Of a stretch of 64,000 nucleotides of DNA, positions 1 through 64,000 are shown piece after piece (the stretch's first letter is position 1; each line of letters starts with the position of its first letter). The notes below the pieces were generated by a model. That model saw only the letters and a list, made by a program, of their open reading frames with translations, was not told the DNA's origin and ran no database searches. Where the stretch lies: the NCBI RefSeq assembly GCF_000317515.1, contig NC_019738.1, positions 3,560,001 to 3,624,000 on the forward strand. Direction: 5' to 3'. The position numbers and the translations under genes are program-made. This DNA comes from Allocoleopsis franciscana PCC 7113. Its GTDB lineage: Bacteria; Cyanobacteriota; Cyanobacteriia; Cyanobacteriales; Coleofasciculaceae.

Positions 1-180
1 GTGCCGTGGTTGACCGATGGAGACATCTCTATCTTTGAGAGTGGTGCCATCCTGCTCCATCTCGGCGAACGGAGTAGCAAGCTGATGCCTACCGAGCCGT
101 GCGGTCGGAGTGATATGACCCAATCCGGGTCGCCAACTATTTCGGAGAGACGACTATCTCATGAAAAAGCTATTGCTTAG
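1..180 (+). pseudogene. Glutathione S-transferase N-terminal domain fragment
   Basis: Frame 1 is open from the first base and reads like the second half of a GST thioredoxin-fold domain: a cis-proline 'VPWL', then 'GDISIFESGAILLHLGE' (the Glu-Ser pair that binds the glutathione gamma-glutamyl group) and 'KLMPTEP'. After that the frame loses family resemblance and stops at 178-180, and no alpha-helical C-terminal GST domain follows. The start lies to the left of the window. This is therefore probably a truncated remnant; an intact gene that merely continues leftward is unlikely because the break is on the 3' side. Confidence 0.6.
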
Positions 181-250
181 TACCACTGCTGTTTACATGG
201 GGCTTCTGGGACTCGGATTCATGTTGCTGCACTATCAGTTGAAACATTGA
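161..250 (+). CDS. Small single-span membrane peptide, unknown
   Basis: A 29-residue frame starts with ATG at 161, with GGAGAG about 11 bases upstream, and stops at 248-250. It has two Lys at positions 2-3 followed by a hydrophobic stretch to about residue 24 and a polar tail ending KH, so it could be one transmembrane helix or a signal peptide cut short. It overlaps the end of the GST remnant in another frame and lies 24 bases before the VOC gene. I do not recognise it. It may be the N-terminus of a deleted secreted or membrane protein. Confidence 0.3.
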   Translation: MKKLLLSTTAVYMGLLGLGFMLLHYQLKH

Positions 251-274
251 GAAGAAATGGAGAAATAGTTATCT

Positions 275-669
275 ATGGAAATTACCGCTTCAGCGATTTC
301 ACTCAACGTTGATGATGTCACCACGTCGGCTGAGTTCGTCAAGCAACATTTTGGCTTCAAGGAAGAGATGTCAGCCGAGGGTTTTGTATCACTCTCTCGA
401 CCCGATGCAGGATTTAATTTAATCTTTCTACAAACTGGGCTGAAAAGCTTTAAGCCAGCCCATCTACGCGGTCATCGAGCGGATGGCTTGCTCGTTGTTT
501 TTGTTGTGGATGACATCGATCGCGAGTATATCCGCTTGCAATCTGAAGGAGTCACAATTACAACTCCGATTGAGACAGAACCCTGGAATGAGCGATTCTT
601 CCAAGTGACCGATCCAAACGGGGTTGTGTTGCAACTGGTGCAATGGATTAGTGAGCAGGTGTCATCATA

Positions 670-670
<1 letters not shown>
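275..670 (+). CDS. VOC-superfamily (glyoxalase/bleomycin-resistance-like) protein
   Basis: This 131-residue cytoplasmic protein has the size and layout of a single-chain VOC protein. An N-terminal beta strand 'ISLNVDDVTTSAEFVKQHFGF' type motif (ending in FGF) starts the first beta-alpha-beta-beta-beta module. The second module contains 'VVFVVDDIDREYIRLQSEGV' type sequence, and the C-terminus has 'FFQVTDPNGVVLQLVQW', where the Asp-Pro-Asn-Gly turn and following strand are typical. Usual metal ligands of glyoxalase I (His/Glu) are not all obvious, so the substrate cannot be stated. A GGAGA lies 11 bases before the ATG. The dihydrofolate-reductase-like remnant begins at its stop codon, suggesting a former operon. 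Confidence 0.85.
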
Positions 671-3572
<2,902 letters not shown>

Positions 3573-3593
3573 TGGGGAAGCAGATGGTTCCTG

Positions 3594-3740
3594 TCATCGG
3601 TATCCAGTCACATCAGCCGGTTTCCCAGCTTCCTGGACTTCCCAAATGTAGCGAAACGCATCGGGTTGAGAACCATCCAGGTCGGTAAAACCATACACTT
3701 TCGCCAACTGACCACTGTAGTGCGATCGCAAAGGCAATGC
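3594..3740 (-). pseudogene. Short-chain dehydrogenase C-terminal remnant
   Basis: On the minus strand a frame reads 'LAKVYGFTDLDGSQPDAFRY' and then 'EVQEAGKPADVTGYR' before a stop at 3594-3596. This looks like the C-terminal 45 residues of a cyanobacterial SDR-type oxidoreductase. There is no Rossmann fold, start codon or catalytic Tyr-x-x-x-Lys upstream: beyond about 3740 the sequence is non-coding. It is a 3' fragment left behind the convergent phosphotransferase gene. Confidence 0.5.
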
Positions 3741-3834
3741 AGAAGCGGTTAGCTACCCAGGTATGAGAAGTTGCGTAAGCTGTTCAGCATTTAAATCACT
3801 TATTTGGATTTGCTATACCCATCAAAATGATACG

Positions 3835-3931
3835 TATTAAGCTGTCGCGCATTTAACTTGCATTTTTTGTCCGCTAGAGTCCTTATGGTGAGGCATTCCA
3901 GCAGGAAAAGTAAATAATCGACAGCTTAATA
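3835..3931. repeat. 97-bp element with 13-bp perfect inverted ends
   Basis: TATTAAGCTGTCG at 3835-3847 is matched by its exact reverse complement CGACAGCTTAATA at 3919-3931. The 71 bases between contain no gene. The arrangement suggests a small non-autonomous transposon (MITE) or the excised ends of one. No clear target duplication was seen. The rest of the 3741-3961 interval shows no coding potential. Confidence 0.5.
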
Positions 3932-3961
3932 TCACAAATAATCAGATCTGGGTGAAATTCT

Positions 3962-4168
3962 TTATTTAGATTCTTGTTGATACAAAAGTAATTCACGAGA
4001 TTCTTGCTTAACTAGACCATTCATAGCTGCTAGTTGCAAGTCCATGAAAGCCCTCAAATCCTCTGTGGAATACTTACTTCTGAGCAGCCAGCGCAGTTGC
4101 TCTTCTGCGGTAACACTAAGGTGACCTGCGGCTAGAGCCTCCTGGACTAAATCGCGGATTGAAGTCAT
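3962..4168 (-). CDS. Conserved small cyanobacterial protein, unknown
   Basis: This is a 68-residue soluble protein beginning 'MTSIRDLVQEALAAGHLSV' and rich in predicted helix, with 'QLRWLLRSKYSTEDLRAFMDLQ' type sequence in the middle. Small helical cyanobacterial proteins of this type commonly lie near signalling or ComFB genes. AGGA lies 8 bases upstream of the ATG. It is followed at some distance by the ComFB gene, also on the minus strand. No catalytic motif is visible and I assign no function. Confidence 0.7.
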   Translation of the reverse strand: MTSIRDLVQEALAAGHLSVTAEEQLRWLLRSKYSTEDLRAFMDLQLAAMNGLVKQESRELLLYQQESK

Positions 4169-4429
4169 AGATTTTTTTCCTAATCAATGCAGTAGGAAAA
4201 AGTATTTCAAGAGACTACTTCTGATGAGATTTCCTAAAAAAATCAGCTTTCATCACTCAGTAACCAGAGTTATCTCTCTGAACTTTGTCCCTAGACAATA
4301 AATCTATTAAAAACTTGGGTTTGAATGGAGAAGCACTACTGTAAAGTAGAAGCCGTTAGCAACGCGAGGCGTAAGTTTATGCTAGGATGGCAAGCTTTCT
4401 ACTTCAGAGTTAGGGGTGAATTTAATCCC

Positions 4430-4783
4430 TTAACCAACTAGAGAAGAGGTAGTAGGATTGACACTAACTGTTTGAGGCATATAACAGTTACTCCTGTTAT
4501 AGACGTGCAGGACATCACGGATTCCTAGATGAATCCAATGTTCTATATTGAGTAGTCGTTCACTTGAGTAGTGAGGTAATAGTGTTGGATTTAAGGAAGA
4601 CTGCGTTTCTTCTATTACAGTATATGTATTGGGAACACGGCTCAGAACATAAGCAATTAAATCTTGGCGTAATCCAGCAGCAGAAAAGACTTGTTGATAG
4701 GGATGCGCTGGATAAGTTTCCAAAATATTTTCAATTTCCTCAGTGACTACAGGTAAGGTAAGGTTGACAAGTTGTTTGCTCAT
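4430..4783 (-). CDS. comFB: ComFB-domain protein (cyclic-dinucleotide-binding family)
   Basis: This 117-residue protein begins 'MSKQLVNLTLPVVTEEIENI' and continues with 'LETYPAHPYQQVFSAAGLRQ' and 'LIAYVLSRVPNTYTVIEE', the pattern of the late-competence ComFB domain. The domain covers roughly residues 1-95 and is followed by a short Ser/Thr-rich tail. In cyanobacteria proteins of this family have been reported to bind c-di-GMP/c-di-AMP and to influence motility, competence and cell size; that is family knowledge, not visible here. A copy of the TTCCTCA direct repeat lies about 144 bases upstream, like those before the neighbouring response regulators. This suggests co-regulation with the phytochrome/response-regulator island. 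Confidence 0.8.
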   Translation of the reverse strand: MSKQLVNLTLPVVTEEIENILETYPAHPYQQVFSAAGLRQDLIAYVLSRVPNTYTVIEETQSSLNPTLLPHYSSERLLNIEHWIHLGIRDVLHVYNRSNCYMPQTVSVNPTTSSLVG

Positions 4784-4926
4784 TTTTCACTCCTTACAAA
4801 TTCTTGAAACTGCAACAATCTAACGAAACTACAGCCATTTGAGAAAATGCTAGGCGATATCAGGTTGTACGTGAATCAGATTCACTTCTTTTTTGACTGC
4901 AACACTTGAAAGATTAGAAAACAATT

Positions 4927-4945
4927 TTGAGGAAATCTTGAGGAA
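4927..4945 (-). promoter_or_regulatory. TTCCTCA direct repeat, copy 1 (before comFB)
   Basis: Read on the minus strand this is TTCCTCAAGATTTCCTCAA: two TTCCTCA heptamers with an 11-base period. It lies about 144 bases upstream of the comFB ATG. Flanking sequence (ATTGTTTTCTAATCTTTCAAG) resembles that beside copy 5. Direct repeats with an 11-base period are typical of OmpR/PhoB-class binding sites. Confidence 0.5.
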
Positions 4946-5081
4946 GAAAAACTTTCTTCCATTTTTTTGTTAAGAATTGTTTGTAAAGAAATACCAAAAA
5001 TCTCAACCCTAGATAAGGCAATAGGTATGAGCTTTTGCTGGAGAGCAAAGAGTCTGTTCTTTTGAAATATCTAAAACGGTA

Positions 5082-5486
5082 TTAGTACTGAATTTCCACC
5101 TTCCAGCCGAGAGCGTTGGCGATTTGGGGAACCAGGGTGAGAGAATTGAAGGGTTTAGCGATCGCACCTTGAACTCCTAACTCATGAAACCGTTGGGGTT
5201 CAGTTAAACTTAGCCTTGCCGTTAAAAACACGACTGGGATTGACCCAGTTACAGGATTGGCTTTTAGTTGTTGCAATAGAGCCAGACCATCCATTTCCGG
5301 CATCATCACATCAAGTAGAATGGCATCAGGCTTCTCAGAAGCTGCCTTAACTAAACCCTCTTGACCCGACGCCGCTAGTAACACATTCCAACCCCCTAGT
5401 GCTTCCAGGCAAGCTTTCACAACCTGTCGGACGTGGAGTTCGTCATCAATAAATAAAATTCGTTTTGTAGCTATAGCTGTTTCCAT
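5082..5486 (-). CDS. Single-domain response regulator (CheY-like)
   Basis: This receiver of about 134 residues starts at the ATG of 'METAIATKRILFIDDELHVR'. An in-frame GTG nine codons upstream is possible, but the conserved fold begins at KRILFIDDE. The acidic pair is DD after ILFI, the phospho-acceptor Asp is in 'DAILLDVMMPEMDG', the Thr switch is in 'VVFLTAR' and the Lys in 'AIAKPFNSL'. There is no output domain, so it probably acts through protein contacts or a phosphorelay. It belongs to the same sub-family as the receivers at 5775 and 12764, all sharing 'LGGW/LAGW' and the ending '.ALGW'. A TTCCTCA repeat lies about 250 bases upstream. Confidence 0.9.
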   Translation of the reverse strand: METAIATKRILFIDDELHVRQVVKACLEALGGWNVLLAASGQEGLVKAASEKPDAILLDVMMPEMDGLALLQQLKANPVTGSIPVVFLTARLSLTEPQRFHELGVQGAIAKPFNSLTLVPQIANALGWKVEIQY

Positions 5487-5732
5487 TACTTCTGCTTTAC
5501 CCTTCTGTATCACTGGAGAGATATCGGACTAAAATACAATCACCTCCAAGCTTGGCGGCACTCATCAATAGGGTGTTCTAGAAGCAGGAACCCTCTCATA
5601 AATGTTGACCATACAGCTTGACTCTACCTACCGACGCAACCCGCAGCTTCTGGAAGGTCATCGTTAGAAATGAAACTATAAATATAAAATGACTGAAGTG
5701 GTTTTACCTCACCCTCAAGTTAAATCAACAAA

Positions 5733-5751
5733 TTGAGGAAATTTTGAGGAA
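5733..5751 (-). promoter_or_regulatory. TTCCTCA direct repeat, copy 2 (before receiver gene)
   Basis: The minus strand reads TTCCTCAAAATTTCCTCAA, two heptamers with an 11-base period, between the receiver at 5775-6149 and the receiver ending at 5082. It is upstream of the latter by about 250 bases. Confidence 0.5.
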
Positions 5752-5774
5752 AGGGGATATCACTTACCTACCAC

Positions 5775-6149
5775 CTACCACCCCAGCATGGAAGCCACTT
5801 GCTCTGCCAATGTCAAAGGGTCAAACGGTTTCGCAATCACTCCAGCGACGCCGAGTTTCGCAAATTGGGCTATATCAGTGGACTGCACCTTAGCGGTGAA
5901 TAAAATGACTGGAATCGCTTGAGTCGTTGAATCATTTTGTAACTTCTCAAACAGCGTAAGCCCGTCCATGTCAGGCATCATTACGTCTAGTAAGATGGCA
6001 TCAAGCTGTTGAGTTTGGGCGATAGCCAGTCCTTCTTTACCTGATAAAGCAGTCAGCGTCTCCCAACCCCCTAAGTTTTCCAGACAAGCCTGAATCACGG
6101 TACAGAGATTTATTTCATCATCAATCACCAGAATGCGCTTTTCTGGCAT
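5775..6149 (-). CDS. Single-domain response regulator downstream of phytochrome kinase
   Basis: A 124-residue receiver starting at 'MPEKRILVIDDEINLC'. A longer frame reaches back into the kinase gene, but the conserved fold starts here; another ATG at 6194 is possible and would also avoid overlap with the kinase stop at 6202. The phospho-acceptor Asp is in 'DAILLDVMMPDMDG', the Thr in 'VILFTAK' and the Lys in 'GVIAKPFDPLT'. It is the last gene of a unit with the bacteriophytochrome kinase, with about 50 bases or less between them. It is therefore the probable direct phosphorylation partner of that kinase, as in many cyanobacterial phytochrome-response regulator pairs. Confidence 0.88.
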   Translation of the reverse strand: MPEKRILVIDDEINLCTVIQACLENLGGWETLTALSGKEGLAIAQTQQLDAILLDVMMPDMDGLTLFEKLQNDSTTQAIPVILFTAKVQSTDIAQFAKLGVAGVIAKPFDPLTLAEQVASMLGW

Positions 6150-6201
6150 TAGCAGTAATTGTAGTTGAGGATGTATAACTTGAAATTCTACCATTGCACG
6201 G

Positions 6202-9200
6202 CTAATCGAGTGGTTTTGGCAAAGTGAAATAGAAGTTACTGCCCTCTCCGACCACACTTTCCACCCAAATTTTGCCGCCATGCTGTTGTACGATGCTTTT
6301 ACAGATGGCTAAACCCAGACCTGTTCCCCCTTTTTGGCGGGAGTCAGAAGCATCCACCTGTTGAAACCGTCCAAAGATAGTGTTTAACTTATCGGCAGGA
6401 ATACCGCGCCCTTGGTCTTTCACTTGAAATAAAACCTGGTCGGCTTGGTCTTGAACACTCAGCGTAACCGTACTCTGTGGGGGTGAAAATTTAATCGCAT
6501 TACTGACCAGATTAACGAGAGTTTGAAGAATGCGATCGCGATCTGCCCAGACTTGAACAGAAGTCGGTTCAACACATAACATAATGTTGCCTTCTACTGC
6601 CAACGATTGCACCGTTTCAACCGACTGTTGCAGGAGTGTCGCTGCATCGCACCACTGCTTGACGAGATTGACTTTATGTGATTCGAGTCGCTCTAAATCG
6701 AGAATGTCATTAACCAAACGCACTAAGCGTTCGGTATCATGAGCGGCGATGTCTAACATCTGTTGAGCAGATTCTGGCTTATGTTTAAAGACTCCGGCAG
6801 CGAGTAACCCCAGAGAACCACGAATGGAGGAAAGGGGCGTTCGCAGTTCGTGACTGACAATCGAGATAAACTCGTTTTTCATCTGTTCAATGGCTCGACG
6901 TTCAGTGACATCTTCCACTGTTCCCACATGACCCATTAATTGGCTGCTAGCGCTAAACAAGGGAGATGTTCTCATCTGAGCAAAACGAATGGTTCCATCT
7001 TGATGGATATAGCGAACCTCAGCTGAGAATTCCTGTTGTTCAGATAGGGTTTGTGACCACTGCTCTATTAACCACTCTCGGTCTTCTGGGTGAACGAACT
7101 TTAACCAACCCTCTCCCAACGCCTCTTCAAACGTGTAGCCACAGATAACCTGACAGCGTGGATTGGTATAAGTACAGCGCCCCTGTGCATCCATGCGGAA
7201 GATACCGACCGGTGAATTCTCACTTAAAGAGCGGAATTCGGCTTCACTCTGCCGCAATGCTGCCGCCATCTGCTGACGTTCCCTCAGTTCGTCCTGAAGT
7301 TGTTGGTAGAGTTCCGATTGCTGAGTTGCGATCGCCATTTGATTGGCTAATGAGACCAGCAACTCGATTTCCCAAGGTTGCCACTCTCTGGGTTGAGAAC
7401 ACTGATGGGCAATCAGCAATCCCCAAAGGGTGTCTTGTTGGATAATCGGAACGACTACCTTCGCCCTGACTTGAATCTGTTTCAGACAGTTCGCCAGACA
7501 GGGCGAGACTTCCTCGTGATCGAGGTCAGTGAGGGTGTAGATTCGTCCCTCAGCATAGCGCTGGCGATATTCTTCGGGAAAAGTCTCTGTGGGTAAGGGG
7601 ATGTCTAAAACCTTGATGCATCCCGGCGCAACAGCTTCGGCGATGACTCTGCCAGCACCATTAGACCAAACTCGGTAGACCAAAACCCGATCCGCCCAGA
7701 GCAATTTTTGCACTTCGGTAACGGTGGTATCGAGGATTTCTTGCAAGTCTAGGGACTGGCGAATTTGTTGAGCGATCGCCATCATCAACCGTTCTCGTTC
7801 CATTTGCTGTTGTAAGGCAGCTTGAGAGCGTTCTAACTCCTGAGTTCGCTCTCTAACTCGAATTTCTAATTCCTCATTAAGGTGCTGTAAAAAGGCTTCG
7901 GTTTGTTTGCGTTGAGTGATGTCTACGGAAACGCCAATAATGCCAATCAACTCCCCTTGCTCATCGTGAATCGGAGAGTCAATCACTAGGACTGGAAAAG
8001 TAGTGCCATCCCGTCGCTGTACCCAAAATTCTCCCGACCAACTTTCCCCAGCTTGCAAGCGAACCATAATTTCTACAGCTTGCTCTTGGGTAGTTGAGGC
8101 GGGTGTTACGTCTACAATTGAGCGACCCAATACTTCTGTTACCCTCCAGCCATAGAGAACTTCTGCATAGCGATTCCAGTAAATGATGTTGCCTGCTAAA
8201 TCTGTAGCAATGACCGATTGTTCTACGGCATCCAGCAACCCAGCTTGAAAGCGGATTTGTTGCTCAGCCTGTTGTCGTGCTTGTTCAAGTTGCTTGGCTT
8301 GGGTAATATCGATAGCCGTTCCCAAGATTTGTTGGGGTAAACCTTCAGCCGTTCTAGAAAAGACAACATCCCAAGTGTGAAACCAGCGCCACTCCCCATC
8401 TGCATTTTTCATGCGAAACTCATTTTCCAGGACTTCACCATCCTTTGCTGTAGCACATCGTTCTGGGAGTTCATTAAGCTGACGAAAATCATCTGGGTGC
8501 AGCACGTCTGCAAAAAATGCTGACCCTAAGTGTTGGATTTCTTCGGAGGGACAACCAAAAAATCGGCTGCCAAAACGATTAAGGTAGACATTACGCTGTT
8601 GCACGATATCCATGATGTAGATCAAATTTGGAGCGGTATCGGCAATCTGTTGAATGAAGCGCTGACTTTCTTGTAGAGCAATCTCGGTGAGTTTACGTTC
8701 TGTAATATCTCGCTGCACGGCAACCCAATGCGTATACCAGCCTTTTTCATCTGCAACAGGCACGATACTCAGTTCCACCCAAAATTGGGAGCCATCTTTG
8801 CGATAATTAATCAGCTCAACCTGGCTAAGTTGCCAAGTTTGCAAGGCTGTACGAATGCGATTTAAAACTGTTCGGTCTGTTTTTTCACCTTGCAAGATAC
8901 GCGGTGTCTTGCCTAAAACGTCCTCTAGGGTATAACCCGTCATGCGGGTAAAGGCAGGATTGACGTAAACAATTCGGGGGCCGGGTTCGTCAATGGGTTC
9001 TGCCTCGGTAATCACTACGGCATCATTCGTCGTGATGACAACGGATTCCAAGAGGCGCAGTTGTGCAACTCTTGCAATGCGATCGCTAATTTCCCGCACC
9101 GTTCCCAGCATCCGTACCGCGTTACCATCGGCATCATAGAAAAATTTTCCCTTCCCCTCAATCCAGTGGATGCTACCATCTGCCCAAACTACTCGGAATT

Positions 9201-10986
9201 GGTGATGATAATCCTGCCCTTCAAGGCGTGCCTGTTCTACGGCTAAAGCGATCGCTTCTCGGTCTTCTGGATAAACGCAGGCTTCAAACGCTTCATAAGT
9301 CCCCTCAAACGTTCCCGGTTCCAATCCAAATAACTGTTCGTGACCGCTTGACCAAGTAATCTGATTCGTCAGTAAATCCCAATCCCAAATTCCCATTTGG
9401 GCAGCGGACAAGGCTAGCGTGAGTTGCTGATTGACTTTAGAAAGTTCATCAGCCTTACGTAACGCAATCCCGACAATCGCGCTTCTGAGTTCTAAAGCAA
9501 TTTCAATTTCACACGACTTCCAAGGTAAAGACTTCAACCGAACCGTTTCTTGCCACAGCTCAAACGATTTGCGAGGCGTTATACGTAAAGTTCCATCTTG
9601 TTCAACTTCAACGGGTTTATTAGGATTGCCTGCCCAGTTTACGGTTTGAATGACTTCAGGACGAAACCACAAAACATAATACTTTTGAATCTTAGATATA
9701 GAAAGTGCCAGCAGCCCACTACCAACTTCCTTGAATTTCTCTGCGGTTGGATATAGTTTAGGTAAAGAATCTGTATAAAAAATATTTTGATTAATGGTTT
9801 TAGTTAACCAATTTATTAACTCTTGAATGTCGGTTAACTTAGGGGTCTGACCAATGAGGGTTAAATTTTCACTAGTACAGATGGCTACCCCTTGAGCGCC
9901 TACCAAGTCTAGTAAATTAGTTCTCTCCTTCAGTAATCCGTCTACAAAACTCTCTTCTTGGGAGATTGCTTCGACAAATTTAGACTGAATCGAGTTTAAT
10001 TTTATTCGGTAATCCAATTTCTCATTGTCTGCTTTAGAAGTCAATTCTAAAGCCATGACTTTTCCTAACAGTTCGCAAGCAGTACGTACCTCATAGGAAA
10101 TATACTTCGCTGAGTGATGATGACAAGCAATTAATCCCCAGAGTTTTTGGTTCCGAATTAACGAGATTGACATCGAAGCCCTAACACCCATATTTTTGAG
10201 ATAGTCAATATGTATGGGAGAAACGCTTCTTAAAACACTGAAACTGAGATCGAGGGGCTGATTGGTAGCTGGATTATCAACAGGAAATAGTTCTACAGGT
10301 TGGTAATTCACATCAGGAATTAACCGCAGTAAATTAAGCGCATATAAATGCCTTGCTTGCCGGGGAATGTCTGAAGCTGGATAGTGTAAGCCAAGATAAG
10401 GACTCAATCCCTCTAACTTATCTTCGGCTATGACTGTACCCGCATCTTGGGCGTCGAATTGATACACCATCACTCGGTCAAACCCCGTGAGTTTTCGCAC
10501 TTCCTTGACAATCGCTTGACATAGCTCGTTCAAGGTGAGTGTTTTTTGGATTTTGGTAATGGGTGCTTGAAGTAAATGATAGAAACTAAAAAAATTACTA
10601 AATTCTTTTGAGGTAACGGGTTCTAATTCAAGAATTAGCATTCCATCAGAACGATGGAGAATGCCATCAAAGAACAACTCTCCTTTCTGAGTATTGATGG
10701 ATAAATTGATAGGATTAATACTTTCAAATTTTTCAGTTAATTGTTTCTCAATCGAATGAACTAGGTATGAGTTGAGGAAGTCTTTGAAGTTCTTCCCCAA
10801 AATTTCATGAGGGTGAATACCGAGAAGATTAAAAGTATTGTTGCTAACTTGTAATATTTTTAGCTGAGGTTCTTGTAAGACAAAAAGAATTCCATGCGGC
10901 TGAATCAAGCCAGGAAGGTGAATCGGCTCTTTGTCACAGTTGGTTAGATCGACCGATTGTGACAATAACAAATCATTGTGATTCAT
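6202..10986 (-). CDS. Bacteriophytochrome multi-sensor histidine kinase
   Basis: A 1594-residue cytoplasmic light sensor kinase. Domains in order (approximate): N-terminal PAS with Cys17 in 'NCDKEPIHLPG', the biliverdin-attachment site of bacteriophytochromes; GAF (145-325) with 'PASDIPRQAR'; PHY (340-515) with the tongue motif 'PRKSF'; four PAS domains (525-1035); a second GAF of the cyanobacteriochrome-related kind (1075-1245); one more PAS (1250-1365); HisKA with 'IVSHELRTPL'; and HATPase with 'NLVSNAIKFSP', 'DQGRGI' and 'GGTGLGLAI'. The GAF position that carries Cys in plant-type and Cph1 phytochromes is Ile ('SPIHIDYL'), so linkage should be through Cys17. One PAS has the LOV-like 'RILQGEKTDR' but lacks the flavin-adduct Cys. 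The second GAF retains Cys in 'SPCLANCL'. It is followed by a receiver gene. Confidence 0.95.
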   Translation of the reverse strand: MNHNDLLLSQSVDLTNCDKEPIHLPGLIQPHGILFVLQEPQLKILQVSNNTFNLLGIHPHEILGKNFKDFLNSYLVHSIEKQLTEKFESINPINLSINTQKGELFFDGILHRSDGMLILELEPVTSKEFSNFFSFYHLLQAPITKIQKTLTLNELCQAIVKEVRKLTGFDRVMVYQFDAQDAGTVIAEDKLEGLSPYLGLHYPASDIPRQARHLYALNLLRLIPDVNYQPVELFPVDNPATNQPLDLSFSVLRSVSPIHIDYLKNMGVRASMSISLIRNQKLWGLIACHHHSAKYISYEVRTACELLGKVMALELTSKADNEKLDYRIKLNSIQSKFVEAISQEESFVDGLLKERTNLLDLVGAQGVAICTSENLTLIGQTPKLTDIQELINWLTKTINQNIFYTDSLPKLYPTAEKFKEVGSGLLALSISKIQKYYVLWFRPEVIQTVNWAGNPNKPVEVEQDGTLRITPRKSFELWQETVRLKSLPWKSCEIEIALELRSAIVGIALRKADELSKVNQQLTLALSAAQMGIWDWDLLTNQITWSSGHEQLFGLEPGTFEGTYEAFEACVYPEDREAIALAVEQARLEGQDYHHQFRVVWADGSIHWIEGKGKFFYDADGNAVRMLGTVREISDRIARVAQLRLLESVVITTNDAVVITEAEPIDEPGPRIVYVNPAFTRMTGYTLEDVLGKTPRILQGEKTDRTVLNRIRTALQTWQLSQVELINYRKDGSQFWVELSIVPVADEKGWYTHWVAVQRDITERKLTEIALQESQRFIQQIADTAPNLIYIMDIVQQRNVYLNRFGSRFFGCPSEEIQHLGSAFFADVLHPDDFRQLNELPERCATAKDGEVLENEFRMKNADGEWRWFHTWDVVFSRTAEGLPQQILGTAIDITQAKQLEQARQQAEQQIRFQAGLLDAVEQSVIATDLAGNIIYWNRYAEVLYGWRVTEVLGRSIVDVTPASTTQEQAVEIMVRLQAGESWSGEFWVQRRDGTTFPVLVIDSPIHDEQGELIGIIGVSVDITQRKQTEAFLQHLNEELEIRVRERTQELERSQAALQQQMERERLMMAIAQQIRQSLDLQEILDTTVTEVQKLLWADRVLVYRVWSNGAGRVIAEAVAPGCIKVLDIPLPTETFPEEYRQRYAEGRIYTLTDLDHEEVSPCLANCLKQIQVRAKVVVPIIQQDTLWGLLIAHQCSQPREWQPWEIELLVSLANQMAIATQQSELYQQLQDELRERQQMAAALRQSEAEFRSLSENSPVGIFRMDAQGRCTYTNPRCQVICGYTFEEALGEGWLKFVHPEDREWLIEQWSQTLSEQQEFSAEVRYIHQDGTIRFAQMRTSPLFSASSQLMGHVGTVEDVTERRAIEQMKNEFISIVSHELRTPLSSIRGSLGLLAAGVFKHKPESAQQMLDIAAHDTERLVRLVNDILDLERLESHKVNLVKQWCDAATLLQQSVETVQSLAVEGNIMLCVEPTSVQVWADRDRILQTLVNLVSNAIKFSPPQSTVTLSVQDQADQVLFQVKDQGRGIPADKLNTIFGRFQQVDASDSRQKGGTGLGLAICKSIVQQHGGKIWVESVVGEGSNFYFTLPKPLD

Positions 10987-11042
10987 CGTAGATTCTATTT
11001 TTTTGACTTTGTATGTATAGCAGTTCTAAATGAAGAGGAAAT

Positions 11043-11066
11043 CCCCGGCTTCTCCGAGAAATCGGG
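11043..11066. repeat. Short near-palindrome (possible terminator)
   Basis: CCCCGGCTTCTCCGAGAAATCGGGG-like sequence folds with CCCC/GGGG and TTCTC/GAGAA arms. It lies just past the stop of the GAF histidine kinase (minus strand) and before the phytochrome gene. No strong T-run follows on the minus strand, and similar hairpins are scattered in cyanobacterial genomes, so it may be a repeat rather than a dedicated terminator. Confidence 0.35.
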
Positions 11067-11093
11067 GAGCTGAACCTCGAACCTCTATAGAAT

Positions 11094-12458
11094 TTAGTCT
11101 GTAGGCAATTTGTAAAATGGGGATGCTCCCACAGGCAATTCCATTACAAAGGTAGTTTGACCTACACCATTGTCTAGCTGAATTGTACTGCCGAGTCGTT
11201 CAACTAGCTGTTTGACTAGCGCTAGTCCTAAGCCCATGCCACCCTGTTTGCAGAAGTCATTGCTGGGAATGCGGTAGAACTTGTCGAAAATGCGATCGCA
11301 CTCTTGTGCAGGAATCTCAACGCCAGAGTTGCTCACACTCACTCGTATTTTCTCTCCTACAACATCAGCCGCAACCGTAATAGTCTCGCCTGATGGAGTA
11401 TACTTACAGGCATTGTCGAGCAGCTCTAGCAGGATACGCTTGAGCATTGTCGGCTCCGTAATCAGGGGTGGAAGTTCAGCAGAAAGATTAACGTTCAGAA
11501 TTTGTCGTTGCTGCTCAACTCGTAGATGCAGTGACTCTAGAATTGGCGGTATCCACTCTAGTAAGCTAATCGATTCATAGAGAAAGTTTGGGTAAGTACC
11601 AGCTTCTAGTTGCCGCAAATCCAGTAAGTCATTAATTAGCTTAAGTTCTCGTTTACACTCATTCTGTAAAACTTCAAAGCAACGCGCAGCTTTGCTCGTT
11701 GGGGCATTTTGCTGAGAGAATTCTGCTGAAAGATTTTGGTTTCGATTGAGGGCTTTTGCTAACATTTGCAGCGCCATCTTTATGTTAAAAATGGGGGCGC
11801 GTAGTTCATCCGAAACAGCATTGAGGAAGCTGTTTTGCAGCCGATTGAGTTTTTCCGTTACAAGCTGCGCTTCTGCCTGCTGACGTGCGATCGCCGCTGC
11901 CAATATTCGGGCGCTCGTCTGGATAAAATTAACCTCATTTTGGGTAAACCTGCTTGGTTCGGTTGCGTGGATGCTCAAAACACCAAAAGGTTTTTCTATC
12001 CCCTCAATTACAGTACTGATACTGCCGATCGTGTCGTATTCTTGCAGTAGGGGCAAACTGCACAACCGCGTTTCTTGCTGCCAATCTTCAACAATCACTG
12101 GCTGACGCGATCGCAGTGTATATCCTGTCAGAGAATTCTGTTCGCCGACTGTTTCTGCTCCTATTGCTTCCTTTGGAAAGCCGATGCCAGCCCTCAGCAC
12201 TAGACTTTTGCGATCGGGCAGGAGCTCTAAAACACTGCAATATTTTACGTCTAGAGTTTGGGAGATTAGCGCAACAGCTTCAACCATGAAGGTCGATAGA
12301 TTAGGTTCTGCCAATGCTCGCAGACAAAGTTGAGAAATTGCCTGTTGAAGCTTAAGTTCTGTAAGTGTTCCCTTGGTTTTACTGCTGTTAGGGGTGGGAT
12401 AAAAAGTAGCAAATTTGTCAGTATACTGTTGAGCCAGCTGAGGGTAACTACAGAGCAT
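11094..12458 (-). CDS. GAF sensor histidine kinase lacking the phospho-acceptor His
   Basis: A 454-residue protein: GAF domain at about 40-195, a coiled linker, a HisKA-like dimerisation helix pair at about 205-300 and an HATPase domain at about 330-445 ('ELLDNACKYTP', 'GGMGLGLALV'). The H-box reads 'FLNAVSDELRAPI': the codon at 11808-11810 is GAT (Asp, residue 217) where the family has His (CAT/CAC), a single-base change. The G1 box is 'SNSGVEI' instead of DxGxG, a variant I recall in related cyanobacterial kinases. Autophosphorylation on the usual His is therefore not possible. It may act as a regulatory pseudokinase, a partner in heterodimers, or be decaying. It lies between a receiver gene (12764) and the phytochrome, and a TTCCTCA repeat is about 195 bases upstream. 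Confidence 0.88.
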   Translation of the reverse strand: MLCSYPQLAQQYTDKFATFYPTPNSSKTKGTLTELKLQQAISQLCLRALAEPNLSTFMVEAVALISQTLDVKYCSVLELLPDRKSLVLRAGIGFPKEAIGAETVGEQNSLTGYTLRSRQPVIVEDWQQETRLCSLPLLQEYDTIGSISTVIEGIEKPFGVLSIHATEPSRFTQNEVNFIQTSARILAAAIARQQAEAQLVTEKLNRLQNSFLNAVSDELRAPIFNIKMALQMLAKALNRNQNLSAEFSQQNAPTSKAARCFEVLQNECKRELKLINDLLDLRQLEAGTYPNFLYESISLLEWIPPILESLHLRVEQQRQILNVNLSAELPPLITEPTMLKRILLELLDNACKYTPSGETITVAADVVGEKIRVSVSNSGVEIPAQECDRIFDKFYRIPSNDFCKQGGMGLGLALVKQLVERLGSTIQLDNGVGQTTFVMELPVGASPFYKLPTD

Positions 12459-12652
12459 ATCGTTATCTCCTACTGCTTAAAAGATGTTTTGAAAGACGGT
12501 GAATATCAATCTACTTTTCTTTTGAGGGTTAGTGGATAAACTTCACACTACCTCCAACTCCTCTAGACCTATTCGTCTCGACATAACTGAATAAATCCCC
12601 CCCATGCAGTAGGAGGGGCAAGAGGTCGTTTTGCTCAAGCTATCGGATAAAA

Positions 12653-12671
12653 ATGAGGAAATTTTGAGGAT
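12653..12671 (-). promoter_or_regulatory. TTCCTCA direct repeat, copy 3 (before GAF kinase)
   Basis: The minus strand carries TCCTCAAAATTTCCTCA, two copies with an 11-base period, about 195 bases upstream of the kinase ATG and downstream of the receiver at 12764. Confidence 0.5.
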
Positions 12672-12763
12672 GTCCGAGAAGCAACCAAGCTTAACGAAGG
12701 AGCGACTGTTTCTCGAAGTCTTACAATCATTTCTAGCAAACTAGATGGCAGGTAGAGACTGCT

Positions 12764-13216
12764 TCACCCCAACTCCGAATCCCAACCTAGAGTAGTTGCG
12801 ACCTGATAGTGTAATGTTAGGGGATTGAAGGGTTTAGCGATCGCTCCTCTTACTCCCAACCTTAAAAACTTGCGAGGCTCCGTCAACTCCACCTTAGCGG
12901 TTAGAAAAATCACCGGAATGGCTTGTAGTTCAGGATTTGCAAGCATTTTTTGCAGAAAGGTAATGCCATCCATTCCAGGCATCATCACATCCAAGAGAAT
13001 GGCATCAGGTCTTTCCCTCTCTGCCACAAGTAGCCCCTCCTGACCAGAACTCGCCTGTACTACGTCCCACCCTGCCAACGTTTCCAGACAAGTTTGCACT
13101 ACTGTTCGCAAATTTGCTTCATCTTCAATAATCAGGATTTGTTTGGTAGCTACAGATTCCATTGATACTTCTGGTAGATTGCTCAATGGGAGAAAACATT
13201 CGTTTAAATTTACCAT
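12764..13216 (-). CDS. Single-domain response regulator
   Basis: A receiver of about 150 residues. I choose the ATG at 13216 because GGGAG sits 8 bases upstream; 'MESVATKQILIIEDE' (ATG at 13162) is the alternative and lacks a ribosome site. The acidic pair is ED after LII, the phospho-acceptor Asp in 'DAILLDVMMPGMDG', the Thr in 'VIFLTAK' and the Lys in 'AIAKPFNPLT'. It is a close paralogue of the receiver at 5082, with the same layout 'SGQEGL..' and 'LGVRGAIAKPF'. No output domain is present. It is separate from the kinase at 11094 by about 300 bases. Confidence 0.88.
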   Translation of the reverse strand: MVNLNECFLPLSNLPEVSMESVATKQILIIEDEANLRTVVQTCLETLAGWDVVQASSGQEGLLVAERERPDAILLDVMMPGMDGITFLQKMLANPELQAIPVIFLTAKVELTEPRKFLRLGVRGAIAKPFNPLTLHYQVATTLGWDSELG

Positions 13217-13617
13217 AATTATTACTCCCATTACATTAGTAGTAAAGGTTTGTTATATAATCAATTGATCGGCAATGATTTTGATATAATTCTGACACTT
13301 GAATTTCTTTTTTTATCTGCAAATTAGTTGAATATTCTGCTCTAATATTGAGGTGTTTCTATTTTTGGATTAAGCAAACAAAATGAGGAAATTTTGAGGA
13401 ATGACCGGGATGTGATTGCGGACACAGTCTTTGCTATCACCAAGGCTAGTGGTCTGTCAACCTTAAATTGATGGGTTGAAAGAGGAGAAGGGAGACAAGG
13501 AGAACAAGGGAGAAGTTTTATTAATTTACCCCTCAAACCTACCTTGACGCCCCACTAATGACTGACAGACGTTTTCCATCAGTTCTCTCATTTAAGAGAG
13601 GGGTGAGAGGGAGATTT
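13217..13617. other. Intergenic stretch, 400 bp
   Basis: It contains one TTCCTCA repeat (13383-13401) and a segment at 13448-13573 that begins CTAGTGGTCTGTCAA and ends near ACTGACAGACG, resembling a dispersed cyanobacterial repeat with poorly conserved inverted ends. A 64-codon minus-strand frame here (13342-13536) has no start signal or family resemblance and I do not call it. Confidence 0.4.
13383..13401 (-). promoter_or_regulatory. TTCCTCA direct repeat, copy 4 (before receiver gene)
   Basis: The minus strand reads TTCCTCAAAATTTCCTCAT, about 170 bases upstream of the receiver ATG at 13216. The core is identical to copies 2, 3 and 5. Confidence 0.5.
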
Positions 13618-13854
13618 TCATAATATTAGTTTAATCTGTTGGATTTTTGACTGACAAGTATTTTTGGGAAAAGACATAGTTTCTATTTTCTTTTTTTTGC
13701 AATAAGGATTCTGAATTATTAACATTACAGGAATTATTAACATTACAGTCATTATAGGCAGCGAAATGACTAATAAAAGAATCGCAAAAAATGCCCTTAT
13801 TAATATGAATGACCAAGAGAAAGTTTTTTGGATAAATGCTTGCAATTTTTTCAT
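13618..13854 (-). CDS. Possible small membrane protein
   Basis: A 78-codon frame beginning 'MKKLQAFIQKTFSWSFILIR' with a hydrophobic segment at about residues 14-47 and a basic, Lys-rich tail. A 16-base direct repeat (ATTATTAACATTACAG, twice near 13717-13749) gives the duplicated 'MLII' motif. There is no good ribosome site, but a TTCCTCA repeat lies about 65 bases upstream in the same orientation as at the other genes. It could be real or a chance frame in AT-rich sequence. Confidence 0.25.
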   Translation of the reverse strand: MKKLQAFIQKTFSWSFILIRAFFAILLLVISLPIMTVMLIIPVMLIIQNPYCKKKKIETMSFPKNTCQSKIQQIKLIL

Positions 13855-13919
13855 TGATTGCTCTGTCCTGAAGGAGGAACTAAGGTGTACTGCAATACTT
13901 GAAAGCTTAGAGAATAAAT

Positions 13920-13938
13920 TTGAGGAAATTTTGAGGAT
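13920..13938 (-). promoter_or_regulatory. TTCCTCA direct repeat, copy 5
   Basis: The minus strand carries TCCTCAAAATTTCCTCAA followed by ATTTATTCTCTAAGCTTTCAAG, closely matching the flank of copy 1. It lies upstream of the doubtful small frame at 13618-13854. If that frame is not a gene, the site could serve something lost. Confidence 0.45.
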
Positions 13939-13985
13939 GGCAAGATTGGTGTGCCACGTCTAACACAGGACAGACAAAACCACAG

Positions 13986-14291
13986 TCAGCGAGGGTTGAC
14001 GAACAAACAGTCGCCCATTAACATTTGTTGACGTGCCTGCTGCTTTTGGGCATCGGTCATGGTGGCAAGTAGGGAGCATCCCAAATGTGTAAACTGCCCC
14101 TCAGACTAGAAGTCTGGGGCTATACAAACGAAGTCCGCTAGCGCGGACTAATCTTTAGCCTGCGGAGGCAGGCTTGGTTTGTGTAGCTGCGATTTCTAAT
14201 CGCCTGGTATTTTTGCAAACAAAATTGGGATGCTCCCGGCAAGTACTTCTTTGAGTGCAGTCAACTCGGCTTCGGTCTGAGGCTGGATTGC
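13986..14291 (-). pseudogene. Gene C-terminus interrupted by a MITE
   Basis: When the 163-bp element at 14075-14237 and one copy of its 8-bp target duplication are removed, the minus strand reads through as 'AIQPQTEAELTALKEVLATM' and then 'TDAQKQQARQQMLMGDCLFV' to NPR-stop (stop at 13986-13988). This looks like the end of a helical protein. A TAA precedes it in frame near 14291, so the rest of the gene is already lost. I do not recognise the family. Confidence 0.45.
14075..14237. mobile_element. 163-bp MITE with 8-bp target duplication
   Basis: The ends are GGGAGCATCCCAA (14075-14087) and its exact reverse complement TTGGGATGCTCCC (14225-14237). The element is flanked on both sides by GGCAAGTA (14067-14074 and 14238-14245), a clear 8-bp target-site duplication. 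Inside are further palindromes such as AGTCCGCTAGCGCGGACT and GCCTGCGGAGGCAGGC. No open frame is present, so it would need a transposase supplied in trans. Confidence 0.85.
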
Positions 14292-14450
14292 TTAATATCA
14301 CTTTAGCTCTAGCCCTTTGTCGATGGTTAGGAGCCTGATGACTGGTTGAGCAGTTTGCACTATAGGTCGTGGATGAGACGCAGATGGGGTTGTGCTTGTC
14401 GAGTGGTGCGATCGCCTGATTGCCGGGTTCCTTGGGCAGGCTGAATCGTT

Positions 14451-16448
14451 CTAGTTTCGATGCTGTATGTCAGAATAACAATGACGCTCTGCTAGAGGTA
14501 GCAACCGCTCTAGGTCTTGCATAGATTTGCGCCGAGTACTCACGCCAGTTAGCTCGTCGGTTTCGGTGAATCTGTGTAGGAATCGGGTTCGCTCAAGCCG
14601 ATTCAGGATACGGGCAATCAGTTCGGGTTCAACAATCGGTTTGGGCACGTAATCATCTGCGCCTACAGCAAACACTTGATGCACGATTTCAGCATCGTTA
14701 TGGGCAGATAGAAACAGCACGGGTAGCTCACTCCAGCGAGGGTCATTGCGAACGACCTGACAGAGTTCAATACCGCTAAAACCAGGCATCTCTATATCTA
14801 AAATCAGCATATCAGGTGCAGTGGCTTCCAGTACCTGCCAGAATTGTTGGGGTTGGGACAAAGTCGTGACATGAAGTCCCCAAGGTTCCAGCAGAGTAGA
14901 CAAAGCAGTTAGCACCTGGGGATCGTCATCGACAATCAGCACTTTGGCTTCTGCTTTCTGGGTGCGATTGAGTTCCTGAGTAACGGCTTTGAGAATCTCC
15001 TCTGGGGCAATAGGTTTGTGTAAAAACGCATCTCCGCCCAGACGTGCCACTTCAACGCGATCGCTTAATTGATTTCGTCCAGTCATTACCAATACTGGGA
15101 TGCTCGGAGTGCGCTGTGCCAGTTCAGCTAGTAGGGTCAGCCCGTTCTCTGTTGTTTGGGGAAAGGTGAGGTCTAACACGATGACATCAGGATGATGCTG
15201 CGAAATCGCTCTCCTTGCGGCTGTCGGGTCGATTGCCACTTCTACCTGCAAACCCCAAGCGATCGCCTCCCGTTTGACCTGTTGGGTCAGCACCACATCA
15301 TCATCCACAACCAGCAATCGACCCGAAGCCATCTTTAGATCGGGAGCAGCGGTCGTTGTAGATGGCTTGTTTTCCACAACTTGTTTGAGCTGCCCAACCA
15401 ATTTTTCAAGTTGCCGTGCCTCATTCTGACCCAGAGGCTCTAAGCGTAGCAACTGTTCGATCTGCCGCGCCACCTCTGAACCTTTCGGTAAGCCAAATGA
15501 ACCCAATGAGCCAATCAAGCGGTGAGCTTGGGCCTGGGCTTTTGAGTGCAGTTCGCCGTCCAAGGTTCCGGTGGAGATTTGAGCGATCGCTTGCTCGAAC
15601 AGCGCCATGTGTGACTCCAAACTCTCTTTGAAGTTACCCCACATCTGTTGCACGACTGCCAGCACTTTGGCTTGAGCTTGACCCTTGTCTGCTTTATTGA
15701 CGCTCACAGCACGCGATCGCGCTCCTACATGTCCTGTCTCCTCTTGAGACACGCTTCGAGAGGGGGAATCTTGCGGTGGTGCTTTCAGCCGATAGCCCAA
15801 TCCATACACTGTCTCAATCAAATCTGTAGTCATTCCGACTACTTTTAGCTTGTGCCGCAGACCCTTTATTTGAGTGGAGACAGCTTCCTCTTGTGGAAAT
15901 TCGCCACTATGCCAGATGTGGTCTAGTATGGCACTCCGGCTGAAGATGCGCTGGGGGTTCCGGAGGAAAAGCTCTAGTATGCTGTACTCTTTTGGAGTCA
16001 GGTGTAACAGTTCTCCCCCATAAGTCACTTGGCAAGCATCTGGGTCAAGCTGAAGCTTCTCCCAGGTCAACACCGTAGGTAAGGTAGAACTACCCCGTCG
16101 CAGTAAAGCCTGAATCCGAGCGATTAATTCATTAAGTTCATAGGGCTTAACCACATAATCATCGGCTCCTGCCTCTAAACCCATGACCCGGTCGGCGCTG
16201 CTGTCTTTGGCACTCAACAGCAAAATCGGCATCTGTAACCCGTGCGATCGCAGTTGGCGACAAAGCGTCATTCCATCTAGATGAGGGAGAATGATATCCA
16301 GCAGGAGCAGATCGTAGTGAAAGGCTTGAGCCAGTTCCAAAGCCGTTTGACCATCCGCTGTTATCTCGACAGTATAGCGATGGGTGGTGAGTTCTTGTGC
16401 CAGGACGTTAGCTGTAATCTCATCGTCTTCTACTAGCAGAATTTTCAT
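14451..16448 (-). CDS. OmpR-type multi-receiver regulator with truncated GGDEF
   Basis: A 665-residue protein. Residues 1-115 form a receiver ('DLLLLDIILPHLDG', 'DDYVVKPYELNEL'). Residues 125-222 form an OmpR/PhoB winged helix ('TPKEYSILELFLRNP', 'LIETVYGLGYRL'). An HPt domain around 260-350 carries the phosphorelay His in 'AHRLIGSLGSFG'. Two further receivers span about 375-490 ('VIVLDLTFP') and 505-620 ('MLILDIEMPGFSG', 'DDYVPKPI'). It ends with the first 30 residues of a GGDEF domain ('TDELTGVSTRRKSMQDLERL') before a stop, so a diguanylate cyclase domain has been lost. As the only DNA-binding regulator of the island, it is a candidate to bind the 11-base-period TTCCTCA repeats. That is inference. 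Confidence 0.92.
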   Translation of the reverse strand: MKILLVEDDEITANVLAQELTTHRYTVEITADGQTALELAQAFHYDLLLLDIILPHLDGMTLCRQLRSHGLQMPILLLSAKDSSADRVMGLEAGADDYVVKPYELNELIARIQALLRRGSSTLPTVLTWEKLQLDPDACQVTYGGELLHLTPKEYSILELFLRNPQRIFSRSAILDHIWHSGEFPQEEAVSTQIKGLRHKLKVVGMTTDLIETVYGLGYRLKAPPQDSPSRSVSQEETGHVGARSRAVSVNKADKGQAQAKVLAVVQQMWGNFKESLESHMALFEQAIAQISTGTLDGELHSKAQAQAHRLIGSLGSFGLPKGSEVARQIEQLLRLEPLGQNEARQLEKLVGQLKQVVENKPSTTTAAPDLKMASGRLLVVDDDVVLTQQVKREAIAWGLQVEVAIDPTAARRAISQHHPDVIVLDLTFPQTTENGLTLLAELAQRTPSIPVLVMTGRNQLSDRVEVARLGGDAFLHKPIAPEEILKAVTQELNRTQKAEAKVLIVDDDPQVLTALSTLLEPWGLHVTTLSQPQQFWQVLEATAPDMLILDIEMPGFSGIELCQVVRNDPRWSELPVLFLSAHNDAEIVHQVFAVGADDYVPKPIVEPELIARILNRLERTRFLHRFTETDELTGVSTRRKSMQDLERLLPLAERHCYSDIQHRN

Positions 16449-16517
16449 CGGAACTCATTCCTTGACGCTACAGTGTCCTAACCGGAAAATTTAGGCGTGA
16501 GTTACTTTGCTGTTGTG

Positions 16518-16640
16518 TAAGTAGGTCGGCATTTATATTTGTCGTTGGGGCAAGGCAGGGGGCAGAAGGCAGAAGGGAAGAGGGTTTTACTTTCCAAATA
16601 TTTGTTAACATACCTTCATTTATTTATGCCTACCTACTTA
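16518..16640. repeat. MITE-like element with imperfect inverted ends
   Basis: TAAGTAGGTCGGCATTTA at 16518 faces TATTTATGCCTACCTACTTA at 16621-16640, giving inverted ends with a few mismatches. The interior contains a purine-rich stretch and no gene. The rest of the 16449-16842 interval holds one TTCCTCA repeat (16775-16793) and nothing else I recognise. Confidence 0.5.
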
Positions 16641-16774
16641 TTAGTCTTGAAGGCAAATATAAAGTGTAGCTGCTATTGGCGTGTTCCACTAATAGCTAGC
16701 TTTTGAGCAAGTAAAAGACTAGACACATCAGTCTATAGTATAAATTTTTTAGAAAGAGGAACCTAATTGTTCAG

Positions 16775-16793
16775 TTCCTCACAATTTCCTCAA
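16775..16793 (+). promoter_or_regulatory. TTCCTCA direct repeat, copy 6 (plus strand)
   Basis: TTCCTCACAATTTCCTCAA followed by ATTGTTTTCC, the same motif and flank as copy 1 but on the plus strand. It faces the PEP-synthase remnant that begins about 50 bases downstream, so it may be that gene's former promoter element. Confidence 0.45.
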
Positions 16794-16842
16794 ATTGTTT
16801 TCCTACAACTAGAACTGTAGGACAAAGGTTGCATCGGAGCCT

Positions 16843-17292
16843 GAAGCTTGCCACAAGTGCTTCGCTTCCCTATTTACTGACCGCGCCATCTCCTATCGCA
16901 CGATCAAAAGCTTCGACCACTTCGAGGTTGCCCTCTCTGTCGGCGTCCAGAAGATGGTACGCTCCGACTTGGCGGCATCGGGCGTGATGTTCTCCATCGA
17001 CACCGAAACCGGCTTTAAGAATGCCGCCTTAGTGACCGCTGCCTATGGTTTGGGCGAAAACGTTGTTCAAGGGGCTGTCAACCCCGATAAATACTTTCTT
17101 TTTAAGCCTACGCTCCAAGCAGGGTTCCGCCCGATTCTAGAGAAACGCTTGGGCAGTAAAGAAATCAAAATGGTGTACGACCTCGGTGGTGGTAAGCAGA
17201 CGAAAAACGTGCCAGTACCGCCAAGTGAGCGAGGTAAATATGCCATCAACGATCTGGAGATTCTCACCCTTGCAAAATGGGCGTGCCTGATT
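16843..17292 (+). pseudogene. PEP synthase (ppsA-like) internal fragment
   Basis: An open stretch of about 150 codons matches the middle of the ATP-grasp domain of a phosphoenolpyruvate synthase: 'KCFASLFTDRAISYRTIKSF', 'FEVALSVGVQKMVRSDLAAS', 'AAYGLGENVVQGAVNPDKYF', ending 'INDLEILTLAKWACLI' exactly at the insertion sequence. Both ends of the gene are missing: upstream it joins non-coding DNA, downstream it is cut by the IS5-type element, and no continuation appears on the far side. It differs from the complete enzyme at 963-3572, being of the PpsA type. Confidence 0.85.
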
Positions 17293-17293
17293 A

Positions 17294-18442
17294 GACATCT
17301 CCGAAAATAGCCAAAAGCAGTCTCTGACTGCTTTTGAAGTATTTAACGCAGCCGGGTAATTTGAACCATTTCAACGTTTTTATTAGGGCTACAGCTAATT
17401 CAAATCAATAATTATCCCAAATATATCTATTTTTTATCTAAAATGTTTATCGATTTAGTCGCAGACTGAGCTATTTATAAATAACGTCCCAATCCTTAAT
17501 CTGACTAATCCACACACTAGAAGAATTATTCTCTGATAACTCTTGGCTCTTAGGCGAAACCTTTCTTGGGCTACACGGAAAATCTTTAGTAATCTAATTA
17601 CGTGTTCAACAAATATTCTCTCACTCGCTTTCTCTCGATTTTTTTGTTTTTCTTCTTGGCTTAATTCCCTGGCTCTCGGCTTTTTTTGAGGAGTTTCTAT
17701 TTGGACTTCTCCTATATAGCCTTTATCTCCTTTGAATTTTTGTGTTGGAGCTAACTTGGATTGACCTTCTCTCCAAATATTTATGTCGCTAGTCGGCCCT
17801 GGCTTTCCCACTATAACATCTACAATCTCTTGTCCATTTGGTGTGACAATTAATTGATTTTTCAAAGTATGGTTTTTCTTTTTGCCTGAATAAAACTTTT
17901 TTTGTTCTTGATAGTCCTTGGGTCTCGGTATTGGCTGTTCACAGCTATCCACTATTAACTCCAACTCGGCGAGAATTTCTTGCACCCATTTATACTCACC
18001 GGGATTTTTTTTTACTTGTTCCAGCAGACTAGCAGGCAGCAATTCCCTCAATAGCTCTGACCAGTAGTGAAATATGTCATTCGCTGTTGATTCACTAACT
18101 CCGAACTGGACTCCTAGCATCTGGAATGTTGGCTCCGGGTGTAGATATACCAAAGTTAATATTATTTGGTCTTTGACTGATAGTTTTGGTCTTCTACCTC
18201 CTCCTGCCTTGTTTATCCTTACTTTTCTTTGCTCAATCTCGATATCTTTCTGTTGATGTAATAATTCAGCGGCAGCTATTAATTGCTGTAACTGTTCGTA
18301 CTCTAGTCCAATTAATCGTTTACTTTCTTGTTGATTTTTTTCAAGGTACTCTGGTATATTACTCATTTTACTGTAAAAATTAAAAAGTAAATTATAATAT
18401 TACCACTTTATTTTCGGTTTTTAATTATATTTCGGAGATGTC
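17294..18442 (-). mobile_element. IS5-type insertion sequence, copy 1 (1149 bp)
   Basis: The ends are GACATCTCCGAAA and its inverted complement. TA flanks both sides (17292-17293, 18443-18444), consistent with a 2-bp target duplication. It carries one transposase gene (minus strand). Beyond its 3' end a perfect hairpin CAAAAGCAGTC-TCT-GACTGCTTTTG (17312-17336) would block read-through. The element has the same length as the copy at 34929-36077, which is in the opposite orientation, and every stretch I compared was identical. Confidence 0.9.
17455..18366 (-). CDS. IS5-family DDE transposase, copy 1
   Basis: A 303-residue transposase. The N-terminal helix-turn-helix region contains 'LSVKDQIILTLVYLHPEPTF' and 'VSESTANDIFHYWSELLREL'. 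The catalytic core has a first Asp in 'LIVDSCEQPIPRP', a second in 'KFKGDKGYIG' and the Glu probably in 'RIFVEHVIRLLKIFRV', with the C1/Y-rich spacing of DDE_Tnp_4 proteins in the IS5/ISL2 group. It is a single full-length frame with no frameshift, and the protein is identical to copy 2, so recent activity is likely. Confidence 0.9.
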   Translation of the reverse strand: MSNIPEYLEKNQQESKRLIGLEYEQLQQLIAAAELLHQQKDIEIEQRKVRINKAGGGRRPKLSVKDQIILTLVYLHPEPTFQMLGVQFGVSESTANDIFHYWSELLRELLPASLLEQVKKNPGEYKWVQEILAELELIVDSCEQPIPRPKDYQEQKKFYSGKKKNHTLKNQLIVTPNGQEIVDVIVGKPGPTSDINIWREGQSKLAPTQKFKGDKGYIGEVQIETPQKKPRARELSQEEKQKNREKASERIFVEHVIRLLKIFRVAQERFRLRAKSYQRIILLVCGLVRLRIGTLFINSSVCD

Positions 18443-18443
18443 T

Positions 18444-18681
18444 AATTGTTTTGTTGGGAATCAACTTTGCACCCAATCAATCTACCCAAAATTTTAGTGA
18501 AGGGCAACTGCGGCAGGTGCAGCAGAAGTGGGAGAAAAGCGCGATCGCTCAGTCTTTGACAGCCAGTAAGAGCGATCGGGTGTACTTTGTCCCTGCTTAT
18601 ATTTGTTATGGATTACCAGGTCCGATTGGCACTGAACTGTATCTGGAAGAACTCAAAGAGCAATTGCTTTCTTCAAACTGA
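18444..18681 (+). pseudogene. Gene 3' fragment beside the insertion sequence
   Basis: From the right edge of the element a frame of about 78 codons reads 'VLLGINFAPNQSTQNFSEGQ', 'LRQVQQKWEKSAIAQSLTAS' and 'VYFVPAYICYGLPGPIGTEL' to a stop at 18679-18681. The sequence has good codon use, including a HIP1 octamer, but begins abruptly at the insertion sequence. A TTG at 18451 could start it, without a convincing ribosome site. It does not continue the PEP-synthase fragment on the other side. I do not recognise the family. Confidence 0.4.
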
Positions 18682-18705
18682 CCCTCACCCTATAATCTTT
18701 TTTGA

Positions 18706-18864
18706 ATGAGCAGAACGAACAATAGACTGTTGCAATTACTTAATTTCCTCGTTGATGTTGCCTGCTCTCGGTTTGGCTACCCCATCTATCAGCAGTTACG
18801 TCAAGAGTACGCCGCTGCCTCTAACGAACAGTTGCGAGTCTGGCGCTGTTCCCACTTCGGCTGA
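18706..18864 (+). CDS. Small hypothetical protein, possibly a remnant
   Basis: A 52-codon frame begins 'MSRTNNRLLQLLNFLVDVAC' and ends 'NEQLRVWRCSHFG'. It starts 25 bases after the previous fragment and may have been its operon partner. Its composition is coding-like, but no family is recognised, and the protein may be cut short at its C-terminus. Confidence 0.3.
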   Translation: MSRTNNRLLQLLNFLVDVACSRFGYPIYQQLRQEYAAASNEQLRVWRCSHFG

Positions 18865-19234
18865 CATCAGGCAAGCTCCCACCCTGCTCATCAACGTCGT
18901 TCTCCATCGAAGAGCAAATAAGCAGCATTAATGAAGTCCAAAATAAAGGGAAATTAATACTGGATACGGCAGGTTTTTTTGCCTTTTTTTGTGCTTTCAG
19001 CAAAACCACATCTTTGGGTGAAGCTAACTATTATTAAAGCTGATGTTTGGGAGAATTGCCAACAACAATACCTCATCATTGCTTCAACATTACATAACTA
19101 ATTAATCCATTGGTGGTTTTTCTCTGACTTATTCAGCAAGCCCTATTTATGCTGAGATTAACTTCTTCAGAAATTGGCTAGGAGTTATTCTGACGGAATG
19201 ACAATAGAAGCTAGTACGTTTGATTAATCAGCTA
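18865..19234. other. Intergenic stretch, 370 bp
   Basis: No convincing gene. Sequence lies between the small frame at 18706 and the stop of the minus-strand peptidase gene. A short minus-strand frame (18821-19009) has no start signal or recognisable product. No terminator hairpin with a T-run was seen for the peptidase gene. Confidence 0.4.
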
Positions 19235-20080
19235 TCAAGTATGGAACGGTACAGTGAGTAGAGGTAAGATGGCTAAGAGCAACCCCATCCAAAACCACAA
19301 ACTAAGCTGATGTGCTTCCGCTGGCTCTGCTAAAAGCGCTTCTATCCTTTCTAATAAGCGATTTCGCGGGACGACACAGCTAAACGCCGCACAAACGACT
19401 TCCGACACCATCGGCTTTTCGCTCACTACTAACAGTAGGGATTCCGCTAATAGCAGAGAATCAACCTGAGTTGCTGCCCAACGGTCGGCACGGAGTTCCC
19501 GCAAAAGCAGCAGTTCTTCCCACAGCGCTTCCGTATTCGGCAACCAAGCCGTGTAGGCGCGCAGCCAGCCGAACCAGAAAAACCAAAACGTGTCCCGGTA
19601 ATGGTAATGTCCTTGCTCGTGGACGAGTACTGCCTCAAGATGAGAGCGATCGAGAGTTTGCAACAACCCTTGGCTGACAATCAGTTCCGGCTGCCAGAAC
19701 CCAACTTGGGCAATAAATAAACCTGGTGTGTTGAGAAGACGGGCGGGTTTATCCCCAAGGTTAATTTCAGGATAGGTACGAACTTGCTGTACGGAACGAT
19801 ATCCCTGAATTGCCAGTTTCAGGTATGAAACGCCTGCCCACCCAAAAAAAACCAAGGCGACTGAGTGCGACAACCATCCATCCCAAAACCCTACCATGTG
19901 TCCTTTGGGTCCCATGCAAAGCACGGAAGCGACTGTCATCATCAACAGCAACGGGGGAAACAGCAATAACAAGAGCGCTCGCTGCCAGCGTTCTGACCAA
20001 CTGCCGTGAGGACAAGACCATTTTAATCTGAGATACCATGCCGACGAGAGTGCGACAAAAACCATGATTAGGTGCATCAC
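19235..20080 (-). CDS. petP: M56 membrane metallopeptidase, PetP/BlaR1-like
   Basis: A 281-residue membrane protein with hydrophobic segments near residues 1-15, 33-55, 72-95 and 255-278. The zinc site is 'LVHEQGHYHYRD' (HExxH, about residue 154) with a third acidic ligand in 'LRELRADRWA'. This is the BlaR1/MecR1 peptidase M56 family without the penicillin-sensing domain. Its ATG overlaps the stop of the BlaI-type repressor gene by 4 bases (ATGA), so the two are translationally coupled. In Synechocystis the PetP protease degrades the PetR repressor to switch cytochrome c6 and plastocyanin with copper supply. The same gene pair beside cytochrome c6 here supports that role. Confidence 0.85.
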   Translation of the reverse strand: MMHLIMVFVALSSAWYLRLKWSCPHGSWSERWQRALLLLLFPPLLLMMTVASVLCMGPKGHMVGFWDGWLSHSVALVFFGWAGVSYLKLAIQGYRSVQQVRTYPEINLGDKPARLLNTPGLFIAQVGFWQPELIVSQGLLQTLDRSHLEAVLVHEQGHYHYRDTFWFFWFGWLRAYTAWLPNTEALWEELLLLRELRADRWAATQVDSLLLAESLLLVVSEKPMVSEVVCAAFSCVVPRNRLLERIEALLAEPAEAHQLSLWFWMGLLLAILPLLTVPFHT

Positions 20081-20499
20081 TGTTGCTCCTCCCTAGCTTT
20101 ACGGGCGGCAATTAAACGAAGGGCAATTGTTTCTAGTTGCTCTAAGCTTGCAGAGTCAAGAGTGTCAGCAAAAGCTGCTACGATGTCAGAGTTGCCCACT
20201 TCCAGAAATCGCTGCAATTGTTCGTAAGCCGCTAATATCTGCGTCTCATGGCGAGAAAGTACGGGTCGCCATGAGAATGAGCGCTTTGTTTTATTGCAAG
20301 CAAGCCAACCTTTGGAGGTGAGGCGACGTAGTACCGTCGTGACTGAGGAATACGTTAACTCTCGCTCTGGGTCAGCCATTATGCGTTCGTGTACCTCTTT
20401 GACCGTGACCGAACCGAGTTCCCAAACAATGTTCAAAACCTCTGCCTCCAATGAACCTAGTGAGAGTTGTTTGGGACGGTAATTGGGCAGAGGTATCAT
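20077..20499 (-). CDS. petR: BlaI/CopY-family repressor, PetR-like
   Basis: A 140-residue winged-helix repressor. I choose the ATG at 20499; a TTG three codons earlier is possible, and GAGGGA lies upstream. Residues about 10-80 form the helix-turn-helix: 'LGSLEAEVLNIVWELGSVTV', 'VHERIMADPERELTYSSVTT', 'VLRRLTSKGWLACNK'. The C-terminal helices serve dimerisation. It is divergent from the cytochrome c6 gene, and a GACAGCTTGTC palindrome lies in the shared promoter region. By analogy with Synechocystis PetR it should bind there and be cleaved by the neighbouring M56 protease. Confidence 0.85.
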   Translation of the reverse strand: MIPLPNYRPKQLSLGSLEAEVLNIVWELGSVTVKEVHERIMADPERELTYSSVTTVLRRLTSKGWLACNKTKRSFSWRPVLSRHETQILAAYEQLQRFLEVGNSDIVAAFADTLDSASLEQLETIALRLIAARKAREEQQ

Positions 20500-20585
20500 A
20501 ACAGTCAAACTTCCCTCTTAGGAGGTATTTATATTAAATTATACTGAATTTTTTAGGAGCAAATTCTCAGAAAAAGCTCAAAATA

Positions 20586-20609
20586 AAGTTTGACAGCTTG
20601 TCTTTTGAC
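20586..20609. promoter_or_regulatory. Candidate PetR operator before petJ
   Basis: A 24-base sequence with core TTTGACAGCTTGTCTTTTGA, containing the inverted repeat GACA-GCT-TGTC, lies 78 bases before the petJ start and about 85 bases before the petR start. The identical 24 bases occur upstream of the TonB receptor at 22343-22366. Such exact conservation between unrelated promoters suggests a protein-binding site. Confidence 0.6.
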
Positions 20610-20687
20610 GCAATGCCGTTGCTCCTCTCAAAATGGAGTAAAACCTTTGTGCGACGAAGGTTTGTGCAAAAAAAGAGGAGAATCATC

Positions 20688-21026
20688 TTGAAAAAGCTAC
20701 TGTCAATCCTTTTGGTGATGTTCGCCGTGTTGAGTCTTTCCCTGACTCGCCCAGCCTTAGCCGTTGACGCAGCCAGCGGTGCCAAAATCTTTAGTGCCAA
20801 TTGTGCTGCCTGTCATGCCGGTGGTCGTAATGTCGTTATGGCGGATAAGACGTTGAAGAAAGAGGCTCTGGAAAAGTACGGCATGAACTCAGCAGATGCA
20901 ATTATTAACCAAGTAACGAATGGAAAAAATGCCATGCCAGCTTTCAAAGGGCGTTTAACCCCAGCGCAGATTGAAGATGTTGCTTCTTATGTACTAGGTC
21001 AATCTGAAAAGGGCTGGACTAAATAA
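20688..21026 (+). CDS. petJ: Cytochrome c6 (c553), thylakoid-lumen electron carrier
   Basis: I place the start at TTG 20688 because GAGGAG lies 7 bases upstream and the protein then begins with a normal signal peptide ('[20 protein letters not shown]', cleavage after PALA). The mature protein of about 87 residues has the haem-attachment motif CAACH in '[14 protein letters not shown]' and the distal Met in '[13 protein letters not shown]', and ends with '[12 protein letters not shown]'. It carries electrons from cytochrome b6f to photosystem I or oxidase when plastocyanin is unavailable, typically under copper limitation. It is divergent from petRP. A strong hairpin lies 168 bases downstream. 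Confidence 0.93.
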
Positions 21027-21193
21027 TGACAATGACTTTAAGCAAAGACAACTTAAGTCTTGGATAGAGCAAACTCGCAAACTCTACGATTTACAGACAG
21101 CGTTCTGTTAACTGGTAGCTGTTCTTGACCAAAAACTTGGTAAAGGTAGCGGACTGGGACTGAAAAGTTACTGACTGTAGTCGATTTGGAATT

Positions 21194-21231
21194 CAGGAAA
21201 GAAAGTGGCTAACTTTCCCCTTTCTTTCCTG
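21194..21231 (+). terminator. Hairpin with 12-bp perfect stem
   Basis: CAGGAAAGAAAG (21194-21205) pairs perfectly with CTTTCTTTCCTG (21220-21231) across a 14-base loop. It lies between petJ and the TPR gene. The following T-run is poor (GATAAAAGCGTTTTG), so it may be a terminator or an mRNA-stabilising hairpin. Confidence 0.5.
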
Positions 21232-21266
21232 GATAAAAGCGTTTTGTAGAACATTCAAATGAATTG

Positions 21267-22196
21267 ATGAGTCGCTTACAAAGAATTCTAATTTTCTTTA
21301 GTGTTGTTGTCATTCTCCTAATCCAAACAATGACAACACAAGCTTTCGCTGCATCAATATCTATCGCTGGAATGAATGCTTTTGACTTCTTTAAGTCGGG
21401 TGTAGAAAAGACTCAAAGTGGGGACTTAAAGCAAGCCGTTGGAGATTTCACGCAAGCGATCGCCCTTGATTCCCAAATGGCAGGGGCTTACAGCAATCGC
21501 TGTCTAGTATACATCCAGTTGGGAGATTACTCAAAAGCGACTGAAGATTGTACCGAAGCACTGAAACTTAATCCTAATAATACTGAAACTTATCTCAATC
21601 GAGGATTGGCTTACTACCGACAAGGGCGTTATCTTGATGCGATCACCGATTACAATCAAGTGATTCAGCTCGATCCCACTGACTACCGAGCCTACTATAA
21701 CCGGGGACTAGCACGTTTCGAGCAAAAGGATTACTCTGAAGCGATCGCCGATTACAACCAAGCTTTGAGCCACACCCCAACTCAGCACAGCCAAGCGATG
21801 GCAACAGTTTACAACGACCGAGGGCTAACTTACTTTCAGCTAGAGGACATCGAGAATGCAATGCTCGACTTTTCCCAAGCGATTCATCTCGATTCAAACG
21901 ATGCCAGAGCTTACTATAATCGAGGTTGCATTAGTCATCGACAAGGAGACTACACAGGAGCGATTCGAGACTTCACAGCGTCGCTGCAACGCAACCCTAA
22001 TCAAGCCCAAGCCTATATCAACCGTGGTATTGCTCGTTACCAGTTGGGGTATCTGCAAACCGCCTTGGAAGATTTGCGAAAGGGAGCTGAATGCTTTTGT
22101 ACTCAAAGACAGATGGTGGCTTACCAACAAACTTTGAACTTAATTAAAAAGATACAGCAGCAGTCCTCATCGGACGAAGAAGGTGCGATCGGATAA
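21267..22196 (+). CDS. Secreted TPR-repeat protein
   Basis: A protein of about 309 residues starting at the ATG of 'MSRLQRILIFFSVVVILLIQ', a signal peptide ending about TTQAFA. From about residue 38 it is built of seven or so tetratricopeptide repeats with the usual 'AYYNRGLARFEQKDYSEAIA' pattern and 34-residue spacing, ending in a Gln/Ser-rich tail. It should act as a periplasmic or lumenal protein-protein scaffold. It sits between petJ and the TonB receptor, about 260 bases before the latter. The partner is unknown. Confidence 0.85.
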   Translation: MSRLQRILIFFSVVVILLIQTMTTQAFAASISIAGMNAFDFFKSGVEKTQSGDLKQAVGDFTQAIALDSQMAGAYSNRCLVYIQLGDYSKATEDCTEALKLNPNNTETYLNRGLAYYRQGRYLDAITDYNQVIQLDPTDYRAYYNRGLARFEQKDYSEAIADYNQALSHTPTQHSQAMATVYNDRGLTYFQLEDIENAMLDFSQAIHLDSNDARAYYNRGCISHRQGDYTGAIRDFTASLQRNPNQAQAYINRGIARYQLGYLQTALEDLRKGAECFCTQRQMVAYQQTLNLIKKIQQQSSSDEEGAIG

Positions 22197-22342
22197 AGGC
22201 ATTGCATCGAGAAATGTAACGTTGCGAAACTTTGTTTATAAGACAGTTTTAGCGAGTGTTAAAAGCTTAATCATTTTTTATAAAAAGGCAGGGAATAGTC
22301 AAGTTTTTCCGTAAGCCTTGTTCGTCGTGACTAGCGTTGTAG

Positions 22343-22366
22343 AAGTTTGACAGCTTGTCTTTTGAC
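22343..22366. promoter_or_regulatory. Candidate PetR operator before TonB receptor
   Basis: It is identical over 24 bases to 20586-20609 (core TTTGACAGCTTGTCTTTTGA) and lies 90 bases before the GTG start of the receptor, nearly the same spacing as at petJ. The flanking sequence is unrelated on both sides, which argues against a simple gene duplication. Confidence 0.6.
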
Positions 22367-22456
22367 ACGAACAGCTAGTTGACATAAGTTGACTACTGGT
22401 ATTTTCAAGGGCTTTGCACTGGGTGCAGTCTGCGATTAAGGGTGTGAGGAATTTGA

Positions 22457-25222
22457 GTGAACCAACAGAAGTTATCCCATTGGATGCGGTTGAGTTTTGC
22501 CGTGTCAGTCCTTGTAGCTTTCCCCGCCAAGGCTGACGTGGTACAAGAGAGCCAACACAGACTAAAGCCGCCCAATACTTCCAACTCTCAATCTCCCCTA
22601 ACCGAAAGCCCCCGACTCAACGAAATTGCTACATCTGCCACTACGACTGTCACGGGAATTGACGGGACACCCACACAGAACGTGGTTCAACGTCAAAAAG
22701 GTCGGCTTCTGGGACTCACTCCATCACAGCCAGAAGCTATGCAGCCTAACACTTCCAACTCCCAATTTCCCATAACCCAAATTCCCCGACTCAACGAAAT
22801 CGATCGCCCTGCTACCACTATTAATATTAAAGAGTGGTTGTCTCAATCTTCAACTCCCGTTCCCGATTCCCAATCCCCAATTCAGATAACGGGTGTGCGG
22901 CTCAATGCAACAGCAGATGGCATTGATGTCATCCTAGAAACGGCTGAAGGCAAAGCGATTGATGGTTCTACCTTCACTGAAGGAAACAACCTGATTGTTG
23001 ACATTCCCAATGCACAGTTGCAGTTGCCAGAGGGTGAAGTGTTTCGTCAAGAAAACCCTGTCGAGGGCATTACTTCAATCGAGGTGGTTAATACAACTTC
23101 TGGCAGCGTGCGAGTCACAGTCACCGGAACCACAGGCGTACCAACGGCTTCGGTGGTTGCCAGCCAACAAGGTTTGATTTTGAGTCTGACGCAGCAGCCA
23201 GAACTAGAAGAAGAAATTGAAATCGTCGTAACAGCACAAAAACGACCTGAACTGGCTCAAGAAGTACCCCTTAGCCTGACAGTCATTCCTCAACAAACTT
23301 TAGAAGATGCCCAGATTGATTCGCTTCAAGAAATTGCTAACAACACGCCCAACTTCAGCTTTTTCCCAACCAATGCTGGAGGTTCTGACTTCAGCTATTA
23401 CAGCATTCGGGGTCTGAACAACTTTAACTTTTTAGTTAGTCAGGATAGTGCTGGCTTCTACATTGATGATGTCCCCTTTGATTTCGGTGCTTTCTTAGAC
23501 TTGGGATTGCTGGACTTGGAGCGAGTTGAGGTGCTGCGAGGACCGCAGAGTACGCTGTATGGTAGAAGTAGCCCTGCTGGGGTTGTCAACATCGTTTCTC
23601 GTGGGCCAACCAATTTTCCAGAGCTTCGCATCGCAGGAGGTTATGGTAACTATAACTTCCGGGAAGCACAACTCTCTTACAGTAATGCCATTATTCCCGA
23701 TCGCCTAGCATTTCGATTAGCAGGAGCCTATCGAGCACGGGATGGTGTATTTGAGAATGAAACCCTCGATCGCACAGTGGGTGAACGCGAAGAACTTTTG
23801 GGACGGGCACAACTCTTGTGGACTCCCTCACGGGAATGGAATGTTTCATTCAACACTTATGTTAATGACACTAACGACGGCGATCCTGTATTTACACGGC
23901 AGGACGCTGACGATCCCTTTGAAACCTTTAAAGCGGTTGATGGATTCGTTCGACTCAACAGCAATACTCAAGCATTGAGAGTTGGCTACAACGGCACTGA
24001 CTTTCGGGCAACCTCAATTACCGCACGGCGCTTCAGCAACCAAGAAGTCTTGTCGGGGGATAGTTTTGCTCCACCGCTTGATTTGGCCCGTTCGGTGATT
24101 GACTTCGACTCCACAGTATGGACGCAAGAAATTCGACTTCAGTCACCTGCAAATGCCGACCGATTCAAGTGGTTAATCGGTGGATATTACGAGTCTCGTG
24201 CATTTAATGTTGAGAATGATGCCTTTGAATATACCGCTCTTGGCGCAGCCCAGTTTGGCTTGCCGTCTGCTGGACAGAATCGAGTAATTGCCGAACAGGA
24301 TCGCAATACATACGCGGTGTTTGGACAGATTGACTACAAGCCAATCGATCCCTTGACTCTATTTGTTGGGTTGCGGTATGAGACATCTAATTATGACTTG
24401 GATCGCCGTCGCATTTTTGAAGCGGCAGACAGTGTTACAATCTTAAATCCAAGAATTCAGACAGAAGACAGTAGCAGTGAAGTGATTCCCCGGTTTGGGC
24501 TGCAATATCGCTTTAGTCCGAATGCGATGGCGTATGCTACCGTCGCCAAAGGCTACCGACCGAGTGGATTCAACTATCGCGCCGATACGGAAGACATCCG
24601 GCGCTATCAGGAAGAAAAGACTTGGACTTACGAAGTTGGGATGAAATCTTCCTGGTTTGGCGATCGCCTAACCGCCAACCTCTCGTTTTTTCACAATGAT
24701 GTTGACGGCTATCAGGTTTTGCTGGTTGACGATTTTGGCTTCTTTAGAAATATTGCCAGTGCTGATGTGAACGCAACCGGACTGGAATTTGAACTGGGCG
24801 CACAAGTGGCAAGAGGATTGGATATTACTGCTGGAGTGGGTTACGTCGATAGCCAATTTGCAAGGTACAGAAATCCCCTACTAGGAAGCGACTTCAGCGA
24901 CAATCGCGTTCCCTTTGCACCGGACTTGACGTACAACTTAGCGTTGCAGTATCGCAGTCCTGGCGGTATTTTTGCCCGTGCTGAGTTGCGCGGCTATGGC
25001 ACAACGTATTTTGATGATGCTAATCAGGTGAAGCAAGACCCTTATGCGATCGTCAATTTACGTCTAGGTTATGAATGGCCAAATTATGGTATTTATGTCT
25101 TTGCCAACAACTTATTTGACACTCGCTACATTACCTCTGGATTCCAATTTCCACCGCCTAATGTAACAGCAGGATTTGGTGAACCAGTCACCTATGGATT
25201 TCAAGTTCGCGCCAATTTTTAG
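22457..25222 (+). CDS. AMIN-domain TonB-dependent outer-membrane receptor
   Basis: A 921-residue receptor with a GTG start and GAGGA 6 bases upstream. The signal peptide ends near 'VAFPAKA'. A Pro/Ser-rich linker follows, then an AMIN domain (about 140-250, 'ITGVRLNATADGIDVILETA'). A TonB-box-like 'IVVTAQKRPE' precedes the plug ('SLQEIANNTPNF', 'FYIDDVPFD', 'ERVEVLRGPQSTLYGRSSPA'). The 22-strand barrel runs to the terminal Phe ('GFQVRANF'). The AMIN-plus-plug design is typical of cyanobacterial siderophore receptors. The ligand is not evident. An MFS importer of the RhtX/FptX kind follows, and the operator shared with petJ hints at copper-linked rather than purely iron-linked control. Confidence 0.92.
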   Translation: MNQQKLSHWMRLSFAVSVLVAFPAKADVVQESQHRLKPPNTSNSQSPLTESPRLNEIATSATTTVTGIDGTPTQNVVQRQKGRLLGLTPSQPEAMQPNTSNSQFPITQIPRLNEIDRPATTINIKEWLSQSSTPVPDSQSPIQITGVRLNATADGIDVILETAEGKAIDGSTFTEGNNLIVDIPNAQLQLPEGEVFRQENPVEGITSIEVVNTTSGSVRVTVTGTTGVPTASVVASQQGLILSLTQQPELEEEIEIVVTAQKRPELAQEVPLSLTVIPQQTLEDAQIDSLQEIANNTPNFSFFPTNAGGSDFSYYSIRGLNNFNFLVSQDSAGFYIDDVPFDFGAFLDLGLLDLERVEVLRGPQSTLYGRSSPAGVVNIVSRGPTNFPELRIAGGYGNYNFREAQLSYSNAIIPDRLAFRLAGAYRARDGVFENETLDRTVGEREELLGRAQLLWTPSREWNVSFNTYVNDTNDGDPVFTRQDADDPFETFKAVDGFVRLNSNTQALRVGYNGTDFRATSITARRFSNQEVLSGDSFAPPLDLARSVIDFDSTVWTQEIRLQSPANADRFKWLIGGYYESRAFNVENDAFEYTALGAAQFGLPSAGQNRVIAEQDRNTYAVFGQIDYKPIDPLTLFVGLRYETSNYDLDRRRIFEAADSVTILNPRIQTEDSSSEVIPRFGLQYRFSPNAMAYATVAKGYRPSGFNYRADTEDIRRYQEEKTWTYEVGMKSSWFGDRLTANLSFFHNDVDGYQVLLVDDFGFFRNIASADVNATGLEFELGAQVARGLDITAGVGYVDSQFARYRNPLLGSDFSDNRVPFAPDLTYNLALQYRSPGGIFARAELRGYGTTYFDDANQVKQDPYAIVNLRLGYEWPNYGIYVFANNLFDTRYITSGFQFPPPNVTAGFGEPVTYGFQVRANF

Positions 25223-25264
25223 GGGGAATGGGGAATGGGGAATGGGGAATGGGGAATGGGGAAA
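25223..25264. repeat. GGGGAAT heptamer tandem array
   Basis: Five copies of GGGGAAT followed by GGGGAAA start directly after the receptor stop codon. The pyrimidine-rich stretch at 25273-25297 (CTTCCCTACTCCCTACTCCCC) can pair with it, so the transcript could form a long hairpin. Confidence 0.7.
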
Positions 25265-25357
25265 TATCTTGATTCTTCCCTACTCCCTACTCCCCATCAA
25301 TAGGAATGGGGAAGGAGAAATAGGTGTATCTCATTAAGTCTAAGAATCGCTATTGTT

Positions 25358-26551
25358 ATGAGAAATAAACTAATTCTGCTTGCCAGTCTTTATATCTCCC
25401 AGTACATTCCAACAACGTTCTTCATCCAAACCGTTCCGGTGTTGATGCGACAACAGAATATGTCACTAGGCGCGATCGGTTTTTTGGGTTTCCTAATTAT
25501 TCCGTCTGCCTTGAAGTTTCTCTGGTCGCCGCTGGTCGATCGCTACCGCCTGCCTAAATTAGGACATTATCGGGGTTGGATTATTGTTTTGCAAAGTTTG
25601 TTGATTGTAACGCTGCTGGTGACAGCTTCTCTGGATGTGCAGACAAACATTACCGGATTACTTGTCTGTATGTTTTTAGCTTTCTTATTTTCTTCCAGCC
25701 AAGATATTGCTACGGATGCTTTAGCAGTTAATTTACTCCAACCTCAAGAGCGTGGCATTGGCAACGCGATTCAATCTAGTGGCAATTTTTTGGGAGCTAT
25801 TATTGGTGGCGGTACAGCTCTGATTTTACTGGAGAAAGCCGGATTTCAGACTACGCTGCTGACAATGGCGATCGCCTTGCTGCTGTGTTTAGTGCCTACG
25901 CTGTTCTATCAAGAACACAGTATTTCCCCTGTAAAATCTTTTACCCTGAAATCGTACTTTCAGCCATTCATCCGCTTCTTTTCTCGTCCAAACATGGGGT
26001 TATGGCTACTGGTGGTGCTGCTGTATATGATTAGCGAAAATGTTTCGGGTACGTTAATTCGTCCACTGCTGGTTGATCGCGGCTTGTCTTTATCTGACAT
26101 TGGTTGGTTACTGGGTGTAGTCAGCTACGTTGCTAGAATCATCGCTGCGTTGATTGCAGGAGTGCTAATCGCACAGTGGGGGCGTAAGCGATCGCTTATT
26201 ACCTTTGGTGTTATTGCCAACGTTGCTGCGCTGTTGTACATCTTACCGGCTGCTGGTGTTGCGAGTCCGTCCATCCTGTATACGGTGTGCATTCTCGTCA
26301 GTGGGTTACAAAGTATGGCATACACCGCCCTCCTCACCGCCATGATGGATCGCAGCAATCCTACTACCGCAGGTACTGATTATACGACTCAAATTTCCGT
26401 GGCGTTTGTGGGTGTGGTTGCTACCACAATTCTGGGTGGAATGGTGGCTGATGCGATCGGATATACAGCCACGTTAATCATCGGTGTAGTTGTGAGTTTA
26501 TCGAGTTTGCTATGGATTCCCAAAGTATACAAAGACACTGTGCGGACGTAA
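25358..26551 (+). CDS. MFS siderophore transporter, RhtX/FptX-like
   Basis: A 397-residue inner-membrane protein with about twelve hydrophobic segments and no signal peptide. It has the AmpG/RhtX/FptX sub-family pattern: 'ALKFLWSPLVDRYRLPKLGH' between helices 2 and 3 and 'SSSQDIATDALAVNLLQPQE' with 'GIGNAIQSSGNFLGAIIGGG' around helices 4-5. RhtX and FptX import rhizobactin and pyochelin siderophores across the inner membrane without an ABC system. Following a TonB receptor by 135 bases, it is the likely inner-membrane partner for the same metal chelate. No ribosome site stronger than weak purines precedes the ATG. Confidence 0.82.
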   Translation: MRNKLILLASLYISQYIPTTFFIQTVPVLMRQQNMSLGAIGFLGFLIIPSALKFLWSPLVDRYRLPKLGHYRGWIIVLQSLLIVTLLVTASLDVQTNITGLLVCMFLAFLFSSSQDIATDALAVNLLQPQERGIGNAIQSSGNFLGAIIGGGTALILLEKAGFQTTLLTMAIALLLCLVPTLFYQEHSISPVKSFTLKSYFQPFIRFFSRPNMGLWLLVVLLYMISENVSGTLIRPLLVDRGLSLSDIGWLLGVVSYVARIIAALIAGVLIAQWGRKRSLITFGVIANVAALLYILPAAGVASPSILYTVCILVSGLQSMAYTALLTAMMDRSNPTTAGTDYTTQISVAFVGVVATTILGGMVADAIGYTATLIIGVVVSLSSLLWIPKVYKDTVRT

Positions 26552-26679
26552 TGAAGACAGATGTTATAGATAGAACCACTCGAAATCGCCATTCTGCTTT
26601 ATGAGAGCTATGACTGCGTTGGATGCGATCGCACTTCATAGGAACCGAGCGCAAGCAAGCTGTAGCAACTGTGTTGATT

Positions 26680-27044
26680 GTCAAGCGATCGCTTGCTTGA
26701 AAAAACTGCTGCCGTACTTCCATAACATCTGGCAAGTCTAGATCGAACCAGTGTACTTGACCATTATCCACCCGCTCAAAGCGCGTATTCAGTCCTGCAC
26801 CAATCTCGATAACTGTTCCAAAGGGATGCTCCTTGAGGTAGCTGCGTACCCAGTTGTCGAGTATCATTCCCCGCAAACAGCACCCCACCTGAGAGCCTTT
26901 TGCAGGCGCAAATTTATCAAAATTGTAATCAATTGCCTCAAGAATTTGAGCCGATTTGAAGTCAGTAATAATAGGTTCAGCTTGCTTGAGTTCAACCGCT
27001 CTCGCCCAGACTGGAATCAGCAGAGTTTCTGAATGACACCGAGG
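26680..27044 (-). pseudogene. LCMT-family SAM methyltransferase, truncated
   Basis: The minus strand reads 'LLIPVWARAVELKQAEPIIT', 'VGCCLRGMILDNWVRSYLKE' and 'VIEIGAGLNTRFERVDNGQV' followed by 'WFDLDLPDVMEVRQQFF', the N-terminal SAM-binding half of a leucine-carboxyl-methyltransferase-like protein. There is no start codon: an in-frame TAA lies at 27045-27047. After residue 'FFQASDRL' the frame loses similarity. A 136-codon frame (26478-26888) exists but its C-terminal half is antisense to the MFS gene. It is a gene remnant between the MFS gene and the IS1634-type element. Confidence 0.7.
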
Positions 27045-27086
27045 TTAACTGGAGTTTTACTCACTAAGTGTAAGAGGGGGTTTGAA

Positions 27087-28869
27087 CCCACATTCCGCCC
27101 TTTGACTGTCACAAGCGGATAATTGTGTGGAACTGAAGGCTAACACAGGCCAGTTCAATCGAGTGAAACGTTCTAGAGATGAGAGATGCTAACTTTTTTC
27201 GGGTGCTTGTTCTCAAAAAGCAGCAAGTAGCAATAAAAAGTCAAGTAACTGGCAACATAAAGTGAACTGTTTCCTATCAGGAAAAGCCTGATGCGTTAAC
27301 TAAAAAGCTCGTCTACGCATCACTTTGCTGAAATAATTGTTGAAGTATTTCAATGACTTGAAGAACTCAGCACAATAGATAGTAGTCCCGGCAAGCTTGA
27401 GAGAAAAAGCGCAAAATCTTTAAGCGTTCATCGGTAAGATTGGCAATTTGCTCAACCCCATCAATCACTAACAAATGCACCGCTTGGAAACACTGAAATA
27501 TCCAGCGGAGGGTGGGACGCTGAGTCGGCTTTTTTAATTGATTAGGGAGGCTTTCATCAGCTTGAACTAAGGCTTGACGTAAAGCTGCCTGTCCCAAGTT
27601 GTAGACCAACAGACACAATCCCATAACCATCCCTACAGCAGCAATGCGACCTGGGTCTTTCAGGAAAACACTATCAGCAAAAAACAGAGGGTCTTTGAGA
27701 AAGCTAAAGCCCCGTTCCGTACTCTGCTGCTCTTTGTACTCACTCAGGACTGCATCATTATTCAATTGTTCCTTGTCTAGGACATTGGTGGCGAGAATGA
27801 ATCGTCCCGCTTGCTGTCTTTGTTGTTCTAGGACAGTTTCATTGACTACCAATGTGGCTTGAATGTGATAGGTTTTGTGAGTGGGTCGAGTTTGCTTTGC
27901 TGGTCTTCCCGGTTGGGAGTAATGGTCTTGCTCAATGATTTCTACTGCTTCTAGGGTGTGATATTTCAACTGCTTCATCCGCTTGAGGTTGTCGGCAGTG
28001 TACAAAGCACTATCTGCTATGTGTATTCCCTCAAAAGTCCACTGTTTCTGAAACTCCTCAAACAGATGGGCAAACTTTGTCTTGTCGTCTTGATTGCCAT
28101 CTGCCATCTCTAAAAATAACGGTATACCACCCTCTCCACCACATATCAGATTCATCACGAATTGTTTGAGGTCACTTCTATGGTCACGAGAATATCCATA
28201 CGTTAGGTGAATCGCTTTCGGCGCTACCTCAATTTCTACTCTTGTGCCATCTTCTGTCTTTTGAGTGACTACCACTTCGTCATTGGCTGTTTCATACTCG
28301 CCATGCAGATGAAATGAGGTCGAGTCTAAGTGCGCTGTCTCAATACTCACTCCAAACTTGGCGATAGCTTTCATGGCAATGCTGACGAAGCAACGGGTTA
28401 GTCCTGCCAGGAACAGTTCATCAAGCACTCGTCCCAGGCGGTCATCATTGAGATGTTCTGGCTTGACTCCGGTTCCAATCAGGTGTTCTGTAGCTTTCCC
28501 TTCAAAAAATCGACTAAATAAGTACAGTGGGGCTGACACAAAGCCCAGTCCGTTGAGAATCATTGCTTTGACCACAAGACCTGCACTGACTTTTTCTCGG
28601 CTGTCTTGCCCCAACCGCAGGTCTATTTGTTCCACCAGCCCGATTTCGTCAATAATACCTGCCACCAGACCCAAGTGGTCGAGGTTCATTACCTGCATTT
28701 CTGCTGCTTTCACACCCCCTCCCCAAGACTTAGCCCTTCCACTCCCGTTCAATTATCCTGTTTCGGCCAAAAAGCTGGCTAGGCTATCTTTAACTCCACT
28801 TACGTTGCGTTTGCCTCGATTGCCTCCACTAAATTATCTACTTGTGACAGTCAAAGGGCGGAATGTGGG
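27087..28869 (-). mobile_element. IS1634-family insertion sequence (1783 bp)
   Basis: The perfect inverted ends start CCCACATTCCGCCCTTTGAC and extend to ...TGTCAC on the left (27087-27112), mirrored at 28844-28869. It is flanked by a 6-bp direct duplication TTTGAA (27081-27086 and 28870-28875). One complete transposase gene fills the minus strand. Length, ends and target duplication fit the IS1634 family. Confidence 0.9.
27367..28698 (-). CDS. IS1634-family transposase
   Basis: About 443 residues from the ATG of 'MQVMNLDHLGLVAGIIDEIG'; the frame is open 18 codons further upstream, but the family usually begins here. DDE core: first Asp in 'IETAHLDSTSFHLHGEY', second in 'EGIHIADSALYTADNL', and Glu probably in 'EQQSTERGFSFLKDPLFF', the IS1634/IS4-like signature. 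An N-terminal 'KVSAGLVVKAMILNGLGFVS' region precedes it. It is intact, with no frameshift, so the element may still be active. A long antisense frame at 28358-28891 is a shadow. Confidence 0.9.
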   Translation of the reverse strand: MQVMNLDHLGLVAGIIDEIGLVEQIDLRLGQDSREKVSAGLVVKAMILNGLGFVSAPLYLFSRFFEGKATEHLIGTGVKPEHLNDDRLGRVLDELFLAGLTRCFVSIAMKAIAKFGVSIETAHLDSTSFHLHGEYETANDEVVVTQKTEDGTRVEIEVAPKAIHLTYGYSRDHRSDLKQFVMNLICGGEGGIPLFLEMADGNQDDKTKFAHLFEEFQKQWTFEGIHIADSALYTADNLKRMKQLKYHTLEAVEIIEQDHYSQPGRPAKQTRPTHKTYHIQATLVVNETVLEQQRQQAGRFILATNVLDKEQLNNDAVLSEYKEQQSTERGFSFLKDPLFFADSVFLKDPGRIAAVGMVMGLCLLVYNLGQAALRQALVQADESLPNQLKKPTQRPTLRWIFQCFQAVHLLVIDGVEQIANLTDERLKILRFFSQACRDYYLLC

Positions 28870-29062
28870 TTTGAAAAGTGGTCGGCTGTAATTTTAAGCA
28901 CCTGTCGATTCCCCCAGCCCTTTTTAAGGGGGATGCGAGGGGGATCTAAAATGTTTTGCTACCAACAGTGGTACTTTTCAAACATCCTCTAAATGCAGCC
29001 CTATCAAGAATGATGCCTTCCCATCAAGTTTCTAGATGCTCCAAACATCACTTGCTAACGAG

Positions 29063-29437
29063 ATGAAACACACTCTCTTTGTCTGCCAATCTTGCCATCA
29101 CTCCTCCAAAGAACAGCCCAAAGAGCAACCTGCTGATGGCACACGTTTACTCGAACAACTCAATACATTAGGTACGGAACACATCCAGTCCAACGAATTT
29201 GAAATTCAGCCCGTCGGCTGTTTATGGACCTGCGACAAACCCTGTGCTGTTGCCTTCTGTGCTCCCCAAAAACCTACCTATCTATTCACCACCTTACCAA
29301 CCGATGAAACGGCTCCTGCCCTGCTCGAATTTGGCGATCGCTATCTCGATAGCAACACAGGCGACATTCCCTGGAAGCAGTTTCCTGAAGCATTGCAGTC
29401 GGTGAGTATTGCCAAGATTCCAGCAGTCGGTGAGTGA
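29063..29437 (+). CDS. DUF1636 2Fe-2S-like metal-binding protein
   Basis: A 124-residue protein starting at 'MKHTLFVCQSCHH'; a longer frame from 29036 lacks a ribosome site. Cys residues occur in 'FVCQSCHHSS' and 'GCLWTCDKPCAVAFCAPQKP', giving the four-cysteine thioredoxin-like 2Fe-2S pattern of DUF1636. A 'TYLFTTLPTDETAPALLEFG' segment and 'GDIPWKQFPEAL' end the domain. DUF1636 genes are often found under cobalamin or metal control. A second copy at 31331 sits behind a cobalamin riboswitch. This copy follows the IS1634 element by about 190 bases, so its native promoter may be disturbed. Confidence 0.82.
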   Translation: MKHTLFVCQSCHHSSKEQPKEQPADGTRLLEQLNTLGTEHIQSNEFEIQPVGCLWTCDKPCAVAFCAPQKPTYLFTTLPTDETAPALLEFGDRYLDSNTGDIPWKQFPEALQSVSIAKIPAVGE

Positions 29438-29505
29438 GTAGATGAGTAGACGAGGAAGAGGTGATTGTGTGCAGCACACGCTGCGCGATATTTCACTACC
29501 CTACT

Positions 29506-29937
29506 TTAACCGATCGCATAATCACTCATCTCCCGCACAAAAGGAGGATGAAATCCCAAAACAATATCATGTTTCGGCACACCTAAATTGACCAAATCAG
29601 CCGCAATATCATGCTCAGTTGAGTTGTAGAAAATCCAAATCTTCTCGTTACGAATATCTAAATGCATCACACAATGATGAACCCATCGCTTATGCTGCCA
29701 ACCCAAATGCACAATTTGATAGTGATTACGGGCAGTATCAAAAATTGTCTCTACCTCAATTTCTCCGTAGGCAGGTTTAATTTCTGCATACCTCAGTAAA
29801 AGCTGCTGCACAATCTGCTGATATTGAGTTATTTTATCGCTTAGTTTTTCCATAATCTGCAACGGATCATGAGTCACAGTCCATCCATCTTTTACTAAAG
29901 CAGTTTTGACGATCTGATGAAATCGATCTCTAGCCAC
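29506..29937 (-). CDS. xisI: XisH N-terminus fused to XisI (deletion fusion)
   Basis: A 143-residue protein. Residues 1-26 ('MARDRFHQIVKTALVKDGWT' and VTHDPL) are the invariant start of XisH. From residue 29 ('MEKLSDKITQYQQIVQQLLL') it is a complete XisI: 'YAEIKPAYGEIEVETIFDTA', 'HLDIRNEKIWIFYNSTEHDI', 'DIVLGFHPPFVREMSDYAIG'. XisH is normally about 138 residues and encoded just before XisI, so about 110 codons were deleted in frame, joining the two genes. XisH and XisI are needed with XisF for excision of the Anabaena fdxN element, but most cyanobacterial copies have unknown roles. The product could still supply XisI activity. Confidence 0.85.
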   Translation of the reverse strand: MARDRFHQIVKTALVKDGWTVTHDPLQIMEKLSDKITQYQQIVQQLLLRYAEIKPAYGEIEVETIFDTARNHYQIVHLGWQHKRWVHHCVMHLDIRNEKIWIFYNSTEHDIAADLVNLGVPKHDIVLGFHPPFVREMSDYAIG

Positions 29938-29982
29938 TATTCAGTCATTACTTCCCATAGAACCGAATTCTTGACATAACCT

Positions 29983-30775
29983 ATGATAACTCGCTCCCAT
30001 TGGCCCCTTCTGCGTCTACTTCGCTATGCCAAACCCTATCATGTGCAAGTTTGGGGGGCAGTCGTCTGCTCCATCCTTCGCACCTTGCTCGACCTCGCCC
30101 CCCCCTATCTGATTGGCGTTGCCATCGATGTTGTCGTTGAGCGAGAAGCTTCATTGCTCGCTCAATTGGGCATTCAAAACCCGCTGACTCAACTGCTGGT
30201 GCTGTCTATCCTGACGATCGCCGTCTGGGGTTTAGAATCTCTCAGTCAGTACGCCGCCGAAAAACTTTGGCAAAACCTGGGTCAAACCCTCCAGCACGAA
30301 CTGCGCGTTGATACCTACAACCACCTGCAAGAACTCGAACTCGCCTACTTTGAAGACCGCAGCACCGGCACGCTGCTGTCGATTCTCAACGACGACATTA
30401 ACCAGCTAGAGCGCTTCCTCAACTTTGGTGCTCTGTACTTAATCAGCTTTTTCACGCGGGTGTCTGCCGTTGGCATCAGCTTTGTGCTGCTGGCTCCGGG
30501 CATTGCCTGGTTAGCGATGTTCAAGAAAGCGATGCCTACCGTCGCAGCAATAAACGGGCGATCGCTCTCAGCGTTGCCTACAACGGTCGCCATCCCGTTT
30601 TGAAACATCTTTCTTTATCCGTTCCGGCGGGTCAAACCATCGGCATTGTCGGGGCAACCGGGTCAGGTAAAAGTACCCTTGTTAAGCTCTTTCTCAGGTT
30701 TATGGAATTTATGCCCGATTGTGGCGGGTGCAGTCGGGTGTTGGATTGGCTAAACCCCTGGCAACGGGCGAATGA
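29983..30775 (+). pseudogene. ABC exporter (TMD-NBD), internally deleted
   Basis: The first 185 codons encode the N-terminal half of an ABC exporter membrane domain ('RLLRYAKPYHVQVWGAVVCS', 'HELRVDTYNHLQELELAYFE', 'GTLLSILNDDINQLERFLN'). After 'IAWLAMF' the sequence jumps, with a frame change, to the NBD start: 'SVAYNGRHPVLKHLSLSVPA' and the Walker A 'GIVGATGSGKSTLVKLFLRF'. A second jump leads to an ABC C-terminal motif 'YGIYARLWRVQSG' near 30705-30745. Two deletions thus removed the rest of the membrane domain and the signature/Walker B region. The fragments cannot form a working transporter. Confidence 0.85.
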
Positions 30776-30936
30776 TTGGAATCGAGGCGATTACCTACGG
30801 TACGCTACGCGATCGCTCTTGCGTGAGAAATTGCGAACCATGAATATTGCGCTTCCTCAAGACCATTCAATCGTTTGTCGAGCAATAAGTCATTAAGGGG
30901 GATTACAGCAATTGAGTGATATACTAATGGAAATTT

Positions 30937-31055
30937 GTCGGTTCTAACGGGGAGCAGCCGTTAGAGGTAACGGGGAAAGTTCGGTGTAAATCCGGCGCTG
31001 TCCCGCAACTGTAATGAGATTTATGTCTCTAAGTCAGAATGCCCGCCGAAGGTGA
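30937..31055 (+). ncRNA. Cobalamin riboswitch
   Basis: The conserved B12 elements are present in order: GGGGAAAGTTCGGTGTAAAT with CCGGCGCTGTCCCGCAACTG (the B12 box region, 30973-31012), then AAGTCAGAATGCCCGCC near 31031-31047. The outer stem can form from TCGG (30939) with CCGA (31045). A CATCTG/CAGATG hairpin follows at about 31069-31085. The next gene on the strand is the DUF1636 protein at 31331, and metE lies beyond it, the classic target of B12 repression. Adenosyl- or methylcobalamin should reduce downstream expression. Confidence 0.93.
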
Positions 31056-31330
31056 AAAAATTACGTCCATCTGCGAGGTACAGATGAATAAACTCATGAA
31101 TAGTTTCACAATCAGTCAATTTCACGTCCCCATAGTGCCAGAAATACGCTACACATCACATCTGGCGATCGCGTTTGATTAGGCGTTAGTTGCTATAGCG
31201 TTAATAATTTTTCAATCGCTGTGTTGCAGTCGTGTTTCCTTACGCCGCACTGTCAGCGAAGAATTTCTCTGAGGCAATACGGCGCAATGCGTATGGCTTA
31301 CTCCACTTTTTGGATTACCCAATAAGTTCA

Positions 31331-31768
31331 ATGATGAACGCACAGCATACTTTATTTGTTTGCACAACTTGTGCCAGTATTTGGCAAGATGGAAAGCGTG
31401 TTGGTGAAAGTGGGGGTCAACAACTCCTCAAACAGCTTCAGCACCTCGCACAAGATTGGGACTTACAAAATCAATTTCAAATTCAGGCGGTTGAATGCAT
31501 GAGTGCTTGCAATCGTCCCTGCGTTATTGCTTTTGTTGCTGCCGGAAAATCAACGTATTTATTTGGGGATTTACCCGTTGATGAGAGTGCCTCTGCTATC
31601 CTGAAATGTGCCAATCAATACTACGCAAAATCCGATGGTTCATTGCCTTGGTCAGAGCGACCTAAACTGCTAAGAAATGGCATTCTGGCACGGATTCCGA
31701 CCATCAGTAAGTGGGACAAGTTAAGCGTAACTCGTGGAGCAGATAATTGCTCTGATTGCCACGATTGA
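31331..31768 (+). CDS. DUF1636 metal-binding protein behind B12 riboswitch
   Basis: A 145-residue protein starting at tandem ATGs (31331/31334) of 'MMNAQHTLFVCTTCASIWQD'. The cysteines are in 'FVCTTCASIW' and 'VECMSACNRPCVIAFVAAGK', as in the paralogue at 29063, with 'STYLFGDLPVDESASAIL' and 'SLPWSERPKLL' following. It has an additional C-terminal 'DNCSDCHD', two more potential metal ligands. The frame is open back to 31232 but no ribosome site supports that. Position about 280 bases after a cobalamin riboswitch indicates expression when B12 is scarce. The function of DUF1636 is unknown; a role in cobalt handling is inference. Confidence 0.85.
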   Translation: MMNAQHTLFVCTTCASIWQDGKRVGESGGQQLLKQLQHLAQDWDLQNQFQIQAVECMSACNRPCVIAFVAAGKSTYLFGDLPVDESASAILKCANQYYAKSDGSLPWSERPKLLRNGILARIPTISKWDKLSVTRGADNCSDCHD

Positions 31769-31863
31769 ACCTGTTAATTTCCTGAGAATTCAATTTCTGC
31801 GCTATTCATTGATGTTGAAGAGCTGCTCTTATACCAATTTCATAAAACAGTGCAACACTTAGA

Positions 31864-31986
31864 AGATCCCCCTAAATCCCCCTTAAAAAGGGGGACTTTG
31901 AATCCTCAATTTGTTCCCCTCTTAAAAAAGGGACTTTGAATCCCCAATTTGTTCCCCCCTTAAAAAGGGGGGCTAGGGGGGATCTG
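31864..31986. repeat. GATCCCCC...GGGGGGATC hairpin repeats
   Basis: A stretch with outer ends GATCCCCCTAAATCCCCCTT and AGGGGGGGATC-like sequence, plus two tandem copies of a unit of about 38 bases (TTTGAATCCYCAATTTGTTC, then a CCCC-TTAAAAA-GGGG hairpin). It is the familiar cyanobacterial intergenic hairpin repeat. It fills the gap between the DUF1636 gene and metE. Confidence 0.6.
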
Positions 31987-32069
31987 ATCTGTAGCGTCAT
32001 TAAAGGAAACTGGTATTAGCTCCTCATCCATTCCTTCGCCCTTACAACTCATTAAAAGGAAGAAAAACA

Positions 32070-34316
32070 ATGGTCATTCAAACCGCAACATTAGGCTATC
32101 CTCGCATCGGAAAAAATCGCGAAGTTAAAAAAGCATTAGAAGGTTTTTGGAGTGGAAAATTAGACTCAGAATCCCTACTGCAAACCGTGCGCCAAGTTGA
32201 AGAAAGCAACTGGCAAACACAACTCCAGGCAGGTATCGATCGCATCGGCATAGGCGACACTACACTCTACGACTCTGTTCTAGATTGGTCAGTTTATTTG
32301 GGATTAATTCCAGAACGATTTCAACATCTATCCGGTTTAGAGCAATACTTTGCAATGGCACGGGGTAAAGAAGGAATTCCCGCCCTAGAAATGACCAAGT
32401 GGTTTGATACCAACTACCACTACCTCGTACCGGAAATTTCAGCACAACTGCTATCGGCTGATTTTAGTGACGTTTTAGAAACGGTTCATCGTGCTCAGCA
32501 AATTTTAGGGCAACGGGCAGTTCCGATTATATTAGGACCGGTCACACTCTTGCGATTGAGTCGGTTGGAAGTGCCAATTTCAGAGCTTGTCAGCCCTTTG
32601 TGCGATCGCTACCTAAACCTACTGCTAGCACTCAAACCCTTGGGTGTAGAAGAAGTGCAAATCCACGAACCCGCTCTTGTTTTGGGAGACGCCACTAACT
32701 TTAAAGAATACTATGAATCGATTTATGCTTCACTGGCGAAAGTAGGTTTACCTCTGCATCTCGTTACCTATTTTGACGATTTGGGTGAAAATTATCCTTG
32801 GGTTGTGCAATTACCCGTTTCCAGCATCAGTTTAGACTTCACTCGCGGACGCAATCTAGAACTCATCAAACACTATGGGTTTCCCGCCGATAAACGCCTC
32901 GGTGTGGGGATTGTGGATGCGCGAAACATCTGGCAAATTCGACCCGATCGCCTCTTACCTATCCTAGAAGAAATTCAACCCATTACCTCTAACTTATCGA
33001 TTCAACCCTCTGCATCCCTACAGTTTGTTCCCTACGATGCCACACGGGAAACTAAGTTACCGGAACCGTTGCGAAATGTGCTGAGTTTTGCCGAACAAAA
33101 ACTACAAGAAGTTGTATTTCTGGCACGAACGGCAGCAGGTGAAGATTTGAAACAAGAGCGAGAATCAATTCAGGCAAGCTGGCAAGTTTTTGAGCAATTC
33201 AGCCCAGCTAATCAAGTTGTTCAAGACAGGTTGAAGAACCTGAAGATGGACGATTTTCAGCGCTCGTTGTCCTATTCTTTGCGTTTATCTGAGCAAATTC
33301 CGCTGCCACCTTTACCCACAACCACAATCGGTTCTTTCCCTCAAACGTCCGAAGTGCGCCAATTGCGGGTGAAATACAAACGTGGGGAATTAACTTTAGC
33401 CCAGTATCACCAGAGCATTGATACTCAAATTGCCCAATGTATCAAAATTCAGGAAGAAATTGGCTTAGATGTGTTGGTGCATGGGGAATTTGAGCGCACT
33501 GATATGGTGGAATATTTCGGTCAGCAATTGTCTGGATTTGCCTTTACCGAGCATGGCTGGGTGCAGAGTTATGGCAGTCGTTGCGTTCGTCCACCGATTA
33601 TTTATGGGGATGTTGTACGAACTGAACCGATGACAGTACGAGAGTTTAAAGTAGCTCAATCTTTGACAGAAAAACCTGTAAAAGGAATGCTCACAGGTCC
33701 GGTGACAATGATAAATTGGTCGTATCCCCGCACGGATATTGCTCGTCAAGAACAAGCTTTTCAAATTGCTTTGGCGTTGCGAGATGAGGTAGCGGATTTG
33801 GAAGCTGCAGGTGCAAAAATAATTCAAATAGATGAACCGGCTTTACGTGAAGGTTTACCATTGAAAACCGAACGTTGGAATGAATATCTATCTTGGGCAG
33901 TGGATTCATTTAAATTAAGTGCAGGAATCGCCAAGCCAGAGACACAAATTCATACCCATATGTGCTACTCAGAGTTTGGCGATATTATCACCGATATCGA
34001 ACGGTTAGATGCGGATGTATTGTCGATTGAAAATAGCCGTAGTAACAATGAAACGCTGTATGAATTGACAGATGGCGGCTACTCAAAACAGGTAGGCAAT
34101 GGGGTTTATGACGTGCATAGTCCTGCTATTCCTAACACTGAACAAATATTGTCACAATTGCGGACTGGAATTGCTAATTTACCCGTAAAACAGATTTGGG
34201 TGAATCCAGATTGTGGTTTGAAAACCCGTCGTTGGGAAGAGGTGGTTCCTTCGCTCAAGAGCATGGTGCAAGCGACAAAAATTCTGCGGGAGGAAACGAA
34301 TGCGTCCGGAAAGTAG
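32070..34316 (+). CDS. metE: Cobalamin-independent methionine synthase
   Basis: A 748-residue cytoplasmic enzyme that transfers a methyl group from 5-methyltetrahydropteroyl-triglutamate to homocysteine. The N-terminal barrel starts 'LGYPRIGKNREVKKALEGFW', and the C-terminal catalytic barrel starts near 'LPTTTIGSFPQTSEVRQLR'. Zinc ligands are His and Cys in 'IHTHMCYSEF', Glu in 'VLSIENSRSNNETL' and Cys in 'VNPDCGLKTRRWEE'. 'QIDEPALREGLPLK' is also characteristic. The length is normal. An AAGGAAG lies before the ATG. It follows the riboswitch-controlled DUF1636 gene by 300 bases and overlaps the next gene by 17 bases, so it is probably under B12 control as metE commonly is. Confidence 0.97.
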   Translation: MVIQTATLGYPRIGKNREVKKALEGFWSGKLDSESLLQTVRQVEESNWQTQLQAGIDRIGIGDTTLYDSVLDWSVYLGLIPERFQHLSGLEQYFAMARGKEGIPALEMTKWFDTNYHYLVPEISAQLLSADFSDVLETVHRAQQILGQRAVPIILGPVTLLRLSRLEVPISELVSPLCDRYLNLLLALKPLGVEEVQIHEPALVLGDATNFKEYYESIYASLAKVGLPLHLVTYFDDLGENYPWVVQLPVSSISLDFTRGRNLELIKHYGFPADKRLGVGIVDARNIWQIRPDRLLPILEEIQPITSNLSIQPSASLQFVPYDATRETKLPEPLRNVLSFAEQKLQEVVFLARTAAGEDLKQERESIQASWQVFEQFSPANQVVQDRLKNLKMDDFQRSLSYSLRLSEQIPLPPLPTTTIGSFPQTSEVRQLRVKYKRGELTLAQYHQSIDTQIAQCIKIQEEIGLDVLVHGEFERTDMVEYFGQQLSGFAFTEHGWVQSYGSRCVRPPIIYGDVVRTEPMTVREFKVAQSLTEKPVKGMLTGPVTMINWSYPRTDIARQEQAFQIALALRDEVADLEAAGAKIIQIDEPALREGLPLKTERWNEYLSWAVDSFKLSAGIAKPETQIHTHMCYSEFGDIITDIERLDADVLSIENSRSNNETLYELTDGGYSKQVGNGVYDVHSPAIPNTEQILSQLRTGIANLPVKQIWVNPDCGLKTRRWEEVVPSLKSMVQATKILREETNASGK

Positions 34317-34731
34317 TGTCTGGCAGGGCAACTTTGGCTACTGGCAAAATCGATTCATTCAGCAAAACATCTTGCTGATCGGATACACTGCCTGGAACGG
34401 TTATCTGAACACAGGTCAGGGAATAGTGGTATGCAATGTTGTAGATACTATCTCTTCGGTGCTCGATTGGGAGGTAGATAGCGTGACCTTTCATCAGGAA
34501 TTCATTCCTCAAGCGCAAGTAGAAGCGTATCTACAAGCACTGGAACTGCAACTAGAGGCAGTCACAGCATTATTGAAGGCAATTACCACCTACGATCCGA
34601 ATCAAGCGATCGTGCTTCTGGTTATCGGTAATGGTGTAGTCGATATCAACCTGCTAAACAACCTCAAGATTTCCCCTGCTGACTGTTATGCACAGGTGCA
34701 ACACCGTTGGATAGAATTCAACCTGACTTAA
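34300..34731 (+). CDS. Uncharacterised protein, metE-linked family member A
   Basis: A 143-residue protein starting within the last codons of metE, with GGAGG 6 bases before the ATG, so it is translationally coupled. It shows no known motif. It is a paralogue of the protein at 44452: both share 'W...F..QN.LLIGY.AWNGYL', a 'VVCN'/'VICS' strand, 'F.PQ..VEAYLQALE', a 'YDPNQAIVLLV' segment and a 'ISPADCYAQVQHRWIEF' ending. Mostly helical, soluble, with few cysteines. Linkage to metE and the B12 riboswitch here, and to CobW genes for the other copy, suggests a role in metal or B12 stress. No function is assigned. Confidence 0.75.
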   Translation: MRPESSVWQGNFGYWQNRFIQQNILLIGYTAWNGYLNTGQGIVVCNVVDTISSVLDWEVDSVTFHQEFIPQAQVEAYLQALELQLEAVTALLKAITTYDPNQAIVLLVIGNGVVDINLLNNLKISPADCYAQVQHRWIEFNLT

Positions 34732-34750
34732 CCCCCTAAAGGAGGCACTC

Positions 34751-34963
34751 ATGAATGAAACGCCCGATATGCTGGACTGGCAGCAAGAGTTTGAAGAGTT
34801 TCAACCGGCTGTTGCTGAATTTTGGGATCTACTGCTTAACAATATTTGTGTTGTCGGTGGCTGGATTTTTCTGAGCCATTTATGGGGTAGTGGTCTTTTG
34901 TGGAGTATTTACTCCATTACGCTTAGTAGACATCTCCGAAATATAATTAAAAACCGAAAATAA
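34751..34963 (+). CDS. Small protein truncated by insertion sequence; possible third family member
   Basis: A 70-codon frame with AGGAGG 6 bases before its ATG, 19 bases after the previous gene. The last 11 codons lie inside the IS5-type element; before insertion it would have read 'SITLSNAPDCL' and stopped. The start 'MNETPDMLDWQQEF' resembles 'MTETNTQDWQQDF' of the protein at 44452 and the adjoining 'EEFQP' resembles that protein's ending, so it may be an internally deleted third copy with a hydrophobic tail ('NICVVGGWIFLSHLW'). This relationship is tentative. Confidence 0.45.
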   Translation: MNETPDMLDWQQEFEEFQPAVAEFWDLLLNNICVVGGWIFLSHLWGSGLLWSIYSITLSRHLRNIIKNRK

Positions 34964-36077
34964 AGTGGTAATATTATAATTTACTTTTTAATTTTTACAG
35001 TAAAATGAGTAATATACCAGAGTACCTTGAAAAAAATCAACAAGAAAGTAAACGATTAATTGGACTAGAGTACGAACAGTTACAGCAATTAATAGCTGCC
35101 GCTGAATTATTACATCAACAGAAAGATATCGAGATTGAGCAAAGAAAAGTAAGGATAAACAAGGCAGGAGGAGGTAGAAGACCAAAACTATCAGTCAAAG
35201 ACCAAATAATATTAACTTTGGTATATCTACACCCGGAGCCAACATTCCAGATGCTAGGAGTCCAGTTCGGAGTTAGTGAATCAACAGCGAATGACATATT
35301 TCACTACTGGTCAGAGCTATTGAGGGAATTGCTGCCTGCTAGTCTGCTGGAACAAGTAAAAAAAAATCCCGGTGAGTATAAATGGGTGCAAGAAATTCTC
35401 GCCGAGTTGGAGTTAATAGTGGATAGCTGTGAACAGCCAATACCGAGACCCAAGGACTATCAAGAACAAAAAAAGTTTTATTCAGGCAAAAAGAAAAACC
35501 ATACTTTGAAAAATCAATTAATTGTCACACCAAATGGACAAGAGATTGTAGATGTTATAGTGGGAAAGCCAGGGCCGACTAGCGACATAAATATTTGGAG
35601 AGAAGGTCAATCCAAGTTAGCTCCAACACAAAAATTCAAAGGAGATAAAGGCTATATAGGAGAAGTCCAAATAGAAACTCCTCAAAAAAAGCCGAGAGCC
35701 AGGGAATTAAGCCAAGAAGAAAAACAAAAAAATCGAGAGAAAGCGAGTGAGAGAATATTTGTTGAACACGTAATTAGATTACTAAAGATTTTCCGTGTAG
35801 CCCAAGAAAGGTTTCGCCTAAGAGCCAAGAGTTATCAGAGAATAATTCTTCTAGTGTGTGGATTAGTCAGATTAAGGATTGGGACGTTATTTATAAATAG
35901 CTCAGTCTGCGACTAAATCGATAAACATTTTAGATAAAAAATAGATATATTTGGGATAATTATTGATTTGAATTAGCTGTAGCCCTAATAAAAACGTTGA
36001 AATGGTTCAAATTACCCGGCTGCGTTAAATACTTCAAAAGCAGTCAGAGACTGCTTTTGGCTATTTTCGGAGATGTC
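34929..36077 (+). mobile_element. IS5-type insertion sequence, copy 2 (1149 bp)
   Basis: It has the same length, ends (GACATCTCCGAAA) and TA flanks (34927-34928, 36078-36079) as copy 1 at 17294-18442, but the opposite orientation. The 3' hairpin CAAAAGCAGTC-AGA-GACTGCTTTTG (36035-36059) is present. All stretches compared by eye are identical to copy 1, indicating very recent transposition or gene conversion. Confidence 0.9.
35005..35916 (+). CDS. IS5-family DDE transposase, copy 2
   Basis: A 303-residue protein identical to copy 1: N-terminal helix-turn-helix ('VSESTANDIFHYWSELL'), DDE core ('LIVDSCEQPIPRP', 'KFKGDKGYIG', 'RIFVEHVIRLLK'). It is full length and unbroken. It separates the metE gene group from the integrase fragment. 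Confidence 0.9.
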   Translation: MSNIPEYLEKNQQESKRLIGLEYEQLQQLIAAAELLHQQKDIEIEQRKVRINKAGGGRRPKLSVKDQIILTLVYLHPEPTFQMLGVQFGVSESTANDIFHYWSELLRELLPASLLEQVKKNPGEYKWVQEILAELELIVDSCEQPIPRPKDYQEQKKFYSGKKKNHTLKNQLIVTPNGQEIVDVIVGKPGPTSDINIWREGQSKLAPTQKFKGDKGYIGEVQIETPQKKPRARELSQEEKQKNREKASERIFVEHVIRLLKIFRVAQERFRLRAKSYQRIILLVCGLVRLRIGTLFINSSVCD

Positions 36078-36116
36078 TAATGCTCCTGATTGCCTATAGT
36101 TGCACCCCAACACCAG

Positions 36117-36403
36117 ATGACTCAACCTCCTCGCCTGCTGGATCGAGTTCGCCAAGCTATCCGTCTCAAACATTTCAGTCTCAAAACCGAAAAGTCTTAC
36201 CTGTACTACATTAAAGATTTTATTCTCTTTCACAACAAACGTTATCCTAGAGAAATGGGCGTAGAGGAGATTCGAGCTTACTTGTCCCATCTTGCTATTG
36301 AGCGGAATGTTGCTGCTTTGACCCAGAATGTAGCGCTGAGCGCGCTGCTGTTTTTATACCGTCAAGTCCTAGAGCTTGATTTGCCCTACATTTGCAAGCG
36401 ATC
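36117..36403 (+). pseudogene. Integron-type integrase, N-terminal fragment
   Basis: From ATG 36117 about 92 codons encode the SAM-like N-terminal domain of a tyrosine recombinase of the integron-integrase kind: 'RLLDRVRQAIRLKHFSLKTE', 'SYLYYIKDFILFHNKRYPRE', 'EEIRAYLSHLAIERNVAALT', 'NVALSALLFLYRQVLELDLP'. The catalytic domain with Arg-His-Arg-Tyr is absent. Similarity ends at 'LPYI', a few codons before a GTTGGGC core site, beyond which a gene cassette follows on the other strand. The frame runs on to 36575 through unrelated DNA. Confidence 0.8.
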
Positions 36404-36410
36404 GTTGGGC
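36404..36410. other. Integron core-site junction GTTGGGC
   Basis: GTTGGGC fits the GTTRRRY core at which integron recombination cuts. On the minus strand it is GCCCAAC, placed 3 bases after the stop codon of the SMP-30-like gene, where a cassette's attC should begin. Beyond it the sequence is the integrase fragment, so the rest of that attC is missing. Confidence 0.5.
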
Positions 36411-36413
36411 CTG

Positions 36414-37292
36414 TTATTCGTCCTTGATCGCCTCCAAGTGCAGGAAAATCAAACGACTGTCGCTCATCACCGGCATGGCGATCGTTTTTCTGTCAGGGTT
36501 ATAGCCGAGATCGGCAAGTTGATGAAACCCCGTCAGGACCTCTTGCACCTCACCCTCCGCCGAGATGCGAAGTAATCTTCCGGCCGGCCAATCGGTAGCA
36601 AAGTAGTGCTTCCCGATGGCGATAACTCCATCAAAGCTTGCTATCGGATGGCCTTTACCAACAGGAGACAGTTTGCGTGTAGCTAGCTCTGCCTTTTGAA
36701 GGGTCCCCGGATGCTTGACGGCAAATGTGGCAGGGTCTGTCATCGGGCCCCATGTCGCGATGATAAGGTTATTGCCCTCAACAATCAGCCCGTTGGGATT
36801 TTCCAATTCCTCTCCTTCGAGCCATACTTCAGCTTCGCGTTCACCGTTTAGCCGGTAGATACGGTTGGCTTCAAAATCCGAGACAAACAAGTCGCCGTTA
36901 GGTGCGGCTGCCACATCGTTAAGAAATTTGGAATTCGGAATTTCGATTGTGCGAAGGATTATTGCCCTCTGAACATCGATTTCATGGACACCGGCACGAT
37001 CGGCAACGTAGAGCAGATTACCAACTGCAGCGATACCTGTCGGGGCATCCATGCCATCAACCCACCGCGCATCGAGTAGTTTCCCATTCTCATCGTATCG
37101 TGTTAGCCACCCAAAACCGTCACGCGCCAAAGAAAGGCCACCACCCAGGTTCGACACAAACCAAGTGCGGCTTTCGGCATGCCAAAATGCCGCCTCGGGT
37201 GCATCAAGGGGATTTCCTTTTGTTTCGGCAGACTTCGCTGCTGCTAGTAGCAGGGCAATAAACAGCGCCAGGATGGCGATTATTCTCTTCAT
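36414..37292 (-). CDS. Secreted SMP-30/NHL-like beta-propeller protein (cassette gene)
   Basis: A 292-residue protein from ATG 37292, with AGGAGG 6 bases upstream. Signal peptide: 'MKRIIAILALFIALLLAAAK', cleavage about residue 22. The rest consists of propeller blades resembling SMP-30/gluconolactonase or strictosidine-synthase-like proteins: 'VDGMDAPTGIAAVGNLLYVA', 'KFLNDVAAAPNGDLFVSDFE', 'ENPNGLIVEGNNLIIATWGP'. It is probably periplasmic; the substrate is unknown. G+C is higher than in the cyanobacterial genes nearby and codon choice differs. It is flanked by an attC-like site upstream and a core site downstream, so it is best read as an integron gene cassette. Confidence 0.8.
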   Translation of the reverse strand: MKRIIAILALFIALLLAAAKSAETKGNPLDAPEAAFWHAESRTWFVSNLGGGLSLARDGFGWLTRYDENGKLLDARWVDGMDAPTGIAAVGNLLYVADRAGVHEIDVQRAIILRTIEIPNSKFLNDVAAAPNGDLFVSDFEANRIYRLNGEREAEVWLEGEELENPNGLIVEGNNLIIATWGPMTDPATFAVKHPGTLQKAELATRKLSPVGKGHPIASFDGVIAIGKHYFATDWPAGRLLRISAEGEVQEVLTGFHQLADLGYNPDRKTIAMPVMSDSRLIFLHLEAIKDE

Positions 37293-37330
37293 GCTCAACC
37301 TCCTTCATTTATTCTGGCTTGTGATTTGGA

Positions 37331-37439
37331 GCCCAACGTAGCTCCGCTCAGTTGCCTGCCGCGGGCGGGAGCGGGTCGCACGGCAAGAGAACCCTACCCA
37401 ACGCCCGCGTCGCCGATCAACTGCAACGGTTGGTTAGGT
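37331..37439 (-). repeat. attC-like recombination site 1 (109 bp)
   Basis: The ends are GCCCAAC (37331-37337) and GTTAGGT (37433-37439), matching RYYYAAC and GTTRRRY. Inner arms contain CAGTTG and CAACTG with G+C-rich hairpin sequence between (CCGCGGGCGGG, CGCCCGCG). On the minus strand the stop codon TAA of the preceding cassette gene lies inside the first core (ACCTAAC), which is usual for cassettes. Confidence 0.7.
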
Positions 37440-37700
37440 GCCGTCGTTCAGGGGACCCCAAATACGAAACCTGAAATTCGGACCAGAGGCAGGGTCCAAC
37501 ACCACGCGGCCCGTTCTACCGTCGTCCAATACTATCGTGAATTCGCAAGTGGATATGTCGAAACCAGCGATTGCCGTTGGCTTGAAAACACCGATGTCGC
37601 TCTTTTCGGATTCGGTCGTCGGTGGTGTCGGCAAGTCTGCGAGTCCAATGCCGACTTGCTCCTCACCGCGAAACAGGCGTGCAAAGACATCTTGTTCCAT
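37434..37700 (-). CDS. Small cassette-encoded protein, unknown
   Basis: An 88-residue acidic protein beginning 'MEQDVFARLFRGEEQVGIGL' and ending 'PNFRFRIWGPLNDGT', with no membrane segment or known motif. It lies between attC-like site 2 (5 bases upstream of its ATG) and site 1 (overlapping its stop), so it makes a compact single-gene cassette of about 370 bp. Its coding G+C differs from neighbouring host genes. Short proteins of unknown function are typical of chromosomal integron cassettes. Long opposite-strand frames here are shadows. Confidence 0.55.
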   Translation of the reverse strand: MEQDVFARLFRGEEQVGIGLADLPTPPTTESEKSDIGVFKPTAIAGFDISTCEFTIVLDDGRTGRVVLDPASGPNFRFRIWGPLNDGT

Positions 37701-37705
37701 GAGGC

Positions 37706-37791
37706 ACCTAACGGCAAAATGCAGCGGTTGCAGATCACCTCAAACACCACACCGATCACACTCGACAATCCGCTGCCATGACGTGTTAGCT
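37706..37791 (-). repeat. attC-like recombination site 2 (86 bp)
   Basis: The left end is ACCTAAC (37706-37712, fits RYYYAAC); the right end is GTTAGCT (37785-37791, one mismatch to GTTRRRY). Inner arms GCAGCGGTTG (37721-37730) and CAATCCGCTGC (about 37766-37776) pair with one unpaired base, as expected for the extrahelical base of attC sites. It abuts the start of the small cassette gene. Beyond 37791 HIP1-containing host sequence resumes. Confidence 0.6.
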
Positions 37792-37937
37792 GGCGATCGC
37801 TTTCAGTACTCCTGAGATCGTAATTAAGAACGCTCCAATAGTTCCTGCCGGTTCAGAATCTGAATGATATCAATATCGATAGTAGAATTCCACCATCCAG
37901 CCAATAAAGCACGATGCATGCGATCTCACATTTGAAC

Positions 37938-38627
37938 TTACATCCACTCACTTTCAACCGTGAACCGTAGGGAGTATTTTTTTGCTTTGCTGCGCTGATG
38001 TGCGATCGCAACTTTCTCCTGAGCTTCCTCCAGGGGCAGGGCAACCACAAAACTCCGTCCTAGTTGGTGAGTGTGAATCATGACCTGAATCGCCAGATCC
38101 TTCGGCAGCTCAAACACCTGCTCCAGTACTTCCACCACAAACTCCATGGTTGTTACGTTGTCGTTATGCAGATACACCGGAACAACCGGGGAATGTTCCC
38201 AGGGCCATTCTGGAATAGCCAGGGACTGTTCTGCCGACAGGTACGGGGAGGGGACGAACCGAAGGTTTTGCAGGGGCTTCACAGGTTTTTGAGACAGGTT
38301 ACTGTGCCCGCAGCGGGTGCAGACCCAGGAGCGCTTTGGCTTGCGGTTTCTGAGCAGGGGCGTGATGAACGATCGCCGAGGGGTGAGGCTTTCGTAAATG
38401 TGGCGTCCGCCGCAGCGGGGGCAGGCGTCGGGGAAAATCTCCAGGTATTCCTCCAGAGTTTGGGGACTACCCTGAGCCAGAATACGCCGGGTGCGATCGC
38501 GCCGCTGGCTCCCACTCTGGCCCGACTGAGCCAGGGGGTCAGGTTCGGAATGGTCCCACTCAAATTTGATGGCATTCACCAGAAAAATCAGCAGCAGTAA
38601 CCCCATCAGTATGATAAACCAGAGCAT
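37938..38627 (-). CDS. Membrane-anchored zinc-ribbon ClpS-domain protein
   Basis: A 229-residue protein with three parts. Residues 1-20 ('MLWFIILMGLLLLIFLVNAI') form a membrane anchor. Residues about 65-110 hold a zinc ribbon with CPRCGG and CTRCGH. Residues about 145-229 are a ClpS adaptor fold: 'PVYLHNDNVTTMEFVVEVLE', 'MIHTHQLGRSFVVALPLEEA', 'KVAIAHQRSKAKKYSLRFTV'. The Asp and Met/His positions that read N-degrons and contact the ClpA/C N-domain seem present. Normal ClpS is a soluble protein of about 100 residues, so this is an unusual fusion that could recruit Clp protease to a membrane. It is the last gene of the six-gene minus-strand group. Confidence 0.8.
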   Translation of the reverse strand: MLWFIILMGLLLLIFLVNAIKFEWDHSEPDPLAQSGQSGSQRRDRTRRILAQGSPQTLEEYLEIFPDACPRCGGRHIYESLTPRRSFITPLLRNRKPKRSWVCTRCGHSNLSQKPVKPLQNLRFVPSPYLSAEQSLAIPEWPWEHSPVVPVYLHNDNVTTMEFVVEVLEQVFELPKDLAIQVMIHTHQLGRSFVVALPLEEAQEKVAIAHQRSKAKKYSLRFTVESEWM

Positions 38628-38694
38628 CAGAACCTCCTTTCTCTCGACTGCTCACCCCAATCCAATGTCTGAATGTCTTGTTTGAGTGGAAGAT

Positions 38695-39165
38695 TCATCC
38701 CTCCGAACGGATGGTAGTTTTGCCAAAGGTCATGAACACCAGGGTGGTGCCCGCAGGACCGCGATAGGCTCCTTCGCCGTGGCAGAGGCAGCAGGCGAGG
38801 GCGGTGAGTTCCCAGGCTTCCAGTTCAGAGCAGTGGAGTTTGCGGGTGGTGAGCCGTTCTACCCCTTGGGCTTCGCCGTAGTCCCGCAGGGTGCGGGCAT
38901 GGTTCTGCAGGGCGGGCACCACGGAGGGATGATCCCACCCCCAGAGCCAGGTGCCATCCTGGGTGTTGTAGGTGCCGATGATTTGCACCGGGGCGGTGAT
39001 GCTCTGACCTCGGGGGTTGGTGAACAGGATGGTGCCCTGGTCCTGATCGACCTCCCAATTGCATTGTCCCAGCATCCAGAGGTTGTTGTGGGCTTGGGTT
39101 TTGAAGCGCAGTTCTGCCATGCTGCGGGCCAGTAGAGTGGGGTAGTCCGGTGGTTCAGGATTCAT
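38695..39165 (-). CDS. DUF6882 family protein
   Basis: A 156-residue soluble protein with the central 'WLWGWDHPSVVPALQNHA' motif and a preceding 'IIGTYNTQDGTWLWGW', the hallmark of DUF6882 as I recall it. It carries four Cys ('CNWEV', 'LHCSELEAW', 'ACCLCHGEGAYRGP') but no known catalytic site. Its ATG overlaps the stop of the TPR gene by 4 bases, so the two are coupled. Sequence is G+C-rich and unlike the surrounding AT-rich genes. Confidence 0.7.
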   Translation of the reverse strand: MNPEPPDYPTLLARSMAELRFKTQAHNNLWMLGQCNWEVDQDQGTILFTNPRGQSITAPVQIIGTYNTQDGTWLWGWDHPSVVPALQNHARTLRDYGEAQGVERLTTRKLHCSELEAWELTALACCLCHGEGAYRGPAGTTLVFMTFGKTTIRSEG

Positions 39166-40487
39166 GAATTTTCCTCCCTCCGTTGGAGCCGTCTTAGCAG
39201 TTCAGCTTTCTTATCGAGCACCCAGGGGGCGGCCTTGGGGGGCTTTGTGCGGGAGTCAATATCGAGGAGGCTGTCGTAGCTGCTCAAGGCTTCTTCGTAT
39301 CGACCCAATTGCTCCAGAAGCAGAGCTTGATTGTGCCAGCAGCTATCGTTGTCGGGGTCGATTGCCAGTGCCCGCCCATAACTGATGACAGCCTCTTCCA
39401 GTCGTTGCAGATTGGTTAGCAGCAATGCCCGGTTATACCAGCAGCCCACATCACTGGGGTCAACGGCTAAGGAACGATCGAAACTTGCCAGTGCTGCTTC
39501 TGCCCTATCCGAGCGAGTGCTGAGCAACAGCGCTCGCTTGTACCAGAGTTGAGCCTTTTCTGGATAGTTTTCTAAAGCCCGATCATAATTTTCTAATAGC
39601 AGAGTAAAAATGTCCTGCTGTGCATAATTCAACTTTCCTAAGGCATCATTAACCGCCAGATCGTGCCAGTCGGGATTTAGCTCAAAGGCTTTTTGATAGG
39701 CGGCAAGGGCTTCTTCATAGCGCTCGGACTGCATCAAAACGTCGCCCTTTCGTCTCCAGATCCAATCTGGGGTTTCGCCATAGGGGTTAGGGCTATTATC
39801 ACCTTCAGAAAATTCGCTGAGTTGCTGATCATAGGCATCCAGAAGCTCCTGTTCTCGGCCTAAAAGGGCATGGGCTTTGAATCGATTTTCCTGGGCTGTG
39901 GCTTCCAAAAAGAAAGCCTGGTTGTAGGTATCAATGGCCTCTTCATAACGCCCCAGACTGAAAAGAATGTTGCCCTTTTCTCCGTAATAAGACCCCAGGG
40001 TCTGGTCGTTTTCTGGATCGTCCTCTGCCTCTAAAAGGGCGATCGCCTCGTCGTAGCTGGCGATCGCATCTTCTGGTCGCCCCAGGTGAGCCAACAGGCT
40101 ACCCCGGTTTGACCACAGACCGCTGTAATCCAGCACCTCTACGTCAGGCAGATCCGCAAAGCCCTCAAGGGCCCGTTCGTAGCTTTCAATGGCTTCTGTA
40201 AAACGCTGGAGGTCATGCCGTGCTGCGGCTCTACAGGCCCAGGTCTGGCTGTGGTCTGGGTCAAAGGACAGGATGCGATCGCAGGAAACAAGCGCTTCGG
40301 CATAATCTCCGGTTTCCCTCTGCTGTGTGGCTAGCTCGTACCAGGCATCGAGGTGTTCGGGGTCTAGCTCAACGGCCTGCTGAAATAGAGAGAGTGCGTC
40401 CTGGCGGGTAGACCAATCTTCCAGTGCAGCTAACCCGGCATGATAACAGGCCTCAGCGCTTGAATCCGGTGGCAACCCGTTACTCAT
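39162..40487 (-). CDS. TPR-repeat protein
   Basis: A 441-residue protein without a signal peptide, built almost wholly of tetratricopeptide repeats ('AWYELATQQRETGDYAEALV', 'GNILFSLGRYEEAIDTYNQA', 'CWYNRALLLTNLQRLEEAVI', 'CWHNQALLLEQLGRYEEALS'). Acidic overall. It overlaps the membrane protein gene by 8 bases at its start and DUF6882 by 4 at its end, so the genes form one operon. It is probably a cytoplasmic scaffold for the partner proteins of this operon. Confidence 0.85.
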   Translation of the reverse strand: MSNGLPPDSSAEACYHAGLAALEDWSTRQDALSLFQQAVELDPEHLDAWYELATQQRETGDYAEALVSCDRILSFDPDHSQTWACRAAARHDLQRFTEAIESYERALEGFADLPDVEVLDYSGLWSNRGSLLAHLGRPEDAIASYDEAIALLEAEDDPENDQTLGSYYGEKGNILFSLGRYEEAIDTYNQAFFLEATAQENRFKAHALLGREQELLDAYDQQLSEFSEGDNSPNPYGETPDWIWRRKGDVLMQSERYEEALAAYQKAFELNPDWHDLAVNDALGKLNYAQQDIFTLLLENYDRALENYPEKAQLWYKRALLLSTRSDRAEAALASFDRSLAVDPSDVGCWYNRALLLTNLQRLEEAVISYGRALAIDPDNDSCWHNQALLLEQLGRYEEALSSYDSLLDIDSRTKPPKAAPWVLDKKAELLRRLQRREENS

Positions 40488-40968
40488 ACCGTTTGTACCT
40501 CCTCCTGTTGGGAAAGGAGATGCACCACTCCCGCCGGATCTGAGATCCAGTGGCCGCGAAAGTCGCCATAGTGGAAAGAACCAGGAAAGGAACTAAGAGA
40601 ATGAGAAAAACTCGTTCCCTTGTCAACACGCAATTGTAGTAAACATAAACGAGCATTAACTGATTGAGTGTAAAGCTAACTATGCTTCTGGAGGTTCGTC
40701 CCTGATGGGGGTGAAGCAGAACAAAAATCACTGCCCGTACAGGAATCAGCAAAACAAATGTAAGCAAGAAGTAGATTAATGAAAACTGGTCAATTTGGAT
40801 GGGAAGAAATATCCACACTAAACCCGTAATGAAAACAAAACTGAGGACGATAAATGGAATAGACAGGAATTGCAATTTCAGGAGGTTAGGGGTTTGAACC
40901 AGATTCCAACCCTCTTCTATGGGAGAAAAGTGAGGATCGGTGGGGACTGGGCCAAGGCGAAATCTCAT
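40480..40968 (-). CDS. Small multi-span membrane protein
   Basis: A 162-residue protein with a short polar N-terminus and four hydrophobic segments ('LSIPFIVLSFVFITGLVWIF', 'LIYFLLTFVLLIPVRAVIFV', 'NQLMLVYVYYNCVL', 'VFLILLVPFLVLSTMATFAA'), ending in a basic tail 'RREWCISFPNRRRYKRYE'. A short His/Pro loop 'LLHPHQGRTSRS' lies between spans 2 and 3. This resembles DUF3267-type putative zincin membrane proteins in topology, but no HExxH is present. It starts 18 bases after the DUF6331-VOC gene and overlaps the TPR gene. Confidence 0.65.
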   Translation of the reverse strand: MRFRLGPVPTDPHFSPIEEGWNLVQTPNLLKLQFLSIPFIVLSFVFITGLVWIFLPIQIDQFSLIYFLLTFVLLIPVRAVIFVLLHPHQGRTSRSIVSFTLNQLMLVYVYYNCVLTRERVFLILLVPFLVLSTMATFAATGSQIRREWCISFPNRRRYKRYE

Positions 40969-40986
40969 GGTGTCGAAGAGAAAAAA

Positions 40987-41646
40987 CTAAATAATTTGTC
41001 CGATCTTCAGTAAGTTCCCATCCGCATCAACGATATAGAACTCCCGCATGCCCCAGGGTTTGTCTTCTAAGGGGCCAATGCGAGGAATGCCTTCTGTAGG
41101 CAATCCCAGAGTTTGAAATTCCTGGAGTAATTCATCCACCTGGGCAACTCGCAAGTAGCAGGCCAAATAGGATTCTGTAGGTACAATATCTGGATAGAAA
41201 GTGAGGTGAATTTCCAGAGAACCCCGGTGCAGAATGGCGTAATCGGCGGCTGGATTGACCGGAGAATTACTCTCAAACCCAAGCTTTTGATAAAAATAAA
41301 CGCTTTTAGAAATATCCCGCGACAGCAAGATGGGAATGGCTTGATCCAACGGCATAGCTAGGGTCTCCCATTGTTTAAGTAAGGTTTTCCAGGCGGAGTA
41401 GTCGCCCCAAAAGTTGAGCTGGTCAGAGGAATAGGTAGAGGTTTTGTCAGCAATGGAACAGACCAGTTCCCGCAACTGAAGACGCACCTGACTGAAGGTT
41501 TTAGCCTCCGTTTCAGCTATCCAGTTCTGGACATGGTGGGGACTAAAATCAAAGGCATCGAGGCCGCAGCAGGCTGCCACGCAGTGGACTTCGCAGCAGC
41601 ACAGCAGCGACCAGAGGGGTTCGGGAAGGGTGATTTCTTGCTCCAT
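40987..41646 (-). CDS. DUF6331-VOC fusion protein
   Basis: A 219-residue two-domain protein. Residues 1-95 contain 'LLCCCEVHCVAACCGLDAFD' and a following 'HHVQNWI', the Cys-rich start of DUF6331 proteins. Residues about 103-219 form a VOC/glyoxalase-like domain ('AIPILLSRDISKSVYFYQKL', 'SLEIHLTFYP', 'MREFYIVDADGNLLKIGQII'). The two domains are usually separate, so the fusion suggests they work together. It starts 3 bases after the methyltransferase stop, indicating co-transcription. The substrate is unknown. Confidence 0.75.
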   Translation of the reverse strand: MEQEITLPEPLWSLLCCCEVHCVAACCGLDAFDFSPHHVQNWIAETEAKTFSQVRLQLRELVCSIADKTSTYSSDQLNFWGDYSAWKTLLKQWETLAMPLDQAIPILLSRDISKSVYFYQKLGFESNSPVNPAADYAILHRGSLEIHLTFYPDIVPTESYLACYLRVAQVDELLQEFQTLGLPTEGIPRIGPLEDKPWGMREFYIVDADGNLLKIGQII

Positions 41647-41649
41647 TGC

Positions 41650-42423
41650 TCAGTTCCTCTGGGCCAGATAGAGGCGGGTGGTGTAGAGCAGGCGCACCTG
41701 TCCCTGGGGGTTAGAGTCGCGATCGCACAGTTCCGCAAGCTTTGACTCCAGCCGTTCCAGCTCCATCCCTGACTGGGGAGTGGAACCCTGGCTACGGGCC
41801 AGCCCGATCAGCCCTTCCAGGTTCAGAAACTGCTCAAAGGTAAAGGTGTAGCGCCGTAGATTGTTGAAGTAGGGCAGGTAAACGCCGGACCAGAACAACT
41901 GGTAGCGGAGTTTGTTGAGTCCACCTTTGAGGGAAAACCTATCCGCCGGTTTCAGATACCTATCCGCCGGTTGGGATGCCTGGTAGAGATATTTCGTATA
42001 GGTCTGGGAAACGGCATCCCGCTGGTCCCAGAAGTTCCAGACCAGGGCCAGACGACCACCGGGCTTGAGAATGCGGTGGAATTCCTTCAGGCTCTGGGTA
42101 AAGTCGAACCAGTGGAACGCCTGGAAGGAGGTGACTAAATCCACCGAGGCTGTCCCTAGAGGCACTTGTTCAGCGCTGCCCTCCACGAACTTTACCCCGT
42201 CGTGGGGAATCGCCCCCTGCCGCATCTCAGCCCCCGGTTCCACCGCAATCACCTGCACTCCCCGGTCTGCCAGCAAGCGGGAGCCAATGCCCGTCCCGGC
42301 ACCGATGTCGGCGGCGAGGATGGCATCGGCGGTTATGCCGGAGAGGATTTGGGCGATCGCGGCCTTGGGATATCGAGCACGATAGCGGTCATACCCCTGA
42401 TAAAACGGAAATGGCTCAGCCAT
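41650..42423 (-). CDS. Class I SAM-dependent methyltransferase
   Basis: A 257-residue cytoplasmic protein with a type-11 methyltransferase fold: motif I 'LAADIGAGTGIGSRLLADRG', motif II 'VIAVEPGAEMRQ', 'VKFVEGSAEQVPLGTASVDL' and motif post-II 'FHRILKPGGRLALVWNFWDQ'. The opening 'FYQGYDRYRARYP' is typical of small cyanobacterial members. A 15-base direct repeat (ACCTATCCGCCGGTT) produces the duplicated 'PADRYLKPADRF'. It is the first gene of the six-gene minus-strand group, and its promoter should lie in 42424-42727. The acceptor molecule is unknown. Confidence 0.88.
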   Translation of the reverse strand: MAEPFPFYQGYDRYRARYPKAAIAQILSGITADAILAADIGAGTGIGSRLLADRGVQVIAVEPGAEMRQGAIPHDGVKFVEGSAEQVPLGTASVDLVTSFQAFHWFDFTQSLKEFHRILKPGGRLALVWNFWDQRDAVSQTYTKYLYQASQPADRYLKPADRFSLKGGLNKLRYQLFWSGVYLPYFNNLRRYTFTFEQFLNLEGLIGLARSQGSTPQSGMELERLESKLAELCDRDSNPQGQVRLLYTTRLYLAQRN

Positions 42424-42727
42424 GGCACCTCAATGTCACAACTCTCTAGCCGATGTCCCTTTGTCTTCTGACAGAGTTGCTTGCTGATATGGAGCAATTC
42501 AGCCAGCCACTGCTATCAATTTTCAACAACTTCTCTACCCTAGCTACTACCTTTAGCGTTGTCTTGCCGACGCTTGCTCAAACTTGTCTTCAGTTGCCTT
42601 TTGCCCTTAAAAAACTGTTGAAGAGCATTAATTTTCATTTCGGTAGCGCAAATCTTACAAATTCAAAAGGGATCGTGCAAAATTAGGATATTTTAGAAAA
42701 TCATCTACACCCTTTAAGCCATCCATC
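42424..42727. other. Divergent intergenic region, 304 bp
   Basis: It separates the minus-strand methyltransferase operon from the plus-strand AraC gene, so it should hold both promoters. I see no strong palindrome, repeat or conserved box. A 77-codon frame (42453-42686) has no recognisable product. Confidence 0.4.
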
Positions 42728-43624
42728 GTGCCGAAGTCGCCTTCCTTGCTCGATTATCATCAAGGGCTTGAGTACGACAAACTGTTGCCATCACCGCCGT
42801 TGCTGCTCAGTCAGGGGCACTGGCGGGGGTTAGTGTTGGAGCACCACGACGCTCCGCCTTGGGAAATCCCTGAGTATTGTGTCTCCCACCATCACATCGG
42901 CTTGATGCTTGGCCCATGGCACGGTGAACAATGGATCGACGGTCGCCGCCATTCAGAAATGGCACCTACAGGGAGCCTCTGTATGATTCCGGCTGGAGTA
43001 CCCTTTGCCTCGCGTTGGCAGAATCGATCGCAGGCGATTGTGCTGGCGTTAGATCCATCTTTACTGGGGACGGTGGTCCATGAGGCGGTGGGGTGTGATC
43101 GCATCGAACTCAACTTTTGCTGGTTGCACGATGGCGATCCCTTCATCAGCCAAATTTTGCACCTGCTCAAGTCCGATACAGAGTCTGGTCATCCCATCGG
43201 TCCACTCTATGGAGATTCCCTAGCCACTGCTTTGATAGTCCATTTGCTCAAGCAGTACGTAACGCAGCCACCTCTGTTGCCGGTCTACACCGGAGGCATA
43301 CCCAGATATAGACTAATCCCTGTATTGGAATATATTGATGCCCATCTGCAACACTCCATTAGCTTGCAGGATTTAGCCGACATTGCTGGGATGAGTCAGT
43401 ACTACTTCTGCCGCATGTTTCGACAAACGATGGGAATCGCCCCATTTCAGTATGTTCGCCAGAAGCGCATTGAAAAGGCAAAAAAATTGCTTGAGCAACC
43501 CCACCTGAGCATTTTAGAGGTGGGGTTGCAATGTGGATTCATCAGTCCTAGCCACTTTACTCGACAGTTTCACCAGACTGTTGGAGTAACGCCAAAAGCT
43601 TACCGCAACACTTTTTTACCCTAG
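42728..43624 (+). CDS. AraC-family transcriptional regulator
   Basis: A 298-residue protein with a GTG start. The N-terminal half is a cupin-like sensing domain ('CVSHHHIGLMLGPWHGEQWI', 'GSLCMIPAGVPFASRWQNRS'). The C-terminal 100 residues hold two helix-turn-helix motifs: 'ISLQDLADIAGMSQYYFCRM' and 'SILEVGLQCGFISPSHFTRQ', followed by 'VGVTPKAYRN'. It is divergent from the methyltransferase operon and could control it. The effector is unknown. Confidence 0.9.
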   Translation: MPKSPSLLDYHQGLEYDKLLPSPPLLLSQGHWRGLVLEHHDAPPWEIPEYCVSHHHIGLMLGPWHGEQWIDGRRHSEMAPTGSLCMIPAGVPFASRWQNRSQAIVLALDPSLLGTVVHEAVGCDRIELNFCWLHDGDPFISQILHLLKSDTESGHPIGPLYGDSLATALIVHLLKQYVTQPPLLPVYTGGIPRYRLIPVLEYIDAHLQHSISLQDLADIAGMSQYYFCRMFRQTMGIAPFQYVRQKRIEKAKKLLEQPHLSILEVGLQCGFISPSHFTRQFHQTVGVTPKAYRNTFLP

Positions 43625-43748
43625 TAAACGTTCCAATCAAAAATTGACTGCGTGTTTGCGTGCGATCTGGACATCGCTTATCCTGCCCACTCAATTTTTA
43701 TGCGATCGCAACCCCATTGAATAACCCAACCTGACGGCATAGATAAAT

Positions 43749-43767
43749 AGAACACAAAATGTGTTCT
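43749..43767. promoter_or_regulatory. Perfect palindrome AGAACACA-AAA-TGTGTTCT
   Basis: Eight-base arms with a 3-base centre, 125 bases after the AraC gene. It could be a weak terminator or an operator. The rest of 43625-43961 shows no gene. A GCTAACGTTGCCCATCACCC sequence near 43866 resembles an attC end but has no partner. Confidence 0.35.
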
Positions 43768-43961
43768 TCAAGCGATCTTAAAGACTTTACAGCGATTCCC
43801 ACTGGGATGAGATAGGGGGTGTGGGGGTGGCTTACTCATGGGAAAACCGCTGTAAGTGAAGCCGGCTAACGTTGCCCATCACCCGCCGCAGATAACCTTT
43901 GCCACTCACCGATCATTTGACATTGTTCCGGTGCATTGGGATTGTTGTGCCGCGCTGCTTG

Positions 43962-44412
43962 TCACAGAGTTGCTCTCCATTGGACGATGACCTGCGCTAA
44001 ATTGTGCATAGATTTCTCTAAATTCACTTCAAAATCTGCCGCTGCTTGATAATCTGCTGTATCTGTTACTCCACGCAATTCAAGGTAATCTTTCTTATTG
44101 AATTTACACGCTCTTGCTCCTCCTGCTCCTTCCCACGCCACCGCTATACAATTGGTTAAGTTCATTAATTCTTGTCCTCTTGCAGCATCAACAACATCCT
44201 CGTCACCGCTCGCAACAGCACCAAAATGAATCGAAAACGCTGAATTCGTCTGAGGTAGATTTTTCAGTGTCTTGATGACTTGACGATCGCCCTTGAAACG
44301 CGGCAATGGACGGCTCACAAATTTCAGGGTGTAGTCATGTTCAACCGTTTCAGTTGCAACAACAACATCACCAATTGCCAATAAGTCAGATAAGGCTCCA
44401 CCGGCTCCAGGT
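43962..44412 (-). pseudogene. MTA/SAH nucleosidase-like protein, N-terminus missing
   Basis: The minus strand encodes the C-terminal two-thirds of a purine-nucleoside-phosphorylase-fold hydrolase: 'GALSDLLAIGDVVVATETVE', 'AWEGAGGARACKFNKKDYLE' and 'LRGVTDTADYQAAADFEVNL', where the Glu-Arg-Gly-x-Thr-Asp type active-site motif is kept. The frame opens after a stop just upstream of 'PGAGGAL', so the first 70 or so residues, including the catalytic Glu region, are absent. The 139-codon ATG-started frame could be made but would not be active. Probably a 5' truncation next to the divergent gene at 44452. Confidence 0.7.
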
Positions 44413-44451
44413 CAAAGTTTTACAGAAGTCGTAATTGTAGGAACCTAGACG

Positions 44452-44919
44452 ATGACTGAAACAAACACTCAAGATTGGCAGCAAGATTTTATCGCCACTA
44501 ACCTGTTAGCAATTGGTTATAACGCTTGGGTTGGTTACTTGGGAGGAGAGCGTGGTGCGGTTATTTGTAGTACCAATTCTCCAACTGTTGGTGCTTGTGG
44601 AGAAACATTCAAAGCACACTTTGTCCCGCGTCGTCGTCTAGCCGCTTTTCTAAATGCGTGGTTATCAGCTCCCGATACAGTGCTACTGCAAAGGCATTTT
44701 ATGAACGCTTACATTCTCCAAGCTGTAGATAACTATAATCCCCAAAAGGATGTTGTCTTTTTGTTGGAATATGCCAATCAAGCTGCCTTTTTTTACTTGA
44801 CAAATTTACCGATTACCCCGCCGCAATGTCACGAAATTGTCTGCAAAGAATGGGAAGAATTCCAACCTCAGAACACCCAACAGAGAGAAGGAAAAAATGA
44901 TGCGATTAGTTCAACATAA
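44452..44919 (+). CDS. Uncharacterised protein, family member B (CobW-linked)
   Basis: A 155-residue soluble protein paralogous to the metE-linked protein at 34300. Shared positions include 'DWQQDFIATNLLAIGYNAWV', 'GYLGGERGAVICS', 'HFVPRRRLAAFLNAW', 'YNPQKDVVFLLE' and 'ITPPQCHEIVCKEWEEFQP'. This copy has three to four Cys. It starts a plus-strand run of metal-related genes (TonB remnant, 2Fe-2S fusion, metallophosphoesterase, CobW). The ribosome site is weak. The family has no name that I know; repeated linkage to B12/metal genes is the only clue to its job. Confidence 0.75.
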   Translation: MTETNTQDWQQDFIATNLLAIGYNAWVGYLGGERGAVICSTNSPTVGACGETFKAHFVPRRRLAAFLNAWLSAPDTVLLQRHFMNAYILQAVDNYNPQKDVVFLLEYANQAAFFYLTNLPITPPQCHEIVCKEWEEFQPQNTQQREGKNDAISST

Positions 44920-45073
44920 AATAGCCGTCGCTCTCAAACTCCATATCCCCTTGGGTGGGAATGTAGTATTCAACGTTATCCTGGATAATTTATTTGACGA
45001 GCAATACGAACAATATCCCGGTTATCCCGGAGTGGGACGTAGTTTTCGGCTGGGTATCAGTACCACATTTTAG
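44897..45073 (+). pseudogene. TonB-dependent receptor C-terminal fragment
   Basis: A frame starting near ATG 44897, inside the end of the previous gene, encodes 58 residues: 'VALKLHIPLGGNVVFNVILD', 'NLFDEQYEQYPGYPGVGRSF', ending 'RLGISTTF' with terminal Phe. These are the last strands of a TonB-receptor barrel. Plug, most of the barrel and signal peptide are absent. It is a deletion remnant that suggests an outer-membrane metal receptor once belonged to this cluster. Confidence 0.8.
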
Positions 45074-45082
45074 GAAATTTAT

Positions 45083-45964
45083 ATGGGTGAATTCTCTCGT
45101 TTGGTTACACCGCTCAATTGTTGCCTTACCGAACCCCTACCAACGGGCGGACAGATTGAGTACGAAGACTTTCCCTGTACGATTGATGTCACCGGCCCCC
45201 TGTTGTACACCCTATTTCAAGAACGCTGGCAGGAAACCCAGATTGGTCATGTGGTAGAGGGTAGTGTACTGGAACTGGAATTTACCCAACCCCCGAAAAT
45301 TTGCATCCTCTACGATGGCTATCTCACTGTCGTAACCGAGGCGTGGCATCTGCATCTTTGCCTGGAAGAACATTTGGGCGGCCCTTTGGAAAAAACACCC
45401 CCCAAACTGCGACAGCAACGGTTAATTCATCGGGCATCGCTGTATCGTCGTTTAAATGAAAAAGGAGAAGCCCGCAGTTGGGGCATTCAGTTCTGGAACG
45501 GTGCAGGCGAAAAGATGATGAATCTGTTTTTGCCCAATCCCTTTGTTGGGGAGGATGAAGACTTGTTACCGGAGGGCAAACCTCAACTGGAAAAGTTGAG
45601 TCTTTACCAGGAATTGCGCGAGATTTACGTCCTGGGTACCCGCCCCATCCCGTTTGAGAATAACCCACTTAAGCGCCCTTATCTGGCAGTATGCCGCTCA
45701 AGTCGCTGTTACCCATCGCGCAACTGGCAGCCGATTTTGGAGGCGCTGCAACAGGCAGTAAAAGATGCCGGAATGGATGTGTATGTCATGACTTCCGGTT
45801 GTTTGGAGGTTTGCAAGATGGGGCCAGTAGTGTTTTATTCGGGCGATCGCACCTGGTATACCCGCGTTAATCCCGATCTTGCTAGTCGGATTGTCCGAGA
45901 ACATTTGGTACAAGGTCAACCGATTAAAGACCATCTTTATCCACCAGTCAAAGTGGAATCTTGA
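45083..45964 (+). CDS. Protein with C-terminal thioredoxin-like 2Fe-2S domain
   Basis: A 293-residue protein with AGGAAA 7 bases before its ATG. The first 190 residues are a cyanobacterial conserved region without known motifs ('EGSVLELEFTQPPKICILYD', 'WHLHLCLEEHLGG', 'GIQFWNGAGEKMMNLFLPNP'). The C-terminal 100 residues are a thioredoxin-like 2Fe-2S ferredoxin domain with cysteines in 'AVCRSSRCYPSRNW' and 'SGCLEVCKMGPVVFYS', then 'WYTRVNPDLASRIVREHLVQ'. The domain is related to DUF1636. Position beside CobW genes suggests metal or redox handling in the cytoplasm. The N-terminal domain's role is unknown. Confidence 0.8.
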   Translation: MGEFSRLVTPLNCCLTEPLPTGGQIEYEDFPCTIDVTGPLLYTLFQERWQETQIGHVVEGSVLELEFTQPPKICILYDGYLTVVTEAWHLHLCLEEHLGGPLEKTPPKLRQQRLIHRASLYRRLNEKGEARSWGIQFWNGAGEKMMNLFLPNPFVGEDEDLLPEGKPQLEKLSLYQELREIYVLGTRPIPFENNPLKRPYLAVCRSSRCYPSRNWQPILEALQQAVKDAGMDVYVMTSGCLEVCKMGPVVFYSGDRTWYTRVNPDLASRIVREHLVQGQPIKDHLYPPVKVES

Positions 45965-46001
45965 AGTTTGCCGTTTTAATTAATTCAAAGGAGACAATAC
46001 T

Positions 46002-46390
46002 ATGAGTTACATTGAATCAAATCTGACATTGAAACCAAATCTGACTCAAGATTGGTTACGGGGATGTCAAGCGATCGCTAAAAGTCAATTTTGGTTTTTC
46101 CTCCTCTTAGCTTTAGCAACCGCAAGTAATGTTATCTATACTTGTACCGTTCCCTTGGTGGGATTTGGTGTGATCGCCGGATCGACTCTTCCCCGTCGTC
46201 GTGCCTTAGCTACAGTAATGACTGTTTGGCTAGTCAATCAAGTATTAGGATTTGGCTTTCGTCAGTATCCCTGGACAATCTCTACCTTTGCTTGGGGATT
46301 AGTGAAGGTAATGCAATTTGGGGAATTTCCCTAACTGCAATTCACAGCTTACTGGTTTGGGATAACTTGCGTCTGTCTCAGCACTATTAA
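46002..46390 (+). pseudogene. Membrane protein, probably frameshifted or internally deleted
   Basis: A frame from ATG 46002 (AAGGAG upstream) encodes 110 residues with three hydrophobic segments ('SQFWFFLLLALATASNVIYT', 'VPLVGFGVIAGSTL', 'ALATVMTVWLVNQVLGFGFR') and stops at 46334 after 'FAWGLVKVMQFGEFP'. A different frame then reads 'WGISLTAIHSLLVWDNLRLS' to 46390, which looks like the normal last helix of the same protein. From memory, family members are about 200 residues, so an internal deletion with frame change seems likely. It lies between the 2Fe-2S gene and the phosphoesterase. Confidence 0.5.
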
Positions 46391-46416
46391 AAACTTTGAT
46401 TTCTCATTTAGTATTG

Positions 46417-47163
46417 ATGTCGATGTCCATTACCATCGCTCAATTAACTGATACCCATCTTTGCTGTCATCCCGATGCGGAACTGCGGGGTTCTCGTCCT
46501 TGGCACAGTTTAAAAGCGGTAGTGCAGCAGGTGGCAAAAATCAATCCTGATTATCTTCTGCTGACGGGAGATCTGGCTGATAGAGGTTCTCCCTCTGCCT
46601 ATCAACAGTTAATTGATTTGATTAGTCCGCTGCAAATTCCTACCTATTGGCTTTCTGGCAATCACGATCGCTTGTCAGTAATGAGAGAAGTTCTCGTTCA
46701 TTCCCTTTTTCATGCACCAAAAGCTGTACTTCTAGGGGGTTGGCAATTAATTTTATTGGATTCAACTTTAGCTAATTCCCGTTTTGGCGAAGGTGAAATA
46801 TCTCCCCAGTCGTTGCAATTTTTAGCAAAAAGTCTCGAAGTTGAACTTCCTACTTTGATAGCTTTGCACCATCATCCTTTACCTTTTGGGATTGATTGGT
46901 TAGATCAGATGCAAGTTCAAAATGCGGATGAATTCCTTGCCCTGATTGATCGCGCCTCCCAAGTACAAGCCGTAGTATTTGGTCATATTCACACCGCGTT
47001 TCACCAACAACAGGGCAATACCCATTTTTACGGTAGCCCTTCCACTTGTTTGCAGTTAGATTTACCTCAAGCTACACCTAAGGACAAGCTACCGGGTTTT
47101 CGCTTGCTCCACTTGCATCCCGATGGCACGCACCAGACTGAAGTTCATCGCGTTATGGTATGA
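46417..47163 (+). CDS. Metallophosphoesterase, CpdA-like
   Basis: About 248 residues from the ATG of 'MSMSITIAQLTDTHLC'; an ATG or TTG seven codons earlier is open but unsupported. All calcineurin-like metal motifs are present: D-x-H in 'LTDTHL', GDLAD in 'YLLLTGDLADRG', GNHD in 'WLSGNHDRLS', 'LIALHHHPLP' and GHIH in 'AVVFGHIHTAF'. It resembles class III cyclic-nucleotide phosphodiesterases such as CpdA, though the substrate may be another phosphodiester. It uses two metal ions, often Fe/Mn/Zn. It precedes the CobW fragment by 40 bases, in the metal cluster. Confidence 0.88.
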   Translation: MSMSITIAQLTDTHLCCHPDAELRGSRPWHSLKAVVQQVAKINPDYLLLTGDLADRGSPSAYQQLIDLISPLQIPTYWLSGNHDRLSVMREVLVHSLFHAPKAVLLGGWQLILLDSTLANSRFGEGEISPQSLQFLAKSLEVELPTLIALHHHPLPFGIDWLDQMQVQNADEFLALIDRASQVQAVVFGHIHTAFHQQQGNTHFYGSPSTCLQLDLPQATPKDKLPGFRLLHLHPDGTHQTEVHRVMV

Positions 47164-47202
47164 CGTTCAACGGTTAGAAATAACGAGAGGAGATTCTTGT
47201 AA

Positions 47203-47739
47203 ACAAGTATTCGGTACAAGTTAGAGGAATTAGAATCTTATCTGAGGACGGTCAAACAGGGTGCTAGAACTCTACATTGTCAATATGGTCAAGTGCCATT
47301 ACCATTAATTTTGGATGTAGGATTGACGCAGATCGAGGAATATAATAAAGAGCTGGAGACAAAGCAGCACGACGCTCACGAGCATCATTTCCATCATGAA
47401 CATGACCATGAGCATCACCATCATCACCATGGACATCATTCGCATCACTTAGAAAATGATGGATTTGTTTCAGTTTCTTTTGTGAGCGATCGCCCCTTTG
47501 ATGTCCACAAATTCGAGAAATTTCTGACACAACAGATGTCCAACAATGTCTTCCGGGCAAAAGGCATCCTCTGGTTTAGTGATAGTCCATTACGGCATAT
47601 CTTTCAACTGAGTGGTTCTCGTTACGACTTACAGGATGATGTATGGCTCAGTTCGCCCAAAACCCAATTGGTATTTATTGGTCGCAATCTGGATACCGAT
47701 GAAATCCTCCAACAGCTCAATCAATGTTTAGTGTCATAA
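47203..47739 (+). pseudogene. CobW-family C-terminal half with His-rich metal loop
   Basis: The frame opens after a TAA at 47200-47202 and reads 'LEELESYLRTVKQGARTLHC', 'GQVPLPLILDVGLTQIEEY', a stretch of about 35 residues with more than 20 His plus Asp/Glu (47370-47450), then a CobW_C domain ('DGFVSVSFVSDRPFDVHKFE', 'RAKGILWFSDSPLRHIFQLS', 'QLVFIGRNLDTDEILQQLN'). The N-terminal GTPase domain with Walker A is absent. A GTG at 47293 could start a 148-residue protein. It is probably a truncated zinc- or cobalt-chaperone GTPase, though the His-rich protein might still bind metal. A complete CobW follows 87 bases later. Confidence 0.8.
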
Positions 47740-47786
47740 CTAAATTTTGACTTGAATGGGTGAAAACCTTCCCTACTGCCATGAGA

Positions 47787-47801
47787 GTGATTATCATTAT
47801 G
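47787..47801. promoter_or_regulatory. Fur/Zur-like box before cobW
   Basis: GTGATTATCATTATG contains TGATTATCATTAT, close to the ATAATGATAATCA pattern shared by cyanobacterial Fur and Zur sites. It lies about 25 bases before the CobW ATG, where bound repressor would block transcription. CobW/ZNG1-type genes are common Zur targets. Only an approximate match by eye. Confidence 0.4.
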
Positions 47802-47826
47802 GAAAACAGAGAATTATTATTATTCT

Positions 47827-48798
47827 ATGGTTACTGCCAAAACATCCAGCTCAGTTCCGGTTACGGTTCTCACAGGCTACCTGGGAGCGGGGAAAACAAC
47901 GCTCCTGAATCGCATCCTCACCCACGAACACGGTAAAAAGGTTGCCGTGATTGTCAATGAGTTCGGGGAAGTCGGCATTGACAACCAGCTCGTCATCGAT
48001 GCCGATGAAGAAATCTTTGAGATGAACAACGGCTGTATCTGCTGCACCGTGAGAGGTGACTTGATTCGGATTATCGGCAACTTGATGCGGCGGCGCAACA
48101 AATTCGACCATCTGGTGATTGAAACCACTGGGTTAGCTGACCCTGCACCCGTCATTCAAACCTTTTTTGTCGATGAAGATATGCGGGAGCAACTTTCTCT
48201 CGATGCCGTCGTGACGGTGGTGGATGCCAAACATATTTGGGAACACTGGGAGGCAGATGAAGCGCAAGAACAAATCGCCTTTGCTGACGTGATTTTAATC
48301 AACAAGACGGATTTGGTGACACCCGAACAGCTTTCGGAGCTAGAAAAGCGGATTCGAGCGATGAATGCGATGGCAAAAATCCACCACACCCGCAACGCAG
48401 AGTTAGGGATGGATGCCCTGTTGGGAGTCAAAGCCTTTGACCTGCAACGAGCTCTAGAAATTGACCCAGAATTTTTGAGCGAAACGGCTCACGAACATGA
48501 CGAAACCGTGGGGTCTGTCGCTCTAGTTGAGTCAGGTGAACTGGACGGTCAAAAGCTGAACGATTGGCTGTCGCGGCTGTTGCAAACGCAAGGACCCGAT
48601 ATCTTCCGTATGAAGGGCATTCTCACCATCAAAGGAGAAGACCATCGATTTGTCTTCCAAGGTGTGCACATGTTGTTTGATGGGACACGCGATCGCCCCT
48701 GGAAGCCTGGGGAAACTCGCAAAAATGAACTCGTGTTCATTGGTCGCAATTTGGACAAAGCTCAACTCAGAGAGGACTTTGTAGCGTGTATGGCTTAA
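47827..48798 (+). CDS. CobW/ZNG1-family metallochaperone GTPase
   Basis: A 323-residue G3E-family GTPase: Walker A 'LTGYLGAGKTTLLNRILTHE', 'VAVIVNEFGEVGIDNQLVI', the metal-binding CxCC motif in 'MNNGCICCTVRGDL', Walker B 'VIETTGLADPAP', and base-specific 'INKTDLV'. The CobW_C domain spans about 235-323 ('IFRMKGILTIKGEDHRFVFQ', 'NELVFIGRNLDKAQL'). Such proteins use GTP to deliver zinc (or in some cases cobalt) to client enzymes. It has only a few His in the linker ('AHEHDE'), unlike the His-rich fragment before it. A Fur/Zur-like box precedes it, and the WD40 gene overlaps its end. Confidence 0.93.
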   Translation: MVTAKTSSSVPVTVLTGYLGAGKTTLLNRILTHEHGKKVAVIVNEFGEVGIDNQLVIDADEEIFEMNNGCICCTVRGDLIRIIGNLMRRRNKFDHLVIETTGLADPAPVIQTFFVDEDMREQLSLDAVVTVVDAKHIWEHWEADEAQEQIAFADVILINKTDLVTPEQLSELEKRIRAMNAMAKIHHTRNAELGMDALLGVKAFDLQRALEIDPEFLSETAHEHDETVGSVALVESGELDGQKLNDWLSRLLQTQGPDIFRMKGILTIKGEDHRFVFQGVHMLFDGTRDRPWKPGETRKNELVFIGRNLDKAQLREDFVACMA

Positions 48799-49898
48799 AT
48801 GCTACGGGCAAAAAGTTATTCGACCGACACTTTTCGGGGACACTTTCAGAATATGTAACCGCGATCGCCTGGTCACCGGATGGAAAAATCCTAGCTGCCA
48901 GTTCTGCGTCAGGGGAGGTCATGCTTTGGCGAGATTTACCCAGTCAAGGCGAGGTGGCATGGCCTTTGTTTCCCCTACAAGTCGGTGAGGGTCAATCGGT
49001 AGACTGCCTTGCTTTCTCGAAGGATGGAGAATTTCTCGCTGCTGGCGGTCAGGATGGACGGGTGAAAATTTGGCGTTTGCATCCAAATGCAGGAGTATAC
49101 AGATGTAGACCCTTGCACACTCTAGAAAATGCCCCGGCTTGGGTTGACAAGCTCAGTTGGAGTCCCACAAGCAACCAGCTTGCCTTTTGTTTAAAGCGTC
49201 ACGTCCAAGTGTGGGAGGCTGATGCGGCTGAAGTGGCAGCGACACTTAATTTTGAGGAGTCGTCTGTACTGGGCATATCCTGGCATCCATCGGGACAGCA
49301 CCTAGCCATCTGTGGCGACAAAGGAGTTAAGGTTTGGAATGCTGCTGATTGGCATGATGACCCCTGTTTCTTCGCTCTGCCTACCGCTAGTGTTGCGCTC
49401 GCTTGGTCGCCTGATGGCAAGTACCTGGCTGCTGGCAATCTCGACAACACCCTGACGGTTTGGGAATGGGGCAACCTCGACCCCTGGGTGATGCGCGGCT
49501 TTCCCGGGAAAATCCGCAATCTGGTGTGGTCGAAGCCACTGACGGCGGTAGGTGCGCCCCTATTAGCCATGTCTAGCGTGGAGGGTGTTGTGGTTTGGGA
49601 AAAGCAGGCTCAGGAGTTAGGCGGTTGGGACGGTCGGGTGCTGGAGGCTCATGACGGCATGGTACAGGCTTTAGCCTTTCAACCTGACACCTTTCTTTTA
49701 TCATCAGCCGCTGACGACGGTCAAATTTGTCTTTGGCACAAAGCCAAAAAAGTCGCACAAATTTTGGAAGGCGCACCCGACGGTTTTTCCTGTCTGGCTT
49801 GGCATCCCCAAGGGCATCAACTTGCTGCTGGTGGTCAAAATGGTGAATTGCTGATTTGGTCGAAATCTATGCGAGGCAAAGGGTTTGGAGGACAGTGA
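48786..49898 (+). CDS. WD40-repeat protein coupled to CobW
   Basis: A 370-residue protein starting at GTG 48786 within the last codons of cobW (13-base overlap), so translation is coupled. It consists of about seven WD40 blades forming one propeller: 'VTAIAWSPDGKILAASSASG', 'VDCLAFSKDGEFLAAGGQDG', 'VALAWSPDGKYLAAGNLDNT', 'FSCLAWHPQGHQLAAGGQNG'. No signal peptide, so it is cytoplasmic. WD40 genes next to cobW recur in cyanobacteria. It may hold a client protein for the metallochaperone, which is inference. Confidence 0.88.
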   Translation: MYGLNATGKKLFDRHFSGTLSEYVTAIAWSPDGKILAASSASGEVMLWRDLPSQGEVAWPLFPLQVGEGQSVDCLAFSKDGEFLAAGGQDGRVKIWRLHPNAGVYRCRPLHTLENAPAWVDKLSWSPTSNQLAFCLKRHVQVWEADAAEVAATLNFEESSVLGISWHPSGQHLAICGDKGVKVWNAADWHDDPCFFALPTASVALAWSPDGKYLAAGNLDNTLTVWEWGNLDPWVMRGFPGKIRNLVWSKPLTAVGAPLLAMSSVEGVVVWEKQAQELGGWDGRVLEAHDGMVQALAFQPDTFLLSSAADDGQICLWHKAKKVAQILEGAPDGFSCLAWHPQGHQLAAGGQNGELLIWSKSMRGKGFGGQ

Positions 49899-50224
49899 CC
49901 AAACAAATAGGGACTGCCATTGAGGGGATTGGCGGCTGGTGAGGAGGGAAATCTCTAATCCCTAATCCTCTCAAGAGCCATTAGACCTGTCCGAAAATTG
50001 GAAAAGCTCTGTGCCGTCAGTTAAGTTGACGTTGATTGGGATTGTGTCCTCAGTGGTGCTGAATTTGTCCTCTGGTTTCTGTACTGTCGTAGCTCAGTTT
50101 GTCTTGTTTCGCTTGAAAGCGTTCTCGTTCTCCTGTCTGAGGCAGGTACGAGTCTGGCGGGAAGGAAAAGGCTATAATTTCTTACATTGATTATTCCCCC
50201 AAGAACCATTGCCGAGGAATTTTT
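49899..50224. other. Intergenic stretch, 326 bp, with a -10 hexamer
   Basis: GAGGAGGGAAATC...AATCCCTAATCCTCTC at about 49938-49973 can fold into a hairpin behind the WD40 gene. A perfect TATAAT at 50173-50178 lies about 45 bases before the ATG at 50225 and is the likely promoter -10 of that gene; no good -35 is seen. No other gene is evident. Confidence 0.4.
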
Positions 50225-50497
50225 ATGCACAGAGCTACGCTGACTTTACTTGCCTCCGCTGGAAGCTTAGCGATTATGGTACTAATTGCCAATCCCGCAG
50301 ATGCTGCTCCAGTAGTAGCCCCAAATATAGATTCTGTGATGGAAGCACCAGCTGTACAGATTGTTAAGAAGCACCGCACCAATCCAATGCTCAACTTGGT
50401 TGCACAACAGAGCAACCCGATTTTAGACCAAATGGGATGCAACTGCACGGCCTGCATAAAGGCTCTTCGTCAAATGCAAGGTCAATTCACCCTTTAG
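50225..50497 (+). CDS. Small secreted protein with CNCxxC motif
   Basis: A 90-residue protein with GAGGAA 5 bases before its ATG. Signal peptide: 'MHRATLTLLASAGSLAIMVL' to ANPADA, cleaved about residue 27. The mature part of about 63 residues ends 'MGCNCTACIKALRQMQGQFT' L. The three closely spaced Cys could bind a metal or form a disulphide. Short secreted proteins with this C-terminal Cys motif occur in other cyanobacteria as hypothetical proteins. It lies between the metal cluster and the exporter genes. I assign no function. Confidence 0.75.
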   Translation: MHRATLTLLASAGSLAIMVLIANPADAAPVVAPNIDSVMEAPAVQIVKKHRTNPMLNLVAQQSNPILDQMGCNCTACIKALRQMQGQFTL

Positions 50498-50586
50498 TAT
50501 TCGGTTTCTTGTTCTAAGCTGTGCGAACTCTGTGTCTGTGTGGTTCATATAAAAAATGGGGTCATCACCCCGATATGGTATTAACT

Positions 50587-51360
50587 TTATGCCACCGCTA
50601 GACTCTCCTGATTCGATCGCTCTAAGCTAGAATCCGAAGCCAGATACCCATCTTCCATGTGGACAATGCGATCGGCTACATCCAGAATCCGATTATCGTG
50701 AGTCACCATTAAAATGGTGCAGCCTTGTTCTTTGGCTAGATGCTGCATCAGTTCAACGACATCGCGACCGGATTTTTTATCGAGTGCGGCGGTGGGTTCG
50801 TCGGCTAATACTAATTTGGGATGGCTGACTAGAGCGCGTGCGATCGCAACTCGTTGTTTTTGCCCTCCAGATAAGTCTTCTGGGTAGTAATTGATTCGGT
50901 GCCCTAACCCCACTGCCTCTAGCATTTGAGCCGCTAAGGCTGGCATATCCTTCACGGGAATGTCATTATGCAGTTCAAGAGCCATTTGTACGTTTTGTTG
51001 CGCGGTTAGGCTCTTTAGTAAATTGTGTGCTTGAAAAATGTACCCAATGTTACGACGCACCTGCACAAGTTGATTTTGGGTGGCTCCACATAGCTCTTGA
51101 CCTAATACTTGAAGGCTACCTTCTTGGGCTGCTCGCAAACCACCTGCCATCGTGAGTAGGGTGGTTTTTCCTGAACCTGATGGCCCGGTCATAATCACAA
51201 TTTCACCGGGATAAATTTCTAGGTTGATGTTAAATAATGCTTGCTTGCGTAATTTTCCCTGACCAAAGTAGTGGTTGAGATTTTGAATGGCAATGACGGG
51301 TTTTGGTAACATGGGCTTTTTGGGGTTGGACTTGGAGTTTCCTTTGTTCGCTTTTTGCAT
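50587..51360 (-). CDS. devA: DevA-type ABC transporter ATPase
   Basis: A 257-residue ATPase from the ATG at 51360; the frame is open further upstream, but that extension overlaps the permease and lacks similarity. Walker A is in 'VIMTGPSGSGKTTLLTMAGG', the Q-loop in 'GYIFQAHNLLKSLTAQQNV', the signature 'LSGGQKQRVAIARAL', Walker B 'KLVLADEPTAALD' and the H-loop 'ILMVTHDNRI'. It belongs to the LolD/MacB-like branch. With DevB and DevC it forms a tripartite exporter driven by ATP, working with a TolC-like outer-membrane channel. In Anabaena DevBCA exports heterocyst glycolipids; paralogues in other strains export unknown envelope or stress molecules. It starts 163 bases after the permease. Confidence 0.9.
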   Translation of the reverse strand: MQKANKGNSKSNPKKPMLPKPVIAIQNLNHYFGQGKLRKQALFNINLEIYPGEIVIMTGPSGSGKTTLLTMAGGLRAAQEGSLQVLGQELCGATQNQLVQVRRNIGYIFQAHNLLKSLTAQQNVQMALELHNDIPVKDMPALAAQMLEAVGLGHRINYYPEDLSGGQKQRVAIARALVSHPKLVLADEPTAALDKKSGRDVVELMQHLAKEQGCTILMVTHDNRILDVADRIVHMEDGYLASDSSLERSNQESLAVA

Positions 51361-51523
51361 ATTGATATCAATCTCTTCTTTTTGTTTTAAATGGGTGGTT
51401 TTGTTGAAATAGAACGAACAACTCCAGGCACATAGAACACAGAGAAGAGAGGAGAAAAGTGGGGAAAGATAGGTTGATTTTTTGACCTGTATAAATGTAG
51501 GGAAAGGGAATATAATGTGTTGG

Positions 51524-52681
51524 CTAGAAGATGTCTGCTGGGTCGGCTGACTGTAGCTTACGCATGGCGATCGCTCCGGAAATGGCACACATGACCATTG
51601 TCATAATGAGTACTTGTAAAGCTCTGAGAGTAGCCATAAATAGGGGAAGATTGGTGGCATTGCGGGTTAGGGCATACAGCCCAACGGATAGGGAAATTCC
51701 AGGGAGATAGCCGAGAAGTGACAAAATTAAAGCTTCTTGAAACACGACACTCAGCAGGTAGAAGTTTCTGTAACCCATTGCTTTGAGGGTGGCGTATTCA
51801 GCCATGTGATCGGCAACATCGGTGTATAGGATTTGGTAGACAATAATCACGCCGACGATAAATCCCATCATTGTCCCTAGGGTGAAAATAAACCCGATCG
51901 CTGTATTGGTTTGCCAGTAATTCTTTTCAAATTCAATAAATTCTGGCTTAGTGAGAACTTTGATATCTTCAGGGAGTTTGGCTTGCAATGCGTCTGCTGT
52001 GAGGCGGGGGTCGGTACCCGGTTGCAGGGTAATTAAACCCACGCTGACACTTTCTGGATTACGTCGGGGAAATATCCGGAGAAAATTGAGGTCACTGGTA
52101 ATTAAGCTGCCATCTGCACCAAAGGAAGCGCCGATGCTAAATAAACCACTGATGTTAATTTTGCGATCGCCCACTTCTGTGCTGACGGATTTGCCTTGAA
52201 CCACTTGGGCGATGGTTACTTTATAATCCCCTCTAGATGAGCGGTCAAATAACACCGCATCCGGAAGTTTGATGGTATTCAGATTTTCGTTGACTCCCGG
52301 TAAATTAAATACTGGTTTGTCAGGGTCAAAACCCACGACTAAAATTCCAGTTTTGTGACGAGTTTGGGGATTCTTCCAATCGGCGACATTGATGTATAGG
52401 GCATCGGCTGATTTTACCCCCGTCAAACTCATGGATTGGTAGAGGCGACGGCGAGGAAAGGTTGCCATATTCATCAGGTTGCGGCCTTGGGGGCTAATTA
52501 ACACCAAGTCAGCGCGGATACTTTGATGTAATCGCGTGGTGCTGTCGTAAAGCGCCGCTTGGAAACCCAATTGCATAAACATGAGAATATCGGCAAAGGC
52601 AATTCCTGCCAGCGCCACCATGAGGCGGGGTTTTTCGCGAGTTAGTTGAAGCCAGGATAGGGGAATTTTGCGGTGGAACAT
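51524..52681 (-). CDS. devC: DevC-type ABC transporter permease
   Basis: A 385-residue inner-membrane protein of the FtsX/MacB fold. There is one N-terminal transmembrane segment ('LMVALAGIAFADILMFMQLG'), a periplasmic domain of about 200 residues, and three C-terminal segments ('FIFTLGTMMGFIVGVIIVYQ', 'LLSVVFQEALILSLLGYLPG', 'LQVLIMTMVMCAISGAIAMR'). 'DHMAEYATLKAMGYRNFYLL' is a cyanobacterial DevC hallmark. Its ATG shares a base with the devB stop, so the genes are coupled. Confidence 0.92.
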   Translation of the reverse strand: MFHRKIPLSWLQLTREKPRLMVALAGIAFADILMFMQLGFQAALYDSTTRLHQSIRADLVLISPQGRNLMNMATFPRRRLYQSMSLTGVKSADALYINVADWKNPQTRHKTGILVVGFDPDKPVFNLPGVNENLNTIKLPDAVLFDRSSRGDYKVTIAQVVQGKSVSTEVGDRKINISGLFSIGASFGADGSLITSDLNFLRIFPRRNPESVSVGLITLQPGTDPRLTADALQAKLPEDIKVLTKPEFIEFEKNYWQTNTAIGFIFTLGTMMGFIVGVIIVYQILYTDVADHMAEYATLKAMGYRNFYLLSVVFQEALILSLLGYLPGISLSVGLYALTRNATNLPLFMATLRALQVLIMTMVMCAISGAIAMRKLQSADPADIF

Positions 52682-53937
52682 CAGCGAGTACCCCCATCGG
52701 TTTGTGATTTGTTGAGTTCGATCTGCGCTTCGCAGCAGCGCTTCGCTATCGCAACCTTGACTTGTGCGTTGGTTAAACCCGCCACTTTTGGCGTGGCGCT
52801 GTCATCGAGACGGATTTTCACTTCAACCACTCTAGAATCGATGTCTGCAACGGGGTCGGTGTTGAGGACATCTTTTTTGCGAACTTGCAAACCAACCTCG
52901 TCTACTGTTCCCAGCAATTCGTCACTAAATGAACTGCTGGTAATTTGGGCGATTTGACCCGGATGCACTTTACTCACATCGCTTTCATAAACTTCTGCAA
53001 CGACGTACATTTGGTCGGTTTGACCCAAGTCGGCAATTCCGTCTGTTTTGACGACTTCCCCAGGCCAGGTGTGAATTTTGAGGATTTGACCGTCTCTAGG
53101 CGCTTTCACATAAGCGAGATCGAGGTCAGCTTGTGCGCGTTTAACGGCTGCGATCGCATTATTCACCTCGGCTTGCGCGGCTTGCACATCGACCGGACGC
53201 ACTTCAGCAATCTGTGTCAGGGTGGCTTGCGCTTCGTTTATTTGCTCTCGCTTGGCTTGTTGGATTCGATTCAGGTTGGCTTTGGCTTCGTTGAGTTGCT
53301 GTTGAACGGTGTCTAAAACTAAGCGCTTACTATCGCGGTTCGAGGCAGAAATTGCACCGGCTTGGTATAAGGATTGATAGCGTTGATATTCGGTTTGGGC
53401 ATTGCGTAACTCGGCTTCTAAGCGGGCAACGGTGGCTTGTTGAGCCGTCGTATCTCCCTGTTGTTCTGCCTCTAAACGTGCGATCGCGGCTTTTTGGGCA
53501 TTAATTTCTCCGGTTTTTGCCCCAGCTTTCACTTGAGCGAGTTTGGCTTGGGCAACATCAACCTGTTCTTGCGCTTGTGTTAAGGAAGCGAGGAGGCGAT
53601 CGTGTGAATCCAGAATTGCCACAACTTGCCCAGAACGAACTTTTTCTCCTTGTTTCACCAGCAGTTGAGCGACTCGACTTCCTTCGACTGAAGTGGGTGC
53701 AGACAGTTGAATCACCTCTCCGCGAGGCTCTAAACGCCCCAAGGCAGTTACCTGGGTGATTTCCGGAACAGTAGCGGCGGGAGGGGGTAAGGAACTTTTC
53801 TGAGTGGATTGAAAGGTTTTTAAACCGTAGATTAGGGTTCCGCCAGCGGCTAGAGCAGCGATCGCCGCTAAAATTGTTGTCTGTTGAAATTTCGGCTTTA
53901 CACCCTTCGAGAGGTTTTCTTGATTGGTGAGTTGCAT
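52681..53937 (-). CDS. devB: DevB-type membrane-fusion protein (HlyD family)
   Basis: A 418-residue periplasmic adaptor anchored by an N-terminal hydrophobic segment ('TTILAAIAALAAGGTLIYGL'). A lipoyl/barrel-sandwich half follows ('VTALGRLEPRGEVIQLSAPT'), then a long Gln/Ala-rich coiled-coil hairpin (about 125-275, 'QAQEQVDVAQAKLAQVKAGA' and similar), the second half ('AYVKAPRDGQILKIHTWPGE') and a beta-barrel ('DQMYVVAEVYESDVSKVHPG'). The final Cys-containing tail is unremarkable. It is the first gene of the devBCA unit, with the promoter in 53938-54166 facing a divergent AraC-type regulator. Confidence 0.92.
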   Translation of the reverse strand: MQLTNQENLSKGVKPKFQQTTILAAIAALAAGGTLIYGLKTFQSTQKSSLPPPAATVPEITQVTALGRLEPRGEVIQLSAPTSVEGSRVAQLLVKQGEKVRSGQVVAILDSHDRLLASLTQAQEQVDVAQAKLAQVKAGAKTGEINAQKAAIARLEAEQQGDTTAQQATVARLEAELRNAQTEYQRYQSLYQAGAISASNRDSKRLVLDTVQQQLNEAKANLNRIQQAKREQINEAQATLTQIAEVRPVDVQAAQAEVNNAIAAVKRAQADLDLAYVKAPRDGQILKIHTWPGEVVKTDGIADLGQTDQMYVVAEVYESDVSKVHPGQIAQITSSSFSDELLGTVDEVGLQVRKKDVLNTDPVADIDSRVVEVKIRLDDSATPKVAGLTNAQVKVAIAKRCCEAQIELNKSQTDGGTR

Positions 53938-54166
53938 GGTTTTTAGCTCCTTCGTTTAGACGCGCTCTCCCGTTCACGCGCCACCCAAGTTAATTTCCTT
54001 TAGGGGATACTTGATGTAGGAAAGCCTGTCGCTCCTGTGCGCTTTTAGCTCTTAGTTGTAATTTAAGAGATATAAAGCCCTCTCCACAGTGACCCACGGC
54101 GTCAAAACATTGACCGCAAGTGTCAATTTCACAACTGGCATCACTTAGGTGTGGAAAAGAACTCAA

Positions 54167-55198
54167 ATGCCGTATACCGTATGGTTCAGGTACGTCAAAG
54201 TCGTTCTACATGCTGCCGCCAAGGCCAATTTAGAGACTCAAACTTTGCTCGGCGCGGTTGGACTCGACTCCTCCATCCTTGAGGCTACCGATGCGCGAAT
54301 TCCCCATGAAAAAGTCTATGCCCTCTGGCGGGAAATTACCCGACTTTCGGGTGATGAGGCGATTGGATTGCGTTTAGTCCAGTTAGTTGAACCTGAAGTC
54401 TTGGATGTGGTGGGCTATGCGGCTTACAGCAGTTCTAACGTAGGCGAGGCGTTGTCCCGGTTTATACGCTACAGTCGGTTAATCCACGAAGGGGCAAAGT
54501 GGACGTTGGAGACAAAGGGTAATGTAACGCAAATTACTCATTCAGTTCCAGGAAGTCATCTTCCCCTACCCGGAGTGCTATGCCAGTGGGTTTTGGCAAC
54601 GATTATTGTGAATGTTCGCAGAATGACGGGTTTGAATTTGGTACCGCTTCAGGTCGGTTTTCAACACCAACAACCAGACGATATTTCTTATTATCGTGAG
54701 CTGTTTCAAGCTCCTGTGGCGTTTGAGCAAGCGGTTAACTCCTTTACCTTTGATGCGGCATGGCTCAATCAACCCCTGTTAAAATCAGACCCTGGACTTT
54801 GTGCGCTGCTAGACCGATATGCGGAAGAATTATTAGCCAAGTTGCCTCGAACCGAAAATATTGTCGATAGTGTGCGTCAAGAAATTAGTGTGGGCTTACG
54901 GGGTGGCGATCCGGGGTTGGATGCGATCGCAAAAAAGCTGAAATTTGCCCCTCGGACTCTACAGCGTAAGCTCAAGGAAGCGGGTACTTCTCATCAAGAA
55001 CTCCTGGATGAGATGCGGCGAGAACTTTCCATTCACTATCTGCAAGAACGCCAAATGGCGGTGTACGAAGTTGCGTTTCTTTTAGGGTTTTCGGAAACCA
55101 GCGCTTTTCATCGAGCCTTCAAACGTTGGACGGGGACAACTCCGGGGGAGTTCCGTCGCACCTTAAGTGAATCGGCTTATATCAACGTGAAAATATAG
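54167..55198 (+). CDS. AraC-family regulator divergent from devBCA
   Basis: A 343-residue protein from ATG 54167, with GGAAAAG upstream; a GTG six codons earlier is also open. The N-terminal 200 residues match the AraC arabinose-binding-like sensor of the OruR/ArgR type ('GLDSSILEATDARIPHEKVY', 'VGYAAYSSSNVGEALSRFIR', 'DDISYYRELFQAPVAFEQAV'). The C-terminal helix-turn-helix pair is 'DAIAKKLKFAPRTLQRKLKE' and 'AVYEVAFLLGFSETSAFHRA', then 'FKRWTGTTPGEFR'. Head-to-head arrangement with devB across 230 bases makes it the likely regulator of the exporter. Confidence 0.92.
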   Translation: MPYTVWFRYVKVVLHAAAKANLETQTLLGAVGLDSSILEATDARIPHEKVYALWREITRLSGDEAIGLRLVQLVEPEVLDVVGYAAYSSSNVGEALSRFIRYSRLIHEGAKWTLETKGNVTQITHSVPGSHLPLPGVLCQWVLATIIVNVRRMTGLNLVPLQVGFQHQQPDDISYYRELFQAPVAFEQAVNSFTFDAAWLNQPLLKSDPGLCALLDRYAEELLAKLPRTENIVDSVRQEISVGLRGGDPGLDAIAKKLKFAPRTLQRKLKEAGTSHQELLDEMRRELSIHYLQERQMAVYEVAFLLGFSETSAFHRAFKRWTGTTPGEFRRTLSESAYINVKI

Positions 55199-55215
55199 CA
55201 TGGATCAGGATTGAG

Positions 55216-58200
55216 TTAATGGAGTGGAAGAGTAATGACAAACTCCGTGCCCTGCCCCACGTTTGAACTATAGGTTAGCTGTCCACCATGTGCTTCTTCC
55301 ACAATTTGACGTGAAATTGATAGCCCTAATCCTGTTCCTTGACCCACGGGTTTTGTTGTAAATGATTGGTCTAATACGAGCTGTTTAACTTCTTCTGACA
55401 TCCCTGCCCCATTATCTTGAATCCGAATTACAATGTTTTGATGATCTACCGACAGTGCCGTGTGAATTGTAATTCTATTAGGATGGGCTTGAATTTCCTC
55501 ATAGGAGTATCCTTGATTCAATTCATCTAAAGCGTCAATGGCATTGGCGATGATATTCATAAACACTTGATTGATTTGTCCAGGGTAGCACTTGACTAGG
55601 GGTAAATTCCCATATTCTTGAATAATTTCAATGGCTGGACGTTTATCATTCGCTTTCAATCGATATTTCAAAATTGTCAACGTGCTATTAATCCCCTCAT
55701 GAATATTAAAATCCACTTTATCAAATGTATCGGAACGAGAGAAGGTTTTTAAGCTAGTGCTAATATGACTAATTCGCTCTGCTCCTTCCTTCATTGAAGA
55801 TAGAATATTGGGTAAATCTTCCATCAAATATTCCAACTCAATAGAGGCGATTTCTTGCTCAATTTCTTCTCCAGGTTGAGTAAATTTATGTTGGTATAAT
55901 TGCAAAATACTTAACATATCCTGTACATATTTTTGAGCGTAGCCTAGATTACTGGTAATAAAACCAACCGGATTATTAATTTCGTGTGCCACAACGGCAA
56001 CCAACTGACCTAAAGTAGACATTCTTTCACTTTGAATCAATCTTAATTGAGTCTGTTTGAGTTGTTGCAGAGACTGTTCTAACTGCTGAGCATATCGTTG
56101 AGATTTTTGATAAAGTCCAGCATTTTCTAAAGAAATAGCCGCTTGGGAACAAAGTAATCCTAGAATTTCTATTCGATTTCTGGTAAAAGCACCGATCATT
56201 AAATTATTTTCTAAATAAAGAATTCCTATCAGCTTGTTTTGATGGATAATAGGAGTACACAAAAGCGACTTAGTTTGATGTTGAATGATGTAAGGTTCGG
56301 CTGCTAAATAGGCTTGGCTCGTGGCATTATCGAGTACCAACGTTTCTCTTGTATGTTGTACATAATTAATCGCACGTAGAGGAATGTCGGTGCTAGATTC
56401 AACCGGAACAGAGGGTAAAACACTCACTTTCGTTGGACTGCTTTGAGCTACCACTTCAATCACTAAGTGGTCTTGTTTCTGTAAAATGAAAACTCCTTTT
56501 TGAGCACCTGCATTTTCGATAATGACTTGCATTAAAGTAGATAGCAATTGATCGAGAACAATTTCTCCAGAAATGGCTTGTGAGGCTTTCAGGACTGAAG
56601 ATAAATCCAAGAATTGAGAAACAGGATTACTGCTGGTAGAGAGTGTTTCTGTCGTTAAATGACTGAGTGTACTACTCATGCCTTTGCTAATTTTTTCTCT
56701 TTGTAAAATGGGAGTCATTAATTGAGAATAGCGTTTTTCTAAATCATGCACTTTTGCCTTAGCTCCCCACCGGGCATAAGCATAATAAGCATGAATCAAA
56801 TAAGCTTGAGCAATGGTTTCTTTTCCCCAAGCCAGGTAAAATTTTGCCGCAAGTTCATGAGCAAGTGCTTCTTCATTAACGTACTCATACTCTTTAGCGA
56901 GGCTAATCGCTTTATCATAAGAGTCTATAGCTTCAAAATTTTGATTTAAAACTTTAAATTTTTCAGCTTCTACAAGGTGAAATTTATGTAAAAAATTCAT
57001 GGGGGCATGATGTGCCCACAACTGAATTTTTTCTTGATTACTATTGATTTTAACCAGATGCTGTTCTTGTTCCGATTTTAAGACATTTGGATATACTGCC
57101 AGCCGCACTAAAGAATCATAGAAGTAGAATAGGGGTACATTAAGCATCCCAATCACTCCATCTAAATACTGTTCCGCTTGAATTGCATTGTGTAAGGCTT
57201 GTTGGACTTCTCCAAATAGATAACAGATAATCAATTTGTGGAAATGAAAATAATGAAGTCCGTTTCGATCATTAGCATTTTGATGAAATGGTAGCATGGT
57301 CTGTTCATTGTAGGCTTCACCCATAAACAAGCAGGGATTTTCCGACCGTCCCAGCAGATTCAAGACAGCTTGATGAATAATTTGATTGTAATTCAATGCC
57401 GCTTCTTGTCGGAGTTGAATAAGGCTTTGACTAAAAGATGCGATTTTCGGTTCAAGTTCTGTTAATTCCAGACCTGAAAAATAAGAAATTTGAGATTTTT
57501 CTTTGGCTGAGTAACCACATTCTAACTCTCCAGTTTCTAATCCCCTAGAATAACCTTCTTGTAAAAGAGGCAAGCAGTTTTTGATAGGATTTTTTCCATA
57601 TAAAACATGAGCCGCAACGGTATAAAATACTTTGGTTTTCAGTGCATTGGCGTTGAGTTGATCCACTAATTTGAGTGCCAACTTACCAAATTCATCACCT
57701 AAGTCAATTTCTAGAAGAACACCGTTTAAAATCAGCCCATACAATGAGTAGGCAAAGCAAGATAAGGGAGCATTACCATAATGAATGGACAGATGAACCA
57801 TTTTCAACACAATCAAGGGCAGCAGTGCTGGAGCTGTAATATAGGCAGGAGAAACTAAACTTGATAAAATTCTTAAACTGGCTAGTTTATCTGGCGCTAC
57901 CATTGCTGGCAGATTAATCAAATCTTCGATTTTTCTCCCCTTAAAAAGGGATGCCATTTCTTGGAGTTTTTGCTGAATATCTAAGGAACTTGGTTGTCTC
58001 GGAAAACTAACCTCCAATAGATTGAGAACTTCGAGTCCCATCTCCACAGCTTGTTTCGGTTTAACCTGCGCCGTACAGGCTGCTAGTTGCACTTCATAAA
58101 CCTTTACCTTATCTAGCAGTGTTCTCGCTTGATGTAGTACCACATCCGCCAATTCCTCCATCTGCTGAAAATCTGTGTTCAGGTAGGCGGCTTCCACTGC

Positions 58201-60669
58201 TGCGACAGACAGCGCCAGTGTCAGGTCATACTGAGTCTGCCAGCCATCGTCGGCTAAGAGTTCCCTCCCGACCGTAAAATATCCTCTAGCCGCTGCATAA
58301 GCCGTTGCACTTAACGCTTTGCGACCCGCTATCAGGTTTAACTGTGCCAGTTCCTCTCGTTCGTGGCAATCACAGATTAATTCCACCCCATAATTCAACG
58401 AATTGACAATCTCAAAAATTTTCTCTTCTCGTTCTACTTCTGAAGTATTGTGTAATAGTCGTTGACCGATTTTGAGGTGAGTGTGCTGTTTTTGGTTCGG
58501 GGGAATTAAAGAATAAGCGGCTTGCTGCACTCGGTCATGTAAAAATTTGTACCTGGGTAATGGATAATGGGTAATGGGTAATAGATTTGAGTCTTGCTGA
58601 TTATCCTCTGAGTGAAAAAACTTATAAACTTCGCTGATGGGAATAATGACGCCTTCTTGCATCGCTGTCCACAAATCAGCCGCCGTTTCAAGTTGAGATT
58701 TCTCATAAACAATAGAGAGAGTTTGCAAATCAAAGGAGTTGCCGATACAAGCCGCTAATTTCAGGACGCATTGGGTCTTTAAGGGCAGTCTTTGTAATTG
58801 GCTTGCCATGAACTCAACAATATTGTCACTGGCGGCAACTGTCCTCAACAAGGCAATATCACATTGCCAATATTTATGATTAAAATCAAAGGTAATCAAT
58901 CCTTCTTTATACAAAAAATTTAGGAATTGATTCGTAAAAAAAGGATTACCTTTTGTTTTTTGACTCACCAGTTCTGTAAGAGGTTTTGCTCGTTCTAACG
59001 GACAGGAAAGAGTGTCAGCAATCAGACGATTTAGGTCAGGTTGGCCGAGGGGAGTTAAAGTAATTTGGTTGACCCTAAGATAAGCTGTTTGTCTATCCTC
59101 ATTAGCTTTACGAATTTCTTCTAAAGTGACCTTGAGAGGATGAGCCAAATTGACTTCGTTATCCCGATAAGCCCCAATAATGAGTAGATAAGAATTTTGA
59201 GTTTCACTCATCAATAGTTGGATTAATCTCAAAGAGGCTGAGTCTGCCCATTGCAAATCATCCAGAAAGATCACCAACGGTGTGTGAATGATAGGATAGC
59301 GGGACGAAGTTGAGAGATGTTCTTGATTCGTAAAAACAGCAATAAATTTTTGCAAAAGCAGATTGAAGCGATTTTGAGCCGCACTACCCGATAATTCAGG
59401 GACAGGAGGCTGTTTGCCAATAATGCGTTCCAGTTCAGGAATAACATCGACAAGAACTTGAGAATTTTCTCCCAAGGCCGCTAAAATTTTCGCTTTCCAT
59501 TGATGTAATTGAACATCACTTTCTGTGAGCAACTGTTGCATCAAAGTTTGGAAAGCTTGTACTAAAGCAGAAAAGGGAATATTTCGTTTGAATTGGTCAA
59601 ATTTACCTGCAATAAAATAACCGCGTTGCCGGACAATCGGTTTATGAATTTCATTGACAACAGCCGTTTTACCAACGCCGGAAAATCCTGACACCAGCAT
59701 CATTTCTGTTGTACCTTTGCTCACTCGATCAAAGGCAGCGAGTAAAGTTGCCACTTCAGTTTCTCGACCATAAAGTTTTTCGGGAATCACGAAGCGATCG
59801 CAAATATCTCTTTTTGCCAGCTCAAAGGATAAAATACTTTCCTGCGTTTGCCATTGTTGCCAGCAATTTTCTAAATCATGTCTAAGCCCATAAGCACTCT
59901 GATAGCGCTCTTCTGGCGTTTTAGCCATTAACTTTAGGACAATATCATTTACCATTTTGGGGATGGCTGGATTGACCTCGATCGGAGGAATGGTTACCTT
60001 AGCAATATGAGAATGAACTAGCTCTATGGGGTCAGTACTCCAGAAAGGCAATTGGCCTGTTAGAAGTTGATAAAATGTTACCCCTAAGGAATAAAAGTCT
60101 GTGCGGTAGTCAATCCCTCGATTCATCCTTCCCGTTTGTTCTGGGGACATATAGGCAAGAGTGCCTTCGATTCCATTGGGATTTTGTAGGATTGGATTTT
60201 CCTTCGGCAAGAGAGAAGAAATACTAAAATCAATGATTTTAATCTGCTTAGTTTCAGGATTAATGAGAATATTCTGCGGTTTAATATCTTTGTGAATTAC
60301 ACCATTTTGATATAGACCTTCCAAGGTTTGAGCAAGCTGCATCGCCAGAGGTAAAAATTCACCTAAAGCTAACGGTTGCCCTCGAATATAGTCTTGGAGA
60401 GAAACACCTCCCATATCTTCCATCACCAGAGCCAACCCGTTGCGATAAGTCTCTACACTATAAAATTGAATGACGCCGGGTAATCTGAGATTTTTAGCGA
60501 TAGTGTACTGATTGCGGAAATGCAGCAGTTCCGAAAAGGTAGGATATTCGCTCTTAAGGATTTTGATAGCGACAGATTGCTGGGTTAAGTTCTGCCGTCC
60601 GTGATAAACTTGGGTTCGGGAGCCGTCGTAAAGTAAGTTTATTATTAAATAACCGGGAAGTTTAATCAT
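55216..60669 (-). CDS. Ser/Thr kinase-ATPase-GAF-histidine kinase (HstK type)
   Basis: A giant 1817-residue cytoplasmic signalling protein. Residues 1-275 form a eukaryotic-type protein kinase: Lys in 'SVAIKILKSEYP', catalytic loop 'VIHKDIKPQNILINP', 'IIDFSIS' in place of DFG, and 'GTLAYMSPEQTGRMNRG'. From about 300 to 620 comes an AAA/predicted ATPase ('LVSGFSGVGKTAVVNEI', 'LVIFLDDLQWADSASLRLIQ'). A helical repeat region reaches about 1290. A GAF domain (about 1330-1500) follows, then a coiled coil and HisKA 'LVAVVAHEINNPVGFI', and HATPase 'IANAIDALDELNQ', 'IRIQDNGAGMS' and 'GQGTGLGLSISRQ'. The family is common in filamentous cyanobacteria (Anabaena HstK) and combines Ser/Thr and His phosphorylation. 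Its neighbours give no pathway. Confidence 0.95.
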   Translation of the reverse strand: MIKLPGYLIINLLYDGSRTQVYHGRQNLTQQSVAIKILKSEYPTFSELLHFRNQYTIAKNLRLPGVIQFYSVETYRNGLALVMEDMGGVSLQDYIRGQPLALGEFLPLAMQLAQTLEGLYQNGVIHKDIKPQNILINPETKQIKIIDFSISSLLPKENPILQNPNGIEGTLAYMSPEQTGRMNRGIDYRTDFYSLGVTFYQLLTGQLPFWSTDPIELVHSHIAKVTIPPIEVNPAIPKMVNDIVLKLMAKTPEERYQSAYGLRHDLENCWQQWQTQESILSFELAKRDICDRFVIPEKLYGRETEVATLLAAFDRVSKGTTEMMLVSGFSGVGKTAVVNEIHKPIVRQRGYFIAGKFDQFKRNIPFSALVQAFQTLMQQLLTESDVQLHQWKAKILAALGENSQVLVDVIPELERIIGKQPPVPELSGSAAQNRFNLLLQKFIAVFTNQEHLSTSSRYPIIHTPLVIFLDDLQWADSASLRLIQLLMSETQNSYLLIIGAYRDNEVNLAHPLKVTLEEIRKANEDRQTAYLRVNQITLTPLGQPDLNRLIADTLSCPLERAKPLTELVSQKTKGNPFFTNQFLNFLYKEGLITFDFNHKYWQCDIALLRTVAASDNIVEFMASQLQRLPLKTQCVLKLAACIGNSFDLQTLSIVYEKSQLETAADLWTAMQEGVIIPISEVYKFFHSEDNQQDSNLLPITHYPLPRYKFLHDRVQQAAYSLIPPNQKQHTHLKIGQRLLHNTSEVEREEKIFEIVNSLNYGVELICDCHEREELAQLNLIAGRKALSATAYAAARGYFTVGRELLADDGWQTQYDLTLALSVAAVEAAYLNTDFQQMEELADVVLHQARTLLDKVKVYEVQLAACTAQVKPKQAVEMGLEVLNLLEVSFPRQPSSLDIQQKLQEMASLFKGRKIEDLINLPAMVAPDKLASLRILSSLVSPAYITAPALLPLIVLKMVHLSIHYGNAPLSCFAYSLYGLILNGVLLEIDLGDEFGKLALKLVDQLNANALKTKVFYTVAAHVLYGKNPIKNCLPLLQEGYSRGLETGELECGYSAKEKSQISYFSGLELTELEPKIASFSQSLIQLRQEAALNYNQIIHQAVLNLLGRSENPCLFMGEAYNEQTMLPFHQNANDRNGLHYFHFHKLIICYLFGEVQQALHNAIQAEQYLDGVIGMLNVPLFYFYDSLVRLAVYPNVLKSEQEQHLVKINSNQEKIQLWAHHAPMNFLHKFHLVEAEKFKVLNQNFEAIDSYDKAISLAKEYEYVNEEALAHELAAKFYLAWGKETIAQAYLIHAYYAYARWGAKAKVHDLEKRYSQLMTPILQREKISKGMSSTLSHLTTETLSTSSNPVSQFLDLSSVLKASQAISGEIVLDQLLSTLMQVIIENAGAQKGVFILQKQDHLVIEVVAQSSPTKVSVLPSVPVESSTDIPLRAINYVQHTRETLVLDNATSQAYLAAEPYIIQHQTKSLLCTPIIHQNKLIGILYLENNLMIGAFTRNRIEILGLLCSQAAISLENAGLYQKSQRYAQQLEQSLQQLKQTQLRLIQSERMSTLGQLVAVVAHEINNPVGFITSNLGYAQKYVQDMLSILQLYQHKFTQPGEEIEQEIASIELEYLMEDLPNILSSMKEGAERISHISTSLKTFSRSDTFDKVDFNIHEGINSTLTILKYRLKANDKRPAIEIIQEYGNLPLVKCYPGQINQVFMNIIANAIDALDELNQGYSYEEIQAHPNRITIHTALSVDHQNIVIRIQDNGAGMSEEVKQLVLDQSFTTKPVGQGTGLGLSISRQIVEEAHGGQLTYSSNVGQGTEFVITLPLH

Positions 60670-61003
60670 AGTAACAGTCTTAATGATTTTACGGCTGAAT
60701 TGGATAATATTCTAATTCTCCCAAATCTGGTGTGATGTAATCTTGATCAGTCTTTAATCGCTATTAAAATTTTTGACAAAAACCTGACTCTAACTATCAT
60801 GACTCTAAGTCCAGGTAATACACTAACAACAGTCCTGCTCAAACGACTCAACCTGTTGTATCTGAGTGGAGAAGTAAATATTTTTGGGGATCAGTGATTT
60901 TTGTCATACAGTACAAGTAAGATTTCGGTGTAATACGTTTTTCCATCAATGTATTACAAATTGCTTCTTAAAAATTATTAAAAAAAACGGTAAGGGCTAA
61001 TCC
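60670..61003. other. Divergent intergenic region, 334 bp, with inverted repeat
   Basis: It separates the giant kinase (minus) from the PLP-enzyme gene (plus). TGTAATAC (60929-60936) and GTATTACA (60951-60958) form an 8-base inverted repeat 46 bases before the enzyme start, a possible operator or 5' hairpin. No riboswitch features or gene were seen. Confidence 0.4.
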
Positions 61004-62128
61004 ATGAAAATTGAGACACTAGCTGTACATGCAGGTCATCACGTCGATGCGGCAACAGGAGCGATTGCACCCCCCATCTATTTATCCACCACCTTTGAGC
61101 GTCAGGTCGATGGCAGCTATCCTCATGGATATAAATACATTCGAGACAATAATCCCAATCGAGAAGCCTTAGAACAATGTTTATGTCAACTAGAGGGAGG
61201 AGTGGCCGCCGCCGCCTTTTCTTCAGGTTCAGCCGCAACGATGAGTGTATTCCAAGCGCTACAACCTGGAAGCCATCTGATTGCACCTTTAGATGCATAC
61301 TCTGGAACCACCTCTCTGTTGCGAGAAATTTTTATCCCGTGGAATTTGTCCGTCACGTTTGTGGATATGACCGATCCTAGCGCTGTCGAGCAAGCGCTTG
61401 AGCCTAACACCAAGCTGATTTGGGTGGAAACCCCCTCTAATCCCATGCTCAAAATAATCGATATTGCCAAGATTGCAGACATCACTCATCAAGTCAATGC
61501 CTGTTGTGTTTGCGATAATACCTGGGCAACACCAATGGGACAAAATCCCTTTCAATGGGGTGCCGACTTAGTCGTGCATTCTACGACCAAATATCTGAGT
61601 GGGCATAGTGATGTGATGGGAGGTGTCGCGATTACCAAGGCGGCAGATGACTTTTTTCAAAAGATTCGCAGCATTCAAACCCTTGGTGGTGCGGTCGCTT
61701 CTCCCTTCGATGCTTGGCTTGTCTTGCGCGGGATTCAAACCTTACCCTACCGCATGAGAGGCCACTCAGAAAATGCGCTGAAAGTGGCAAGGTTTTTGAG
61801 TGAACACCCCCAAGTGGAGACAGTGCATTATCCAGGACTTCAACACCATCCAGGACATGAGATTGCTCAGCAACAGATGCAACTGTTTGGGGGAATGCTG
61901 TCATTTCAAGTAAAAGGAGGACGAGAGAAGGCTTTTGCCGTTGTGGCAAAGGTAAAGCTTTTTAAGAGGGCAACCAGCTTAGGCGGTGTAGAAAGTTTAA
62001 TCGAACATCGTGCCTCAATCGAAGGTGCTGGAACAAAAACCCCAGAGAATTTATTGCGTGTTTCGGTAGGTCTTGAACATCCAGACGATTTGATCGAAGA
62101 TTTGGCTCAATCGCTGAATTTAGATTGA
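61004..62128 (+). CDS. Cystathionine gamma-synthase/lyase-family PLP enzyme
   Basis: A 374-residue cytoplasmic enzyme of the Cys/Met-metabolism PLP family. Landmarks: 'IAPPIYLSTTFER', 'YKYIRDNNPNREALEQCLCQ' (Tyr and Arg that bind PLP phosphate), 'AAFSSGSAATMSVFQAL', 'VETPSNPMLKI', the PLP Asp in 'CVCDNTWATP' and the Schiff-base Lys in 'HSTTKYLSGHSDVMGG'. It ends 'LLRVSVGLEHPDDLIEDLAQ'. Members make or break cystathionine or catalyse related sulfur-amino-acid steps; synthase, lyase and O-acetylhomoserine reactions cannot be told apart here. There is no neighbouring sulfur gene except metE, 27 kb away. TAAGGG precedes the ATG. Confidence 0.92.
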   Translation: MKIETLAVHAGHHVDAATGAIAPPIYLSTTFERQVDGSYPHGYKYIRDNNPNREALEQCLCQLEGGVAAAAFSSGSAATMSVFQALQPGSHLIAPLDAYSGTTSLLREIFIPWNLSVTFVDMTDPSAVEQALEPNTKLIWVETPSNPMLKIIDIAKIADITHQVNACCVCDNTWATPMGQNPFQWGADLVVHSTTKYLSGHSDVMGGVAITKAADDFFQKIRSIQTLGGAVASPFDAWLVLRGIQTLPYRMRGHSENALKVARFLSEHPQVETVHYPGLQHHPGHEIAQQQMQLFGGMLSFQVKGGREKAFAVVAKVKLFKRATSLGGVESLIEHRASIEGAGTKTPENLLRVSVGLEHPDDLIEDLAQSLNLD

Positions 62129-62301
62129 CTCAGATTGCATCGGAATTCTGCAAAAACCTCAGCGTCCCTCAGCGTCTCCCACTGCGCCCTCTGCGTTAAA
62201 AAAAATGATTCCAATGCAAACGGATTCGATATGACACAGCATCTCCGGAACCACCCATTCTCCCCTTGAAGTAGCCTACGAGCACTTCAGGAGGCAGCCT
62301 G

Positions 62302-63309
62302 ATGCCCATCAAGTTACGCATTGCTACATTCAACTTAGAAAACCTGGACGACAAACCGGGAGAAAAGCCCACTCTGGAGGAACGCATCGCCGTCATGCGA
62401 CCTCAACTTCAACGGCTCAATGCCGATATCCTATGCTTACAGGAGGTTAACGGACAGGAACAGGTGGGGCAACCTCGCCAGCTTTTGGCGTTACAAAAAC
62501 TCATTGAGGGAACACCTTACGCTAACTTCGCCTCTGTGAGTACCATGACCGAGGATAAGAAGCAAGTCTACGATGAACGCAACCTCGTCATTCTTAGTCG
62601 CTTTGAGATTCTCGGACACCAACAGTACAAACACAAATTTGCCCCACCTCCTTTGTACCGCACGGTGACCGCGACTCCAGGGGATAAAGAAGCGAAGGAA
62701 GTAACCTGGGAGCGACCGTTCTTACACGCTACCATCAAACTCCCCGATAGTCAGATTCTCAATATCATTAACGTCCACCTGAAATCTAAACTACCCAGCC
62801 CGATTCCAGGGCAAAAGCTCAACAATTATACTTGGAAAACCCCCTCTGGGTGGGCGGAGGGATTCTTCCTGTCGTCGATGAAGCGAGTGGGACAGGCGCT
62901 AGAGACACGGATTTTCATCGATCAGTTGTTTGATGCCGATGAAGAGGCGCTAGTTGTAGTCTGTGGGGATTTTAATGCAGAAATCGACGAAGTTGCAATG
63001 GAAGCCATTCGGGGAGATGTTGAGAATACAGGAAATGGCAAGCTCTCGAAGCGGGTAATGGTGGCTTGTGAACGTAGTATTCCTGAGCCTGCGCGGTTCT
63101 CCTTGTTACACCACGGTAAGGGGAGAATGTTAGACCATGTGCTGATTTCGCGGAGGTTACTAGCGTACTACCGGGGGGCAGAAATTCATAATGAGCTGCT
63201 GCACGACGAATCCCTCGCCTTTGCCACTGATATGCTGTATCCCGAATCCGATCACGCACCCGTGATTGCTCAATTTGAGCTGCCAGATGGTAATTTGCTG
63301 AACTCTTAG
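62302..63309 (+). CDS. Endonuclease/exonuclease/phosphatase-family protein
   Basis: A 335-residue protein with AGGAGG 8 bases before its ATG and no signal peptide. The metal and catalytic residues of the EEP fold are visible: Asn in 'RIATFNLENLD', Glu in 'ILCLQEVNG', 'NIINVHLKSKLP', Asp/Asn in 'VVVCGDFNAEIDEV', 'RMLDHVLISRRLL' and the final His in 'YPESDHAPVIAQFEL'. The family includes DNA-repair nucleases, DNases and phosphatases for lipids or nucleotides; the substrate is not determinable. The DUF2278 gene follows 57 bases later on the same strand with a good ribosome site, so the two may form a unit. Confidence 0.88.
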   Translation: MPIKLRIATFNLENLDDKPGEKPTLEERIAVMRPQLQRLNADILCLQEVNGQEQVGQPRQLLALQKLIEGTPYANFASVSTMTEDKKQVYDERNLVILSRFEILGHQQYKHKFAPPPLYRTVTATPGDKEAKEVTWERPFLHATIKLPDSQILNIINVHLKSKLPSPIPGQKLNNYTWKTPSGWAEGFFLSSMKRVGQALETRIFIDQLFDADEEALVVVCGDFNAEIDEVAMEAIRGDVENTGNGKLSKRVMVACERSIPEPARFSLLHHGKGRMLDHVLISRRLLAYYRGAEIHNELLHDESLAFATDMLYPESDHAPVIAQFELPDGNLLNS

Positions 63310-63366
63310 CAGATTCATGACCGAATTGAATTGAGTGAATTAATTAACCCAAGGAGACAAAAGAAA

Positions 63367-64000
63367 ATGCCTATCAAAAATTACGGTGTTTTGAAAGGTC
63401 GGGCTGTGGCTGGCAAGATGGAAAATGATGACAAAAGCCCACATTATCAAGTACATGTCAAAGATAATCAACAGAGCTACCGCCTTGCCATCAATGTTCA
63501 GTCAGTGCTGGCTCCCGTCGATTTGTTGTACTTCGTAGACGACGATTTTGATCACTCCATTACTGACAAGCTGACTGCGTTAGATTTGGGTTTTCATCTA
63601 TTGCCGAGCAAGCCAGGAGAGTTGGCTTTAGACTACATCCGGGGGAACCTATTTGATGTTACCCAAATGAAGCCGTTGCCGTACAACGTGCCTGGGCCAG
63701 ATAATGACCTGAATGAACTGATTGATTTATACATTCAACGGGCGATTAAATCTGACAAAGCCGTTGTGTATGCCTTCGGTGAAAAATGGGGGCCAGAGAC
63801 TAAGGCGGATAAGATTTTCGGCTTCCGTCCTGGGAATGGGGTTCATGACATACACATGAATCAGGGCAGTTCAGGTACGTTTCAAAAATATAACGGGGTT
63901 TATCAAGATGGGGGGCTGCTGATTCACTTCCCAGAACGGAATCAGTGGGTTGCGGCTTTCTTTGCCTTCCAGTCGCAGTCGTTCCATACTGATGATGTGA
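63367..64000 (+). CDS. DUF2278 (YukJ-like) protein, partial
   Basis: The frame starts at ATG 63367, with AAGGAGAC about 14 bases upstream, and is still open at the window edge after 211 codons. It begins 'MPIKNYGVLKGRAVAGKMEN' and contains 'PHYQVHVKDNQQSYRLAINV', 'LALDYIRGNLFDVTQMKPLP', 'YAFGEKWGPETKADKIFGF' and 'GVHDIHMNQGSSG', the pattern of DUF2278/YukJ proteins, which are usually about 220-230 residues. Only a few residues should be missing. The His/Asp-containing 'HDIHMNQG' is the best-conserved motif in the family as I recall it. The function is unknown. Confidence 0.85.
   Translation, partial: MPIKNYGVLKGRAVAGKMENDDKSPHYQVHVKDNQQSYRLAINVQSVLAPVDLLYFVDDDFDHSITDKLTALDLGFHLLPSKPGELALDYIRGNLFDVTQMKPLPYNVPGPDNDLNELIDLYIQRAIKSDKAVVYAFGEKWGPETKADKIFGFRPGNGVHDIHMNQGSSGTFQKYNGVYQDGGLLIHFPERNQWVAAFFAFQSQSFHTDDV

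Follow-up and report, generated by a model that had tools for sequence, protein, structure and literature searches.

We identified a 24-bp sequence that stands, identical in every base, upstream of both the cytochrome c6 gene petJ and a TonB-dependent receptor gene in Allocoleopsis franciscana PCC 7113. We judge it about 80% probable, from sequence evidence, that this sequence is the operator of the PetR-PetP system, that PetR would activate petJ and both TonB-dependent receptors of the genome at low copper, and that the outcome would be a copper-acquisition route. In Synechocystis, PetR is destroyed by PetP as long as copper is available; once copper is lacking, PetR survives, and it is reported to repress petE and to activate petJ (PMC7896320, PMC13421787). 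Like the pair described here, PetR-PetP of Synechocystis sp. PCC 6803 (slr0240-slr0241) consists of a BlaI/CopY-type regulator and a membrane peptidase that are neighbors of each other and of petJ.

The window analyzed here is the whole stretch of 64,000 nucleotides of contig NC_019738.1 (positions 3,560,001 to 3,624,000), and both copies of the 24-mer lie on its plus strand. The coordinates of the two boxes held up, as did their distances to the downstream genes as measured from the box ends: 78 bases to the petJ start (TTG, 20688) for box 1 and 90 bases to the receptor start (GTG, 22457) for box 2. The GACA-GCT-TGTC inverted repeat that the preliminary description had noted within the site is also present in the sequence. 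The features of the locus are as follows.

19235..20080, minus strand: PetP-like membrane peptidase with an HEQGH motif; weak match to PF01435 (M48)
20077..20508, minus strand: PetR orthologue of the BlaI/CopY type (PF03965); listed with a TTG start, the true start probably being the ATG at about 20499
20586..20609, plus strand: PetR-type box 1 (AAGTTTGACAGCTTGTCTTTTGAC), upstream of petJ; palindrome GACA-GCT-TGTC centered at about -43
20605..20610, plus strand: predicted -35 element TTGACG, formed by the right end of box 1; over 68 sites, a conserved -10-like element follows at a distance of exactly 17 bp
20628..20634, plus strand: predicted -10 element TCAAAAT of petJ
20688..21026, plus strand: petJ, cytochrome c6; above the cut-off of the NF045930 equivalog model
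21264..22196, plus strand: TPR-repeat protein following petJ; a paralogue lies behind a decayed petJ copy at another place in the genome
22343..22366, plus strand: PetR-type box 2, the same 24 bp, upstream of the TonB receptor
22362..22367, plus strand: predicted -35 element TTGACA, formed by the right end of box 2
22385..22390, plus strand: predicted weak -10 element TAAGTT of the receptor gene
22457..25222, plus strand: TBDR1, a TonB-dependent receptor with AMIN, Plug and beta-barrel domains; one of only two in the genome
25358..26551, plus strand: MFS importer adjoining TBDR1; RhtX/FptX-like and AmpG-like, below both cut-offs

The window regulator scores 98.5 bits against Penicillinase_R (PF03965; cut-off 22.6), and its pairing with a PetP-like open reading frame is conserved in relatives. 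Judged by this domain and the attached peptidase, it is a member of the PetR family, in agreement with the PetP-PetR-like pair that had been described beside petJ, the peptidase being recognized there by its weak M48 match. The Plug and beta-barrel domains of TBDR1 score above their cut-offs. The same protein reaches 209.1 bits against the siderophore receptor model TIGR01783, below the cut-off of 223.5. The importer behind it had been called RhtX/FptX-like; the likeness stands at 204.7 bits against TIGR02718, while the score lies below the cut-off of 356.15 and the AmpG model scores nearly as high (197.6 bits; cut-off 350), so that the family label is a loose one. Two transposase-like genes (17455-18366, and 27367-28752 on the minus strand) flank the region, which thus sits among mobile elements. 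Further along the window, a cobalamin riboswitch (RF00174, 52 bits; 30922-31064, plus strand) precedes a DUF1636 gene (31232-31768), and a further DUF1636 gene lies at 29036-29437; the riboswitch-DUF1636 arrangement is the one described for alr4027 beside iacT in Anabaena.

Within the window, with up to three mismatches allowed, the 20-base box core matched these two places alone, compared with a mean of 0.01 matches in shuffled windows and two matches in none of 100 shuffles. Ungapped identity around boxes 1 and 2 falls to 27% in the 60 bp upstream and 29% in the 80 bp downstream, meaning that identity ends at the box edges and the boxes are not parts of a duplicated segment. We then searched the 7.97-Mb genome with AAGTTTGACANNNTGTCTTTTGAC, allowing up to three mismatches, a search in which the reversed control pattern gave two matches. 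Five box copies have at most one mismatch, three of them identical and two with a single mismatch, and all five lie in promoters and point at their genes. Beyond the two window copies, copy 3 (~3,776,649-3,776,652) precedes a petJ remnant consisting of the start and last codons only (IEDVANYVLEKADKGWS), followed by an intact TPR paralogue. Copy 4 (1,917,635) precedes a 732-aa TonB receptor (TBDR2), which is followed by a TonB gene and accompanied by divergently oriented ExbB-ExbD. Behind copy 5 (801,526) come a transposase insertion and, after it, a gene for a DsbD_2 membrane protein (L009:6527-9565); this insertion splits the box from DsbD_2, whose copper control has probably been lost in this strain. 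The genome encodes only two TonB-dependent receptors according to both barrel and plug models, and both are boxed. The genome-wide scan proposed earlier thus returned one coherent gene theme. Allocoleopsis petE carries no box in the same search at up to three mismatches, unlike the Synechocystis PetR regulon, in which petE is a target.

The identical 24-mers could in principle belong to a dispersed repeat that has no role in regulation, and the genome does hold three identical copies, the third at the duplicated petJ-TPR locus. We rejected this reading and give it practically no weight: there are just five copies in 8 Mb, their flanks are unrelated, their spacing to the -10 element is fixed, and the site is kept across families before the same genes. 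The decayed petJ duplicate (L003:1501-2724), which keeps an intact box, is itself a partial duplication of the petJ-TPR locus.

Conservation of the site extends well beyond this strain. A search of 97 relatives with TTTGACANNNTGTCNNTTGA returned 68 sites, compared with one for the reversed pattern, and a stricter pattern (TTTGACANNNTGTCTTTTGA) occurred in 111 of 388 cyanobacterial genomes of the class, compared with none for its reversed control; these related genomes are dependent observations through shared ancestry, and p-values computed from them therefore overstate the strength of the association. The box flanks are conserved across species in positions that the search pattern did not impose, such that 75-84% of sites have AAG on their left side and 91% have a C at their right end. 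In 68 aligned sites, a -10-like TAAAAT lies exactly 17 bp past the TTGAC right end, and this fixed spacing suggests that the box, by its right end, also supplies a -35 element. The box would thereby reach into forward promoters at their -35 end and place its palindrome at about -43, which, to judge from this geometry, is the usual spot for an activator touching RNA polymerase.

The genes behind the box form a recurrent set. At 133 boxed sites, the first forward gene was petJ in 35 cases, a TonB receptor in 19, DsbD_2 in 13, a GLTT-repeat small protein in 10, a His-rich protein in 8 and PepSY_TM in 7, with MbnP in 3 and ExbB, TonB, YcnI/DUF1775 and cytochrome bd subunit I in one each. The boxed MbnP, YcnI/DUF1775, His-rich proteins and cytochrome bd of other genomes are copper-linked. 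The DsbD_2 family, which is separated from its box in our strain, is immediately preceded by the box at 17 of 28 loci from other genomes. Since these 133 sites had been selected by the box itself, we re-tested the receptors after selection by protein similarity alone. A forward box at up to four mismatches was present upstream of 25 of 30 TBDR2-type receptors, with no reversed box and no match to the control pattern, and upstream of 10 of 28 TBDR1-type receptors, again with neither reversed nor control matches; six of the boxed TBDR1-type receptors retain the MFS gene behind them.

The box is also strongly oriented. It points at the gene in 40 of 41 cases for petJ and in every case for TBDR2 (15/15), DsbD_2 (17/17), GLTT (15/15) and PepSY_TM (10/10). 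For petE, a box was found in 7 of 22 genes outside this genome, and it was reversed in all seven and forward in none; part of these reversed boxes are shared with a divergent petJ. Orientation thus parts petJ from petE in the way that activation and repression part them in Synechocystis. Taken together, the orientation of the box towards petJ and the receptors and away from petE, and its spacing to the -10 element, fit PetR acting as an activator. The preliminary description had suggested that the same repressor may control the receptor as well as petJ. PetR is reported to activate petJ (PMC7896320), box orientation agrees, and we instead predict from the sequence that the receptor is co-activated with petJ at low copper rather than repressed.

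Reversed boxes occur in a second context as well. In about 21 Nostocaceae loci (e.g. L181, L214, L247) and at L167:4924-5703, a reversed box lies ~80-160 bp before the gene for a conserved protein of ~259 aa, which has no Pfam match and is located near a coxC-like gene in some Nostocaceae genomes. The reversed box at this gene suggests repression at low copper. We had considered a small RNA behind those Nostocaceae boxes that lack a forward gene, and dropped this idea because the boxes stand reversed before the ~259-aa protein.

Several observations link the box to PetR. A PetR profile search of the 388 genomes was positive in 250, and PetR is encoded in 110 of the 111 genomes with a strict site; in the other direction, the box was found in 1 of 138 PetR-less genomes, the lone exception being a draft genome. 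The TBDR2-type, five-histidine receptor family occurs in 68 genomes, all 68 of which encode PetR. Set against a PetR operator are 140 genomes that encode PetR and lack the strict site, and A. franciscana itself has a second PetR-PetP pair at position 5470-6848, near dnaA and dnaN, whose PetR scores 242 bits, compared with 255 bits for the window PetR. These facts leave some room for the site being used by another regulator or by the pair near dnaA, with the position of petRP beside petJ a coincidence. We regard that as improbable: the box is nearly missing where PetR is missing, a box lies upstream of the PetR gene itself at 25 of 38 loci (which were gathered partly via the box), and the top boxes of the Synechocystis genus fall at reported positive targets of petRP.

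In that genus (four genomes; the genus of Synechocystis salina), the two top boxes of each genome, 8 of 8 in all, lie at petJ and at the gene for a GLTT-repeat small protein, which in S. salina is followed by a second open reading frame; petE carries no box in these four genomes at up to three mismatches. The PetRP targets reported in PCC 6803 are petE, petJ and slr0601-slr0602, with Slr0601 a small protein (PMC12382314). The match between the boxed GLTT small-protein operon and slr0601-slr0602 of PetR's positive regulon is strong, and we infer that they are the same. Overall, control of the box genes by PetR is strongly supported at the level of sequence, and the extended PetR-type regulon including TonB receptors that the preliminary description had put forward is upheld by the co-occurrence with PetR, the coherent targets within the genome and the boxed receptors of other genomes.

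These data suggest a mechanism in which the copper-controlled PetR-PetP system would act through the 24-bp operator, to which PetR is predicted to bind. Under copper shortage, PetR would activate petJ and, likewise, both TonB-dependent receptors of the genome. The two receptors, the TonB gene beside TBDR2 and the MFS importer behind TBDR1 would together form a copper-starvation acquisition route, whose cargo would be copper, either free or chelated.

We next considered what the receptors may carry. Five histidines (175, 205, 360, 419 and 536) are nearly invariant in the TBDR2 family and would fit a site for either a metal or haem; no Cys or Met was conserved at a 60% cut-off. The AlphaFold model of TBDR2 has a mean pLDDT of 56.6 with the plug mostly below 50, too weak for the five histidines to be placed from it. 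Among solved structures, TBDR2 is closest to the colicin I receptor and BtuB, and TBDR1 to the pesticin (yersiniabactin) receptor; neither boxed receptor matches the models of known copper-receptor families. OprC of Pseudomonas aeruginosa is likewise a TonB-dependent receptor proposed for copper acquisition; unlike OprC, the boxed receptors fit no copper-receptor model, and TBDR2 conserves histidines.

On this evidence the box could be a PetR operator and the receptors nonetheless import iron or haem, to supply cytochrome c6 when plastocyanin cannot be made. The histidines of TBDR2 are compatible with this idea, in particular His 205 in the plug and His 536 in the loop before NPDL, which we take to lie approximately where haem receptors place their haem ligands; so are the sub-threshold siderophore-receptor likeness of TBDR1 (TIGR01783) and its kinship with the pesticin receptor. 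We nevertheless consider iron or haem an unlikely cargo. Genes boxed elsewhere include those for copper-binding MbnP, for YcnI and for His-rich proteins, cyanobacteria produce haem themselves, and the pesticin receptor has a ligand, yersiniabactin, that carries copper as well. We further rejected iron control by Fur, since the best Fur-like match upstream of either receptor is no better than in shuffled sequence. Judged by the company that the box keeps, copper is the likeliest cargo. A dedicated cyanobacterial TonB system for copper scavenging, in which five-histidine receptors and a second receptor/MFS pair for a copper chelate are switched by PetR together with cytochrome c6, seems to us somewhat better than an even bet.

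Other boxed loci touch on copper uptake and respiration. In the Nostocaceae loci L170:1501-4600 and L178:1501-3100, one box is followed by MbnP and a MauG-like di-haem peroxidase, and in L170 by a TonB receptor too. This set resembles the MbnP/MbnH-MbnT methanobactin uptake genes; it was seen in Nostocaceae genomes and is absent from the window locus. Cytochrome bd subunit I, a copper-free oxidase, is the first gene after a box at L185:2739-4181 (minus strand), at a distance of 339 bp, and is possibly a respiratory counterpart of the petE-petJ switch. Finally, members of the all3515 family in L081 and L164 have a copper-type box upstream; this family has been described as Zur-repressed, and its boxed members suggest that metal control has changed in some lineages.

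The known PetR regulon comprises four proteins, namely plastocyanin, cytochrome c6 and two of unknown function (PMC7896320). Here and in many other cyanobacteria, the box adds TonB receptors, DsbD_2, PepSY and copper-binding proteins, and the regulon is new relative to the described one, which holds no uptake genes. A GeCoViz survey found petR always attached to petP, with only petP, comB and petJ around petR (PMC9252766), and a 2023 review states that PetRP entails no downstream response tied to copper homeostasis (PMC10141476). A 2025 review of copper entry across the cyanobacterial outer membrane discusses porins, with TonB unmentioned (PMC12292863). In the literature surveyed (PMC9252766, PMC10141476, PMC12292863) we found no link between PetR and TonB; the regulon described here may overlap with supplementary data of the original PetR study. 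A copper-linked TonB transporter of cyanobacteria has a known precedent in IacT (All4026) of Anabaena sp. PCC 7120, which is TonB-dependent and influences copper transport (PMC4284471); receptor transcripts responding to copper limitation include that of IacT, and their regulator was reported as unidentified in 2009 (PMC2771747).

With a conserved operator that subjects TonB receptors to the copper switch, the entry of copper across the outer membrane becomes a directly testable question. Such an operator yields a candidate regulator for copper-responsive receptors and, throughout the class, candidates for copper receptors and for accessory proteins. The recurrence of this arrangement across cyanobacteria points to an unrecognized copper-starvation uptake route and recasts a switch between two electron carriers as a nutrient-acquisition response. 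If the receptors do scavenge copper, the PetR regulon would be a general copper-starvation response spanning uptake, copper-binding proteins and copper-free carriers and oxidase; the four-gene regulon of Synechocystis would then be a reduced version of that response.
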